58,881 nt of DNA from Burkholderiales bacterium (lineage in GTDB: Bacteria; Pseudomonadota; Gammaproteobacteria; Burkholderiales; Burkholderiaceae_C): positions 1-58,881 of the forward strand of contig RXJV01000071.1 of the NCBI GenBank assembly GCA_003963075.1. The letters run 5' to 3'. Shown here piece after piece: positions 1-58,881 of the stretch. Within the stretch, counting starts at the first letter, position 1. Each line of letters opens with the position of its first letter. Under the pieces are notes generated by a model, which ran no database searches, had not been told where the DNA came from, and was given only the letters and a program-made list of their open reading frames with translations. The position numbers were made by a program, and so were the translations under genes.

Positions 1-100
1 ACAACTGGCACCGCCCTCACCACGGCATCGGCTGCCTGCCTCCCATGTCCCGAATCAAGAGATCACGAAAGAACCTCTTGACTCTTCACACCTAGGGCTT

Positions 101-862
101 TCAACACCCCTTGAACTGGGCCGATCGGCGCGCCGCCCAGGCGGCCTGGCCCTCAATCAGATCGGCCGAGGCACGCGCCGTTTCGATGTCGGCCTGCAGC
201 CGCAGCGCATCGAGCCGGCCTGCGGCGATCGCATTCAGATGCTGTTTCATCGGCAGCAACGCCAGCGGCGCCATGGCCTGCAGCTCGGCCGTCAGTGCGT
301 CCAGCGCGGCGTCCAGCGTGTCGATGTCAGGCAACAGCTGGTCCAGGTAGCCACAGGCCAGCAGTGCCTGCGCATTCAGCGTGCGACCGGCGAGCAGCAC
401 CTGCTTGGCGGTGGACAGGCCCAGCCGCTCGACGAAGCGCCGCAGGCCGCCAGCGTAGAAATGCAGGCCGATGCGCGCGGCCGGCACGAACATCTCGACG
501 GCCGGCGCGCCGAGCCGGAAGTCACAGGCCAGCGCCAGGTCAGCCGCGCCACCGTAAGCACCGCCGTGCAGCCGGGCGATCGTGATCGGCCGCGCCGCCT
601 CGAGCGCGTCGGCCAGTTCACCAAAGCGGGCGCCGGCATCGATCGTGCCCAGCGCGCCCAGATCGAAGCCGCTGCAGAAGTGCCTGCCCTCGCCAACCAG
701 GACGAGCACGCGCACCGCCGCGTTCGCATTCACTTCATCGAGCAGCTGGCGCAGCACGTGCAGGTCGTCGGCCGTAAGCCGGTTGGCCTGCCGTGGCCGC
801 CGCAGCGTGATGCGGGCCGAGGCGCCTTCCACCTCCAGCCGGGGCGCCAGGCCGGCACTCAT
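101..862 (-). CDS. Enoyl-CoA hydratase/isomerase (crotonase) family protein
   Basis: The 253-residue product has the crotonase fold signatures. There is an oxyanion-hole segment HFCSGFDLGAL (about residues 61-71) and a second one, HGGAYGGAADLALACDFRLG (about 99-118). Length is normal for the family, which acts on acyl-CoA thioesters in the cytoplasm. Of the two glutamates that act as acid/base in classical enoyl-CoA hydratase, the first position appears to be Asp (about residue 108) and the second lies in VPAARIG, where Ala replaces Glu. A standard hydratase activity is therefore doubtful, and isomerase, hydrolase or another crotonase chemistry is as likely. It is the first gene in the window with no operon partner visible. 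The family is clear but the substrate is unknown. Confidence 0.85.
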   Translation of the reverse strand: MSAGLAPRLEVEGASARITLRRPRQANRLTADDLHVLRQLLDEVNANAAVRVLVLVGEGRHFCSGFDLGALGTIDAGARFGELADALEAARPITIARLHGGAYGGAADLALACDFRLGAPAVEMFVPAARIGLHFYAGGLRRFVERLGLSTAKQVLLAGRTLNAQALLACGYLDQLLPDIDTLDAALDALTAELQAMAPLALLPMKQHLNAIAAGRLDALRLQADIETARASADLIEGQAAWAARRSAQFKGC

Positions 863-1024
863 GCGAGGTCGTCGCCAGCGGCGCGTCTGAGGGTGGGCAG
901 GCTGGCTTGGACCATGGCGTTCAGGGCTCGCTATTGTGAAGGCGTCGGCCCGGGTGGCGTCGGTCGATCGGCTGGCGGCCCGACCCGCCCGCTATCACCG
1001 GCGCCCAGCGAGGCGACGGGCCGC

Positions 1025-1666
1025 TCAGGCTCTGGCCAGCAGGGCCGCCGCTGACTCGCCCCAGACCGCCTCTGTCAACGCCAGCGCCCCGAGGCGTTCG
1101 CCGAGCGCCGCGGCCTGGGCCGGTCCGGTGGACGGCAGCAGCACCAGCAGCCGCCCATCGTCCAGCCTCATGCAGCCGTCTTCGCTGCGAATGCCGGCCA
1201 GCAGCACCCCAACATCGGCCGCGGCGGGCAGCGTCGCCACAGACAGGGGCCAGGCGCGCGGGTCTGCCAGCAGGGATTGCAGCAGTTCTCGGCCCGCCTG
1301 CGCCGGCAGCAACAAGCCCGCGGCGGGCCGCGGTCGGTTCAGCGAGCTGATGTCCACGCCGGTCAGCGTCCAGGTGCCATCGGGCCGGATTTGCTCGACC
1401 CACCAAAGCCGCCGGCCGTCGCGCCAGGCCTGCTCATAGCTGCGCTGGGCGATGCGGCCGCGACGCGGCGGCCGATCGGCGGGGCCGACACCGCTGCGCT
1501 GCGCGGCCTCGACCATCTCGGCCCAGACTGGCGCAGCGCCGGCCTCCAAGCCCCAGGCCTGGCGATAGGCGGCATTGGCCTGCAGCAAGTGCTCGTCGGC
1601 GTCGAACAGGGCCAGCAGCAGCGGCCCATCGGCCAGCATCTGCGACCACAGCAAGTCTTGGTTCAC
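1025..1666 (-). CDS. PAS-domain protein, function unknown
   Basis: The product of about 213 residues contains a PAS-like segment near its start (ADGPLLLALFDADEHLLQ followed by NAAYRQAWGLEAG). This is followed by a WWVEQIRPDGTWTLTGVDIS stretch typical of the end of a PAS/PAC unit. The C-terminal third (MRLDDGRLLVLLPSTGPAQAAALGERL) resembles a degenerate GGDEF-like fold, but no GGDEF motif is seen, so that is only an impression. The frame is open to 1900, but the upstream part looks non-coding. I placed the start at a GTG at 1666 just before the PAS region; ATG at 1639 is an alternative. No transmembrane segment or kinase domain is visible. It is likely a cytoplasmic sensor or a relic of a diguanylate-cyclase-like protein. 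Confidence 0.55.
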   Translation of the reverse strand: MNQDLLWSQMLADGPLLLALFDADEHLLQANAAYRQAWGLEAGAAPVWAEMVEAAQRSGVGPADRPPRRGRIAQRSYEQAWRDGRRLWWVEQIRPDGTWTLTGVDISSLNRPRPAAGLLLPAQAGRELLQSLLADPRAWPLSVATLPAAADVGVLLAGIRSEDGCMRLDDGRLLVLLPSTGPAQAAALGERLGALALTEAVWGESAAALLARA

Positions 1667-2041
1667 GGCCCGATTCTGGACCGTGGCGTCAACAACGACG
1701 AATTTCGCCCGAGGCGCTGACGCTCTGGCGCAACTGTGGCCGCACCGTGTTGCCGAGGTCTCCAGCACCACTGCACGGTGAGCGGCGACCAGCAGCAAAC
1801 AGGCTGGTACGAGGACTGGCTGGCGAACCTTCTGTGACAGCTTGTCCTCGCTCCACCCCCCCGACGGCGCCCACCCAATCAAGGGGGCGCCGAATCCCAC
1901 CCAGCGGGCTTTGTGTGGAACACTTCCACCAAACTATTCGAGCCGTCCTTTAGCATTGGCCAATCACTGAGGTCCGGCACAGATGGTCCGTCATCGCGTT
2001 GCCACTGAAACGGAACCCAACGGAGTCCCAGGGTATTTGTC

Positions 2042-2800
2042 ATGAGCGAAAAGCATTCCCACGACCTTCAGCCGACGCCCAGTTCGTCGGCTCCCGTCGA
2101 CGCGGCCGCTCGGCAACTCGCCTCGGCCCGCCGGCGTCGCTTCATCAAGCTGGGTGGCGCCGCCGTGCCCACCGCGCTGACCCTGGCCAGCCGCCCTGTG
2201 ATGGCATGGCATTGCAATACGGCATCAACGTGGGGCTCGGCCCAGGGCATGGCCAACAGTTCTTACGCACGCGCCCAAGATCCTGTGCGGCGCTTTGCCG
2301 ATGAGACCTACACCGTCGCTTGCTGGGTTGGCAACACCACCCGCGCAGGGTTGCCGGCGAGCCCCTGGGCCTTGTCGCCGCTGAACCGCGATTGCGACAG
2401 CAGAAACTACCGGTCAGCCGCCTACTACAAGAACTACACGGTCGCCCAACTGCTCGCTGGCACGGGTGCTACCGGTATTTCGGGCGTCAACGCGAACGAC
2501 ACGGTCTGGAGCATCCTGAACGGCACCGCTCAGAGACCCGACCCACTGACTGCGGGCAAGTTCGTGCCCGGCACGTCGACCTGCGGGGAATTCCAGAAGC
2601 TGATGCTGGTCGCCTGGCTGAACTTCAAGGTGCAGAACGACACCCTGAACAAATGCCTGAAGCCGGGCATGACCAATGTGCTCGTGCAGCTCGGCAACAC
2701 CAGCTATGTCGGCCCGACCGGCGCGGTCTGGACCCAGGCCGACGTGGTGAAGTATCTGAAGAAGAACTACGTCGCCTGCACTGACGACAGCTGCGCCTGA
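2042..2800 (+). CDS. Tat-exported cysteine-containing protein, candidate substrate of the adjacent HPr-rel-A system
   Basis: The 252-residue protein is of no family I recognise. A twin-arginine-like signal lies at about residues 35-63: RRRRFIKLGG, then a hydrophobic stretch AAVPTALTLASRPVMA, suggesting export in folded form. The mature part has seven cysteines (in HCN, ACW, DCD, TCG, KCL, ACT and SCA contexts), is rich in Asn, Thr and Tyr, and ends in ACTDDSCA. A CAGGG sequence 10 bases before the ATG may be the ribosome site. The next gene, a PqqD-like protein, starts only 30 bases after the stop, so the gene probably heads the operon 2042-5123. I infer that it may be the target of the downstream kinase or nucleotidyltransferase. 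No catalytic motif is visible to suggest an enzyme. Confidence 0.75.
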   Translation: MSEKHSHDLQPTPSSSAPVDAAARQLASARRRRFIKLGGAAVPTALTLASRPVMAWHCNTASTWGSAQGMANSSYARAQDPVRRFADETYTVACWVGNTTRAGLPASPWALSPLNRDCDSRNYRSAAYYKNYTVAQLLAGTGATGISGVNANDTVWSILNGTAQRPDPLTAGKFVPGTSTCGEFQKLMLVAWLNFKVQNDTLNKCLKPGMTNVLVQLGNTSYVGPTGAVWTQADVVKYLKKNYVACTDDSCA

Positions 2801-2830
2801 CCGGGCTCGGCTGGGGTCTTCTGCGCCGCC

Positions 2831-3112
2831 GTGTCCACGCGCTGGCAACTGAGACGCGCCGGCGCGCTGCGCGTGCGGGAATGGGATGATGCCGGCGTGA
2901 TTTACGACGCCGCCAACGGCAACACCCACCTCATTGACGCCCTGGGCCTGGAGCTGATCGATCTGCTGCGGTCGCATGCTTGGTCGCTCGAAGAACTTGT
3001 GGCCGAACTGCGCGAAGCCTTTCCGCAAGACGATGAGCAAGCCGCTGCGGAACGGCTGAGTGCCAAGCTGGAGCAGCTCGCGCGCCTGGACCTGGTGGCG
3101 GCACAGGCATGA
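2831..3112 (+). CDS. PqqD-like protein of the HPr-rel-A system
   Basis: The 93-residue product starts at GTG. It has the PqqD-type winged-helix pattern: an N-terminal strand region followed by GVIYDAANGNTHLIDALGLELIDLLRSHAWSLEELVAEL (about residues 23-61), where the 'xxxN-hydrophobic-N' core of PqqD proteins is evident. PqqD proteins and related RiPP recognition elements bind leader regions of precursor peptides and present them to modifying enzymes. The gene overlaps the next one, an HprK-like kinase, by four bases (ATGA), so the two are translationally coupled. No radical SAM enzyme or short precursor peptide is nearby. The likely partner is therefore the kinase, or the exported protein encoded just upstream. 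Family assignment to the HPr-rel-A PqqD type comes from the gene context. Confidence 0.8.
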   Translation: MSTRWQLRRAGALRVREWDDAGVIYDAANGNTHLIDALGLELIDLLRSHAWSLEELVAELREAFPQDDEQAAAERLSAKLEQLARLDLVAAQA

Positions 3113-4041
3113 GCCGACGCCTGGCCGCCCTCGGTGAAGGGCAGTTGCGCCAGCGCCTGCGCGGCACGGGGCTGACCCTGCGCCTGCCCCCATTCGTTGT
3201 CCGTCTGCAGTCGGACATTCCACGCGTCGCCCGCGACCTGCTGCTGCTCTACGCTGACTTTGAGCTCGGCCAGGACGACGAGTTCGTCGACTTCCATCTC
3301 GCCGTGCGTTACGACCGCGGCCTCTACGCGCTCTGGCATCGCCTCGCAGGCAAGCGCCAGGCACGGTTCTCGACCGACGGCCTCGCGGCGTTCACCACGC
3401 TGCCGGCCACCCAGGCCTTCCACATGGTCGAGTGGGGACTGAACTGGGCGGTGACCGCCCACGCTCACCAATACATCGTCTACCACGCGGCCGTGCTGGA
3501 GCGGGGGGGGCGTGCCGTCGTGCTGCCGGCGCCGCCCGGCTCGGGCAAGAGCACCTTGACCGCTGCCCTGGCACAGCGCGGCTGGCGGCTCATGTCGGAC
3601 GAGCTCGCGCTGTTGAACCCGCTCGACCAGCGGCTCTACGGGTTGGGCAGGCCGGTCAATCTGAAGAATCAGGCCATCGGGTTGATCCGTGATTTCGCCC
3701 GCGACGCGGTGATGACGAAGCCGGTGCCCGACACGCTCAAGGGCACCCTGTCGCTGATGAAAGCTCCGGATGAGGCGATCGCGCGCGTGCGTGAGGGGGC
3801 CACGCCGACCTGGGTGATCGTGCCCAGCTTCGAGCCCGGCGCCGAACCCAGGCTGGGCCCTTTGCCCAAGGCCCAAGCCCATTTGCTGCTGGCCGAGCAA
3901 GCGTTCAACTACGACATCCACGGCGCCGACGGATTTGATGCCACTGCGGACCTCGTCGACCGCTGCGCCTGCCTGGAGTTCAGCTACTCGCGGCTGGAAG
4001 ATGCGGTCCGCGTCTTCGATGAACTGGTGGCCCAGCCATGA
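3109..4041 (+). CDS. HprK-related kinase A
   Basis: The 310-residue product has an HPr-kinase-like C-terminal domain. A P-loop APPGSGKST (K147) is followed by LAQRGWRLMSDELALLNP, which matches the Walker A and following acidic segment of HprK/P proteins. It lacks the N-terminal regulatory domain of true HPr kinase. The nearby genes do not encode HPr or a sugar phosphotransferase system, so classical carbon-catabolite signalling is unlikely. Comparable HprK-like kinases in some lasso-peptide clusters phosphorylate the C-terminal residue of a precursor, which offers a model here. The gene overlaps both neighbours by four bases (PqqD-like before, nucleotidyltransferase after), strong evidence for one transcript and coupled translation. 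The substrate is unknown. Confidence 0.85.
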   Translation: MSRRLAALGEGQLRQRLRGTGLTLRLPPFVVRLQSDIPRVARDLLLLYADFELGQDDEFVDFHLAVRYDRGLYALWHRLAGKRQARFSTDGLAAFTTLPATQAFHMVEWGLNWAVTAHAHQYIVYHAAVLERGGRAVVLPAPPGSGKSTLTAALAQRGWRLMSDELALLNPLDQRLYGLGRPVNLKNQAIGLIRDFARDAVMTKPVPDTLKGTLSLMKAPDEAIARVREGATPTWVIVPSFEPGAEPRLGPLPKAQAHLLLAEQAFNYDIHGADGFDATADLVDRCACLEFSYSRLEDAVRVFDELVAQP

Positions 4042-5123
4042 CACGACCGCTGCTGGTTGAATTGCTGCTTTCGCCCCAACGGGCGAGCCAGCTGAGTCCG
4101 GCCGACTGGGATCTCTTGATCCGCCAGGCTCGGCGCGCCAACCTGATTGCCCGACTGGCCACCGCGCTGCAGCCGCAGCTGGACGCGCTACCGAACGGCC
4201 CGCGCCAACACCTGCGCTCGGCCTTGTTGATCGCACGCCGCCAACGCATCGCGACACGCTGGGAAGTCGAGTGCATCCGAGCCGCCCTCGTGCCACTGGG
4301 CATACGGCCCATCCTGCTGAAAGGCGCCGCCTACCTGCTGGCCGATCTGCCGGCCGCACGGGGGCGGCTCTTCGGCGACGTGGACCTGCTGGTACCCAAG
4401 GATCAGATCGAGGCCGCCGAGGCCGGGCTGGTCGCCGCCGGCTGGGCCTTCGACGCCGAACTCAGCGACTACGACCAGCGCTACTACCGGCAGTGGATGC
4501 ATGAGATCCCACCCCTGTACCACCAGCAGCGCGAGACCGCACTGGACCTCCACCACAGCATCCTGCCGCCCACCGCACGGGTGCAGGTCAACACCGCCGC
4601 GCTGTTCGAAGACGCGCGCACGCTGCCCGAGCTGCCGGGGCTGCAGGTGCTGGCCCCGGTGACCATGTTCCTGCACAGCGCCGCCCATCTCTTCCATGAA
4701 GGCGAGCTGGACCATGGTCTGCGCGATCTGTTCGACCTTGACGCCCTGCTGCGCGATTTCGGCCGCGACACGGGTTTCTGGACCGCCCTGGTTCCCCGCG
4801 CGCAGGTGCTCGGCCTGGTGCAGCCACTGTTCCATGCGCTGCGCTACACGACGCGTCTGCTCGACACGCCGGTTCCGGTTGATGTCATGCGTGCCGCTGC
4901 CCAGGCGGCAGCCGGCCCGAGGCCGCTGCTCGATGCTTGCTACGATCGCGCCCTGATGCCGGTGCACCCGAGCTGTGACGGCCCGCTGACCGGCATCGCC
5001 CGGCTTGCGCTGTATGTCCGCTCACACTGGCTGCGCATGCCCACCGCCTTGCTCACCCAGCATCTGGCTCGCAAGTTGTGGTCGCGCCTGTTGCCTCCGG
5101 CGGCACCGCGAGCGGGAGCCTGA
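4038..5123 (+). CDS. Nucleotidyltransferase family protein (PF14907 type)
   Basis: The 361-residue product carries the nucleotidyltransferase core RPILLKGAAYLLADLP, then RLFGDVDLLVPKDQ, with the G-D-V-D metal-binding pair at D114 and D116. The later part (HDLHHSILPP-like and MFLHSAAHLFHEGELDHGLRDLFDLDALL segments) matches the uncharacterised nucleotidyltransferase family PF14907, which is found with HPr-rel-A kinases and in some lasso-peptide clusters. It would transfer a nucleotide or a related group to a protein or small molecule, but the acceptor is unknown. Its start overlaps the kinase stop by four bases, and it is the last gene of the operon. After it lie about 670 bases with no convincing gene. 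Confidence 0.85.
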   Translation: MTRPLLVELLLSPQRASQLSPADWDLLIRQARRANLIARLATALQPQLDALPNGPRQHLRSALLIARRQRIATRWEVECIRAALVPLGIRPILLKGAAYLLADLPAARGRLFGDVDLLVPKDQIEAAEAGLVAAGWAFDAELSDYDQRYYRQWMHEIPPLYHQQRETALDLHHSILPPTARVQVNTAALFEDARTLPELPGLQVLAPVTMFLHSAAHLFHEGELDHGLRDLFDLDALLRDFGRDTGFWTALVPRAQVLGLVQPLFHALRYTTRLLDTPVPVDVMRAAAQAAAGPRPLLDACYDRALMPVHPSCDGPLTGIARLALYVRSHWLRMPTALLTQHLARKLWSRLLPPAAPRAGA

Positions 5124-5795
5124 TACGAGCAACCACGGGCCGAACCGCGCCGCGGCGTGGGTGGCGCTTGCAGCTCAAGGCATGGGCTGGACGACCGAGC
5201 GAGCGGGTGCGACGTGTCTTCTTTGGCGTTGGAGCGCCCGGCGTCGCCGAAAACCGACGTATCGGCGGCGAAAGCGCTTTAAGCGGTTCGGCGCGACAGC
5301 CAACCAAGCGGCGAGGCCTGGTGGACGGCGCGCGGCGATTGAGATTCCAGCACTTCGCTTGGCGGCTGGCTGCGGTATTCGCTGACGCCGCCACCATCAA
5401 GACAGGCGTCCAGGCCGAAGGCGGTGCCGAGGTCGGCGGGATCCGGCTCGCTGCGCGCAGCGGCATCACGGCGGAAAATACGCAGCGCTGGCACGAATCG
5501 CATGGCAGACCTCATCGAACGGAGCGGCGACAACCGCAACAACTCCCGAGCGCCAGTTTGCGGGATTCGAATGACAAAAAATCACAACTGCCCAGCGTAA
5601 ATATTGCCTGCCATGCAATTCCACACGTCCGACAGCCCGGCGCCCCAATAGGCATCGGGTGCCGTCGCGAAATTGCATCACTCTCCCTGCGTTGTGCGGT
5701 TGCAAATCGAAGACATCGTTTCACAAGTCGGTTGATCCAAGCGGCAGGCGCCGGCATTAAGCTCCGCAGTCCGCGCGCCCCCCTGGATTACCCGC
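5124..5795. other. Intergenic stretch without a convincing gene
   Basis: The longest gap in the window has no reading frame with a recognisable protein, although open frames cross it on both strands. Base composition becomes visibly richer in A and T from about 5520 to 5760 than anywhere nearby. There is an imperfect inverted repeat at about 5243-5270 (TCGCCG and CGGCGA). No poly-T terminator is evident directly after the nucleotidyltransferase gene. The stretch may be decayed coding DNA plus a promoter region for the small frame at 5796. Confidence 0.5.
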
Positions 5796-5975
5796 ATGAC
5801 ATCAGCTGTACTCAAATGGTTTGCCAACGGCGTGATCGGCCTGGTCGTGATCGGCACCCTCTGGATGGGCGTGGCTGTTCAATCGGGCCCGCAAGGCGCC
5901 GCCTCGCTGATGCTTGCTGAGGCGGCAGCCGCCCCTGCCGACGCGGCGTCGGCACCCTTGGTGGCTTCACGCTGA
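5796..5975 (+). CDS. Small single-pass membrane protein, hypothetical
   Basis: A 59-codon frame begins ATG at 5796 and ends at 5975, immediately before the argP stop codon on the other strand. The predicted peptide has a hydrophobic segment at about residues 12-28 (NGVIGLVVIGTLWMGVAV) and an Ala-rich, hydrophilic C-terminus. That layout suits a small inner-membrane protein or a signal-anchored peptide. A weak purine stretch (TGGA) lies about nine bases upstream. Codon choice is GC-rich like real genes in this window, and the frame ends neatly at the neighbouring gene. I do not recognise a family. The call is tentative because frames of this length can arise by chance. Confidence 0.45.
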   Translation: MTSAVLKWFANGVIGLVVIGTLWMGVAVQSGPQGAASLMLAEAAAAPADAASAPLVASR

Positions 5976-6881
5976 TCATTGCAGCGCCTGCCGTGCCCCC
6001 TCCGCCAGGGCGCGTCCGATCTGGTCCAGCAGCGCGGCACGGCCGTGCAACTGCCACTGGTGCCAATACAGGGCCACGTCGACGGCCACTTCCGGTCGCA
6101 GCCGGGCCAGCCGCCCGGCCTCAATGAAGGGGCGGACCTGGATTTCGGGTGCCACCCCCACGCCCCAGCCCATCAACGCAGCCTGCACATAGGCCTCGCT
6201 GGACGGCACAAAGCGCTCCCGCAAACGCGGCTCCCGCACACCGAAGGCTTGTTCGACCCAGTGCACCTGGCAGTCGTCCTTGCGGTTGAAGACCAGAAAG
6301 GGCGTGTCGGCAAAGTTGGCCGCATGCAGCCCACCCGGCAGCTGGCTGGCCAGGAACCCCGGGCTTGCCACCGCGACGTAGCGCATCACGCCGAGCGGCT
6401 GCACCCGGCAGCCCTGCAGCGCCTCCGCCACCGTCGACACGCAACCCAGCACCGCCCCCTGGCGCAGGCTGTCGTGGGTGAAGTCCTGGTCATCGACGAC
6501 GAGCTCCAACCCATAGCCTTCGCGCAACCCCTGTTGCACGAGAGCATCCAGGGCGGGCAGCACCCAGGTCGCAAGGCTGTCCGCATTGACGGCGATGGCC
6601 AGGCGCGACTGCGGCGCCACGCGCTCACCCAATTCGCGTGCCACGTCGACCTGCAGCGCCTGCATCTGGCGCGCGAAGCGCAGCAGCACCTTTCCGGCTT
6701 CGGTCAGGCGCAGCGGCCGCGAGCGCACCACCAACGGCTGGCCGACCTGGGCCTCCAGCGCCCGCAGCCGCTGTGACACCGCGCTCTGAGTGATCGCCAG
6801 CCGCAGGGCGGCCCGCTCGAAACCCAGCTCATCCGCGAGTGCCGCCAGGCAGTCCAGCGCCGCTGAATCAAATCCATTCAT
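5976..6881 (-). CDS. argP: LysR-family regulator ArgP
   Basis: The 301-residue LysR-type regulator has an N-terminal winged helix-turn-helix (about residues 3-60) with AALRLAITQSAVSQRLRALEAQVG. A ligand-binding domain follows, including LAIAVNADSLATWVLPAL, typical of ArgP/IciA. In E. coli ArgP controls argO in response to lysine and arginine. Here it diverges from an argO-type exporter gene starting 73 bases away, which supports the name. A consensus promoter (6904-6931) and an inverted repeat over the start codon (6879-6895) suggest autoregulation. Length is normal for the family. Confidence 0.92.
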   Translation of the reverse strand: MNGFDSAALDCLAALADELGFERAALRLAITQSAVSQRLRALEAQVGQPLVVRSRPLRLTEAGKVLLRFARQMQALQVDVARELGERVAPQSRLAIAVNADSLATWVLPALDALVQQGLREGYGLELVVDDQDFTHDSLRQGAVLGCVSTVAEALQGCRVQPLGVMRYVAVASPGFLASQLPGGLHAANFADTPFLVFNRKDDCQVHWVEQAFGVREPRLRERFVPSSEAYVQAALMGWGVGVAPEIQVRPFIEAGRLARLRPEVAVDVALYWHQWQLHGRAALLDQIGRALAEGARQALQ

Positions 6882-6895
6882 AAGTCTCGCTTATG
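6879..6895. promoter_or_regulatory. Inverted repeat CATAAG-N5-CTTATG, candidate ArgP operator
   Basis: The perfect inverted repeat CATAAG, TCTCG, CTTATG overlaps the argP start codon (CAT at 6879-6881 on this strand) and lies in the divergent argP/argO promoter region. Its A/T-rich arms and spacing resemble the T-N11-A motif of LysR-type regulator sites. Binding by ArgP is inferred, not shown. Confidence 0.5.
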
Positions 6896-6903
6896 TATCT
6901 CTA

Positions 6904-6931
6904 ATAATATGAATATCACTTCTATTGTCAA
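6904..6931 (-). promoter_or_regulatory. Sigma-70-like promoter for argP
   Basis: Read on the minus strand, TTGACA (6931-6926) is followed by a 16-base spacer and TATTAT (6909-6904), a near-consensus pair. The transcript would start around 6897, leaving a leader of about 15 bases before the argP ATG at 6881. The predicted start falls at the edge of the inverted repeat at 6879-6895. Confidence 0.65.
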
Positions 6932-6954
6932 ACAGGTCTGACCAGAATCGCGGG

Positions 6955-7584
6955 ATGCCCGCCTCGCTCGCCACTGCTTCAGCCGTCTTCGCCCAGGGCT
7001 GGGTCATGGGCGCCGGGCTCATCCTGGCGATCGGCGCGCAAAACGCGCTCGTGCTGCGCCAGGGCCTGATGCGCCAGCATGTCGCCGCCGTCGTCGCGGT
7101 TTGCACGCTGTCCGACTGGCTGCTGATCGCCCTGGGTGTTTTCGGCCTGGGTGCACTGATCCAGGCCAACCCGCTGCTGCTGGACGTGTTCCGCTTCGGC
7201 GGCGCGGCCTTCCTGCTCGGCTACGCGTTGCTGGCGGCCGCGCGGGCCTGGCGGCCCGGCGCGGGGCTCGGCGCTTCGGGCCACGCCGCCAGCCTCGGCG
7301 CGACGCTGTCGGCCGCCTTCGCCTTCACCTATCTGAACCCCCACGTCTATCTGGACACGGTGCTGCTGCTCGGCGGCCTCGGCGCGCGCCAGCCGGCTGA
7401 GTTGCGCGCGGCCTTCGCGGCCGGCGCCGGCCTGGCGTCGGCGATGTGGTTCGGGCTGCTCGGCTTCGGTGCAGCGGCTGCCGCGCCGTGGCTTCAAAGC
7501 GCCACCACGTGGCGAATCCTCGATGCCGTCGTCGCTTTGCTGATGGGCGGCTTGGGGTTACAACTCCTGCTCCAACCGCTCTAA
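6955..7584 (+). CDS. argO: LysE/ArgO-family amino acid exporter
   Basis: The 209-residue inner-membrane protein begins MPASLATASAVFAQG and contains the LysE/ArgO signature GAQNALVLRQGL near residue 25. About six hydrophobic segments follow. ArgO exports L-arginine and, in some bacteria, lysine to prevent toxic accumulation. I chose ATG at 6955 over an in-frame TTG at 6925 because homology begins there. The gene diverges from argP, its expected activator. The dadA-like gene starts 17 bases after its stop, so the two may be cotranscribed and share an amino-acid-related role. Confidence 0.92.
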   Translation: MPASLATASAVFAQGWVMGAGLILAIGAQNALVLRQGLMRQHVAAVVAVCTLSDWLLIALGVFGLGALIQANPLLLDVFRFGGAAFLLGYALLAAARAWRPGAGLGASGHAASLGATLSAAFAFTYLNPHVYLDTVLLLGGLGARQPAELRAAFAAGAGLASAMWFGLLGFGAAAAAPWLQSATTWRILDAVVALLMGGLGLQLLLQPL

Positions 7585-7601
7585 AAACTCGAAGGACCGC
7601 C

Positions 7602-8879
7602 ATGAAGATCGTCGTTCTCGGCGCCGGCATCATCGGCATCGCCACCGCCTGGTACCTGCTCGACGAAGGCCATGAGGTCGTCGTCGTCGACCGCCAGCCC
7701 GATGCGGCCCTGGAAACCAGCTTTGCCAACGGCGCCCAGATCTCGGTGAGCTTCTGCGAGCCCTGGGCCAATGCCGGCGCGCCCTTCAAGGTGGCCAAGT
7801 GGCTGCTGCGCGACGACTCGCCGCTGCTGTTCCGCCCCCGGCTGGACCCCAACCAGTGGCGCTGGGGCCTGGCCTTTCTGATGCAGTGCACGACGGCCGC
7901 CTTCGAGCGCAACGTGGAGGAGCTGGTGCAGCTGGGCCGCTACTCGCACGAGTCGCTGAAGGAGCTGGTCGGTCGCACCGGCATCGAGTACGACCGGCTG
8001 GAGCGCGGCATCCTGCACTTCTTCTCCAGCCAGGCCGATTTCGACAACGGCGCCGCGGGCGCCGAGATCATGCGCCGCCATGGCGTAGACCGGCGCGTGC
8101 TGGGCCGCGACGAGGTGCTGAAGATCGAGCCGGCGCTGGCCACCTTCGGCCACCGCATCTTTGGCGGCACCTTTACGCCCAGCGACGAAAGCGGCGACGC
8201 CAAGGTCTTCACGCAGAAGCTCGCCCGGCTGTGCGCCGAGCGCGGCGCGTTGTTCCTGTACGAGCAGGACATCCTGGGCCTGCAGCGTGCCGGCGACGGC
8301 GTCGAAGCCGTGCAGATTGCCCACACCCGCAGCGGCGAGCGCAAGGCCCTGAAGGCCGATGCCTTCGTCGCCGCCATGGGCAGCTACACGCCCGAGCTGG
8401 TGCGCCCGCTGGGCGAGTTCCTGAACATCTACCCGGCCAAGGGCTACTCGGCCACGCTGCGCCTGAAGAAGCCGGAAGCCGCCAGCGTCGTCAGCCTGCT
8501 GGACGACACGCGCAAGATCGCCATCTCGCGGCTCGGCGACCACATCCGCATCGCCGGCACCGCCGAGCTGTCGGGCTTCGATCTCAACCTCGCCTCCGCA
8601 ACGGCCAAGGTGCGGTGCGCGGCCCTGGTTAGGCGCTACGAGGAGCTCTTCCCCGGCGTGGCCGATGCCAGCGAACCCAACTACTGGACCGGCCTGCGTC
8701 CCAGCACGCCGAACAACATCCCGGTCATCGGCCGCAGCAAGAAGGCACGCAACCTGTGGATCAACGCGGGCCACGGCACGCTGGGCTGGACGCATGGCGC
8801 CGGCTCAGGCCGTGCGCTGGCTGAACTGATGGCCGGCCGCCGCCCGAACATGGGCTTCGGCTTCTACGGCCAGGTCTGA
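7602..8879 (+). CDS. dadA: D-amino acid dehydrogenase small subunit
   Basis: The 425-residue flavoprotein has an N-terminal FAD-binding motif (VLGAGIIGIATAWYLLDEGHE, GxGxxG pattern). Conserved DadA segments include ETSFANGAQIS and, near the end, TGLRPSTPNNIPVIGR, followed by INAGHGTLGWTHGAGSGR. DadA oxidises D-amino acids to 2-oxoacids and passes electrons to the respiratory chain at the inner membrane. The ribosome site GAAGGA sits just before ATG 7602. It follows argO by 17 bases. No alanine racemase is beside it, so the role may be broader than alanine catabolism. Confidence 0.92.
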   Translation: MKIVVLGAGIIGIATAWYLLDEGHEVVVVDRQPDAALETSFANGAQISVSFCEPWANAGAPFKVAKWLLRDDSPLLFRPRLDPNQWRWGLAFLMQCTTAAFERNVEELVQLGRYSHESLKELVGRTGIEYDRLERGILHFFSSQADFDNGAAGAEIMRRHGVDRRVLGRDEVLKIEPALATFGHRIFGGTFTPSDESGDAKVFTQKLARLCAERGALFLYEQDILGLQRAGDGVEAVQIAHTRSGERKALKADAFVAAMGSYTPELVRPLGEFLNIYPAKGYSATLRLKKPEAASVVSLLDDTRKIAISRLGDHIRIAGTAELSGFDLNLASATAKVRCAALVRRYEELFPGVADASEPNYWTGLRPSTPNNIPVIGRSKKARNLWINAGHGTLGWTHGAGSGRALAELMAGRRPNMGFGFYGQV

Positions 8880-8930
8880 CGTCCACGCGCCCGGTGCGCC
8901 AACGGGGCTGGTGGCACGCCAGCGCCCGGC

Positions 8931-11717
8931 TCAAAGCGTCTTGAGCAGCTCCTGAACCTGCTTGTGCTGCGGGAACTTCGGCCCCAGCTTGGCCAGCTCG
9001 TCGAGTTCGGCCTTGGCGGCGGCCTTGTCGCCGGACTGAATCAGGATCTGGGCCAGGTTGAGCTTGTACGACGGCTGGTCGGGCTGGTCGCCGATCAGCT
9101 GACGCTGCAGGTTCAGCGCCTTGTCGAAAGCCTTCTCGTTGGCCAACACCGTGGCATAGGTGTCGCGCAGCGCTCCGTCATCGGGCTTGAGCTTGAGGCC
9201 GCGCTCCGCCAGTTCACGGGCACCCGGCTTGCCAAGCTTGCTGCGCAGCCAGGCCACATTGTTGATGAAAGCGACGGCGTCGGGGCTGCGCTTGAGCAGA
9301 GCCTCGTAGCGGGTCAGCGCGCCGTCCAGCTCGCCGCGAGTCAGCATCACGTCGGCGGCGGAAATGGCAAAGGCAGCGTCCTGCGGATGCGCAGCCTGCC
9401 ACTGCGTCTCAAGGGCAAGGGCCTCGTCACGCTTCTTGGCCGCGAGCAGCAGCGCGAATAGGCGCGGCGCCGCGTCAGCCGGCTCTGCAAGCGCAGTGGC
9501 CCTGCGCAGCGCGGCGATGGCCGCGTCCATGCGCTGGCGGCTTGCTTCGATGTCCGCCTCGGCAATCAGCGCAAAGGCCTCCTGCGGATTCTTCTTCTGG
9601 CGCTCGCGCAGCGCGGTCAGGGCCTCGTCGACCCGCCCCTGGCGGGCCGCCAGCTGGATCAACAGGCGCTGCGCAGCCACCGCGGCCGGCTCGGCCTCGA
9701 GCGCGCGCTTGACCTCGCGCTCGGCGCCAGCAAAGTCCTCGTCCTGGATGCGCAGTTGCGCCAGACCCAGCCAGCCCGCCGCCCGGGTCGGCGCCAGCGC
9801 CGTGAGCTGGGTATAGGTCTTGGCGGCCTGTCCCTTGTCGCCCGAAGCAGCCTGGGTGCGGGCCAGCCGTTCCAGCAGCTCCGGGTTCAGCGGCAGCGCG
9901 GCAGCGGCCTCCTGCGCCGCCTGAGCAGCACCGGCCGTGTCGCCCTGACGAAGCTTGTGGTCGATCAGCGCCACACGCAGGCCGGCCTCGGTCGGCTCGG
10001 CACGCACGGCGCTGGCCAGCACCTCGGTGACACGCTCGACCGGCGCACGGGTCCGCACCAGCAGCTCGGCGAGCGCCAGACGGGCCTGCGGCGCACGCTC
10101 CTGGGCAGCGATGAAAGCCTCCATGCGTTTGACCGCCGCGTCGCCGCGGTTGGCCTGCAGGTCGATCGCGGCTAGGCCGAGCACGGCAGGCAGGTAGCCG
10201 GCGTCGGCCTTCAGCGCCGCCTCGAAGGCGGCCTGGGCGGCCGCCGTGTCCTTGCGCGCCAGCAGAATGCGCCCACGCAGCCCGTCCGGCACCGGGCTGC
10301 CCTTCATCTTCGGCGCCAGCTTGTCCACCGCCACCAGTGCCCCGGGCAGGTCACCGCGGCGAGTCAAAGCGTTGATCAGCATCAGGTCGTAGTTGCTGCC
10401 GTTGACATCCTTGGCGGCGATGTCGCGCAGCTGGTTCAGCGCTGCGTCCGCCTTGGCCTTGTTGGCAGCGCCCGGGCTGCCACTGTCGCGGGCGATGGCC
10501 GTGAGCGCCAATGCGGCGCTGGTCTTGGGGTCGTCCGGCCGCAGCTTGGCGGCAGCGCCGAAGGCCTGGTCGGCGCCTTCGAAGTTGCCCTGCAGCAGCT
10601 GGGCCCGTCCAGCCAGCATCAGGGTCTCGGCGTCGGTCTTGCCGCTTTCGAGCAGGGGGCGCAGCGTTTCCAGCGCCTTGGCCGGCGAGCGGCGCTGCAG
10701 TTGCAGGCCCGCGAACTGGCGCCGCAGACCGGGGTCGTCGGGCGTGAGTTTGAGCGCCTGGTTCAGCAGGTTCTCGGCGTCCGGCAGCTCGCCGAGCTGC
10801 TGGTGCGCGCCCGAGGCCAGGCGCAGCAGCGGCAGGTAGTTGGGCATCAGCTTGAGCAACGGCAGCGCCAGCTCGCGGGCCTTGGCGGCATCGCCCTTGG
10901 CGAGCGCGACCTGGGCTTGCAGAAAGCGCCCCTGCGGCTTCTTGGCGAGGGCCAGTGGCATGCTGTCGACCAGCTTGGCCGCGGCATCGAGCTGCTGCCG
11001 ACCCAGGGCCATCCGCAGCAGCAAGGAGCGCGCCTCATAGCTGCCCGGATCGAGCTCCAGCACCTGGCTCAGCAGCGGCTCGGCGTCCTCGGGCTTGCGA
11101 CGCGCCAGCAGCACCTCGGCCTTCAGCAGCAGCACCTTGTTCGCCTTGGGGTTGCGGGCCAGCAGCTCGTCCAACATGGCCAGGGCCTCGTCCGGCTGGT
11201 TGGCCGCCAGCTTGGTGCGCGCGCCGACGGTGACGGCGTCCTCGGCATCGGGCGTCAGTTGCAAAGCGCGCGTGACGGCCAGCTTGGCATCCGGCAGATT
11301 GCCCTGGGCCAGATAGGCCTGTGCCAGCAGCTGCAGCAGCCGTGACATCGCCTGAGGGTCGGCCAGGCTCTGGTCACCGAACTCGGCGATCAGCTTCTGC
11401 GACTGGCCCGAGTTCAACAAAGCCTCGGCGATCAACGGGATCAGTGGGTCGCGTGGCGCGCCCAGGTCCTGAGCGCGCCGCAGCTCGATCTCGGCGCCGG
11501 CCAGATCGCCGCCCTCCAGCAGCGCCTTGCCCAGCCACTGCCGGCCCAGCGCGCTGTCGGGGTTCTGCTGCAACAGGTTCTTCAGCTCGATGACCGCGCC
11601 AGCGGCGTCCTTCTGTTCCAAGCGCTTCTGGGCGGCGCTGAGCAGATCCTCTTCGGAGCGATGGCTGCAGGCGGTCAGGGCGGCAAGCAGGATGAGGGCG
11701 AAAGCGCGCGATTTCAT
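8931..11717 (-). CDS. prsT: PEP-CTERM-associated TPR lipoprotein (PrsT type)
   Basis: The 928-residue protein starts with a lipoprotein signal (MKSRAFALILLAALTAC, lipobox LTAC with Cys17). The rest is mostly tetratricopeptide repeats, many with the form 'A-x-x-LxxALxLxPxD', from residue 30 to the end. Length and composition match the PrsT family (TIGR02917). PrsT genes usually lie in exosortase/PEP-CTERM exopolysaccharide loci with epsH and prsK/prsR. None of those is in this window, so the protein may act with genes elsewhere. It is probably anchored in the outer membrane or inner membrane and organises polysaccharide assembly. Upstream is the divergent Hsp70-like gene. Confidence 0.85.
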   Translation of the reverse strand: MKSRAFALILLAALTACSHRSEEDLLSAAQKRLEQKDAAGAVIELKNLLQQNPDSALGRQWLGKALLEGGDLAGAEIELRRAQDLGAPRDPLIPLIAEALLNSGQSQKLIAEFGDQSLADPQAMSRLLQLLAQAYLAQGNLPDAKLAVTRALQLTPDAEDAVTVGARTKLAANQPDEALAMLDELLARNPKANKVLLLKAEVLLARRKPEDAEPLLSQVLELDPGSYEARSLLLRMALGRQQLDAAAKLVDSMPLALAKKPQGRFLQAQVALAKGDAAKARELALPLLKLMPNYLPLLRLASGAHQQLGELPDAENLLNQALKLTPDDPGLRRQFAGLQLQRRSPAKALETLRPLLESGKTDAETLMLAGRAQLLQGNFEGADQAFGAAAKLRPDDPKTSAALALTAIARDSGSPGAANKAKADAALNQLRDIAAKDVNGSNYDLMLINALTRRGDLPGALVAVDKLAPKMKGSPVPDGLRGRILLARKDTAAAQAAFEAALKADAGYLPAVLGLAAIDLQANRGDAAVKRMEAFIAAQERAPQARLALAELLVRTRAPVERVTEVLASAVRAEPTEAGLRVALIDHKLRQGDTAGAAQAAQEAAAALPLNPELLERLARTQAASGDKGQAAKTYTQLTALAPTRAAGWLGLAQLRIQDEDFAGAEREVKRALEAEPAAVAAQRLLIQLAARQGRVDEALTALRERQKKNPQEAFALIAEADIEASRQRMDAAIAALRRATALAEPADAAPRLFALLLAAKKRDEALALETQWQAAHPQDAAFAISAADVMLTRGELDGALTRYEALLKRSPDAVAFINNVAWLRSKLGKPGARELAERGLKLKPDDGALRDTYATVLANEKAFDKALNLQRQLIGDQPDQPSYKLNLAQILIQSGDKAAAKAELDELAKLGPKFPQHKQVQELLKTL

Positions 11718-11726
11718 GGAATCTCC

Positions 11727-11754
11727 TTGTCGGCGCGGATTGTGTTCCTAGAAT
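11727..11754 (+). promoter_or_regulatory. Sigma-70-like promoter for the Hsp70-like gene
   Basis: TTGTCG (11727-11732), a 16-base spacer and TAGAAT (11749-11754) form a plausible promoter in the divergent region between the TPR lipoprotein gene and the Hsp70-like gene. The predicted transcript would begin near 11761, leaving about 50 bases of leader before ATG 11810. Confidence 0.5.
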
Positions 11755-11809
11755 CGCGGCCCCCTCTCAGGACTGGCCCCAGGGCCGGTCGGATGCCACG
11801 CACCGCGCC

Positions 11810-13132
11810 ATGATCGCCCCCGCCCGTTTCTGCGCCATCGACTTCGGCACCTCGAATTCCGCCGTGGCGGTGCCCGATGACGACGGCACGATGCGCCTGG
11901 TGGAACTGGAGCCGGGCCAGCGCACGATGCCGACCGCCGTCTTCTACTTTGCCGAAGGCCGGCACGACGCCGACGGGCCGCCACGGGCCTTCGGCCGGGC
12001 CGCCGTGGCTGCCTATGTCGAGGGCCACGACGGCCGGCTGATGCGCTCGATGAAGAGCATCCTCGGCTCCGCCCTGATCGACCAGACCACCGACGTCGGC
12101 GGCGGCCGCGGCGCCAAGTATTCGGACATCGTCGCCGGCTACCTGAAGCGCCTGCGCCGCCTGGCCGGCGAGCCGACCCGGGTGGTGCTCGGGCGGCCGG
12201 TGTTCTTCGTCGACGGCGAGCCGGTGCGCGACGCCGCCGCCCAGGCCCAGCTCGAGGCCTGCGCCCGCGCGGTCGGCTTCAGCGACGTGCAGTTCCAGTA
12301 CGAGCCGATCGCGGCGGCCTTCGACTTCGAGCAGCAGGCCATCCGCGAAGGCCGCGGCGAGCAGATCGTGCTGGTGGCCGACATCGGCGGCGGCACCAGC
12401 GACTTCTCGATCGTTCGCGTCGGGCCCGAACGCGCCCGGCGCCTGGCGCGCCGCGACGACATCCTCGCCAGCCACGGCATCCACATCGCCGGCACCGACT
12501 TCGACCGCCACATCGAACTGGCCGGCCTGCTGCAGGCCTTCGGCTACCGCGGCACCGGCCCGAGCGGGCGCGAGCTGCCCAGCGGGCTCTACTTCGACCT
12601 GGCCACCTGGCACCTGATCAACACCTGCTACGCGCCGCAGCGGGTGGCCGAATGGCGCGGCATGAAGTCCTGGTTCAGCGATGTGCGCCAGCATGCCCGG
12701 CTGATGACGGTGCTGGAGGAGCGCCTGGGCCACGAACTGGCCGCGCGCGCGGAAGGCGCCAAGATCGCCATCTCCGGAGGCGCGGACACGACGGTGGACC
12801 TGAGCCACGTCGAGCCCGGCCTGGTGCTGCCGCTGAGCGAGAAGACCGCCGTCGATGCGCTGCGCGCCGACCTCGACCGCATCATCTCCACCGCCCACGA
12901 GACCGTTGCGCTCGCCGGCCTGCGGCCGGCCCAGATCGACGCGCTCTACTTCACCGGCGGCTCGACCGGCCTGCGCCTGCTGGTGGACGGCATGGCCGCC
13001 GGCTTTCCGCAGGCCACACGCGTCAGCGGCGACCGCTTTGCCTCGGTCGCGACCGGCCTGGGCCTGCACGCGCGGCGCCTGTTTGAGGCTTCAGCGGCCT
13101 CGACACATCCGCCAGCATCAACACCGCACTGA
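11810..13132 (+). CDS. yegD: Hsp70-family chaperone-like protein (YegD-like)
   Basis: The 440-residue product has the Hsp70/actin ATPase landmarks: FCAIDFGTSNSAVAV (about residues 5-19, phosphate 1), VLVADIGGGTSDFSIV (about 188-203, phosphate 2) and ALYFTGGSTGLRLLVDG (about 380-396, adenosine loop). It lacks the C-terminal substrate-binding domain of DnaK, as YegD-like proteins do, so it is an ATPase domain with an unknown client. The last 110 bases overlap, tail to tail, the UPF0149 gene on the other strand. The end of the reading frame (after about residue 430) looks poorly conserved. The start ATG follows a promoter-like element. Confidence 0.85.
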   Translation: MIAPARFCAIDFGTSNSAVAVPDDDGTMRLVELEPGQRTMPTAVFYFAEGRHDADGPPRAFGRAAVAAYVEGHDGRLMRSMKSILGSALIDQTTDVGGGRGAKYSDIVAGYLKRLRRLAGEPTRVVLGRPVFFVDGEPVRDAAAQAQLEACARAVGFSDVQFQYEPIAAAFDFEQQAIREGRGEQIVLVADIGGGTSDFSIVRVGPERARRLARRDDILASHGIHIAGTDFDRHIELAGLLQAFGYRGTGPSGRELPSGLYFDLATWHLINTCYAPQRVAEWRGMKSWFSDVRQHARLMTVLEERLGHELAARAEGAKIAISGGADTTVDLSHVEPGLVLPLSEKTAVDALRADLDRIISTAHETVALAGLRPAQIDALYFTGGSTGLRLLVDGMAAGFPQATRVSGDRFASVATGLGLHARRLFEASAASTHPPASTPH

Positions 13133-13682
13133 CCAGACCCTCGACCGCCTCCTCCAGGTCGGCCGGCGGCTCCAGCGACTCGATCTCCTCCAACAGCGCG
13201 TCGGCGTCTTCCAGGTCGTCCGGGTCCAGGTGCAGGTAGATCGCGGCCAGCGGCTCCAGCAAAGGCTCTTCGGGCAGGCGCAGCAGCGCGGGGTGGGCAT
13301 CCAGCGCATGGGCGAAGCCGGCCACCCAGGGCAGCACGGTCTCGCTCGGTTCGGCGCCATCTTCCAGCTCAAAAATCCAGGGGTCGAACCATTGCCGGCC
13401 GCTGATCGCGATATTGAGTTCCTTGTGACGGCGCCGCAGCAGCGCGACCAGCTCGTCCTGGACCCGCGCCGGCGTCGGCCGACCCTCGCTGTCCAGCAGC
13501 GGCGGCAGCCAGCGCTCCAGCGGCACGATCTCCGGCTGCAGCAGCACGCCGCACAAATAGCCGTCCAGCATGCTGACGTCGAGTGGCTCCAGCGGCGCGG
13601 GCAGTGCATCGAGCAGGGCCTGCAGACGCCCGAGGTCGGCGTCGGACCAGGCTTCGGGGGCGCGGGGCGTGGCGGAAGTCAT
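13023..13682 (-). CDS. UPF0149 family protein (YecA/YgfB-like)
   Basis: The 219-residue product matches UPF0149: LDVSMLDGYLCGVLLQPEIVP near residues 34-54, then GRQWFDPWIFELED, VLPWVAGFAHALD and a helical C-terminal half. It has no SEC-C zinc motif (CxCxSxxxxxxC/H), unlike YecA. The role of the family is not settled. The last 35 or so codons lie antisense to the 3' end of the Hsp70-like gene and read as low-complexity Arg/Gly/Pro, so the frame probably extends by lack of a stop rather than by constraint. Upstream on the other side is a strong terminator at 13764-13818. Confidence 0.8.
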   Translation of the reverse strand: MTSATPRAPEAWSDADLGRLQALLDALPAPLEPLDVSMLDGYLCGVLLQPEIVPLERWLPPLLDSEGRPTPARVQDELVALLRRRHKELNIAISGRQWFDPWIFELEDGAEPSETVLPWVAGFAHALDAHPALLRLPEEPLLEPLAAIYLHLDPDDLEDADALLEEIESLEPPADLEEAVEGLVSAVLMLADVSRPLKPQTGAARAGPGRSRPRQSGRR

Positions 13683-13763
13683 CGCGGGATTATCGGCAGG
13701 ACCGTGGTGAATATTGCCCGCCGTCGCGCGGTGCTGCGGCCTACAGTCAAGGCTCCCAACGAC

Positions 13764-13818
13764 GCCCTCGGTTTCGAGGGCTTCAAGACCCGGCAGTTCG
13801 CTGACCGGGTCTTTTTTT
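13764..13818 (+). terminator. Double hairpin with U-tract: strong intrinsic terminator
   Basis: Two adjacent hairpins read on the plus strand. The first is GCCCTCG, loop GTTT, CGAGGGC (13764-13781). The second is AAGACCCGG (13785-13793), CAG-TTCG-CTG, one bulged A, then CCGGGTCTT (13805-13813), followed directly by TTTTT to 13818. It is a typical rho-independent terminator with a TTCG tetraloop. On the plus strand no gene ends close by: the Hsp70-like gene ends 630 bases upstream and the intervening gene is on the other strand. The transcript it ends may be a small RNA starting between 13683 and 13763. No convincing promoter for one was found. Confidence 0.8.
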
Positions 13819-13837
13819 GCGCGCTGGGCCGGGGTGC

Positions 13838-15331
13838 CTAAACGGCCATGCGTTCCGGCGCTACATAAAAGCGCCGGAATTCCTCGAAAGGCAGGGTATC
13901 GGCCGCCTCGATGCGGGCCTGCTCGGCCAGCGATTCGGCGGCCAGCCGGGCAAAGCGCTGCTGCAGGGCCTCCGGATAGGGCAGGGCGAGCAAGGCAGAG
14001 CGCGCCGAATCGCTCTGGCTGCGGATGAGGCCGACATAGCTGTCGCCGAAGTCCTGGGCCATGACGGTCAGCATGCGGGCCGAGGGACAGAGTTCAGGCC
14101 GCCGCAGGCGTTCGCCGATGCGGTCCAGCGCGTTGCGGTAGGCCCGGCCGCCATGTGCCGCGTCGAGCGCGTCGGCATGCACCGCACAGCCGGCCAGGAT
14201 GTCGGCGGCCCAGTCCGCCAACGCGCGCTGGCCGCCCTGCCAGTGCTCCAGCAGCAGGCCCGGCTCGCGGCCATGGCCGGCGACGCGATGCTGGTTGCGG
14301 GCGTTGGCCGCGATCTCCTCGGGCGTGTCCCTGGGGCTGTCGCTGTGCAGGCAATGCAGCAGGAAGGCATCGAGCACCCGCATCGTGTCGGCGCCGATGC
14401 CGACCGGCTCGAAGGGGTCGAGGTCCATCAGCCGCACCTCGATGTACTCGACGCCGCGCTCGCGCAGCGCATGCAGCGGCCGCTCGCCGGGGCGGATCAC
14501 GCGCTTGGCACGGATGGTGCTGTAGAACTCGTTCTCGATCTGCAGCAGGCTGGTCGAGAGCTGGTTGTAGTCGCCCCCCGGCGTGCGCACGCCGATGGCT
14601 TCATAGGGCGGGTAGGGCCGGCTCAGCGCCTCCTGCAGCGAGGCCGCATAGGCCTCCAGGCAGTTGTAGCTGACGGCGATGCTGGCCTGGGCGTCGCTCT
14701 GGTAGCCCAGCCGGCCCATGCGCAGCGAGGTGGCATGCGGCAGATAAAGGGTGTGGCCCGACAGGCGCTGCAGGCCATGCTCACGGCCGGCGACGAAGCT
14801 GTCGCACAGCGCCGGGCTGGCGCCGAACAGGTAGAGCAGCAGCCAGCCCTCGCGGCGGAAGTTGCGGATGGCGCCCAGGTACTCGTCGGTGCCCGCGCCG
14901 GGCAGCGACCAGTTGTAGTGGATGCCCGAAATGGTCTGCATGCGCCGGCCGTAGCGTTGGCCCAGGCCCATGCGGTAGATGCTCTTGGCGCGGCCGACAT
15001 TGCTGCTGCCATAGCGGCCGATCGGAATGGTCTCGTCCGCCGGCAGACCGCAGGGCATGGAGCCCACCCACAGCCGCTCCTCGCCGAGCGCGTGGTAGAC
15101 GGCCTGATGGATTTCGGTGAGTTCGCGCAGGCAGTCGTCGACGCCGGCATGCACGCCGGTGATCAGCTCCAGCTGCGATTCGCTGTAGTCGGTCGTGATG
15201 TGCGGATGCGTCAGCGCCGACCCCAGCGCGACGGGGTGCGGGGTCAGGGCGAGCCCGCCTCCGGGCAGGGCACGCAGGCTTTCTTTTTCGATGCCACGGC
15301 GGATGCCAAGCAATGTCTCTTTGTCGTTCAT
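13838..15331 (-). CDS. gshA: Glutamate-cysteine ligase
   Basis: The 497-residue product matches the proteobacterial type of gamma-glutamylcysteine synthetase, the first step of glutathione synthesis in the cytoplasm. Visible signatures include GIRRGIEKESLRALPGGGL (about residues 9-27) and TDYSESQLELITGVH (about 46-60). YEAIGVRTPGGDYNQLSTSLLQIENEFYS and the VEYIEVRLMDLDPFEPVGI segment also fit. Length is slightly below that of the E. coli enzyme. The stop lies 20 bases after the plus-strand terminator, and no gene partner for glutathione synthesis is adjacent. Confidence 0.92.
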   Translation of the reverse strand: MNDKETLLGIRRGIEKESLRALPGGGLALTPHPVALGSALTHPHITTDYSESQLELITGVHAGVDDCLRELTEIHQAVYHALGEERLWVGSMPCGLPADETIPIGRYGSSNVGRAKSIYRMGLGQRYGRRMQTISGIHYNWSLPGAGTDEYLGAIRNFRREGWLLLYLFGASPALCDSFVAGREHGLQRLSGHTLYLPHATSLRMGRLGYQSDAQASIAVSYNCLEAYAASLQEALSRPYPPYEAIGVRTPGGDYNQLSTSLLQIENEFYSTIRAKRVIRPGERPLHALRERGVEYIEVRLMDLDPFEPVGIGADTMRVLDAFLLHCLHSDSPRDTPEEIAANARNQHRVAGHGREPGLLLEHWQGGQRALADWAADILAGCAVHADALDAAHGGRAYRNALDRIGERLRRPELCPSARMLTVMAQDFGDSYVGLIRSQSDSARSALLALPYPEALQQRFARLAAESLAEQARIEAADTLPFEEFRRFYVAPERMAV

Positions 15332-15377
15332 GGCGTCCCGAGGCCGCTGACTGGGCTGAGACGGTAGCAGAAGCAGG

Positions 15378-17045
15378 CTACAGCTGCCCCGGCGCGTCGT
15401 GATCGGCCAGACTCGGCCTCAGGACTTGTTCGCCTGCGGAGATGCCCTCGTGATGGCTGAGGTAGAGCGACACATCGTGCTGTTCCAGCCAGCCGATGGC
15501 GCGCAGCCGGTCCAGCACCGGACCCTTGACCTCGGAGAACTCCAGCCGCAGGCCCTCGGCCGCGAGCGCGCTGCGCAGCTCCTGCAGCGCGGTGAGGCCG
15601 GACACGTCGATGTGGTTGACCGGCGCCATCAGCAGCAGCACGCGCTGCGGCGGGCCGACACGTTCGCGGTGTTCTCTCACCCGCGCCAGCACCTCGTCGC
15701 TGAGGCCGCGCGCATTCGTGAACACCAGGCTCTCGTCGATGCGCAGGCCCACCACCTCGGGCTGGCACTCCACCGCGTAGCGCTCGACGTTGCGGTAATG
15801 CTGGGTGCCCGGCACGCGGCCGATACGGGCCACGTGCGGCCGCGCGGTGCGCTGGATCAGCAGCGCGATGGACCCGACCACCCCGAGCGCGAGCGCCGCG
15901 CCGATGCTCCACAGCAGCACCGCGGCCGTGACGGCGGCCATCAGCACCCCTTCGGCACGCGCATACCGCCAGGCGTCGCGGTAGTGGCCCGGCGTGAAGC
16001 CGCCGAGCACCGCGACGACGATGGTCGCGGCCAACACCGGCTTGGGCAGATGGGCCAGCGGCCCGGCCAGCAGCAGCATGGCCAGCGCCATGAAACCGGC
16101 GACGAACACCAGGCTCCAGCGACTCGCCGAGCCGGCCTCGTGCAGCAGGATGCTGCGCGAAAAGCTGCCGGCCACCGGCATGCCGCCGGTCACCGACGCA
16201 ACCAGGTTGGCCGCCGCCAGGCCGCGCAGTTCGGCGGCGGGCAGCAGCTTCTCGCCGCGCCGCTGGGCGAGGGACTCGGACACCGCGAGGCTGGACACGA
16301 AGCCCATCAGCCCGACCAGCGCGGCGGCGGGCAGCAGGTGCAGCCAGAGCGCCGCATCCAGCGGCGGCAGGCCGACCGGCACCGCCAGCGAGGGCAGTGC
16401 GCCGACCTGGGCCACGCCCTGTGCCGCCGGCGTCAGGGCCGACAGCGCCATCGCGCCGACCAGCAGGAGCAGAGGCGCCAGCCGGGCCAGCGTCCTGGAG
16501 CCCAGGCGGCGCGACAGCAGCAGCAACCCCACGGCGGCGGCGCCCCAGGCCGCACTGAGCGGGCGCATGCCACCGTGCAGCGCCGAGCGCAACAGGTCCG
16601 GCAGGGTGAAGCCGGCCGCGGTGCTGCCCAGCAGCACCGGCAACTGGCCGGCAGCGATCATCAGCGTGGCGCCGTTCTCGAAGCCCCGCAACGCTGGCAC
16701 GGACAGCAGGCTGGCCAGCGCATCCAGGCGCAGCAATGCCGCCAGCGCGAGAAAGGCGCCCACCTCGGCAGCCAGCACCAGCGCGCCCTGCTCTGCCGAC
16801 ACGCCCGCCGGCAGGCCGGCCAAGGCCTGGGCGATCATCAGCGCCAGCACCGCCACCGGCCCCAGGCCCAGCACCGGGCTGGAGCCCAGCGCGGCATAGG
16901 CCAGCAGCGGCAGCAGGCTGGCGTACAGGCCCACCTGCGGCGGCAGGCCGGCGAGCATGGCGTAGGCCAGGCTCTGCGGGATCAGCAGCACGGCAACGAC
17001 GGCGCCGGCCATCAGGTCGGCACGCCAGTGGAGCTTGGCCGTCAT
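15378..17045 (-). CDS. SulP-family inorganic anion transporter with STAS domain
   Basis: The 555-residue membrane protein begins [20 protein letters not shown] and has the SulP transmembrane domain, with LIPQSLAYAMLAGLPPQVGLYASLLP near residue 22 and a repeated hydrophobic layout of about ten helices. A cytoplasmic STAS domain follows from about residue 430 (with VVGLRIDESLVFTNA and HIDVSGLTALQELRSAL). SulP proteins carry sulfate, bicarbonate or other anions. Its start codon shares the A of the preceding gene's TGA (TGATG), so the two are translationally coupled. That gene encodes a Bug-type binding protein. I chose ATG at 17045 over an earlier in-frame ATG at 17087 because of this overlap. 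Confidence 0.88.
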   Translation of the reverse strand: MTAKLHWRADLMAGAVVAVLLIPQSLAYAMLAGLPPQVGLYASLLPLLAYAALGSSPVLGLGPVAVLALMIAQALAGLPAGVSAEQGALVLAAEVGAFLALAALLRLDALASLLSVPALRGFENGATLMIAAGQLPVLLGSTAAGFTLPDLLRSALHGGMRPLSAAWGAAAVGLLLLSRRLGSRTLARLAPLLLLVGAMALSALTPAAQGVAQVGALPSLAVPVGLPPLDAALWLHLLPAAALVGLMGFVSSLAVSESLAQRRGEKLLPAAELRGLAAANLVASVTGGMPVAGSFSRSILLHEAGSASRWSLVFVAGFMALAMLLLAGPLAHLPKPVLAATIVVAVLGGFTPGHYRDAWRYARAEGVLMAAVTAAVLLWSIGAALALGVVGSIALLIQRTARPHVARIGRVPGTQHYRNVERYAVECQPEVVGLRIDESLVFTNARGLSDEVLARVREHRERVGPPQRVLLLMAPVNHIDVSGLTALQELRSALAAEGLRLEFSEVKGPVLDRLRAIGWLEQHDVSLYLSHHEGISAGEQVLRPSLADHDAPGQL

Positions 17046-18031
17046 CAATCGACCTTCGCGCCCGAGGCCTTGACCACCCGGGCCCACTTGGCCGTTTCGG
17101 CGGCGATCAGCGCGGCAAACTCGATCGACGAGCCACCGCCCGCGACCGCACCCTGGCTGGCCAGGCGCTCGCGCAAGGCGGGCATCGTCAGCGCAGCGGC
17201 CGCCTCGCGCTGCAGACGCGCGACCTGCTCGGCCGGCTGGCTGGCAGGCGCCAACAGGCCGAACCAGGAGCTGGCCTCGTAGCCCTGCAGCAGCGGTCCA
17301 CCGGCCTCGGCCACCGTGGGCAGCTCCGGCATGGCCGGGCTGCGCTGGGCACTGGTGACGGCCAGCGCGAGCAGCTTGCCGGCCTTGATCTGCGGCAGCG
17401 CCGAGGGCAGGTTGTCGAACATCAGGTCCATGTTGCCAGACACGAGGTCGAGCAGGGCCGGGCCCGAGCCCCGGTAGGGGAAGTGCAGCATGAAGCTGCC
17501 GGTCATGCGCTTGAACAGCTCGCCGGCCAGATGGATGGACGTGCCGTTGCCGCTGGAGGCCATGTTGAGCCTGCCCGGGTTGGCGCGCGCCACGCGCACC
17601 AGGTCGGCCACGCTGTGGATGCCGTAGCGCAGCGCATTGGCCGGGTTGAGCACCAGCACATTGGGCACCGCCGCGACCAGCGTGATGGGCGCGAAGTCCC
17701 GCAGCGGGTCATAGGGCAGCCTGGGGTAGAGCGCCGCGTTGATCGCCTGCGTGCCCACGGTACCCATCAGCAGGGTGTGGCCGTCGGTGGCGCGGGCCAC
17801 CTCGGCGGTGCCGATGTTGCCGCCGGCGCCACCCCGGTTGTCGACAACGACCGGCTGGCCCAGGCGCTGCTGCAGCTCGGGCGCAATGGCACGGGCCAGC
17901 AGGTCCGTCGTGCCGCCGGGCGTGAAGGGCACGATCAGGCGCAGCGGCCGGCTGGGCCAGGGCGCCTGGGCCGCAGCGGGCAGCACCCAGCCCCCGGCGC
18001 AGGCGGCCAGCTGGCGGCGGTTCACGGGCAT
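17045..18031 (-). CDS. Tripartite tricarboxylate transporter substrate-binding protein (Bug family)
   Basis: The 328-residue periplasmic protein has a signal-like N-terminus ([23 protein letters not shown]) and the Bug family sequence. Typical segments are [34 protein letters not shown] and [16 protein letters not shown]. Bug proteins bind carboxylates or other small molecules, either for TctAB-type transporters or as orphan sensors. No tctA or tctB gene is next to it; instead the SulP transporter follows, overlapping by one base. This unusual pairing could mean a role in supplying or sensing the SulP substrate. The ligand is unknown. Confidence 0.85.
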
Positions 18032-18227
18032 GGCAGTCTCCTCCCAGGCGGGGCGTCGAGGCGCTGCTGCCTGCCGGTTGGCAGGGCACAGGCCAAAGCA
18101 CGGCCTTGCCGACCGCGCCTGGGACCGACTCTATCTGCCCACCCGGCTGTGGCTGCCTGTGGCTTCCTGTCGCGGCGGGTCTCGCGGAGGAGACCTCAGC
18201 GCGCCGCACCGCCGGTGCAGCGCCGGC

Positions 18228-19010
18228 TTACTGCATCGACCAGCCGTGGCTGACGACCATCGATTGACCGGTCAACGCCTTGGTCGGGAAGCTGGCAAAC
18301 ATCAGCGCCACCTGGGCCACATCGTCGGCCGTCGTGAACTCACCGTCGACGGTTTCCTTGAGCATGACCTTCTTGACGACATCCGCTTCGCTGATGCCCA
18401 GTGCCAGCGCTTGCTCGGGAATCTGTTTGTCCACCAGGGGCGTTCTGACGAAGCCGGGGCAGATGACGTTGGCCCGGATGTTGTACTCCGCACCTTCCTT
18501 GGCAACCACCTTGCACAGGCCGATCAGCCCGTGTTTGGCCGCGACATAAGGCGCCTTGAGTTTGGACGCCTCCTTGGAGTGCACCGAGCCCATGTAGATG
18601 ATGGAGCCGCCCTTGCCACCAGCGATCATGTACTTCATGCAGGCGCGGGTGGTCAGGAAAGCACCGTCCAGGTGGATGGAAATCATCTTGCGCCAGTCGG
18701 CGTAGCTGAAGTCCTGCACCGGATGCACGATCTGGATGCCGGCGTTGCTCACCAGGATGTCGATGCCGCCAAAGTGCTCGGCGCTGGCCTGCACCGCCGC
18801 GTCGACCTGGGCCTCGTCGCTGACATCCACCCCGACGCCAAGGGCTTGACCCCCGGCGGCAGCGATTTCGTCGGCGGCTTGGCGCGCAGCGTCGAGGTTC
18901 AGGTCGGCGATGACCACATTCGCGCCCTGCCTGACATACAGATTGGCAATTTCACGCCCGATGCCACTGGCGGCGCCGGTGATGAATGCCGTCTTGCCAT
19001 TCAACAACAT
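18228..19010 (-). CDS. bdhA: 3-hydroxybutyrate dehydrogenase
   Basis: The 260-residue short-chain dehydrogenase has [10 protein letters not shown] (NAD-binding glycine motif, about residues 11-20), NAGIQ, Ser142 and the Y155-xxx-K159 catalytic pair in [35 protein letters not shown] and [15 protein letters not shown] are typical of D-3-hydroxybutyrate dehydrogenases. It interconverts 3-hydroxybutyrate and acetoacetate, a step in poly-hydroxybutyrate turnover. An AGGGAG ribosome site precedes the ATG by about seven bases. It is the third gene of an operon with acetoacetate decarboxylase and a patatin-like phospholipase, all on the minus strand with short gaps. Confidence 0.92.
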
Positions 19011-19066
19011 ATAAAGACTCCCTCAAGTATTTTTCAAACCGCAGGATCGCTGGTTTTTAAAACCTA

Positions 19067-19807
19067 CTATTGCGCCAAATAATCGTGGGCGACGGTGCCG
19101 AGGTCCAGCGTCATATCGGCGATGAAATGCAATGCCGACACCACGCGTTTGACCGGCAGATCAGCCACCGGCGCCAGGGCATGCGGATGCAATTCCAAAG
19201 AGGCCGGGCCGCTCCAGGCACCCTTAACGGTGACGTCGATCATGTGATAGCGCACCAGCTCGCAGATGCGGGGTGTGCCGTCGACATGGGGAATGATCTT
19301 GAGCAGATAGTTCGGGGCAGCCTGGCTGCGGGCCACGGCTTCGGCATCCACCGTGCGGTGCTTGAAACCCATGGTGCCCGTGGCCACCCGAACCAGGCCG
19401 TAATCGAGCGTGCCGATCAGAGTATCAATTTCGACCGCGAAATGCGGGGTGGCCAGCTTCTTCGGAAACCCCCAGAGTTCGCGCCCGCCCGCGATCGGCG
19501 GATGGTCATTCAGATACATCGAATGCACGTAGTTGCCCTCGACACCCTTGTATTCAACCGGAATCACCTGGCCGGATTCCGTGTAATCACCGAAGCCGGT
19601 CGAGTCCGGCATGCGGATGAATTCGTACTTCACCACAGGCTTGGTCACCTGCAAGGGCTCCGGCACCACGGCGCGCAGCGCGTCCAGATCAGTCTCATAC
19701 GTGATGATCAGGAATTCGCGGTTGACGAATCGATAAGGACCCGGCGGAAATGCAGGGTTCGTCAAAGGCATGGCAAAGGCGCGCGACAAGACTTCAGAAC
19801 TGTGCAT
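19067..19807 (-). CDS. adc: Acetoacetate decarboxylase
   Basis: The 246-residue product matches the ADC family. The catalytic region [17 protein letters not shown] contains the paired lysines K116 and K117, where one lysine forms the Schiff base that removes CO2 from acetoacetate. [24 protein letters not shown] upstream is also conserved in the family. It produces acetone from acetoacetate in the cytoplasm. The gene lies between a patatin-like gene (ending 43 bases away in the same direction) and bdhA, so acetoacetate from 3-hydroxybutyrate oxidation would be at hand. Confidence 0.92.
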
Positions 19808-19849
19808 ACAACAACTCCAAGGGGAAAACGGGACATGCCCGGGGCGGGG

Positions 19850-21112
19850 TTAGGGCAATTTGGGTGTCAGGTCATAGACCGTCACACCATCGTCCAATGT
19901 CGAAGGTTTGAGCCAATCCGGGTTGTCAATGCTCATCTGCATGTCCCGCCGGCCCGCCGCCCAGTGCATCTGCATGGTCGCGCGTGAAAACTCGTAATCC
20001 TTCGAGTCCAGTTCAAGCCGGTTCTGCCGGTAGATCAAGTGCACGATGTCGACATGGGGGGTGCGGCTGGCCGCCTCCAGCGCCTGCACTTCCGGGTCTT
20101 GCCGCATCTCGGGCGGCAACTTGTCGATCAGCCTCAGCACGGTGCACTTGTGACGCTGGGTTTCGGCCGCCATCGTCGTGCTCATGCGGGTTCGACTCGA
20201 GTATTGAATATCCTTTTGCCGGGCCATGGCTGCGGCCATATTGGTCGGCAAATCACCCCGGGCGCTGAACAGGTCCACCTGCACGGCCAGCGTTTTGCCT
20301 TTGCCACGGTTGTCCAGCACATATTGCAGCGGCGTGTTGGAAACAATGCCGCCATCCCAATAGGCTTCACCGTCAATCACCACCGGCGCGAAGGCGGGTG
20401 GCAAAGCACCGCTGGCCATGATGTGCTCGGGCCCGATGCGCTGATGGTGATTATCGAAATACACCGTGTTGCCGGTGCGCACCTGCACCGCCCCCACCGA
20501 GAAACGCATCGCTTTGGAGTTGATCCTGTCGAAATCCACCAGCCTCTCGAGCGTGCTCCGCAACGGAGCCGTGTCGTAATAGCTGATGGCGGCATCGGTG
20601 CCATGCATTTGCAGGGCCGGCGGCGGAAAACGCGGCACATAGAAACCCGGCACACCAAACGCCATCGCGACGGTGGCATTGATTTGATGAAATGATTGCC
20701 ACTGCGTTTCGTGCACCGGCGCAATCAGGCCGCTGGCGGACGAACTCACCAGATTCCAAAACGCGTGCAAACGCTCCAATCGCCGCGCGGGCGGATTGCC
20801 GGCAATCAATGCGGCATTGATTGCACCGATCGACACGCCCGCAACCCAATGCGGCTCACGCGGGAATTGGCTGAGCACCTCGAAGACGCCTGCCTGGTAA
20901 GCGCCCAATGCACCGCCGCCCTGCAAAACCAGGGCGATGTGTTCGTGATCGAGCTTGGCTTTTCCGACCCGATGAACGGATGGCGGCGGCACCGGTGTGG
21001 CCGCGATGGCCGCGTTGCCATTGGTGCGCGCAGGGACTGCGCCGGATCGGTCTGCACGCAACCCTTTGGTTTTACGCGCTGGACTGACGGATGGTTTTCC
21101 GGAAATGGCCAT
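19850..21112 (-). CDS. Patatin-like phospholipase family protein
   Basis: The 420-residue product has the patatin motifs: oxyanion loop LQGGGALGAYQAGV (about residues 63-76), nucleophile elbow AGVSIGAINA with Ser94, and a catalytic Asp in AYWDGGIVSNTPLQYV. The C-terminal part has conserved blocks (ALAVQVDLFSARGDLP, IVHLIYRQNR) resembling the DUF3734 extension of proteobacterial patatins. These enzymes hydrolyse acyl esters and may act on membrane lipids or polyhydroxybutyrate-granule components. The first 50 residues look disordered and may not be translated, so the start is uncertain. It heads the operon with adc and bdhA. Confidence 0.85.
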   Translation of the reverse strand: MAISGKPSVSPARKTKGLRADRSGAVPARTNGNAAIAATPVPPPSVHRVGKAKLDHEHIALVLQGGGALGAYQAGVFEVLSQFPREPHWVAGVSIGAINAALIAGNPPARRLERLHAFWNLVSSSASGLIAPVHETQWQSFHQINATVAMAFGVPGFYVPRFPPPALQMHGTDAAISYYDTAPLRSTLERLVDFDRINSKAMRFSVGAVQVRTGNTVYFDNHHQRIGPEHIMASGALPPAFAPVVIDGEAYWDGGIVSNTPLQYVLDNRGKGKTLAVQVDLFSARGDLPTNMAAAMARQKDIQYSSRTRMSTTMAAETQRHKCTVLRLIDKLPPEMRQDPEVQALEAASRTPHVDIVHLIYRQNRLELDSKDYEFSRATMQMHWAAGRRDMQMSIDNPDWLKPSTLDDGVTVYDLTPKLP

Positions 21113-21419
21113 GAAATCGCAAATTGGCGGTCGCTTCAGGAATCTGAGCCATGCCGCCGGCGCAATGTAGTCCGCCTCTATGAAGCTTATGTTTCAAGAA
21201 AGCGTTAAGAAAGCTAAACAACAGCTTGAAGCCGCTTTTGTTGCGCTAACTTACAAAGTGTCCGGAAATCACGCGTGCATCACGCACCATGAAATTAGGA
21301 ATCGACCCGAGAAACAGGCGTGTTTCGAGCTGCGGGGGTCGGTCGGGGTCCCGCGCCCACAGGCGGGCACACCGGCGATGAACCGCCCTCGGCGGCCATG
21401 CCAGGGTGTACCGGGCCCG
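21113..21419. other. Intergenic region with AT-rich promoter-like section
   Basis: Between the patatin gene and xdhC, both on the minus strand, is a gap of about 307 bases. From about 21175 to 21300 it is far richer in A and T than the surrounding DNA and probably holds the promoter of the patatin-adc-bdhA operon. No clean -35/-10 pair could be assigned. No gene is supported here. Confidence 0.5.
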
Positions 21420-22382
21420 CTACGCCGAGGTCACGGCCGCCCGGTACCTCACCGCCGTCATTTCCGCCAGGATGCTGAGCGCAATCTCCGGCGGCGTGCG
21501 GGCACCGATGTTGAGGCCCACGGGGCCGTGCAGGCGGTCGAGTTCGGCCGGGGTCAGACCGAAGTGCTCGGCCAGGCGCGCACGGCGCTTGGCCTGATTG
21601 ACGCGCGAACCAATGGCGCCGACGTAGAAGGCCGGGCTCCTGAGCGCCTCCATCAGCGCAAGGTCGTCGAGCTTGGGATCGTGGGTCAGCGCCACGATCG
21701 CGGTGGCGTCGTCGACCTCGAAGGCGTTGACGACATCGTCCGGCATCGCGCGGACCAGGGTGACGCCTGGCAGTGCAAAGCCCTCGGCGTATTCCTCGCG
21801 CGGGTCGCAGACGGTCACGCCATAGCCCAGGGCCTGGGCGATCTGTGCAAGATAGTCGGTCATCTGGCCGGCGCCGATGACGAGCAGCCGCCACTGTGGG
21901 CCGTGATGGCTGATCAGGTGGGTCTCGGTCAGCGTCAGCGTGTCGGCGCCGCGCGCCGCCGGCGACAGCGTGACCACGCCGGTAGCCAGGTCCAGGCAGC
22001 GGCAGACCCGTTCACCGCGGCTCAGGCGTGCGAGCAGTTCGTCGAGCGCCGACTGCGGGCCGAGCGGTTCGAGCATCAGCTCCAGCGTGCCGCCGCAGGG
22101 CAGGCCGAAGCGGCGGGCCTCTTCGGCGCCCACGCCGTAGCGCAGCAGCTGCGGCCGGGCCAGTGCCAGGCTGCCTGCCCGCAGCTGGGCGACGAGGTCG
22201 TCCTCGATGCAACCGCCCGACACCGAGCCGGCGATCAGCCCGTCCTCCCGAACGGCCACCAGCGAGCCCACCGGCCGCGGCGCCGAGCCCCAGGTTCGCG
22301 TGATGGTGCCCAGCACCACGCTGCGGACCTGCGCCCGCCAGGCCGCGGCGGTGCGCAGCACGCCAAGATCGAGGTTGTCCAT
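21420..22382 (-). CDS. XdhC family protein (molybdopterin enzyme accessory)
   Basis: The 320-residue product shows the XdhC/CoxI N-terminal segment (SVVLGTITRTWGSAPRPVGSLVAV, then SGGCIEDDLVAQL at about residues 53-65) and a Rossmann-like C-terminal domain (LLVIGAGQMTDYLAQIAQALG). XdhC proteins bind the molybdenum cofactor and help insert it, sulfurated, into xanthine dehydrogenase or related enzymes. No molybdoenzyme gene is adjacent, so its client is elsewhere. ATG at 22382 gives a normal family length. Confidence 0.88.
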   Translation of the reverse strand: MDNLDLGVLRTAAAWRAQVRSVVLGTITRTWGSAPRPVGSLVAVREDGLIAGSVSGGCIEDDLVAQLRAGSLALARPQLLRYGVGAEEARRFGLPCGGTLELMLEPLGPQSALDELLARLSRGERVCRCLDLATGVVTLSPAARGADTLTLTETHLISHHGPQWRLLVIGAGQMTDYLAQIAQALGYGVTVCDPREEYAEGFALPGVTLVRAMPDDVVNAFEVDDATAIVALTHDPKLDDLALMEALRSPAFYVGAIGSRVNQAKRRARLAEHFGLTPAELDRLHGPVGLNIGARTPPEIALSILAEMTAVRYRAAVTSA

Positions 22383-22599
22383 GCCCTGCTCTGGCTCCGG
22401 ATGTTCGTCCGGCCGCGAGCGTAGACCGCAATCGCGGGCCGTGCTGTCACCAAGCGCATCCGGAGCGGCCGGCTACCGCATCAGGCATGACCACCGACAC
22501 CCGCCAATCCGCTCGGAAACCCGACCCGCAGATCGGTGTTGGAAAAATGCCAAGCCGGGTTTTCCCGGTGATTCACGCTAGAATGCGCGCGAAACCGTC

Positions 22600-22625
22600 A
22601 CGGGCCTGCACCTCTGCAGGCCCGT
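22600..22625. promoter_or_regulatory. Perfect 11-bp inverted repeat in the leader of the acyltransferase gene
   Basis: ACGGGCCTGCA (22600-22610), a four-base loop CCTC, and TGCAGGCCCGT (22615-22625) form a perfect stem ending 17 bases before ATG 22642. A TAGAAT box lies about 20 bases upstream (in GCTAGAAT), so the hairpin would be at the 5' end of the message. A short TTT after it is too weak for a good terminator. It may be an attenuator, an mRNA stabiliser or a DNA-binding site. Confidence 0.5.
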
Positions 22626-22641
22626 TGCATTTGCGCCCCCG

Positions 22642-23724
22642 ATGTCCAACCCCGTCCGCCGATTGCCGCATATCGACGCGCTGAAAGCGCTCGCCGCTCA
22701 GGTCATCGTGCTGCACCATCTGGTCAGCTACGGCCCGATTGCCCGTGTTGCCCATGCGGCGCTGCCGCTGCTGGCCGGCGTGATGCATCAATACGGCCGC
22801 ATGGCGGTGCAGGTATTCCTGGTGGTCGGCGGCTATCTCAGCGCCCGTGGCCTGTCGCCGCGCGGCCAGGCCCTGCAGGCGGGCGTGCCGGAGCTGCTGT
22901 GGCGGCGCTATCTGCGGCTGACCCTGCCCTTCCTCGCGGCGCTGGCGCTGACACTGGGCGCCTCCGGCCTGATCGCATCGAGCTGGCCGGAGCTCGTGCC
23001 CGCGAACATCACACCAGGCCAGCTCGTCGCCCACGCCTTGCTGCTGCACGATGTGCTGGGCTACGAGGCCTTGACGGTGGGCGCCTGGTATGTGGCCATC
23101 GACCTGCAGCTGTTCGCGCTGCTCGTCGGGCTGATGTGGCTGGCACGACGCGGCTGGCGCCACCCCAGCCGTCTCGTCGTCGGGCCGCTGCTGGTGGGCG
23201 CCGCGATGCTGGCCTCGGCCTTCGTCTTCAACCGGCAGCCCGGGCTGGATGCCTTCGGGCCCTATTTCTTCGTGTCCTACGGCCTTGGTGCTCTCGTGCA
23301 CTGGCTGGGGCTGTGGCGGCATCGCCGCATCGGCCTCGCACTGTTGGTCGCCGCCATCGGCCTGGCGCTGTGGATGGACTGGCGCGACCGCCTCGCGCTG
23401 GCGCTGGCGACCGCCCTGTGGCTGGCCTGGGCCGATGCGCGGCAGGCCGAGGGCCGGCCCTTGCTGCCCGAGGCCTGGGCACCGCGTCTGGCCGCCTGGG
23501 CCACGCCGTCCTATGCCCTGTTCCTGCTGCACTTCCCGGTGCTGCTGCTGGGCAACGCGGTGCTCGCGCAGATGCCGAACGCGACTGCGGGCACCGGCCT
23601 CGCGCTGCTGCTCGCCACCTGGCTGCTGGCCAACCGTCTGGCCCGGCCCTTCCACCGCTGGGTCGAGGCTCCGGCTGCGCGGCTGGACCCGCTGGCCTGG
23701 CTGCCGCGGCTGCGCACGGCCTGA
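22642..23724 (+). CDS. Acyltransferase family 3 membrane protein
   Basis: The 360-residue integral membrane protein begins with the acyltransferase-3 motif HIDALKALAAQVIVLHHLVSYGP. About ten hydrophobic helices follow, with FLVVGGYLSARGLSP typical of the second helix pair and a C-terminal LFLLHFPVLLLGNAVL. Family members move acyl groups onto extracytoplasmic sugars, lipids or peptidoglycan, or are involved in modifying exported glycans. Near its start is the perfect hairpin at 22600-22625. No glycan-synthesis genes adjoin it, so its substrate cannot be inferred. Confidence 0.85.
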   Translation: MSNPVRRLPHIDALKALAAQVIVLHHLVSYGPIARVAHAALPLLAGVMHQYGRMAVQVFLVVGGYLSARGLSPRGQALQAGVPELLWRRYLRLTLPFLAALALTLGASGLIASSWPELVPANITPGQLVAHALLLHDVLGYEALTVGAWYVAIDLQLFALLVGLMWLARRGWRHPSRLVVGPLLVGAAMLASAFVFNRQPGLDAFGPYFFVSYGLGALVHWLGLWRHRRIGLALLVAAIGLALWMDWRDRLALALATALWLAWADARQAEGRPLLPEAWAPRLAAWATPSYALFLLHFPVLLLGNAVLAQMPNATAGTGLALLLATWLLANRLARPFHRWVEAPAARLDPLAWLPRLRTA

Positions 23725-23858
23725 CGCCGGGCCGGCGCCGGGCCTGGTCGAGCGGCGCTCGGCGCGGGCCCCGAGCCCCGTCTGCCCGCACATCCTGAGC
23801 GCGCCGGACACAGGCTGCGTGCTAAGGTCACGCGCAGTCAGCCCAAGGACGCGCCCCC

Positions 23859-25821
23859 ATGTCGACCGCCACCCACGCCGCAGCGTCGAGCCGCGAGCAG
23901 CTGCTGCACAACCTCTACGAGGCCGCGGAGCTGGAGCACAACCTGATGTGCACCTACCTCTACGCCGCGTTCAGCCTGAAGCGCGGCGAAGCCGAGGGCC
24001 TGACCGCTGCGGAGGCCGAGGCCACCGAGCGCTGGCGGCGCGAGATCACGGCCGTCGCGGTCGAGGAGATGGGCCATCTCGTCGCGGTATGGAACATCAC
24101 GGCCGCGTTAGGCGGCGCGCCCCGGCTGGGCCGCGGCAACTTCCCGCTCGATCCGGGCTATCTGCCGGCGCGGGTGGTGGTCAAGCTCGCCCCCTTCAAC
24201 GACGCGACGCTGCAGCACTTCATCTACCTGGAGCGCCCCGAGGGCAGTGAAGAGCCCGATGGCGAGGGCTTCGCGGCCGAGCGGCTGTTCACGCGCAGTG
24301 CCAGCGCGCCACGCGTCACGCCGATGGCGAGCGACTACGACACGGTCGGCCATTTCTACGCGACGCTGGGCATCGAGCTGACCGCCTTTGTCGAGGCCCA
24401 TGGCGAGGCCGCCAGCTTCTGCGGCGACCGCGGGCTGCAGCTCGGGCCCGAGGAACTGCAGCTGGGCGGCGCGCGGCGCGTGCTGTGCTCCAAGACGGCC
24501 CTGGCTGCGCTGGACGCCATCGTGCGCCAGGGCGAAGGCGCGCCGAGCGACACCGCCCAGTCGCACTACCAGCGCTTCTCGGCCATCCGGCGAGAGCTGC
24601 AGGCCCTGCGTGCGGCGCGGCCCGGCTTCGAGCCGGCCTGGCCGGCCGCGACCAACCCGGTGCTGCGCCGCCCGCCCCGGCCCGAAGGCCGCGTCTGGCT
24701 CGAAGACCCGGCCGCCGTCGCCACCGTCGACCTCGCCAACGCGAGCTATGGCCTGATGCTGCGCCTGCTGGCCCAGGCCTATCTGCAACCCGGCCCGTCG
24801 CCGGAAAAAAGCCTGACCGTGGACCTGGCCATCGGCCTGATGCGCGCCTTCACGCCGTTGGCCGAGCATGCCGCCCGGCTGCCGGCCGGGCCCAGCCACC
24901 CGGGCTGCCACGCCGGGGTCAGCTTCACCGCCTTGCGTGATGCGGCCGGCTTCCCGCCCGGGGCCGGCGCGCGGCGCTTCACGCGCGAACGCCTGGCCCA
25001 ACTGGCCGATGCAGCCGCCGCGCTGCATGCCGGGCTGGGCACTGACGCCACCGGCCGTGCGGCCCGCCAGCTGCAGTCGCTGCGCGAACGGGCCGAGCGC
25101 GGGCTGGACCTCACGGCCCCGGCGCCGACCCCCAGCGCCACACCCGCCAGCCCACCCGCCAGCCCACCCCCCGCACCGCCGACGACGGTGGTCGACGGCA
25201 TCGAGGTCGTGCAAGGCAGTGCGCTGGAGCTGCGCTTCGAAGCCAAGCGCTGCATCCACGCGCGCTTTTGTGTCACCGGTGCGCCGCGGGTCTTCCTGGC
25301 CAATGTGCAGGGCCCGTGGATCCACCCGGATGCGATGCCCGTCGAGCGGCTCGTCGACATCGCCCACGCCTGCCCCTCGGGGGCGATCCAGTACCGCCGA
25401 AAAGATGACGCGGCCGACGAGGCGCCGCCGCCGGTCAACCTGCTGTCGGTGCGCGAGGCCGGGCCCTATGCACTGCGCGGCGCCCTGACGCTGCGCGGCC
25501 AGCCGATCGGCACGCGGGCCACGCTGTGCCGCTGCGGCGCGAGCAAGAACAAGCCCTTCTGCGACGGCAGCCACCACGACATCCATTTCGCCGCCACCGG
25601 CGAGCCCGAGACCGGTCTGCTGGGCCTGCCGACCGACATGCCGGCCGTGCGCGACGGCAGGGTCGAGATCGAGCCCGAGCCCAACGGGCCGCTGCAGGTG
25701 CGCGGGCCGCTGGAGGTGATCAGCGGCACCGGCCGCATGGTCTGCCGCGTCGGGCAGGCGCGGCTGTGTCGCTGCGGCGGCAGCCAGACCAAGCCGTTCT
25801 GCGACGGCAGCCACGCTCGCA

Positions 25822-25841
<20 letters not shown>
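23859..25841 (+). CDS. Ferritin-like protein fused to a (4Fe-4S) domain and two CDGSH iron-sulfur domains
   Basis: The 660-residue multidomain protein has, at residues 1-360, a ferritin-like domain of the VioB-associated type (PF12902). It carries [18 protein letters not shown] and, about 45 residues later, [20 protein letters not shown], with E and ExxH metal-ligand positions. A Pro/Ala-rich linker follows at about 425-447. Next is a divergent 4Fe-4S mono-cluster domain with C465, C471 and C505 ([23 protein letters not shown]). Two CDGSH domains follow with complete C-x-C-x8-C-x3-H ligands: C557, C559, C568, H572 and C637, C639, C648, H652. All residues needed for the clusters are visible. 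The gene's end overlaps the next gene, a hybrid histidine kinase, by 20 bases. Redox or iron sensing or storage is inferred; the function is unknown. Confidence 0.85.
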
Positions 25842-28653
<2,812 letters not shown>

Positions 28654-28856
28654 GCCGCCTCAGCGCAAACCCGCAGCCGGCGCCGCCCGACCTGGGCCGC
28701 GCTCGCATGGCTTTATTCCGGTTTTGCATGGCCCCACCAATTCCGGTGGTTACCGCGTGATTACATTGGATTCGACAATCGGCCACCCCGGCCGGGTGTG
28801 CTTGGGCCAGCTCTGCAGGCTGCCCCAAACACATCACCATGATCGGAAAACTCGCC

Positions 28857-30743
28857 ATGAACCAACCCGCGATGCTGGGCCTGCATCTGAACCTGCCTGC
28901 CTATGTCAAACACGCCCGGCTGATTGCCTGGGTGGCCGAGATTGCCGCCCTCACCGAGGCCGCCGACGTCTACTGGTGTGACGGCAGCACCGACGAGTAC
29001 CAGCGCCTGTGCGACCAACTGGTCGCGGCCGGTACCTTCAAGAAACTCAACCCGGCGCTGCGCCCCGGCAGCTACCTCGCCAACTCCGACCCGAGCGACG
29101 TCGCCCGGGTCGAGGACCGCACCTTCATCTGCTCGGAGCGCAAGGAAGACGCCGGCGCCACGAACAACTGGATGGCCCCTGCGGAAATGCGCGAGTTGCT
29201 GCAAACCGGTGACCAGGCGCTGTTCAAGGGCTGCATGCGCGGCCGCACGCTGTACGTGGTGCCGTTCAGCATGGGTCCGCTGGGCTCGCCGATCGCCCAC
29301 ATCGGCGTGGAGCTCAGCGACAGCCCGTATGTGGCCGTCAACATGCGCACGATGACGCGCATGGGCCGTGCCGTCATCGAGCTGCTGGGCACCGACGGCG
29401 ACTTCGTGCCCTGCGTGCACACCGTCGGCGCGCCGCTGGAGCCAGGCCAGGCCGATGTGCCCTGGCCCTGCAACCCCACCAAATACATCGTCCATTACCC
29501 CGAGACGCGCGAGATCTGGAGCTATGGCTCGGGCTACGGCGGCAATGCGCTGCTGGGCAAGAAGTGCTTCGCGCTGCGCATCGCGTCCACCATGGGCCGC
29601 GACCAGGGCTGGCTGGCCGAGCACATGCTGATCCTGGGCGTCGAGAGCCCGGCGGGCAAGAAATACCACGTCGCGGCCGCCTTCCCCAGCGCCTGCGGCA
29701 AGACCAATTTCTCGATGCTGGTGCCGCCGGCGGGCTTCGAGGGCTGGAAGATCACGACCATCGGCGACGACATCGCCTGGATCAAGCCGCAGGCCGACGG
29801 CTCGCTGCGTGCGATCAACCCCGAGGCGGGTTACTTCGGTGTCGCGCCGGGCACCAACCACAAGACCAACCCGAACTGCATGGCCAGCCTGGGCCGCGAC
29901 GTGATCTTCACAAACGTGGCGCTGACCGACGACGGCGACGTGTGGTGGGAAGGCATGGAGGCCGACGCGCCGAGCAAGGCGCTGCCAGCCCACCTGATCG
30001 ACTGGCAGGGCAAGGACTGGACGCCCGAGATCGCCAAGGCCACCGGCGCCAAGGCCGCCCATCCGAACGCCCGCTTCACGGTGGCCGCCACCAACAACCC
30101 GGCGCTGGACCCGGCCTGGGACAACCCGGCCGGCGTGAAGATCGACGCCTTCATCTTCGGCGGCCGCCGCTCCACCACCGTGCCGCTGGTGACCGAGGCG
30201 CGCAACTGGACGGAAGGCGTCTACATGGCCGCCACCATGGGCAGCGAGACCACGGCTGCGGCTGCCGGCCAGCAGGGCGTGGTGCGCCGCGACCCGTTCG
30301 CGATGCTGCCCTTCATGGGCTACAACATGGCCGACTACTTCCAGCACTGGCTGGACCTGGGCGCCAAGCTCCGGGCCCAGGGCGCCAAGCTGCCGGCCAT
30401 CTACTGCGTCAACTGGTTCCGCAAGGGCGCCGACGGCAAGTTCGTCTGGCCCGGCTACGGCGAGAACATGCGCGTGCTCAAGTGGATGCTGGACCGCCTC
30501 GACGGCACGGGCAGCGGCGACGAGCACGTGTTCGGCGTGACGCCCAACTACGGCGACCTGAACTGGCAGGGCCTGGACTTCGGCCCGGAGCAGTTCGACG
30601 CCGTGACCCGCATCGACGCCGCCGAGTGGCGGGCCGAGATGAGGCTGCATGCCGAGCTGTTCGCCCAGCTGGGCGACCAGGTGCCGGCCGAACTGCTTCA
30701 GACGAAGGCGGCCATCGAGGCCCGGCTGACCGCGCTCGGCTGA
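28857..30743 (+). CDS. pckG: Phosphoenolpyruvate carboxykinase (GTP)
   Basis: The 628-residue product is GTP-dependent PEPCK, converting oxaloacetate to PEP in gluconeogenesis. Visible motifs are the kinase P-loop with catalytic Cys, [13 protein letters not shown], the metal/substrate-binding segment [10 protein letters not shown], and [16 protein letters not shown] chose ATG 28857 (MNQPAM, after GGAAAACTCGCC) over an in-frame ATG at 28839, because this start matches the usual N-terminus. The 200 bases upstream carry a short inverted repeat, CCACC-AATTCC-GGTGG (28734-28749). The gene stands alone on the plus strand. Confidence 0.95.
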
Positions 30744-30830
30744 CACCGCCGGCCGCGGGTTGCGGCCCCCTGAGGCTCGGGGTGGCTGCCGCCCCGAGAT
30801 GTCACCGGCCCGGGCTAAGCTGCGCCCGCC

Positions 30831-31514
30831 ATGCCCGCCCAACCACCCGCCATCAGCCCGGCCGCTTTTGCGCGCTGCCTGCCCTTTGTCGTCTTCATGG
30901 CCCTGCTGGCGCTGCGCGGCTACGTGCCGGCCAGCCTCGGCCTGGACGCCCGCTGGATCTACGGCGGCCAGACGCTGATCGTCGCCGGCCTGCTGGCCTG
31001 GTACTGGCGCGACTACGGCGAGCTCGCGCGCCAGAACCTGCCCGATGCGCGCGAGACCGGCTGGGCCATCGTCGTCGGCATCGTCGTGTTCGCGCTCTGG
31101 GTTCGGCTGGACGCCCCCTGGATGCAGCTCGGCGAAGCGGCCGCCAGTTTCGTGCCGCTGGACGCCGCCGGCCAGCCCATCTGGGCCCTGATCGCCCTGC
31201 GTCTGGCCGGCGCCACCCTGGTCGTGCCGGTCATGGAGGAGCTGTTCTGGCGCAGCTTCCTGATGCGCTGGATCCAGCACCCGGGCTTCGAGCGCGTCGA
31301 CCCGCAGACCGTGGGCCTGAAGGCCGTCGTGCTGTCGACCTTCGTCTTCGTGCTGGCCCACGCCCTGTGGCTGGCGGCCATCGTCGCCGGCCTCGCCTAC
31401 GCGCTGCTGTACCGCCGCACGGCCCGGCTGTGGACGGCCGTCATCGCCCACGCGGTGACGAACGGCCTGCTGGGTGTGTGGGTCATCTGGAGCGGCCGCT
31501 GGGAATTCTGGTGA
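30831..31514 (+). CDS. CAAX prenyl protease-related membrane protein (exosortase-associated type)
   Basis: The 227-residue protein has about six hydrophobic segments and the CPBP/CAAX-protease motif EELFWRSFLMRW (E136, E137 and R141, the EExxxR pattern), with later histidines in LAHALWLAA and VIAHAVTNG. Length and layout resemble the 'CAAX prenyl protease-related' family often found in PEP-CTERM/exosortase loci (TIGR03008). No exosortase gene is in this window, but the TPR lipoprotein PrsT lies 20 kb away. It would be an intramembrane glutamic endopeptidase. The gene follows pckG by 87 bases. Confidence 0.82.
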   Translation: MPAQPPAISPAAFARCLPFVVFMALLALRGYVPASLGLDARWIYGGQTLIVAGLLAWYWRDYGELARQNLPDARETGWAIVVGIVVFALWVRLDAPWMQLGEAAASFVPLDAAGQPIWALIALRLAGATLVVPVMEELFWRSFLMRWIQHPGFERVDPQTVGLKAVVLSTFVFVLAHALWLAAIVAGLAYALLYRRTARLWTAVIAHAVTNGLLGVWVIWSGRWEFW

Positions 31515-31737
31515 TCCGCGCCGCAGGCTCCGTTTGCGGCCGCCCGCTGGATGGGTGAGCGGACACCATCAGATTGAAGGAGGACGCGCCAGGCCTTGCC
31601 GGCCATACTCCGCGCCCGCGCCGCCGGGCTCCCTGCGGCGCTGATCGCTTGGGATGAACCGAAGGGCCTGTCACGTGTTCTCAAGTCTTCTTCCGTCCGT
31701 CGCCCGGCTGGAGCTCTGGCAGCCAAAGTCAACTGCC

Positions 31738-33237
31738 ATGCGCCCGGACCGGCAGGCCGGCGGGCCGGCACCACTGCGCTGCGCCCGCGGCGCGCGGCAC
31801 GCGTCGCCCCCTGGCGGGCGCGGTCCCTGGGTGCTTCAGCTGCGCCGTGCCACGACCTTGTTGGGGCTGTGCCTGTCCGCGACCGCTGCCGTCGCGCAGG
31901 CAGGTGCCACGGAGGTCTTGTGCAGCATGCGCACCGGCGACACGGCGTCGACGCTGCGGGTGGCGCCCGGCAACGACCCGCTCGCGATGGCCAACGCCTT
32001 GGTCGGCCGCTACTTCGACTTCCGCGCGGTCGCGCTGACCGATGGCCAGGACGACGCGGCCGTTGCGACGGTGGTCGTGACCATCGCCGACCGCGACCGC
32101 CCCGGTGCCGCCGTAGTGCTGTCTCAGAGCCGCTGGGCCGGTGGTCAGGCGCTGGAGCCCGGCGCGGCATGGCGGCCGAACTTGTCGGGCTGGCAGCGGG
32201 TCTATTCGCCGCGGGTGGGCCGGGAGCTGGCGTGGGGCTGCGCGCTAGTGCGCCAGGGGGACGCCCCAGAGGGTTGGGACCGCGCCGACGCCACCCTGCA
32301 GGCAGGCCCACCGGTGCGGCGTGTCGACGGCCGCGGCGCCGCGCTGCGAAACCCGGCCTCGGCACGCCTGGCCTGGGTGGGCGACATCATGCTGGCCGAT
32401 GGACCGGGCCGCGTCATCTCGCAGGGCCGCGACCCCTTCGAGCATGTGGCTGCGGCGCTGAAGAACGCCGATCTGCGCGTGGCCAACCTGGAATGCGTGA
32501 TCGCCGCCGGAGGACGGCGGATCGCCAAACCATGGACCTTCCGAGCGCATCCGCATGCGCTGGACGTGCTGCGCCGCCATGTCGATGCGGTGTCGCTGGC
32601 CAACAACCATTCCGGCGACTACGGGCCCCAGGCCTTCGCCGAGATGCTGGAGCGCCTGCAGAAAGCCGGGCTGCCCTATTTCGGGGGCGGCAGCAACCTG
32701 CGCGCGGCGCACCGCCCCGCCATCGTGGAGCGCAACGGGCTGCGCATCGCCTTGCTCGGCTACAACGAAATGTTCCCGCGCGACTTCGAGGCCGGCCCGG
32801 CGCAAGCCGGCGTCGCTTGGGCCGATGAGGAGCAGATCGTCGCCGACATCCGGGCCGCTCGGCGGCAGGCGGACGTCGTCATCCCCTATATGCACTGGGG
32901 GCAGGAGCACAGCGACACCGCCCACGCCCGCCAGCAGGCACTGGCACGCCTGATGATCCGCGCCGGCGCCGACGCGGTGGTCGGAACCCATCCCCATGTG
33001 CGCCAGAACGTCGAGCTGATCGACGGCAAGCCGGTGATCTACAGCCTCGGCAACTTCGTCTTCGACGGCTTCACAGACACCGACAACAACACCGGCTCCA
33101 TCCTGTGGATGACGGTCACCCCCTCGGGCGTGACCGACTGGCATCTGCAAGAGGTCCACATCGACGCCCAGGGCCGACCGCACGCAGCACCGCAGCAGCG
33201 GCAGCACCAGCGCATGGCGGAAGTGGAACGCCAATGA
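31738..33237 (+). CDS. CapA family protein (poly-gamma-glutamate synthesis protein-like)
   Basis: The product of about 499 residues has a hydrophobic signal (LQLRRATTLLGLCLSATAAVAQA) near its start. A C-terminal metallophosphatase-like CapA domain includes LAWVGDIMLADGPGR, VANLECVIAAGG, DAVSLANNHSGDYGPQA, VIPYMHWGQE, VGTHPHVRQNVE and YSLGNFVFDG. CapA proteins belong to capsular poly-glutamate systems in Firmicutes, but many gram-negative members are simply exported hydrolases. The N-terminal half (to about residue 210) is not recognised. The start is uncertain: the frame is open from 31654, ATG 31738 is listed, and GTG 31831 would directly precede the signal peptide. Nothing in the neighbourhood indicates a capsule operon. 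Confidence 0.8.
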   Translation: MRPDRQAGGPAPLRCARGARHASPPGGRGPWVLQLRRATTLLGLCLSATAAVAQAGATEVLCSMRTGDTASTLRVAPGNDPLAMANALVGRYFDFRAVALTDGQDDAAVATVVVTIADRDRPGAAVVLSQSRWAGGQALEPGAAWRPNLSGWQRVYSPRVGRELAWGCALVRQGDAPEGWDRADATLQAGPPVRRVDGRGAALRNPASARLAWVGDIMLADGPGRVISQGRDPFEHVAAALKNADLRVANLECVIAAGGRRIAKPWTFRAHPHALDVLRRHVDAVSLANNHSGDYGPQAFAEMLERLQKAGLPYFGGGSNLRAAHRPAIVERNGLRIALLGYNEMFPRDFEAGPAQAGVAWADEEQIVADIRAARRQADVVIPYMHWGQEHSDTAHARQQALARLMIRAGADAVVGTHPHVRQNVELIDGKPVIYSLGNFVFDGFTDTDNNTGSILWMTVTPSGVTDWHLQEVHIDAQGRPHAAPQQRQHQRMAEVERQ

Positions 33238-33424
33238 TCGCGATGCGGTAACGACGCTTCCTCGCGGCCTGGTGGCCGCGCGCCATGCTGGCGATGCCGT
33301 CTTCGACGATCATCCGAGCGCGCGGCGCTTCAGCGGCCACATCGACACGGTCACCGTGGACTCGATGTTCGCCCGGCTGCCGCGCGTGAACCTGTCCGAT
33401 CCTCCTCAAACGGTCCGCCCATGA
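33236..33424 (+). pseudogene. Possible truncated 3' end of a lost gene
   Basis: A start-less reading frame, shifted from the CapA frame, runs into this gap from about 33134. It reads as protein-like sequence from about 33236 (DRDAVTTLPRGLVAARHAGD, later GHIDTVTVDSMFARLPRVNL). Its stop TGA (33422-33424) overlaps the ATG of the MFS-acyltransferase gene as ATGA, the usual sign of coupled genes. It lacks a start and most of a protein, so it may be the C-terminus left after a deletion. I do not recognise the family; this could also be chance. Confidence 0.3.
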
Positions 33425-35316
33425 GCCACGAGCATCCGAACCAGTTCGCCCTGCTGGGCCAGCGCCGCTTCGCGCCCTTCTTCTGGACGCAGTTCCTCGG
33501 CGCCGCGAACGACAACGTCTTCAAGTTTGCGTTCACGTTGATGGTGACCTACCAGCTGCAGCTGAGCTGGCTCGAGCCCAAGATGGCCGGCCTGGTCATC
33601 GGCGCGCTGTTCATCCTGCCCTATGTGCTGTTCTCGGCCACCAGTGGCCAGCTCGCCGACAAGCACGACAAGGCCCGGCTGATGCAGCTCGTGAAGAGCC
33701 TGGAGATCGTCATCATGGCCGTCGCGGCCTGGGGCTTCTACGCGACCAACGTGCCGGCACTGCTGACCTGCGTCTTCCTGATGGGCCTGCACTCGACGCT
33801 GTTCGGCCCGGTCAAGTACGCCTACCTGCCGCAGCAGCTGAGCGAACGCGAGCTGACCGGCGGCAACGGCATGGTGGAGATGGGCACCTTTGTCGCCATC
33901 CTTCTCGGCCAGCTGCTGGGCGGCGTGCTGGTGGACACGCCGGCGGTGGGCCCGCAGCATGTGGCCATCGCCTGCCTCGTGCTGGCCATGCTCGGCCGCG
34001 CGGCGGCGCAGGCCATCCCCACCAGCCCGTCCACCGACCCCGGCCTGGTGATCAACTGGAACCCCATCACCGAAACCTGGCGCAACCTCAAGCTCGCACA
34101 CGAAGGGCTCGCGGTGTTCCGCTCGCTGCTCGGCATTTCATGGATGTGGTTCTTCGGCGCCGTGTTCCTGAGCAACTTCCCCGCCTTCGCGAAGGAGGTG
34201 CTGCACGGCAACCCTCAGGTGGCCTCGCTGCTGCTGGCGGTGTTCTCGATCGGCATCGGCATCGGCTCGCTGCTGTGCGAGGTGATGTCCAAGCGCCACG
34301 TCGAGATCGGGCTGGTGCCGATCGGCGCCATCGGCATGAGCGTGTTCGCGATCGACCTCTATTTCGCATCCACCGGCCTGCCCGAGGCCGTGCCCTACAC
34401 CGTGAACGCCTTCCTGGCCCTGCCCGCCCACTGGCGCGTGCTGGCCGATCTGACGCTGCTGGCGCTGTTCGCGGGCCTCTACAGCGTGCCGATGTACGCC
34501 CTGATCCAGCTGCGCGCGAAGCCAACGCACCGGGCCCGCATCATCGCGGCCAACAACATCCTGAACGCGCTGTTCATGATCGCCAGCAGCGTCATCGCCG
34601 GTGCCATGCTGAGCGCGGGCCTCAGCATCCCGCAGATCTTCCTCGCGGTGGGCATCGCCAACGCGGTGGTGGCGGCCTACATCTTTCTGATCGTGCCGGA
34701 ATACCTTCTGCGTTTCGTCGCCTTCGTGCTGACCCGGCTGGTCTACCGCTTCCGCATCGTGCATGACGAACGCCTGCCCACGACGGGCCCCGCCGTGCTG
34801 GTGTGCAACCACGTCAGCTTTGTCGACGCGGTGCTGCTGATGGCCGCCAGCCCGCGGCCGATCCGCTTCCTGATGGACCACCAGATCTTCAAGACGCCGG
34901 TGCTGGGCTGGCTGTTCAAGCTCGCCAAGGCCATCCCGATCGCGACACAGAAAACCAACCCCGCCACCTACGAAGCCGCCTTCGCCGCTGCCCGCGCGGT
35001 GCTGGACGACGGCGAGATGGTCTGCATCTTCCCCGAGGGCGGCCTGACGCGCGACGGCACGCTGCAGCCCTTCAAGGGCGGCGTGATGAAGCTGCTCGAA
35101 GGCCGGCCCGAGGTGCCCGTGATACCGATGGCGCTGGGCAACCTGTGGGGCAGCTTCTTCTCGCGGGTCGAAGGCGGCAAGGCCATGACCAAACCGCTGC
35201 GGCGCGGGGTGTGGAGCCCGGTGAGCCTGACGGTCGGGCCGCCTGCCGTCGCCGCGGGCGTGTCGCCCGAAGGGCTGCAGCTCAGCGTCCAAGGCCTGCT
35301 GGCGGGCGCCCACTGA
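33421..35316 (+). CDS. MFS transporter fused to a lysophospholipid acyltransferase (LplT/Aas-like)
   Basis: The 631-residue protein has a 12-helix MFS domain in the first 430 residues or so (begins QRRFAPFFWTQFLGAANDNVFK). A C-terminal PlsC-type acyltransferase follows with N-H-x4-D in NHVSFVD (H464, D469) and FPEGGLTRDG. In E. coli LplT flips lysophosphatidylethanolamine inward and Aas re-acylates it; this protein joins transport and acylation in one chain. The acyl-ACP synthetase part of Aas is missing, so acyl donor use is unclear. The start ATG overlaps the stop of the remnant frame before it. It acts at the inner membrane. Confidence 0.88.
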   Translation: MSHEHPNQFALLGQRRFAPFFWTQFLGAANDNVFKFAFTLMVTYQLQLSWLEPKMAGLVIGALFILPYVLFSATSGQLADKHDKARLMQLVKSLEIVIMAVAAWGFYATNVPALLTCVFLMGLHSTLFGPVKYAYLPQQLSERELTGGNGMVEMGTFVAILLGQLLGGVLVDTPAVGPQHVAIACLVLAMLGRAAAQAIPTSPSTDPGLVINWNPITETWRNLKLAHEGLAVFRSLLGISWMWFFGAVFLSNFPAFAKEVLHGNPQVASLLLAVFSIGIGIGSLLCEVMSKRHVEIGLVPIGAIGMSVFAIDLYFASTGLPEAVPYTVNAFLALPAHWRVLADLTLLALFAGLYSVPMYALIQLRAKPTHRARIIAANNILNALFMIASSVIAGAMLSAGLSIPQIFLAVGIANAVVAAYIFLIVPEYLLRFVAFVLTRLVYRFRIVHDERLPTTGPAVLVCNHVSFVDAVLLMAASPRPIRFLMDHQIFKTPVLGWLFKLAKAIPIATQKTNPATYEAAFAAARAVLDDGEMVCIFPEGGLTRDGTLQPFKGGVMKLLEGRPEVPVIPMALGNLWGSFFSRVEGGKAMTKPLRRGVWSPVSLTVGPPAVAAGVSPEGLQLSVQGLLAGAH

Positions 35317-35477
35317 ACCAGGCCGCGGCCGGTGCACGCCCGGCTTCGTGAGGCGCAGTTCACGAATACCGGCTGGATCGCGCCTGGCTTGCGGTGCCGC
35401 GACATCCGCCTGCACTGGCAAACACCGGGCAGGCGCACAAAATCAGGGCCGGCACTCCAGCCTGCCTCGGAGACACG

Positions 35478-36308
35478 ATGAAGCCCTTGCTCTGCCTGTT
35501 GCTCGCCGCCGCTGTCGCGCTGCCGGCCGCCGCCCAGACGGAATACCACTTCTCGCCGGTCAACCAGGCGAACATCGCGACGGCCGCCTCGTACTGGAAC
35601 CCCATCGTCGCCTACGTGTCGGAAAAGAGCGGCGTCAGGCTGCTGCTCAAGCTCGGCCGCACCTCGGCCGACACGACCTCCTTTGTGCTGGCTCAGGAGG
35701 TGGACTTCGCCTTCACCAACCACCTGTTCAGCCCGGAGCGCGAGCAGCTCGGCTGGAAGGTCTTCGGCCGGCGCAACACGCCGGCCTTGCACGGCCAGAT
35801 CGTCGTCGCGGCCGATTCGTCCCTCACCGACCTCGCCCAGCTCGAGGGCAAGGAGATCGGCTTCCCCGGCCCCGAGGCGTTTCTGGCCTACAAGACCACC
35901 TATGCCCAGCTGCTGCAGCGCCGGCTGCGTGTGCGCGCGGTCTTCGGCGGCAATATGGACGGCGCCTTCGCCCAGCTGTTCAGCGGCAAGGTCGCGGCGG
36001 TGGGGGCCAATTCGCAGCTGGTCGAGGGCTATGCCAAGCGCGAGGGCAAGCAGTTCCGGGTGCTGTGGAGCTCCGAGCCCTACCATGACCTGGCGCTGAT
36101 GGTCTCGCCCAAGGTGCCGCCACGCGACGCCCAGGCCGTGGCCAAGGCCTTCGCCGGCATGGCCACCGACCCGCGCGGGCGCGAGATCCTGGCCAGTACC
36201 AGCAAGCTCATCGGGCTGCCGCCGGACACCGCCTTCATCGCATCGGACGGCAGCGAGTACGCCGCCTACCGGCGCTTCTACCAAAGCGCTCCGGTCGAAT
36301 TGCGCTGA
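35478..36308 (+). CDS. PhnD-like phosphate/phosphonate-type substrate-binding protein
   Basis: The 276-residue periplasmic protein starts at ATG 35478, after GGAG, with signal peptide MKPLLCLLLAAAVALPAAAQ. It has the PhnD family pattern: FSPVNQANIATAASYWNPIVAYVSEKSG, EVDFAFTNHLFSPER, GKEIGFPGPEAFLAYKTTY and GNMDGAFAQLFSGKVAAVG. Such proteins bind phosphonates, phosphite or other oxyanions. No ABC permease or ATPase follows. Instead a histidine kinase gene starts ten bases later, so it is likely a sensor subunit rather than a transporter component. The ligand is unknown. Confidence 0.85.
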   Translation: MKPLLCLLLAAAVALPAAAQTEYHFSPVNQANIATAASYWNPIVAYVSEKSGVRLLLKLGRTSADTTSFVLAQEVDFAFTNHLFSPEREQLGWKVFGRRNTPALHGQIVVAADSSLTDLAQLEGKEIGFPGPEAFLAYKTTYAQLLQRRLRVRAVFGGNMDGAFAQLFSGKVAAVGANSQLVEGYAKREGKQFRVLWSSEPYHDLALMVSPKVPPRDAQAVAKAFAGMATDPRGREILASTSKLIGLPPDTAFIASDGSEYAAYRRFYQSAPVELR

Positions 36309-36317
36309 GCCCACCGC

Positions 36318-38570
36318 ATGAGCCGCTTTGCCGCCCTGCTGCCGCGCAGCCTGGTCAGCCGGGTGATGCTGATCTACATGGCGGCGCTGGCGCTGCTGGT
36401 GAGCGTGGGTCTGGTCATCTTCATCATCTACGAGTTCAACTCGACGCTCGAAGACACCGAGGCCGACTCGCAGGCCATGCTGGCGATGCTGGTGCCGATG
36501 ATGGCCGACTCCGCGGTGATCGGCGACTACGACACCATCAAGCGCACGCTGGACCATGCCATCGCCCACCCGCTGTTCGAGCGCGCCGCCTTCATCGACC
36601 TCAAGGGCGCGCGGCTGGAGGTGGTGCGCCAGGACCACCCGGACGCCACGCCGCCGCGCTGGCTGGTGGCGCGCATCGCCGCCCACCTCCAGCCGGTCAA
36701 CGCGCCCATCCATGTCGGCGGGCGCGACTACGGGGTCACGCGGCTGACGCTGTGGAACGAGCGCATCGCGGCCGACATGTGGCAGGCCACCCGCGTGGCC
36801 CTGCTGTTTGCCGTGTTCGGCACGCTGGGCGGGGGTGCCCTGGTCGCCTGGCCGCTGCGGCGCTGGCTGGGCCAGCTCGACCGGGTCAGCGCCCTCGGTG
36901 CCCAGCTCCAGCTCGGCGGCCAGGAGATCCGGCCGGTGCGCACCGACGAGGCGCCGCTGGAGTTCCAGCGCACCTTCGAGATCGTCAATCAGGTGGCCGC
37001 TTCGCTGCAGGCCGAGCGGGCCCAGGCGGCCGTGACCCTGGCCTCGATCGCCGAGGGCGTTGCCACCATCAACCGCAGCGGCGCCATCGTGCTGAGCAAC
37101 CCGGTCTTTGCGCAGCTGCTCGGCACGCCGGCGGCCACGCTGCTCGGGCAGTCGGTCCAGCACGTGCTGCCCGAGCTGGACATCGACCCGGCCACCGAAG
37201 CCGGCTGGCAGGGCCGACGCTTCGAGCACGGCGAGCAGGTGCTGGAGGCCAGCCTCGCCCCGGTGCGCGCCGAACTTGGGCAGGCCGCCGGGGCGGTGCT
37301 GGTGCTGCGCGACGTCAGCGAGCAGCAGGCGCTGGAAAACCGGCTGCGGGCTGAGCTCGATGCCCGGGCCCATGCGATGCAGGCGATGAGCGAGCTGCTC
37401 GGCTCGGCCGGCTCGGCACCGTCGGCCGCGCACAGCAATGCGGTCGAGCAGCTGTCGCGCCAGGTCGGCGACATGGTCGCGCGGCTGCGCCGCCAGACCG
37501 ATCAATTGCGGGCCATCTTCAATCTGACGCCCGACGGCTTCATCGCCTTCGGCGCGGACCGCCGCGTGCAGTACATCAGCCCCGCCTGTGCGCTGCTGAC
37601 CGCGCTGCGCGACCGCGATGTGCTCGAACAGGACGAGGCCGGCCTTGCCGCGCTGCTGCAGGGCCGCTTCGCCGAGCCCGAGCACCAGCGCCCGTTGCGG
37701 CTGCAGGACCTGCGCGACGAGCCCCGCATCGTCAAGATGGCCCGGCCGATGCCGCGCATCCTGTCGCTCGCGCTGCACGACGGCGGCGGGACCGAGACGC
37801 CGCAGCTGCTGCACATCCGCGATGTCAGCCAGCAGTTCGAGGTGGACCGGCTCAAGAGCGAGTTCCTGACCACCGCCGCGCACGAGCTGCGCACCCCGAT
37901 GACCAGCGTGCTGGGCTTTGCCGAACTGCTGATCCAGCGCGACTACACGCCCGAGCGGCAGCGCGAACTGCTGCAGCGCATCCACCGCCAGAGCCGCGCG
38001 ATGATGGACATCCTCGACGAGCTGCTCGACCTGGCCCGGATCGAATCGCGTCATGCGCTGGATTTCCAGTTCTGCCCGGTCGAGCTGCCGGCGCTGTGCC
38101 GCCAGACCGTGGACGACTTCGGCGCGCCGGACGGCCGCGAGCCGCCGGCCCTGGACCTGGCGTTGGCACTGCCGGCACCCTGGGTGCATGTGGACCCGGC
38201 CAAGCTGGGCCAGGCGCTGCGCAACCTGCTGTCCAACGCCTACAAGTACTCGCCGGGCGGCGGCAGCGTCACGCTGCGCCTGCTGCGCCACGGCGCCGGC
38301 GAGGTGGACATCGAGGTGGAAGACCGCGGCATCGGCATGAACGCCGAGGAACTGGAGCGGGTCACCGAACGCTTCTACCGGGCCGACCGCTCCGGCGCCA
38401 TTCCGGGCACGGGCCTGGGCATGGCCATCGTCAAGGAGATCGTCGAGCTGATGGGCGGCAGCCTGCACTTGCGCAGCGAGCCCGGCCGCGGCACCACGGC
38501 CACGCTGCGGCTGCCGCTCACGGACGCACCCGACTCCGCCCCTGCCACCAGCGCCGCAGCCGCAGCCTGA
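36318..38570 (+). CDS. Sensor histidine kinase paired with a PhnD-like binding protein
   Basis: The 750-residue protein has two transmembrane segments flanking a periplasmic region (residues 18-40 and about 155-175), then HAMP-like and PAS regions (GAIVLSNPVFAQLLGTPAATLLG, NLTPDGFIAFGADRRVQYIS). HisKA follows with H522 in TTAAHELRTPMTSVLGFAELL. The HATPase has LRNLLSNAYKYSPGGG (N box), EDRGIGMN (G1) and GTGLGMAIVKEIVELMGG (G2). It starts ten bases after the PhnD-like gene, suggesting that ligand-bound PhnD-like protein signals through its periplasmic domain. No response regulator adjoins it. Its last 53 bases overlap, tail to tail, a minus-strand gene. Confidence 0.88.
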   Translation: MSRFAALLPRSLVSRVMLIYMAALALLVSVGLVIFIIYEFNSTLEDTEADSQAMLAMLVPMMADSAVIGDYDTIKRTLDHAIAHPLFERAAFIDLKGARLEVVRQDHPDATPPRWLVARIAAHLQPVNAPIHVGGRDYGVTRLTLWNERIAADMWQATRVALLFAVFGTLGGGALVAWPLRRWLGQLDRVSALGAQLQLGGQEIRPVRTDEAPLEFQRTFEIVNQVAASLQAERAQAAVTLASIAEGVATINRSGAIVLSNPVFAQLLGTPAATLLGQSVQHVLPELDIDPATEAGWQGRRFEHGEQVLEASLAPVRAELGQAAGAVLVLRDVSEQQALENRLRAELDARAHAMQAMSELLGSAGSAPSAAHSNAVEQLSRQVGDMVARLRRQTDQLRAIFNLTPDGFIAFGADRRVQYISPACALLTALRDRDVLEQDEAGLAALLQGRFAEPEHQRPLRLQDLRDEPRIVKMARPMPRILSLALHDGGGTETPQLLHIRDVSQQFEVDRLKSEFLTTAAHELRTPMTSVLGFAELLIQRDYTPERQRELLQRIHRQSRAMMDILDELLDLARIESRHALDFQFCPVELPALCRQTVDDFGAPDGREPPALDLALALPAPWVHVDPAKLGQALRNLLSNAYKYSPGGGSVTLRLLRHGAGEVDIEVEDRGIGMNAEELERVTERFYRADRSGAIPGTGLGMAIVKEIVELMGGSLHLRSEPGRGTTATLRLPLTDAPDSAPATSAAAAA

Positions 38571-39021
38571 ACGCGCGCGCGGTGCGCCACACCGCGCTGG
38601 CCCGCACCCAGGCGAGCAGCTCGGCCTTCCAGGCCGTCCAGCGCGCGTAGAAGCGGGCGAACCAGGGCAGCTGCATCAGCGCCGGCTGGATCAGCTGGAA
38701 CAGCCAGGCCAGCAGCGCCGTGCCCACCAGCTTGGCCGCAATGATGATGCCGACGCCGAGCAGGGCATGGCCCCGGGTCACCAGCCACACGGCCGCCAGC
38801 TTGACCGGCAGGATGAGCAGGCTCGGCAGCACCAGCACGACAAAGGCCCAGCGCGGCGGCAGCCGCCGCAGCAGGCCTTCGAGCTGCCGGATGACCGGCA
38901 GCCGCGCCAGCAGCGCGAACGCACGCCGCAGCGGCTCCCAGCCCCATTCCTCGAAGAGGATGAGCAGGGCGAGGACGACGCGGAACAGCCAGCGCAGCGG
39001 AGCGAACAGGAGTTTGAGCAT
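38518..39021 (-). CDS. Small membrane protein, hypothetical
   Basis: The 167-residue product starts MLKLLFAPLRWLFRVVLALL and has three hydrophobic segments: about 8-25, 56-80 (WAFVVLVLPSLLILPVKLAAVWLV) and 86-112 (GVGIIIAAKLVGTALLAWLFQ). Its Arg-rich C-terminus (RLRLRRWWQGRSRVR) is probably cytoplasmic. The frame is open further upstream, but that region has no good coding character. It overlaps the end of the upstream histidine kinase by 53 bases on the opposite strand and lies 39 bases upstream of the tgt stop codon, so it may share tgt's transcript direction. No family is recognised. Confidence 0.6.
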   Translation of the reverse strand: MLKLLFAPLRWLFRVVLALLILFEEWGWEPLRRAFALLARLPVIRQLEGLLRRLPPRWAFVVLVLPSLLILPVKLAAVWLVTRGHALLGVGIIIAAKLVGTALLAWLFQLIQPALMQLPWFARFYARWTAWKAELLAWVRASAVWRTARAFRLRLRRWWQGRSRVRP

Positions 39022-39059
39022 GCCGCGATCTTCAGGCGCGGCGCAGCGGGTGCCGAAGG

Positions 39060-42234
<3,175 letters not shown>

Positions 42235-42455
42235 GGAGATGTTTGAGGGCCGAACAGACCCGTGCCAAAAATGGAGGCCTGCATTGTCCCCGAGCGCCTC
42301 CCACCCCTCACCTGGCCCATCACCCGACCCCTCCCTTGACCCAACGCAAGGACGCCGGCCGACCACAGTGGGAGCATGGGCCCGAGGAGTCTGCAAGCCC
42401 CGGCCGCACCTTGATGAGCGCAGGCCGGGGCCACCTCGCCAACCCTGGAGAAGCC

Positions 42456-42824
42456 ATGTTCCACGCCGTCGTCCATCTCGACCATCACCATGCCCAGGTG
42501 CTGCACTTTGATGCCCACCAGGTTCACGCCGCGCGCATCGAGCCCCACCACCAGCGCCACCATGGCAGCGGCGAGCGCGACGAGCAGGAGCTGTTCGCCG
42601 CGGTCTGCCAGGCCGTGCAGGACACCCGCGAGGTGCTGGTGACCGGCTCGCACCCGGTGATCGCGCAGTTCCGCCACTATGTCGAGGCCCGGCGGCCACA
42701 GCTCGCGCCCCGCATGGCCGACTACCGCCCCGCGGACACCCTCAGCCAGGGGCAGCTGCTGGCCATGGCCCGCCAGTTCTTCGTGGCCTTTGACCGCATG
42801 GCGGGCGTGCCGACACCGAGCTGA
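42456..42824 (+). CDS. Small histidine-rich protein ('translational machinery protein' type)
   Basis: The 122-residue product begins [19 protein letters not shown] and has a His-rich first third (11 or more His up to about residue 36: [25 protein letters not shown]). A predicted helical portion follows ([32 protein letters not shown]). This resembles a small family annotated in Burkholderiales as 'translational machinery protein', related to the eRF1/Pelota-type central fold; the name is from memory and weak. A CTGGAG ribosome site lies just before the ATG. His clusters could bind metal. It is a single gene with no operon partner. Confidence 0.55.
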
Positions 42825-42926
42825 AGCCGCGCCGGGCCGGCGCAGGGCTGGCGCATCCGGACGCCACGGTCACGCGCGGGTCAGAGCGAGCACCTAGACT
42901 CGCGCCGCCCTGACCTCCCGCCCGTC

Positions 42927-43679
42927 GTGAAGCGCCGCTCCTGTCTCGCCCTGACCGCCCTGCTGACCGCCCTGCCGCCTGCCCTGGCAACCCCGGCCGG
43001 GCCGGGGCTGTTCGGGTTCACCGAAAACCTGCCACCGTTGAACTACCTGGACGCGGGCGGCCCGCAGGGCTTCAGCGTCGAGTTGCTGCGCCTGATGGCT
43101 GACACGGCGGGCCTGCCGCTGGCGCTGGAGGTGCTGCCCTGGCAGCGCGCCCTTCAGCAGGCCGAGAGCCAGGCGGGCAGCGTGCTGTTCTCGCTGACCC
43201 GCACGCCGGAGCGCGAGGCCCAGTTCCAATGGGTGGGCCCGATCGCGCCGCGGCGTGTGCTGCTCTACAAGCTCGCCAGCCGCACCGAACTGCGGCTGAA
43301 CCGGCTGGACGAGCTCGGCACCGCACGCATCGGCGTGGTGCGAGATTCGGCGGCCGACCGGTATCTGCAGTCGCTTGGCCTCAAGCCCGGCGTGCAGTTG
43401 GAACCGGCTCTGGACGATGCCACCAATGTGCGCAAGCTGCTGGCCGGACGCATGGAATTCGCGGCGCTGCTGGACTGGGCGGCGACCTGGAATCTGCGCC
43501 AGTTGCGGCGGCCCGAGGATGCGCTGCAACCGGTGCTGGAGCTGGAAGCCAGCCGCGCCTACTGGTTTGGCCTGCGCTCGGACGCCGACCCCGGCCTCGT
43601 GAGGCGCCTGCAAGCCGCTTTGGACACGCTCAAGCGCGACGGCCGCTACGACAAGCTCAGGCAGCGCTACCTGCGCTGA
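42927..43679 (+). CDS. ABC-type substrate-binding protein (family 3)
   Basis: The 250-residue periplasmic protein starts at GTG 42927 with a short signal (KRRSCLALTALLTALPPALATPA). Conserved features are ENLPPLNYLDAGGPQGFSVELLRLMADTAGLPL, GSVLFSLTRTPEREAQFQWVGPI and RIGVVRDSAADRYLQSLGL, as in amino-acid-type solute-binding proteins. No transporter genes are adjacent. The sequence differs from the binding protein at 40311, so the two are not a recent duplication. recG starts 23 bases after its stop in the same direction. Confidence 0.75.
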   Translation: MKRRSCLALTALLTALPPALATPAGPGLFGFTENLPPLNYLDAGGPQGFSVELLRLMADTAGLPLALEVLPWQRALQQAESQAGSVLFSLTRTPEREAQFQWVGPIAPRRVLLYKLASRTELRLNRLDELGTARIGVVRDSAADRYLQSLGLKPGVQLEPALDDATNVRKLLAGRMEFAALLDWAATWNLRQLRRPEDALQPVLELEASRAYWFGLRSDADPGLVRRLQAALDTLKRDGRYDKLRQRYLR

Positions 43680-43701
43680 GCAAGCCGTACGCGCCGGCAC
43701 A

Positions 43702-45825
43702 ATGCCGGCCATGTCCGAGGCCCGCGCCAAGTCCGCCCCGCAAAAAGCGATGGAAAAGCTCGGCCTGGTGCGCGACATCGACCTCGCCCTGCACCTGCCG
43801 CTGCGCTACGAGGACGAGACCCGCATCATCCCCATCGCCGCGCTGCACGACAACGAGCCGGCCCAGGTGGAGGGCGTGGTGGTGGACTGCCAGGTCGAGC
43901 TGCGCAGCCGCCGCCAGCTGCTGGTGCGGCTGAAGGACGACAGCGGCACGCTGCTGCTGCGCTTCCTGCACTTCTACCCTTCGCAGCAGAAGCAGATGTC
44001 GGCCGCCACGCGGCTGCGGGTGCGGGGCGAGGCCCGCATCGGCTTCTTCGGCCGCGAGATGGTGCACCCGGTCGTCAAGGTGGTGGACGAGGACACGCCG
44101 CTGGCCCAGTCGCTCACGCCGGTCTACCCGGCCTCGGCCCAGCTGCCCCAGGCCTATCTGCGCAAGGCCGTGGCCTCGGGCCTGGCGCGGGCGGACCTGC
44201 GCGAGATCCTGCCGCCCGGCACGGTGCCGCGCGGCCTGCCGACGCTGAAAGAAGCGCTGACCTATCTGCACCACCCGCCGCCCAGTGCGTCGCTGGCGGC
44301 CCTGCACGAGCACCAGCATCCGGCCTGGCACCGGCTCAAGTTCGAGGAGCTGCTGGCCCAGCAGCTGTCGCAGCTGCAGGCCCAGCGTGAGCGCGCGCTG
44401 CTGGTGGCCCCGGCGCTGCGCGCGCGGCCTGGCGGCCTGCACGAAAGGCTGCTGGCGGCCCTGCCCTTCCAGCTGACCGGCGCGCAGCAGCGCGTGGCCG
44501 AGGAGATCGCCCAGGACCTGGCACGCCCGCAGCCCACCCACCGGCTGCTGCAGGGCGACGTGGGCTCGGGCAAGACCGTGGTGGCCGCGCTGGCCGCGGC
44601 GGTGGCCATCGATGCGGGCTGGCAGTGCGCGCTGATGGCGCCCACCGAGATCCTGGCCGAGCAACACTTCCGCAAGCTGATCGGCTGGCTGGAGCCGCTG
44701 GGGCTGAAGGTGGCCTGGATCACCGGCAGCGTGAAAGGCAAGGCGCGGCAGAAGATGCTGGACGCCGCCGCCTCGGGCGAGGCTCAGCTCATCGTCGGCA
44801 CGCATGCCGTCATCGAGGACAAGGTGAAGTTCGCCAAGCTCGGCCTGGCCGTCATCGACGAGCAGCACCGCTTCGGCGTGGCGCAGCGGCTCGCCTTGCG
44901 GGACAAGTTGAAGGCGGGCGCCGACGCCGGGAGGCCCCAAGGCGGCGCGCGCCCCCTCGGGGGGCAGGAGCCGCAGGCGACGTGGGGGTCAACAGTTCCT
45001 TTGGAGCCTCACCTGCTGATGATGAGCGCAACGCCCATCCCGCGCACGCTGGCGATGACCTATTTCGCCGACCTGGACGTGTCCACCATCGACGAGCTGC
45101 CGCCCGGCCGCAGCCCCATCGTGACCAAGGTGTTCACCGAGTCCAAGCGCCACGATGTGGTGGACAAGATCCGGTCGGCGGTGGCCGACGGCGCGCAGGT
45201 GTACTGGGTCTGCCCGCTGGTGGAGGAGAGCGAGGCGGTGGACCTGCGCAATGCCACCGAGACGCATGCGGAGCTGAGCGCCGCTCTGCCCGGCGTGAGC
45301 GTGGGCCTGCTGCACGGGCGCATGTCGCCCACCGACAAGGCCGCCGTGATGGCGCAGTTCTCCGGCGGCGCGATGAGCGTGCTGGTGGCGACCACCGTCA
45401 TCGAAGTCGGCGTGGACGTGCCCAATGCCAGCCTGATGGTGATCGAGCATGCCGAGCGCTTCGGCCTCGCGCAGCTGCACCAGCTGCGTGGGCGCGTGGG
45501 GCGCGGCGCCAAGGCCAGCGTGTGCGTGCTGATCTACAGCCCGCCGCTGTCCGACACCGGCAAGGCGCGGCTCAAGGCCATGGCCGAGACGACCGACGGC
45601 TTCGAGATCGCGCGGCGCGACCTCGACATCCGCGGCCCGGGCGAGTTCATGGGCGCGCGCCAGAGCGGCGCCGAGCTGCTGCGCTTTGCCGACCTGCAGG
45701 AGGACGCGCCGCTGCTCGTCGCCGCCCGAGCCCTGGCGCCGCGGCTGCTGGACGAGCACCCGGAGGCCGCACGCCGCCAGGTGGCGCGCTGGCTCGGCAC
45801 CAAGGCGGAGTTTTTGAAAGCCTGA
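43702..45825 (+). CDS. recG: ATP-dependent DNA helicase RecG with an in-frame insertion
   Basis: The 707-residue product is the branch-migration helicase RecG, which remodels stalled forks. Landmarks are the wedge/OB region in the N-terminal third, Walker A LLQGDVGSGKTVVAALAAA, motif II VIDEQHRFGVAQRLALRDK, motif III MMSATPIPRTLAMTYFADLD and the C-terminal QVYWVCPLVEESE with QLHQLRGRVGRG. Between motif II and III, residues 404-436 (about LKAGADAGRPQGG to TVPLEPH) do not belong to normal RecG, which has only a short loop here. The insert is encoded by a GC-rich repeat at 44930-44998. The frame is kept, so the protein may still be active. ATG at 43702 or, four codons in, 43711 may start the protein. 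Confidence 0.92.
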   Translation: MPAMSEARAKSAPQKAMEKLGLVRDIDLALHLPLRYEDETRIIPIAALHDNEPAQVEGVVVDCQVELRSRRQLLVRLKDDSGTLLLRFLHFYPSQQKQMSAATRLRVRGEARIGFFGREMVHPVVKVVDEDTPLAQSLTPVYPASAQLPQAYLRKAVASGLARADLREILPPGTVPRGLPTLKEALTYLHHPPPSASLAALHEHQHPAWHRLKFEELLAQQLSQLQAQRERALLVAPALRARPGGLHERLLAALPFQLTGAQQRVAEEIAQDLARPQPTHRLLQGDVGSGKTVVAALAAAVAIDAGWQCALMAPTEILAEQHFRKLIGWLEPLGLKVAWITGSVKGKARQKMLDAAASGEAQLIVGTHAVIEDKVKFAKLGLAVIDEQHRFGVAQRLALRDKLKAGADAGRPQGGARPLGGQEPQATWGSTVPLEPHLLMMSATPIPRTLAMTYFADLDVSTIDELPPGRSPIVTKVFTESKRHDVVDKIRSAVADGAQVYWVCPLVEESEAVDLRNATETHAELSAALPGVSVGLLHGRMSPTDKAAVMAQFSGGAMSVLVATTVIEVGVDVPNASLMVIEHAERFGLAQLHQLRGRVGRGAKASVCVLIYSPPLSDTGKARLKAMAETTDGFEIARRDLDIRGPGEFMGARQSGAELLRFADLQEDAPLLVAARALAPRLLDEHPEAARRQVARWLGTKAEFLKA
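44930..44998 (+). repeat. GC-rich interspersed-type repeat inside recG
   Basis: The DNA reads GGAGGCCCCAAGGCGGCGCG, then CGCCCCCTCGGGGGGCAG, then GAGCCGCAGGCGACGTGGGGGTCAAC in the remaining part. The CCCCCTCGGGGGG core is a short inverted repeat, and the whole looks like the GC-rich intergenic repeats common in Comamonadaceae and related Burkholderiales. It adds about 25 codons without breaking the reading frame of recG. Assignment to that repeat class is from memory, and no second copy was noticed in the window. Confidence 0.6.
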
Positions 45826-45888
45826 CCGACGCGCGTTCAAGCGCTGGCGATGTCTCGCAGCGCCTGCGCGGCCTGCTGGGCGGCGTGC

Positions 45889-46077
45889 CTACTTGCAGGT
45901 GAAGCTCTTGGCGTTGACTTCCTTCACATTGCCGGCGCCGCAGGTCGCCAGGGCCTGCTCGCTCATGCGGGTGACGGCGGCCGTGTCGGGCATGCTGTTG
46001 ACGGGCGGGGCGATCACGCAGGCGCTGAGCAGGGCAGAAGCGGTCAGCGCAACGGCAACGGTGGTGAAGCGGCTCAT
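45889..46077 (-). CDS. Small lipoprotein, hypothetical
   Basis: The 62-residue product has a typical lipoprotein signal: MSRFTTVAVALTASALLSAC, lipobox LSAC with Cys20. A short mature part follows with further cysteines in ATCGAGN and FTCK near the end, possibly one disulfide. It would be anchored in the envelope. It lies between recG and the phosphofructokinase gene and stands alone on the minus strand. No family is recognised, and the short length limits certainty. Confidence 0.65.
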   Translation of the reverse strand: MSRFTTVAVALTASALLSACVIAPPVNSMPDTAAVTRMSEQALATCGAGNVKEVNAKSFTCK

Positions 46078-46198
46078 TCGAGTTCTCGGCAGGGGTTGAT
46101 GACGGCGCGCATGCTCGCCGCCGCAGGCCGTGCTGTCGCTCGCGGCGTGACGAAGCGTCGAGCCGTCGGGTCAGGCTGCAGCCCGGCCCGATGCCCGG

Positions 46199-47308
46199 TC
46201 AGTCCCCCAGGCAGACGCCCAGCTCGCGGGCCGTGGCCAGGGTGTCGCCGTCCAAGGGCACGGCCTTCATGCGGCCGGCCACCTGGGCCAGGGGCACCGA
46301 GCGAACCTCATTGCCATCCAGCGCCACCATCACGCCGTCCTGGCCCGCCGCCAGCGCCCGCACCGCCGCCGCGCCGAAGCGCAGCGCGGCCACGCGGTCG
46401 AAGGCGCTCGGGCTGCCGCCGCGCAGCAGGTGGCCGAGCACCACGCAGCGGGCGTCCTTGCCCGTGAGCCGCGCCAGCGCGGCGCTCACCTGCTCGCCCA
46501 TGCCGCCCAGGCGCTCGGCATGGCCGGCCTCAGCCTCGGGCAACAGCGCCCGGGTGCCGTCGCGCGGGCAGGCGCCCTCGGCCACCACGACGATGGAATA
46601 GGCCCGGCCCTCGGCGTCGCGCTGGCGCACCCGCTCGGCCAGGCAGGCCAGGTCGAACGGCAGCTCGGGCAGCAGGATGGCGTGGGCGCCGCCGGCCAGG
46701 CCGGCATGCAGCGCGATCCATCCGGCGTATCGGCCCATCACCTCCACCACCAGCACGCGGTGGTGGCTGGCCGCCGTGGTGTGCAGGCGGTCGATGCATT
46801 CGGTGGCAAAGCCCACGGCGGTGTCGAAGCCGAAGGTCGTGACGGTGCCGTCGAGGTCGTTGTCGATGGTCTTGGGCACACCCACCACGCGCAGGCCGCG
46901 CTGGGCCAGCCGGTGGGCGATGGCCAGCGAGCCGTCACCGCCGATGGCCACGAGGGCGTCGACGCCCTCGCGGGCCAGCGCGTCCAGCAGGTCCTGCGAG
47001 CGGTCCTGCAGCACCACGCGGCCGTCGGCCTGCGGCATCGGGTAGGCGAAGGGATCGCCGTGGTTGGTCGAGCCCAGCAGCGTGCCGCCGGTGGCCGCGA
47101 GGCCCTCGACACGCGCGGGCGTGAGCTCGACGCCGCCGCCCTGCGGGTAGCACTCGGGCCGCAGCAGGCCGTCATAGCCGTCGCGGATGCCGATGCAGGC
47201 CCAGCCCTGGCGCGCCGCCGCGTGCGCGACGGCGTACAGCACGGCGTTCAGGCCCGGCGCATCGCCCCCGCCGGTGGTGACGGCGATACGGCGGATGGTT
47301 GAGGTCAC
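46199..47308 (-). CDS. pfkA: 6-phosphofructokinase
   Basis: The 369-residue enzyme phosphorylates fructose 6-phosphate. Motifs are TTGGGDAPGLNAVLY (phosphate donor site, about residues 11-25), GGDGS (residues 123-127), PKTIDND (145-151) and MGRYAGWIA. Gly in GGDGS fits ATP use, since pyrophosphate-dependent enzymes have Asp there, while Lys in PKTIDND is the form seen in the pyrophosphate and mixed group; donor choice is therefore uncertain. It starts at GTG 47308, overlapping the stop of the LytTR regulator gene (GTGA), so the kinase-regulator-phosphofructokinase genes are coupled. A tie between signalling and glycolysis is suggested by this arrangement. Confidence 0.9.
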   Translation of the reverse strand: MTSTIRRIAVTTGGGDAPGLNAVLYAVAHAAARQGWACIGIRDGYDGLLRPECYPQGGGVELTPARVEGLAATGGTLLGSTNHGDPFAYPMPQADGRVVLQDRSQDLLDALAREGVDALVAIGGDGSLAIAHRLAQRGLRVVGVPKTIDNDLDGTVTTFGFDTAVGFATECIDRLHTTAASHHRVLVVEVMGRYAGWIALHAGLAGGAHAILLPELPFDLACLAERVRQRDAEGRAYSIVVVAEGACPRDGTRALLPEAEAGHAERLGGMGEQVSAALARLTGKDARCVVLGHLLRGGSPSAFDRVAALRFGAAAVRALAAGQDGVMVALDGNEVRSVPLAQVAGRMKAVPLDGDTLATARELGVCLGD

Positions 47309-48021
47309 AGCTCCAGCCTTTCTCGCAGCAGTTTGGCCTGGCGGCGCGAGACCTCGACGCGGTGGCCGCTGCGCAGCGTCACGCGATAGCCCTCGTTGCT
47401 CCAGGGCTCGATGCCCTGCACCCAGCGCAGGTTGATCAGGTGGCTGCGGCTGGCGCGGAAGAACAGCTGCGGGTCCAGCTTTTCTTCCAACGCGGTGAGG
47501 CTGCGGTGGATCAGCGGGCGCTGGCCGTCGAACCAGGCCTGGGCGTAGTTGCCGCAGGACTCGAAGCCGGCGATGTCGCCCAGCCGCACGAACCAGCAGC
47601 GCTCGCCATCGCGCAGGAAGACCATGTCGTCCACGCCCTTGGTGCCGCTCGCGGCCGCCGCGGGCGCGGGGCGCAGGCGCTCGCGGGCCTTGGCCAGCGC
47701 GGCCTCCAGCCGCTCGGGGTCGATGGGCTTGAGCAGGTAGTCCAGCGCATTGCGCTCGAAGGCGGCGAGCGCGTGCTGGTCGTAGGCGGTCGTGAACACC
47801 ACCAGCGGCAGCTGCTCCAGCTGGTCCAGCAGGTCGAAGCCCGTGGCGCCGGGCAGCTCCACGTCCAGCAGCAGCAGCTCGGGCTGGAGCTGCTCGATGG
47901 CCTCGCGCGCGGCGGCCAGCTCGGCCGCCTCGCCGACGATGTCGGCATCCGGCACCGCGGCCAGCAGGGTGCGCAGTTCCTGGCGGGCCAGGCGCGAGTC
48001 CTCGACGATGAAGATCTTCAT
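47305..48021 (-). CDS. LytTR-family response regulator (AlgR/LytR type)
   Basis: The 238-residue product has a receiver domain (residues 1-115) with phospho-Asp53 in ELLLLDVELPGATGFDLLDQL, acidic pocket E7/D8 in IVEDSRLAR, and K near KPIDPERLEAAL. The C-terminal LytTR DNA-binding domain carries ERCWFVRLGDIAGFESCGNY and RSHLINLRWVQGIEPWSNEGYRVTLRSG. It overlaps the upstream kinase gene by four bases and the downstream phosphofructokinase gene by four. It is probably activated by that kinase and controls genes not in this window, or its own operon. No target sites were found. Confidence 0.9.
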   Translation of the reverse strand: MKIFIVEDSRLARQELRTLLAAVPDADIVGEAAELAAAREAIEQLQPELLLLDVELPGATGFDLLDQLEQLPLVVFTTAYDQHALAAFERNALDYLLKPIDPERLEAALAKARERLRPAPAAAASGTKGVDDMVFLRDGERCWFVRLGDIAGFESCGNYAQAWFDGQRPLIHRSLTALEEKLDPQLFFRASRSHLINLRWVQGIEPWSNEGYRVTLRSGHRVEVSRRQAKLLRERLEL

Positions 48022-49058
48022 GGCGTGAGTGTCACCGTGACGTTGACGCGGCCGTCGGCAGCCTCGATGCGGCAGTCGGCCCCGGGGCCGCCGGCGCGCT
48101 GCAGCCGCTCGCGCAGGTGGGCCAGGCCCAGGCCGGTGCTGTCTGACGAGCCGGGCTGCCACTGCCCCGGGTTGCTGACCGTCAGCGTGAGCTGGGCGCC
48201 GTCACGCCGCAGCGTGATGCCCACCTCGCCGCCGCCCGGGGTGCGGGCGATGCCGTGCTTGATCGCGTTTTCCACCAGCAGCTGCAGCAGCATCGGCGGC
48301 ACGCTGGCGCCCGCAGTGGCCGGGTCCACCTGCCAGGCCACGCGCAGCCGCTCCTCGTGGTGCAGCTGCTCCAGCGCGATGTAATCGCGCACCACGGCCA
48401 GCTCGTCGGCCAGCGGTACGCGCTCCTTGGCACTGTGCTGCAGCGTGTGGCGCAGGGTGTTGGACAGGCGGCTGAGCATCTCGCGGGCGCGGGCCGGGTC
48501 TTCGTTGATCAGCGCCCGCAGGTTGTTCAGCGCGTTGAACAGAAAGTGCGGGTTGATCTGGGCCCGAAGCACCTGCAGCTCCAGCTCGCGGGCCGCGGCC
48601 TCGGCCTGCCACTTGGCGATCTCGCCCTGGCGCCAGCGCTGCAGTGCCTTCACCCCCAGCCAGACGGCCATCCACAGCCACAGCAGGATGGCGGTGTTGA
48701 GCGCGTAGGCGAGCAACACGCCCAGGCCCTGCGGGGTGCCGGCGGGAAAGACGAGCAGGCCCAGCAGCAAGCCCACGGTGTTGATGCCGTGGAGCGCGAC
48801 TTGCACCGCCACAGCGGCCAGTGGCGGCAGCAGCGCCAGGCGCAAGGCCAGCGCCGAGCTGCTGCCTTCCAGCCATGCCTGGCGCAGGGCCAGGGCGCGC
48901 AGGCCCTCGCTGGCGACCCAGAGCAGCACAGCCAGGGCCAGCATCACGAAGATCAAGGAGCCGGTTAGCGCCTGGAAGTTGGCGATCATCCCCAGCGAGA
49001 CGATCGCATAGCCGCTCCACACCACCGCCTGCAGCGCGGCGCGCCGGCGCATCGTCAT
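48018..49058 (-). CDS. LytS-family sensor histidine kinase
   Basis: The 346-residue inner-membrane kinase has four to five hydrophobic helices (residues 10-135). A His-kinase domain follows with H171 in RAQINPHFLFNALNNLRAL, and then an HATPase domain (LLQLLVENAIKHGIARTPGGGEV, STGLGLAHLRERLQRAGG). This is the LytS/YehU type, which pairs with LytTR regulators, exactly as found here. It overlaps the regulator start by four bases. The signal is unknown; no extra sensory domain is visible outside the membrane helices. Confidence 0.9.
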   Translation of the reverse strand: MTMRRRAALQAVVWSGYAIVSLGMIANFQALTGSLIFVMLALAVLLWVASEGLRALALRQAWLEGSSSALALRLALLPPLAAVAVQVALHGINTVGLLLGLLVFPAGTPQGLGVLLAYALNTAILLWLWMAVWLGVKALQRWRQGEIAKWQAEAAARELELQVLRAQINPHFLFNALNNLRALINEDPARAREMLSRLSNTLRHTLQHSAKERVPLADELAVVRDYIALEQLHHEERLRVAWQVDPATAGASVPPMLLQLLVENAIKHGIARTPGGGEVGITLRRDGAQLTLTVSNPGQWQPGSSDSTGLGLAHLRERLQRAGGPGADCRIEAADGRVNVTVTLTP

Positions 49059-49076
49059 CGCATCAGCCTCCCAGGT

Positions 49077-49979
49077 TCAGGGGGTGGCCAGGAAGCCCTT
49101 GACCTCGCCCACCAGCCACGCGGCATCGTCCCACATCAGGAAGTGGTAGCCGCGCTGGCTCATGGACAGCTTGACGCCTTGAAGGCCCGCGTACTGCGCC
49201 TCGAAGATCTTCTTGGTGCTCTCCAGCGTCGAGCCCATGGGCTCGTAGGCGGCCCAGGCACCGAGCACGAGCGTGGGCGCGGTGATACGCGGCAGCAGCG
49301 GGCGCAGGTCGTCGCCCCAGAGCTCGGACATGGCCTGGGCCGAGGTCGCGCGGTCGCTGGCCAGGCTCCAGCCAGTCACGCGCTCACCATTGGCGGGGCT
49401 GCGGCTCATGCCCATGGCACCCTGACGAGCACCGGCCTCCCACTGTTCCTTGGTGGCGGCCAGCATCTGCTGGCGCATGCCGGCAGCGGCAGCCTTGGCG
49501 GCCTCGGGCGTCATGCCACGCAGGCCGCCGATGAAGGGCAGCGCATCGACGATGACGAGGCGGCCGATGCACGCGGGCTTGTCCGCCGCCATCTTCAATG
49601 CCAGGGCGCCGCCCAGGCTGTGGCCCATCACGACGGGCTTGTCGAGCCGGCGGTCGTCAAGGTAGGCCAGCAGCCGGTCGCGCATGCCGTCGAGAAAGGC
49701 CTCGGTCTCGATGGCCGGTGCGCCGGCAAACCCCGGCAGCTGCACGATATGGCATTGCACAGCCGGTTGCAGCGCAGCACAGGTCTCGGTCCAGGTGGCC
49801 GCAGCGCTGTTCAGGCCCGGAATCATCAGCACCGGCAGGCCCTGGCCGACGATCTCGACCCGCAGGCCGCGGAAGTCGATGGTCTCGGCCCGGCTGCTGC
49901 CGGACCACAGCGCGGTGGCGATGCCGACGGCAGCGGCAAACAGGCCGACCCAGCGGTTGCGGCAAAGGCGTTGAAACAT
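49077..49979 (-). CDS. Alpha/beta hydrolase, exported
   Basis: The 300-residue product starts at ATG 49979 (GGAGAACGCC before it), with a membrane or signal segment WVGLFAAAVGIATALWSGSSRA and cleavage near residue 31. The hydrolase core has LMIPGLNSAAATW (oxyanion region), nucleophile VVMGHSLGGALAL with Ser121, a later Asp in ITAPTLVLGAW and a His in QRGYHFLMWDD. A periplasmic esterase or lactonase-like role is plausible. It follows the kinase-regulator-phosphofructokinase operon by 18 bases on the same strand but is transcribed before it, so it may head that transcript. Confidence 0.8.
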   Translation of the reverse strand: MFQRLCRNRWVGLFAAAVGIATALWSGSSRAETIDFRGLRVEIVGQGLPVLMIPGLNSAAATWTETCAALQPAVQCHIVQLPGFAGAPAIETEAFLDGMRDRLLAYLDDRRLDKPVVMGHSLGGALALKMAADKPACIGRLVIVDALPFIGGLRGMTPEAAKAAAAGMRQQMLAATKEQWEAGARQGAMGMSRSPANGERVTGWSLASDRATSAQAMSELWGDDLRPLLPRITAPTLVLGAWAAYEPMGSTLESTKKIFEAQYAGLQGVKLSMSQRGYHFLMWDDAAWLVGEVKGFLATP

Positions 49980-50129
49980 GGCGTTCTCCATCGGGGGTTG
50001 GGATGGGCGCCATGATGCCGAGCCGCCCACGGCGGCGCGGCCCCGATGTGATGAACGGCGATCGACCGGGCCGAGCGGCGCTGAACGGCGCTGAACGCCG
50101 ATCGCCGCCCGCGGCGCGACGGGCGCGGG

Positions 50130-50837
50130 CTACTTCAGCCGCTGCGCCCAGTAGACCAGCACCTCGGTTTGAGGCTCGATGTCGGTCGAGCTGTAGGTGT
50201 AGGTGGGTACCACATTGATCGCGTCCAGCGTCGGCAGGCCCGAGATGATGCGGCCGAACACCGTGTAGCCGGGGTTGGCGGCGCTTTGGTAGTCGAGGCT
50301 GGTGTTGTCTCGCACATTGAAGAAGAACTGGCTGGTGGCCGAGTCAGGGTCGCCGCGGCGGGCCATCGCGAGGGTGCCGCGCAGGTTGGACAGACCGTTA
50401 TTGCTCTCCAGCTTGAGCGGCGCGTACAGCGGCGTCTTGGCCACCATCCCCGGCGCATAGCCACCCCCCTGGATGACGAAGTCGCGGTCCACGCGGTGGA
50501 TCAGCGTGTTGGTGTAGAAGCCCGCAGCGACATAGTTGTAGAAGTTGGCCACGGTCTGCGGGGCATAGCTGTCGTAGAGCTCAACGACGATTTCGCCGCT
50601 GCTGGTCAGCATGCAGACCGTGCCCCATGGGCTGGCCGCCGACGCCGCCAGGCCCGCCGGGCTGCACGACAGCGTGGTTGGGCTCGGGTTGGGGTTGGGT
50701 CGCGGGTACTGGACACCACCGCCACTGCCGCCACCACCGACGACCTGGACCTCGGCACCACCGCCACAGGCGCTCAGCAGGGCGGCGGCGCCCAGGGCGA
50801 GAAAGAGGCTGGCAAGGCGAAGCGGCGGCGGGCGCAT
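50130..50837 (-). CDS. Cyclophilin-type peptidyl-prolyl isomerase lipoprotein
   Basis: The 235-residue product starts at ATG 50837, after AGGAG. It has a lipoprotein signal (lipobox LSAC, Cys24) and a Gly/Pro/Asn-rich linker (GGGGSGGG and PRPNPNPSP). A cyclophilin domain follows with GEIVVELYDSYAPQTVANFYNYVAAGFYTNTLIHRVDRDFVIQGGGYAPG and MARRGDPDSATSQFFFNVRDN. The conserved active-site Arg and Gln are in HRVDRDFVIQGG, and the Phe in SQFFFNV. It probably assists folding in the envelope. Adjacent genes do not suggest a client. Confidence 0.88.
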   Translation of the reverse strand: MRPPPLRLASLFLALGAAALLSACGGGAEVQVVGGGGSGGGVQYPRPNPNPSPTTLSCSPAGLAASAASPWGTVCMLTSSGEIVVELYDSYAPQTVANFYNYVAAGFYTNTLIHRVDRDFVIQGGGYAPGMVAKTPLYAPLKLESNNGLSNLRGTLAMARRGDPDSATSQFFFNVRDNTSLDYQSAANPGYTVFGRIISGLPTLDAINVVPTYTYSSTDIEPQTEVLVYWAQRLK

Positions 50838-50950
50838 GAAGACTCCTGACAAGGCGCGATGGCGGATCAACGCCGCCGGCGGCGCCTTGTTGACGGCGCT
50901 TACATGCGTTTACCTGCACCGCCGGGCGCCCGCGGCGGCGCCCAGGCGGT

Positions 50951-53137
50951 TCAGGGCTTCACCACCAGGCCGCGGCGCTGCGCGAGCGGTTCGATGCGCG
51001 GCTCATGACCCACCAGCTTCGCGAACAGCGTCATCGCGTCCTCGCTGCCGCCGCGCGAGAGCAGGCCGCGCCGCAGGCGGTCGCCGTTGGCGCGCCGCAG
51101 GCCGCCCTCGGCCTTCAGCCATTCGACGGTATTGGCGTCGAGCACTTCGCTCCAGATGTAGGCGTAGTAGCCGGCGGAGTAGTCGCCCATCATGTGGCTG
51201 AAATAGGGGCTGCGGTAGCGCGGCGGCACCGGCGCGAAGTCGACGCCTTCCTCCTTGAGCAGGCGGGCTTCGGTGTCGAGCACCGGCGTGGCCGACGCCG
51301 CGGCCGCGGCACCCTCGCGCAGATGCCAGCGCAGGTCGAGCAGGGCGGCGCTGAGGTATTCGGTGGTCGCAAAACCCTGGTTGAACTGCTGCGCGGCCAG
51401 CACCTTGTCGAGCAGTTCACGCGGCATCGCCTCGCCCGTGCGGTAGTGACGGGCGTAGTTGGCCAGCACGGTCGGCCAGCTCGCCCAGACCTCGTTCACC
51501 TGGGACGGGTACTCGACGAAGTCGGTCGGCGTCTGGGCGCCCGCGAAGCTCGGGTAGCGCACCTGCGAGAACATGCCGTGCAGCGCATGGCCAAACTCGT
51601 GGAACAGGGTGCGGACTTCGTCCCAGGTCAGCAGCGTCGCCTCGCCGGCCGGCGGCTTGGGGATGTTGAGATGGTTGGCCACCACCGGCCGAGTGCGCTC
51701 ATAGGGGTTCTGCGACACGTATTCGTTCATCCACGCGCCGCCCTGCTTGCTCGGGCGGGCATAGAGGTCGGCGATGAAGATCGCCAGCTGGCGACCGTTG
51801 GCATCGAAGACGTCGTAGGTGCGCACATCGGGCTGGTAGACCGGCAGGTCGGTGCGGCGCTTGAAGCGCAGGCCGTAGAGCTGGTTGGCCGCAAAGAAGA
51901 CCCCCTTCTCCAGCACGCTGTCGAGTTCGAGATAGGGCTTGATCTGGCTTTCATCGAAGCCATACCGGGTGGCACGCAGCTTCTCCGCATAGAAGCTCCA
52001 GTCCCAGGGCGCCAGCGCAAAGCTCGGCGCGCCCTGCGCCGCCTGGTCGCGGTCGATCAGGGCCTGCAGCTCGGCGGCCTCGCGCCGGGCCGAGGCCACG
52101 GCCGCCGGCGCGAGCTGGCGCAACATCGCGATGGCGGCAGCCGGCGTCTTGGCGGTGCCCTCCTCGATCTGGAAGCTTGCGTGGTCCACATAGCCCAGCA
52201 GCTCGGCGCGCTCCTGGCGCAGCGCGACGGTGCGCGCCACCAGCCGGGTCGTGTCGAAGGCATTGCCGCGGCTGCCGCGCGCGACCGAGGCGCGATGCAG
52301 GCGCTCGCGCAACGAGCGCTGGCTGAGCACCGCCTCATAGGGCTGGCCCGTGGTGTTGAGCAAGGCGATGCGGTACTTGCCGTCGAGCCCGGCCTCCTTG
52401 GCGGCCGCCGCCGCGGCCTGGATCTGGTCTGGCGTCAGACCGGCCAGCTCCTGCACGTTGTCGACCACCACGGCCGAGTCATTGACCTCGGCGAGGGTGC
52501 GCTGCTGGTAGTCGGCATCGATGGACGCGAGCTCGGCATTGATGGCCTGCACGCGGGCCTGCGCCTCGGGCTTGAGCCGCGCCCCGGCGCGCACCATGCT
52601 GCGCCAGTAGCGCTCAATGAGGCGGCGCGCCTCGGGGTTGGGCGCTGCCTGCTGGCGGTTCTGGTAGAGCGCGTCGATGCGCGCAAACAGCTTGGGGTTC
52701 TGCAGGATGGCGTCGCGCTGGGCGGCGAGGCGCGGCGCGTAGTCGGTGCGCAGTTGCAGCCTTGCCGGGTTGGCGTCTGCGGCGAGCAGATTGAACAGCA
52801 GCGTCGTCGTGCGTGCCAGCAGGCGTCCGCTCTTCTCCAGGGCCTCCACCGTGTTGGCAAAGCTCGGGGCGGCGCGGTTGGCGGCGATGGCCTCGACCTC
52901 CGCCAGCTCCTCGGCCATGCCGCGGTCAAGCGCCGGCGCGAAATGCTCGTCACGGACCTTGTCGAAGGCAGGGAAGCGCAGCGGCAGCGGGCTGGGCGTG
53001 AGCAGCGGGTTGGCGGCGGCCGGGGCCGGAGCGGCCTGCGCCAGCATCACGCCGGCCAGGCCGGGTGCCAGCAGCCACCAGCGGCAGGCGCGAGCCAGGG
53101 TTTGCCGCAGCGGCAGATGAGGAGTGGCAGATGTCAT
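50951..53137 (-). CDS. M3-family metallopeptidase (oligopeptidase A/Dcp type), exported
   Basis: The 728-residue zinc peptidase has HEFGHALHGM at about 513-522, where the two His and a Glu downstream bind zinc and Glu514 is catalytic. A signal peptide (about LARACRWWLLAPGLAGVMLAQAAPAPAAA) points to a periplasmic location. The start was set at ATG 53137 (MTSATPHLPL), which fits the signal better than an earlier ATG at 53176. Family members trim short peptides. The N-terminal helical domain (LPLRFPAFDKVRDEHFAPALDRGMAEEL) is also typical. It stands alone on the minus strand before panC. Confidence 0.88.
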   Translation of the reverse strand: MTSATPHLPLRQTLARACRWWLLAPGLAGVMLAQAAPAPAAANPLLTPSPLPLRFPAFDKVRDEHFAPALDRGMAEELAEVEAIAANRAAPSFANTVEALEKSGRLLARTTTLLFNLLAADANPARLQLRTDYAPRLAAQRDAILQNPKLFARIDALYQNRQQAAPNPEARRLIERYWRSMVRAGARLKPEAQARVQAINAELASIDADYQQRTLAEVNDSAVVVDNVQELAGLTPDQIQAAAAAAKEAGLDGKYRIALLNTTGQPYEAVLSQRSLRERLHRASVARGSRGNAFDTTRLVARTVALRQERAELLGYVDHASFQIEEGTAKTPAAAIAMLRQLAPAAVASARREAAELQALIDRDQAAQGAPSFALAPWDWSFYAEKLRATRYGFDESQIKPYLELDSVLEKGVFFAANQLYGLRFKRRTDLPVYQPDVRTYDVFDANGRQLAIFIADLYARPSKQGGAWMNEYVSQNPYERTRPVVANHLNIPKPPAGEATLLTWDEVRTLFHEFGHALHGMFSQVRYPSFAGAQTPTDFVEYPSQVNEVWASWPTVLANYARHYRTGEAMPRELLDKVLAAQQFNQGFATTEYLSAALLDLRWHLREGAAAAASATPVLDTEARLLKEEGVDFAPVPPRYRSPYFSHMMGDYSAGYYAYIWSEVLDANTVEWLKAEGGLRRANGDRLRRGLLSRGGSEDAMTLFAKLVGHEPRIEPLAQRRGLVVKP

Positions 53138-53229
53138 TGCGTCAGGGTGCCCTCGTGGGGCCTCTCGAATGGCCAAGAAGGCGCAAGCCTAACGCGTCGC
53201 GCGGCCGCGCCGCCGGACATCGGCCCGGC

Positions 53230-54872
<1,643 letters not shown>

Positions 54873-54979
54873 GGTGACCTCTCAATGAAATACGGTGCCG
54901 GCCAGGGAAAACCCTGGGGCCTCCTCCGGAGCGGGCGCAGTGTAGCGTTCGAGTCCCTGCCAGAGAGAGCCCCGCCACC

Positions 54980-55900
54980 ATGACCCTGACCGAGTTGCGC
55001 TACATCGTCGCCGTGGCCCGCGAGCGCCATTTCGGCCGCGCGGCCGAGGCCTGCTTCGTGTCCCAGCCGACCTTGTCGGTGGCGATCAAGAAGCTCGAAG
55101 AGGAGCTGGACCTGAAGATCTTCGAGCGCGGCGGCAGCGAGGTCACGGTCACGCCGCTGGGCGAGGAGATCGTGCGCCAGGCGCAGTCCGTGCTCGACCA
55201 GGCCGGCGCGATCAAGGAGATCGCCAAGCGCGGCAAGGACCCGCTGGCCGGTGCGCTGCGCTTCGGCCTGATCTACACCATCGGTCCTTACCTGCTGCCC
55301 GAACTGGTGCGCCACACCATCAACCTCTACCCGCAGATGCCGCTGATGCTGCAGGAGAACTTCACCGTGAAGCTGCTGGAGATGCTGCGCACCGGCGAGC
55401 TGGACTGCGCCATCATGGCCGAGCCCTTTCCCGACGCAGGGCTGGCGATCGCGCCGCTGTACGACGAGCCCTTCGTGGTCGCGCTGCCGGCCACGCACCC
55501 GCTGGCGCGGCGCGAGTCCATCAGCGCCGAAGAGCTCAAGCGCGAGACTATGCTGCTGCTGGGCACCGGCCACTGCTTTCGCGACCATGTGCTGGAGGTC
55601 TGCCCCGAGTTCGCGCGCTTCTCCAGCGACGCGGAGGGCATCCGGCGCAGCTTCGAGGGTTCGTCGCTGGAAACCATCAAGCACATGGTCGCGTCGGGCA
55701 TGGGCGTGACGGTCGTGCCGCAGCTGTCGGTGCCGTACGAGCCCGCGCCCCACCTGGCCTTCGTGCCCTTTGCGGAACCGATCCCGACGCGCCGAGTCGT
55801 GCTGGCCTGGCGGCGCAGCTTCACGCGCTACGAGGCGGTTGCCGCGCTGCGCAACGCGATCTATGCCTGCGAGCTGGAGGGCGTCACACGGCTGAGCTGA
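54980..55900 (+). CDS. oxyR: Hydrogen-peroxide-inducible regulator OxyR
   Basis: The 306-residue LysR-type regulator has an N-terminal helix-turn-helix (MTLTELRYIVAVARERHFGRAAEACFVSQPTLSVAIKKLEEEL). Two redox cysteines lie exactly at C199 and C208 in GTGHCFRDHVLEVCPEF, the E. coli numbering. They form a disulfide upon oxidation by peroxide and activate catalase and other defence genes. The promoter region is shared with panB and is only 107 bases long. No catalase gene is adjacent. Confidence 0.95.
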   Translation: MTLTELRYIVAVARERHFGRAAEACFVSQPTLSVAIKKLEEELDLKIFERGGSEVTVTPLGEEIVRQAQSVLDQAGAIKEIAKRGKDPLAGALRFGLIYTIGPYLLPELVRHTINLYPQMPLMLQENFTVKLLEMLRTGELDCAIMAEPFPDAGLAIAPLYDEPFVVALPATHPLARRESISAEELKRETMLLLGTGHCFRDHVLEVCPEFARFSSDAEGIRRSFEGSSLETIKHMVASGMGVTVVPQLSVPYEPAPHLAFVPFAEPIPTRRVVLAWRRSFTRYEAVAALRNAIYACELEGVTRLS

Positions 55901-55909
55901 GCCGGGCCG

Positions 55910-56893
55910 TCAATCCGGCAGCGGCTCGTTGCCGAACACGGTGCGCCGCGCCACCGGCAGCCACTCGTCGACGTTCTGGCCGGTGGCAATCAGCACTGGC
56001 ACCAGGATCTGCTTGGGCGGCGTCTGCCCGCCACGGCCCTTCAACAGCGCCTCGGCTGCCTGCGTGCCCATCAGAAAGGGCTGCTGCATGCCCACGGCGA
56101 CCAGGGCCCGGCTGCGCAGCAGCGGGACGAATTCCGGGATGCCATCGAAGGAACCCACCACCAGCTCCTGGCTGCGACGCATGGCCTTGATGGCCTGCAG
56201 CGCGCCGAGCGTGGGCTTGTCGACCTCGACGAACAGCCCGCGCAGCTTCGGGAAGCGGTTCAGCAGGTCGCGCACGAAACCCTCGGTTTCCTCGATGGTG
56301 TAGCTGCGCATCTGGTGGATCGCGACTTCCTTGCCGAAGCCGGCCTCCTTCATCGCATCGCGAAAGCCGTTGGTGCGGTCCTGGCCGTTCTTGCGGTCCA
56401 GTGCGATGGTGCACATCGCGTAGTCGCCGCCCGTCCAGCCCCGTTCCTTCATGGCCGTGGCCACCGCCTGGCCCACGCCGAAGGCGCCGAAATAGTTGTC
56501 CGACTTGACGTAGGACAGGTAGCTACCGCCCGCGGTGCCGATGTCGGCCACCACGGCCGGCACCCGCGCCGCCTCGCACTGGTCCAGCACGTCGACGGCC
56601 GATCGGCTGCTGGTGGGTGAAATCACCAGCCCGGCGGCGCCGCGGGCCAGCACTTCCTTGGCATTGGCAAGCTGGCGCTGGTCGTCGTTGCGGCTGTCCA
56701 ACGCCGTGAAACGAAGGCCCTGCGCCTCCGCGATGGTCTTCACGCCCAGGCTCAGCGTGCGCCAGAAGGGCAGGTCCAGCCCCGGCGTGAGGTAGGCGAT
56801 CGGGCCAGGCTGCTGGGCACCACTTCCGCCTGACCAACCGGCCAGCAAGGCCAGCAGGGCATGGCGACGGCCGCTGTCAACGGGCATGCTCAT
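55910..56893 (-). CDS. Sugar-type (ribose-binding family) substrate-binding protein
   Basis: The 327-residue periplasmic protein starts at ATG 56893 (GGAGACGG before it), with a short signal ending near GSGAQQ. It then shows the Peripla_BP_4 pattern: PIAYLTPGLDLPFWRTLSLGVKTIAEAQGL, LVISPTSSRSAVDVLDQCEAARVPAVVADIGTAGG and a C-terminal VVGSFDGIPEFVPLLRSRALVAVGMQQPFLMGTQAAEALL. No ABC permease or ATPase follows. Its 5' end overlaps the stop of a histidine kinase gene on the same strand by 17 bases, so it is likely a periplasmic sensor protein for that kinase. The ligand is unknown. Confidence 0.85.
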   Translation of the reverse strand: MSMPVDSGRRHALLALLAGWSGGSGAQQPGPIAYLTPGLDLPFWRTLSLGVKTIAEAQGLRFTALDSRNDDQRQLANAKEVLARGAAGLVISPTSSRSAVDVLDQCEAARVPAVVADIGTAGGSYLSYVKSDNYFGAFGVGQAVATAMKERGWTGGDYAMCTIALDRKNGQDRTNGFRDAMKEAGFGKEVAIHQMRSYTIEETEGFVRDLLNRFPKLRGLFVEVDKPTLGALQAIKAMRRSQELVVGSFDGIPEFVPLLRSRALVAVGMQQPFLMGTQAAEALLKGRGGQTPPKQILVPVLIATGQNVDEWLPVARRTVFGNEPLPD

Positions 56894-58550
56894 CCGTCTC
56901 CTCACTTCGTTGAGGTTGCAGATCTGGAACACGGCGGGGCAAGACCAGAGCCACCGTGGTGCCCGCACCCGGCGAGCTCGTGAGCCGGATCTTGCCACCG
57001 AGCACCGCCGTCGTGATGTTGAAGCAGATGTGCAAGCCGAGGCCGCTGCCGCCGCGGCCCATGCGGGTGGTGAAGAAGGGGTCGAAGACCCGGCCCTGAT
57101 GCTCCGGCAGAACGCCGACGCCGTTGTCGCGGACGACGATCTGCACATGCCCGGCATCGAGCCCCTGGGCCTCGACCCAGATGCGCGGGTCGGCCCGCCC
57201 TTCGAAACCATGCAGCAGCGCGTTCTGCACCAGGTTGGTCAGTACCTGGCCCAGGGGGCCGGGGAAACTGTCCATGACCAGGCCCGTGGCCGCAGTCACG
57301 TCCAGCTGGCATTTGGCCTTGCTCAGCGAGGGCTGCAGCGTCAGGCAGATTTCGTGGATCACCTGGTCAAGCTGGAACTGGCGCCGCTGCGAGCTTTGCC
57401 GGTCCACCGCCACCTGCTTGAAGCTGGAGATCAGATCCGCGGCGCGGTGGAGGTTGCGCTGCACCAGCTCGGCCGCCGCGGCCATCTCGTCGAGCTGGTC
57501 GGACAGGGCCTTGCGGGTAATGCCCTGCTCGACGCAGTGGCGCAGTCGCTCGCTCGCATCGGACACCGTGCTGGCCGCGAGCAGGCTGTTGCCGATCGGC
57601 GTGTTGAGTTCATGGGCCACGCCGGCCACCATCGCGCCGAGCGCGGCCAGCTTCTCGCTGGAGACCAGCTCGTCTTTGGCCGCGCTGAGTTGATCGACGG
57701 TGTGGCGTAGTTCGGCATTGGCCTGCTGCAGGGCCTGCTCACGGTCGATCAGCGTGAGGCGCATCTGGTCCATGTCATGCAGCAGGCTGTAGTCATCGTC
57801 GGCACGCCGTTCGACCCTGCATCCCAGTTCACCGGCGGCAATGCGGCGCGCGATCCGGGCCGCATAGTCCGGCTCACCGCCAAGGCTGCGCAGCACCGAG
57901 CGCGTCAGCATCCAGGTCACGCCGAGGCTCAGCAGCACGGCCACTGCGGCAGCCGAATACACCAGCCGGCGCGCGCCCGCATGCCGGGCCTCCACCTCCT
58001 GGCTGGCCACGAGCATGCGCGCGCCGTGCAGCCGGTTGAGCTGATCCAGCAGCCGGAAGTAGTCCTCCTGGTAGCCGTTGATGTCCACCACCAGCAGGTT
58101 GCGCGCCGCACCCATGCGCTGCGCGCCGACGAGGCGCTTGAAGTCCTCCTGGTTGACCGCATAGGCCGAGTGCACGGTGAGGATCTTGTCCAGCAGGGCC
58201 CGGCTTTCGGGGTCCTGGGCCAGGGCGACCAGCCGGTTGAGTGCCTGCTCCATGCGCCGCTGCGCCGCCTCGATCTCGTCAAGCGGCGGCACCGGCGCAT
58301 CCTGCTCCGCCAGGATGAGCACATTGCGCATCGCGCGTGCCACGACCCCGAGCTCGATGGTGATCTCGTGCACCAGCGCGGTCTTGGGATATTGGCGCTG
58401 CAGCGCATCGGCCGTGGTGTCGCTCAGGGCTTGCAGCCGGAACTCCATCACCATGCTCAGGCCGATCAGCAGGGCGATGACAGCCCCATAGCCCAGGCCC
58501 AGGCGATGCGCCAGCCGAAGATGCCGCCACCAGCTGAGGGCCTTCAACAC
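56877..58550 (-). CDS. Sensor histidine kinase paired with a sugar-type binding protein
   Basis: The product of about 557 residues (start at GTG 58550; an earlier ATG at 58610 is possible) has two membrane helices: GLGYGAVIALLIGLSMVMEF and a second near VYSAAAVAVLLSLGVTWML. A periplasmic helical region, a HAMP-like part and a coiled segment lie between and after them. HisKA follows with H313 in GAMVAGVAHELNTPIGNSLLAAST, and the HATPase with VLTNLVQNALLHGFEG and DNGVGVLPEHQGRVFDPFFTT, GSGLGLHICFNITTAVLGG. It overlaps the binding-protein gene by 17 bases, forming a two-gene sensory unit. No response regulator is adjacent in the window. Confidence 0.85.
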   Translation of the reverse strand: MLKALSWWRHLRLAHRLGLGYGAVIALLIGLSMVMEFRLQALSDTTADALQRQYPKTALVHEITIELGVVARAMRNVLILAEQDAPVPPLDEIEAAQRRMEQALNRLVALAQDPESRALLDKILTVHSAYAVNQEDFKRLVGAQRMGAARNLLVVDINGYQEDYFRLLDQLNRLHGARMLVASQEVEARHAGARRLVYSAAAVAVLLSLGVTWMLTRSVLRSLGGEPDYAARIARRIAAGELGCRVERRADDDYSLLHDMDQMRLTLIDREQALQQANAELRHTVDQLSAAKDELVSSEKLAALGAMVAGVAHELNTPIGNSLLAASTVSDASERLRHCVEQGITRKALSDQLDEMAAAAELVQRNLHRAADLISSFKQVAVDRQSSQRRQFQLDQVIHEICLTLQPSLSKAKCQLDVTAATGLVMDSFPGPLGQVLTNLVQNALLHGFEGRADPRIWVEAQGLDAGHVQIVVRDNGVGVLPEHQGRVFDPFFTTRMGRGGSGLGLHICFNITTAVLGGKIRLTSSPGAGTTVALVLPRRVPDLQPQRSEETDEHAR

Positions 58551-58881
58551 GCGATTCCCCCGGGATGAGCCCTTGTTGCGCCTGCCGTTGACAACGGCTG
58601 CGCCGTCCAACCGCGAGTCGGTGGGTTTGCAACGGTATCGAAGGACACTTTACGCCCGGACGGCCCTGTTCCAGAAGCGCGCGGCGAGCGATCGATATTC
58701 CGCAGCCCAGCTCCGCGCATGACGCAGCCATCGCGGCGCTGCGTAAACCCCTTCATGCCGGTGCGCTGAGCAGTGTCGCGCGCCTGCCATCAGGCCTGAT
58801 CCAACCGGGTCCGCGGTCGTCAATCATGACGATGTGCTGGGTCCACCCGTTGCATAGAGTGCGCCGGCCGATTTCTGGCGA
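58551..58881. other. Window end, no gene seen
   Basis: About 330 bases with mixed composition lie upstream of the histidine kinase. They presumably hold its promoter, but no clear -35/-10 pair or gene is visible on either strand. Confidence 0.4.

Follow-up and report, generated by a model that had tools for sequence, protein, structure and literature searches.

An HPr-rel-A operon and its candidate Tat-exported substrate: a proposed leader-guided system for marking secreted proteins

We propose that an operon near the start of the window (the whole stretch of DNA analysed, 58,881 nucleotides from a Burkholderiales bacterium) encodes a leader-guided system that would mark a single dedicated protein ahead of its release by Tat, in steps of binding, phosphorylation, decoration and export; we place the probability of this reading at about two in three. 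The operon is a member of the NCBIfam HPr-rel-A system, with adjoining PqqD_rel_X and HprK_rel_A genes plus a PF14907 gene. HPr-rel-A operons are expected to include a PF14907 nucleotidyltransferase. As far as the literature searched shows, NCBI named the system without a described target, and the search found no paper on HPr-rel-A. Substrates and candidate modified residues can now be proposed for this kinase/nucleotidyltransferase system in many Pseudomonadota genera, which makes the question of its function testable. The features are as follows.

2042..2800, + strand: candidate substrate gene, 252 aa, Tat-type exported protein of type N (ORF; no Pfam or NCBIfam family)
2132..2206, + strand: conserved Tat-like leader RRRFIKLGGAAVPTALTLASRPVMA, residues 31-55 (leader profile A3)
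2213..2239, + strand: type-N motif C58-N-T-A-S62-T-W-G-S66 (type-N alignments)
2225-2227 and 2237-2239, + strand: candidate modified serines S62 and S66, conserved in type-N proteins
2831..3112, + strand: PqqD_rel_X, 93 aa, GTG start, RRE-type, putative leader binder (TIGR04353 and PF05402 over cut-off)
3109..4041, + strand: HprK_rel_A, 310 aa, HPr-kinase-like protein kinase (TIGR04352 over cut-off)
4038..5123, + strand: NTP_transf_5 (PF14907) nucleotidyltransferase-fold enzyme, 361 aa (Pfam, alignment A4, model)

The last three genes overlap by four bases each (3109-3112 and 4038-4041), and 30 bases (2801-2830) separate the substrate gene from the PqqD-like gene. The PqqD-like protein scored 56.6 bits against TIGR04353 PqqD_rel_X (cut-off 35) and 26.1 bits against Pfam PqqD (PF05402, cut-off 23.4), the kinase 348.1 bits against TIGR04352 HprK_rel_A (cut-off 200) and the nucleotidyltransferase 184.9 bits against PF14907 (cut-off 31.2). 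Coordinates and family matches agree with an earlier note on this DNA, which had described the same genes, overlaps and gap. A search of 1800-5400 for sigma-70-like promoters gave none. The arrangement recurs across the phylum and is therefore not due to chance.

The upstream protein carries a twin arginine at residues 31-32, a hydrophobic stretch that runs to VMA at 53-55, and seven cysteines. The Tat signature (twin-arginine, hydrophobic stretch, A-x-A-like end) is thus present and predicts an export signal; cleavage would fall after Ala55, with a core of 197 residues. Neither Pfam nor NCBIfam gave a family even at E<=1, so the earlier description of a Tat-type, cysteine-containing protein of no family stands. 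Ten further substrates were likewise without a match over the cut-off, which makes 11 proteins scanned against each database. In the AlphaFold model (mean pLDDT 64.6), residues 1-55 and 57-86 fall below 50 and the mature part is helical. A Foldseek search with this model gave no credible match, and searches of PDB sequences and of the plasmid collection with the substrate gave none at all. Used whole, the 252-residue query matched in only 4/150 genomes, the window genome among them, owing to rapid divergence of the mature part; the leader was therefore used for comparison. The conserved adjacency of a homologue that the earlier note suggested as a check consequently holds for the leader and the serine motif, but not for the protein as a whole. 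In one of the four matching genomes (G035) a leader-like ORF is interrupted by a stop codon, and no kinase passes the cut-off.

Leader-bearing ORFs accompany the kinase in three samples. They were present at 25/25 kinase loci of the order sample (22 upstream, 3 downstream), at 78/80 named loci, the other two being contig edges, and at 48/55 loci of the phylum sample, where six more have the substrate elsewhere in the genome and the exception, a 57% complete genome (G332), had no detected substrate. Some low-scoring leader ORFs were counted by position (L109, 6.6 bits; L140, 9.7; L210, 5.1; L206, 9.0; L204, 12.6; L213, 14.0; L216, 14.8). On these sequence comparisons, one candidate substrate gene adjoining the machine is the usual arrangement. 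The earlier note had proposed the adjacent exported protein as what the system works on, and had set absence of its gene from most HPr-rel-A loci as the test; the opposite was found, and the idea is now strongly supported. At E<=1e-6, a threshold chosen after the match list was seen, the leader profile matched in 22/25 kinase genomes versus 0/125 others (Fisher p 1.7e-23), with at most 51 candidates scored per genome, so that weak leaders may escape. Without the 11 genomes that supplied profile rows, the same threshold gave 11/14 versus 0/125 (p 6e-14). At E<=0.001, 13/125 kinase-free genomes also match, the best at 4.9e-6. In the window genome, profile A3 gave a single strong leader match (E 5.7e-14; runner-up 0.006). 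Seven HprK-like loci under the family cut-off (L223-L229) had no leader protein by the leader profile. Unrelated genes can share operons, and the neighbour protein might merely travel with the system; adjacency in three samples, strong leader matches in kinase genomes only and a leader kept across unrelated mature domains make this highly improbable.

Conserved across substrates are the leader and a two-serine motif, which follows the signal in type N and lies close to the C-terminus in type C; the mature part belongs to one of two unrelated families (no cross-matches, 0/43 and 0/93; hhalign probability 0.1%). The N-leader profile matches 40/43 C leaders, and the C-leader profile 40/93 N leaders. 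At the twin-arginine position, itself picked as RR or KR, 137 of the 141 proteins counted have RR and 4 have KR. We suggest, by analogy, that the PqqD-like protein grips this unusually conserved Tat leader and would thereby keep the protein cytoplasmic; a detectable PqqD is missing in 13/160 loci. Leader conservation could come in part from the requirements of Tat itself. Signal-peptide-binding chaperones that proofread Tat export are known, and the PqqD-like protein might be nothing else, the substrate staying unmodified while the kinase times export by phosphorylating this chaperone or some other regulator. Such a role would suit the Tat leader being the common conserved part of the substrates, as well as the PqqD-like genes that adjoin the substrate even where the kinase is elsewhere (L243, L245). 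However, it leaves unexplained why conservation peaks at two serines of the mature part and why the kinase clade matches the motif type, and we regard it as unlikely. A serine within the leader (TLxS) was considered as the target and dropped, its conservation being about 80% in type N and 51% in type C.

The serine motif is where our proposal of leader-guided marking locates the modification. Both serines are present in 91/93 aligned type-N proteins, where only the twin arginine is better conserved, and S62 and S66 are invariant across the 13 rows of alignment A2. The corresponding 43/43 for the type-C serine is circular, because the alignment rows were chosen by the motif pattern; the ten proteins found by leader alone are free of this circularity, and all ten carry a motif. 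Nine of these have their kinase in the tree, and the motif is that of the kinase's side in 9/9. Over 137 labelled tips the kinase tree needs one N/C change, and 200 shuffles gave at least 33 each. Motif type and kinase type are thereby shown to match at the sequence level. Among 145 substrates, four have neither motif (L051, L098, L109, L209) and L122 and L210 are ambiguous; the other ORFs of the named loci (n=1798) contain the loose N pattern in 37 cases and the C pattern in 9. Duplicate substrates (L072, L093, L116) were removed before counting, and the alignments omit L051, L086, L098, L109, L124 and L209 (type N) and L192, L216 and L218 (type C). By analogy with the characterised kinases PadeK, PsmK and LppK, the HprK-like kinase would phosphorylate a serine of [S/T]-x-x-x-S, here S62 or S66 behind the signal peptide, and in the sister group (type C) the motif serine near the C-terminus. 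The conserved cysteine and serines could also have another role.

In both types the motif occupies one end of the mature protein, and the window model places it in a low-confidence, probably flexible stretch. One could therefore imagine that the real product is a short peptide cut from the precursor end (post-signal in type N, tail in type C) as in classical RiPPs, with the folded domain as a carrier. This is improbable, since the mature domains are conserved families themselves (93/93 and 42/43 matched by their own profiles) and no dedicated protease or exporter gene was found among the six neighbours tested.

The putative kinase-site residues H126, K147, D164 and E165 of the window protein recur in 160/160 kinases examined, and the kinase profile matched solved HPr kinases at E 0.0016. 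The nucleotidyltransferase carries D114, D116 and D170 (alignment A4, 16 rows), and its model (pLDDT 92.8) has nucleotidyltransferases as best PDB neighbours, none at E<=0.001. PDB sequence searches gave no match for it and nothing credible for the PqqD-like protein. A PF14907 relative lies within 2.5 kb in 146/160 loci, some of the 14 others being at contig ends. The enzyme might add a sugar, sugar-phosphate or nucleotide onto the serine phosphate, as in pseudomycoidin, where the nucleotidyltransferase homologue PsmN is described as adding hexose to an already phosphorylated serine (PMC9266682, PMC8498205). This step is the weak one, because nucleotidyltransferase deletion in the study of linear polyphosphorylated peptides (LPP) caused no detectable change (PMC13381572). 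Alternatively, the nucleotidyltransferase could modify the protein directly with AMP or sugar-phosphate, like LicD or FKRP, the kinase's phosphate serving as a primer or regulatory step. FKRP, crystallised with CDP-ribitol, is among the weaker structural matches of a model whose neighbours are nucleotidyltransferases; the PsmN precedent points the other way, and five loci without PF14907 have a sulfotransferase and retain kinase, leader and motif. We hold direct modification to be as doubtful as a mere proofreading role. Because of these five loci, the kinase step appears to be the more constant one. Some type-C loci carry a sulfotransferase gene instead of the nucleotidyltransferase gene. In the marking scheme that we favour, the completed protein would then exit by Tat, and the leader would be removed.

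The closest parallels come from peptide systems. LPP loci (PMC13381572) share with the window system a discrete RRE, an HprK-like kinase, an NTP transferase, a precursor with a conserved N-terminal leader and variable remainder, and a location near surface polysaccharide genes; LppK phosphorylates Ser3, immediately past the leader, and a conserved candidate serine stands at a like position here. However, LPP is described there as confined to Bacillota, with a SipW-like leader peptidase and an MsbA-like exporter, neither of which is among the window's four operon genes and six neighbours (to 11.7 kb). The LPP leader motif YxxPxVLxHQxIxFETxxS is absent from the window protein, whose residues 1-55 have neither Tyr nor Trp; here the leader is a Tat signal, the core a whole protein, and two alternative serine sites exist. 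In paeninodin and pseudomycoidin (PMC9266682, PMC8498205), an HPr-kinase homologue (PadeK, PsmK) phosphorylates the C-terminal serine of a threaded lasso peptide, a position comparable to the type-C motif, whereas the substrate proposed here is a protein. Lasso peptides also have a macrolactam cyclase and a B2 protease beside a short precursor, neither found among the same ten genes. Bufferins and other MNIO-modified precursors are likewise RiPP-type, and their Sec export signal is believed to belong to the recognition sequence and to stay masked until modification; they differ in their Sec signals and in having cysteines modified by iron enzymes, and neither "kinase" nor "Tat" occurs in the main text (PMC12452194). 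The NCBIfam models TIGR04352 and TIGR04353 name the HPr-rel-A enzymes, whereas the 11 substrates scanned per database matched no family over its cut-off.

A broader reading, to which we give even odds, takes HPr-rel-A for a machine of the whole phylum: entire Tat-exported proteins would receive a phosphate at a post-signal or C-terminal serine motif and would then be glycosylated, nucleotidylated or sulfated there. The product would be tied to XrtA/PEP-CTERM exopolysaccharide, perhaps as a matrix protein with a phosphate or sugar linkage. The Tat signal would double as a RiPP-type leader, and modification and export would therefore be coupled. If so, dedicated, export-signal-guided serine phosphorylation of secreted proteins would join bacterial cell-surface biology, and RRE-guided phosphorylation would reach beyond the peptides of Bacillota to proteins of full size. 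In the marking scheme, too, the product probably has its role at the cell surface, in connection with the XrtA/PEP-CTERM exopolysaccharide system, which is present in 22/25 kinase genomes versus 17/125 without the kinase.

The earlier note had described a three-gene HPr-rel-A operon just behind the gene of an exported protein, and this description is borne out by the ORF coordinates together with the NCBIfam and Pfam matches. The features concerned, with one neighbour, are:

2042-2800, + strand, gene of the exported 252-aa protein, matched by neither Pfam nor NCBIfam at E<=1
2831-3112, + strand, PqqD_rel_X (TIGR04353), 93 aa, over the NCBIfam cut-off
3109-4041, + strand, HprK_rel_A kinase (TIGR04352), 310 aa, over the NCBIfam cut-off
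4038-5123, + strand, PF14907 protein, 361 aa, over the Pfam cut-off
8931-11717, - strand, PrsT (TIGR02917), an XrtA/PEP-CTERM TPR protein, encoded 4 kb away from the operon

The first gene is followed by a gap of 30 bases, and two 4-base overlaps join the remaining genes. The window is a single contig of a draft genome in which PF14907 and TIGR04353 each score over cut-off at one place and TIGR04352 matches once.

The proposal that the exported neighbour belongs to the system, as the substrate of its enzymes, would fall if the gene were absent from most loci. This test was run on three sets of kinase loci, a leader-bearing ORF was present in 25/25, 78/80 and 48/55 of them, and the substrate idea thus passes it widely. 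HprK_rel_A scored over cut-off in 25 of 150 genomes of the order, the window's own among them; in 22 of these a similar twin-arginine leader marked an ORF of 139-258 aa immediately 5' of the PqqD-like gene, and in the other three (L059, L047 and L049) the ORF was downstream, giving 25/25. A leader profile made from the first 23 leaders found was then applied to new loci. Among the named loci, the best 80 of at least 234 relatives fetched by kinase alignment (three of the 80 duplicate order-sample loci), 77 had the leader ORF upstream and one (L130) had it downstream; the two loci without it have just 799 and 358 bases of upstream sequence. The phylum sample of 398 genomes gave 61 over the kinase cut-off, that is 5 already in the order set, 55 others and G316, the last of the 61, whose fragmented kinase gene has a leader ORF upstream of the kinase piece. 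In 47 of the 55 the ORF lay upstream in the same orientation, in one (L183) it had the opposite orientation, and in six it was found at another place in the genome (L186, L197, L207, L222, L185 and L166, the last with a match of E 3.4e-5 only). It was not found for L203, where the contig ends 62 bases upstream, the genome is 57% complete and the genome search gave no match. Seven leader ORFs below 15 bits were counted on position (L109, L140, L204, L206, L210, L213 and L216).

Three unusual arrangements were also seen. At L119, two leader-bearing ORFs with similar motifs occupy the same upstream stretch (-2402 to -383 and -1819 to -1090 relative to HprK), as if one machine served two substrates. 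In two draft genomes (L243 and L245), the substrate adjoins a PqqD-like gene and HprK_rel_A is on another contig with no PqqD nearby. At L224, an HprK-like gene scoring below the family cut-off has beside it a 90-aa ORF (602-875, - strand, relative to the kinase match) that combines an RR leader (RREFLARAGRFAAFTPPAVTLLL) with a tail rich in Gly, His and Pro; this pair is possibly a parallel system.

Strong leader matches lay in kinase genomes only. A profile of 32 diverse leaders (A3) was searched against the 150 order genomes. At a threshold of E<=1e-6, chosen after inspection of the list, it matched 22 genomes once each, namely 22/25 kinase genomes vs 0/125 others (Fisher p 1.7e-23); once the 11 contributors of profile rows were removed, the counts were 11/14 vs 0/125 (p 6e-14). 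The three kinase genomes missed (G049, G137 and G067) have divergent leaders visible in the locus. At E<=0.001, 13 more genomes appeared, all without a kinase over cut-off, mainly through large ORFs, with a best value of 4.9e-6. In the window's genome the best match was the 252-aa gene (5.7e-14) and the next scored 0.006. At most, then, ordinary Tat signals account for the weak matches.

Behind this common leader, the 148 leader proteins (145 distinct) carry mature parts of two families: the type-N profile found 0/43 type-C proteins, the reverse search 0/93, and the hhalign probability was 0.1%. The type-N leader profile found 40/43 type-C leaders and no shuffled ones, and the type-C leader profile found 40/93 type-N leaders. 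Type N, to which the window's 252-aa protein belongs, has the motif C-x(1-4)-S-[GA]-x-x-S-[GA] right behind the signal (median length of all non-C proteins, 222 aa). In its 93-row alignment one serine is kept in 92 rows, the other in 91 and the pair together in 91, while 90 rows keep the Cys; these columns are the most conserved, second to the twin arginine. Type C comprises 46 proteins with a median length of 171 aa and the terminal motif [STAG]-[CA]-[WFYLI]-x-S-[FLIVM]; in 36/46 the serine stands 2-6 residues before the C-terminus. Most motifs fit [ST]-x-x-x-S. The N and C patterns occurred in 81 and 46 of the 145 proteins vs means of 3.1 and 0.4 in shuffled mature sequences, an expectation that ignores shared descent, the type-C rows moreover being picked by the pattern itself; in the named loci, the patterns turned up 37 and 9 times among 1798 other ORFs. 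The N motif of L086 and L124 is present in mis-started ORFs; L051, L098, L109 and L209 have neither motif, and L122 and L210 are ambiguous. The upstream ORF of L051 (148 aa) has the leader and a low-complexity mature part rich in Gly/Asn and Ser.

Motif type and kinase match. A FastTree phylogeny of 160 kinases has a single N/C switch among its 137 labelled tips (minimum of 33 in 200 shuffles), and the C side has a support of 0.988. A single operon descent would also give this result; the split therefore shows an unbroken pairing of kinase and putative substrate rather than repeated co-adaptation. A fairer, blind test used ten proteins from outside the motif-defining set that were identified by their leader alone, namely L047, L049, L183 and those of L243-L249. 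All ten have a motif, of type N in two and type C in eight, and the L245 protein has an additional loose N-pattern match. The tree includes nine of the ten kinases, 9/9 on the matching side; the tenth (G316) is outside it. H126, K147, D164 and E165 are kept in 160/160 kinases and are presumably equivalent to the His-Lys-Asp-Asp set that lasso-peptide kinases are reported to require, although the last residue is Glu in HprK_rel_A, not Asp.

Two HPr-kinase homologues, PadeK and PsmK, act on their own peptides by phosphorylating a serine, and the nucleotidyltransferase homologue PsmN attaches one or two hexoses to this phosphate (PMC9266682, PMC8498205). The nearest known system to HPr-rel-A is the family of linear polyphosphorylated peptides (LPP) of Bacillota, which combines an RRE, an HprK-like kinase, an NTP transferase and a precursor with a conserved N-terminus and has phosphate at Ser3 behind the leader; there, loss of the nucleotidyltransferase by deletion changed nothing visible (PMC13381572). 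In bufferins, the export signal is described as a possible recognition sequence, masked until modification (PMC12452194). A full-text search, with subscription papers largely outside its coverage, listed no paper on HPr-rel-A among its matches, and neither HPr nor kinase occurs as a word in the main text of the RRE-Finder paper or of its successor from 2025. By analogy, we infer the following chemistry: the PqqD-like protein would hold the Tat leader, the kinase would act on S62 or S66 of the 252-aa protein, the third enzyme would act on the phosphate, and Tat export would then follow. HPr-rel-A would operate like the LPP and phosphorylated lasso systems; by the features tested, it is a member of neither. 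The model of the substrate (mean pLDDT 64.6) has a helical mature domain and low confidence at residues 57-86, motif included, a prediction that fits an accessible site. That of the nucleotidyltransferase (pLDDT 92.8) had nucleotidyltransferases as best neighbours and FKRP lower, none at E<=0.001.

A PqqD-like ORF was present in 147/160 loci and a PF14907 relative within 2.5 kb in 146/160, immediately 3' in 136 and with a 4-base overlap in 93. The phylum sample scan gave nine type-C loci in which an ORF with a sulfotransferase P-loop starts at or near the kinase stop (L173, L180, L181, L182, L194, L195, L198, L199 and L200), and in the last five it takes the place of an absent PF14907, which suggests an alternative tailoring step. 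The single example tested (L199) is TPR plus Sulfotransfer_3. XrtA/PEP-CTERM exopolysaccharide genes surround 2/2 type-C loci tested. Across the 150 order genomes, TIGR03087, a glycosyltransferase of the XrtA system, scored over cut-off in 22/25 kinase genomes vs 17/125 others (Fisher p 6e-13, uncorrected for kinship). It shares a contig with the kinase in nine genomes, 11-58 kb apart in seven and about 1 Mb in two; in the window's genome it is on a different contig.
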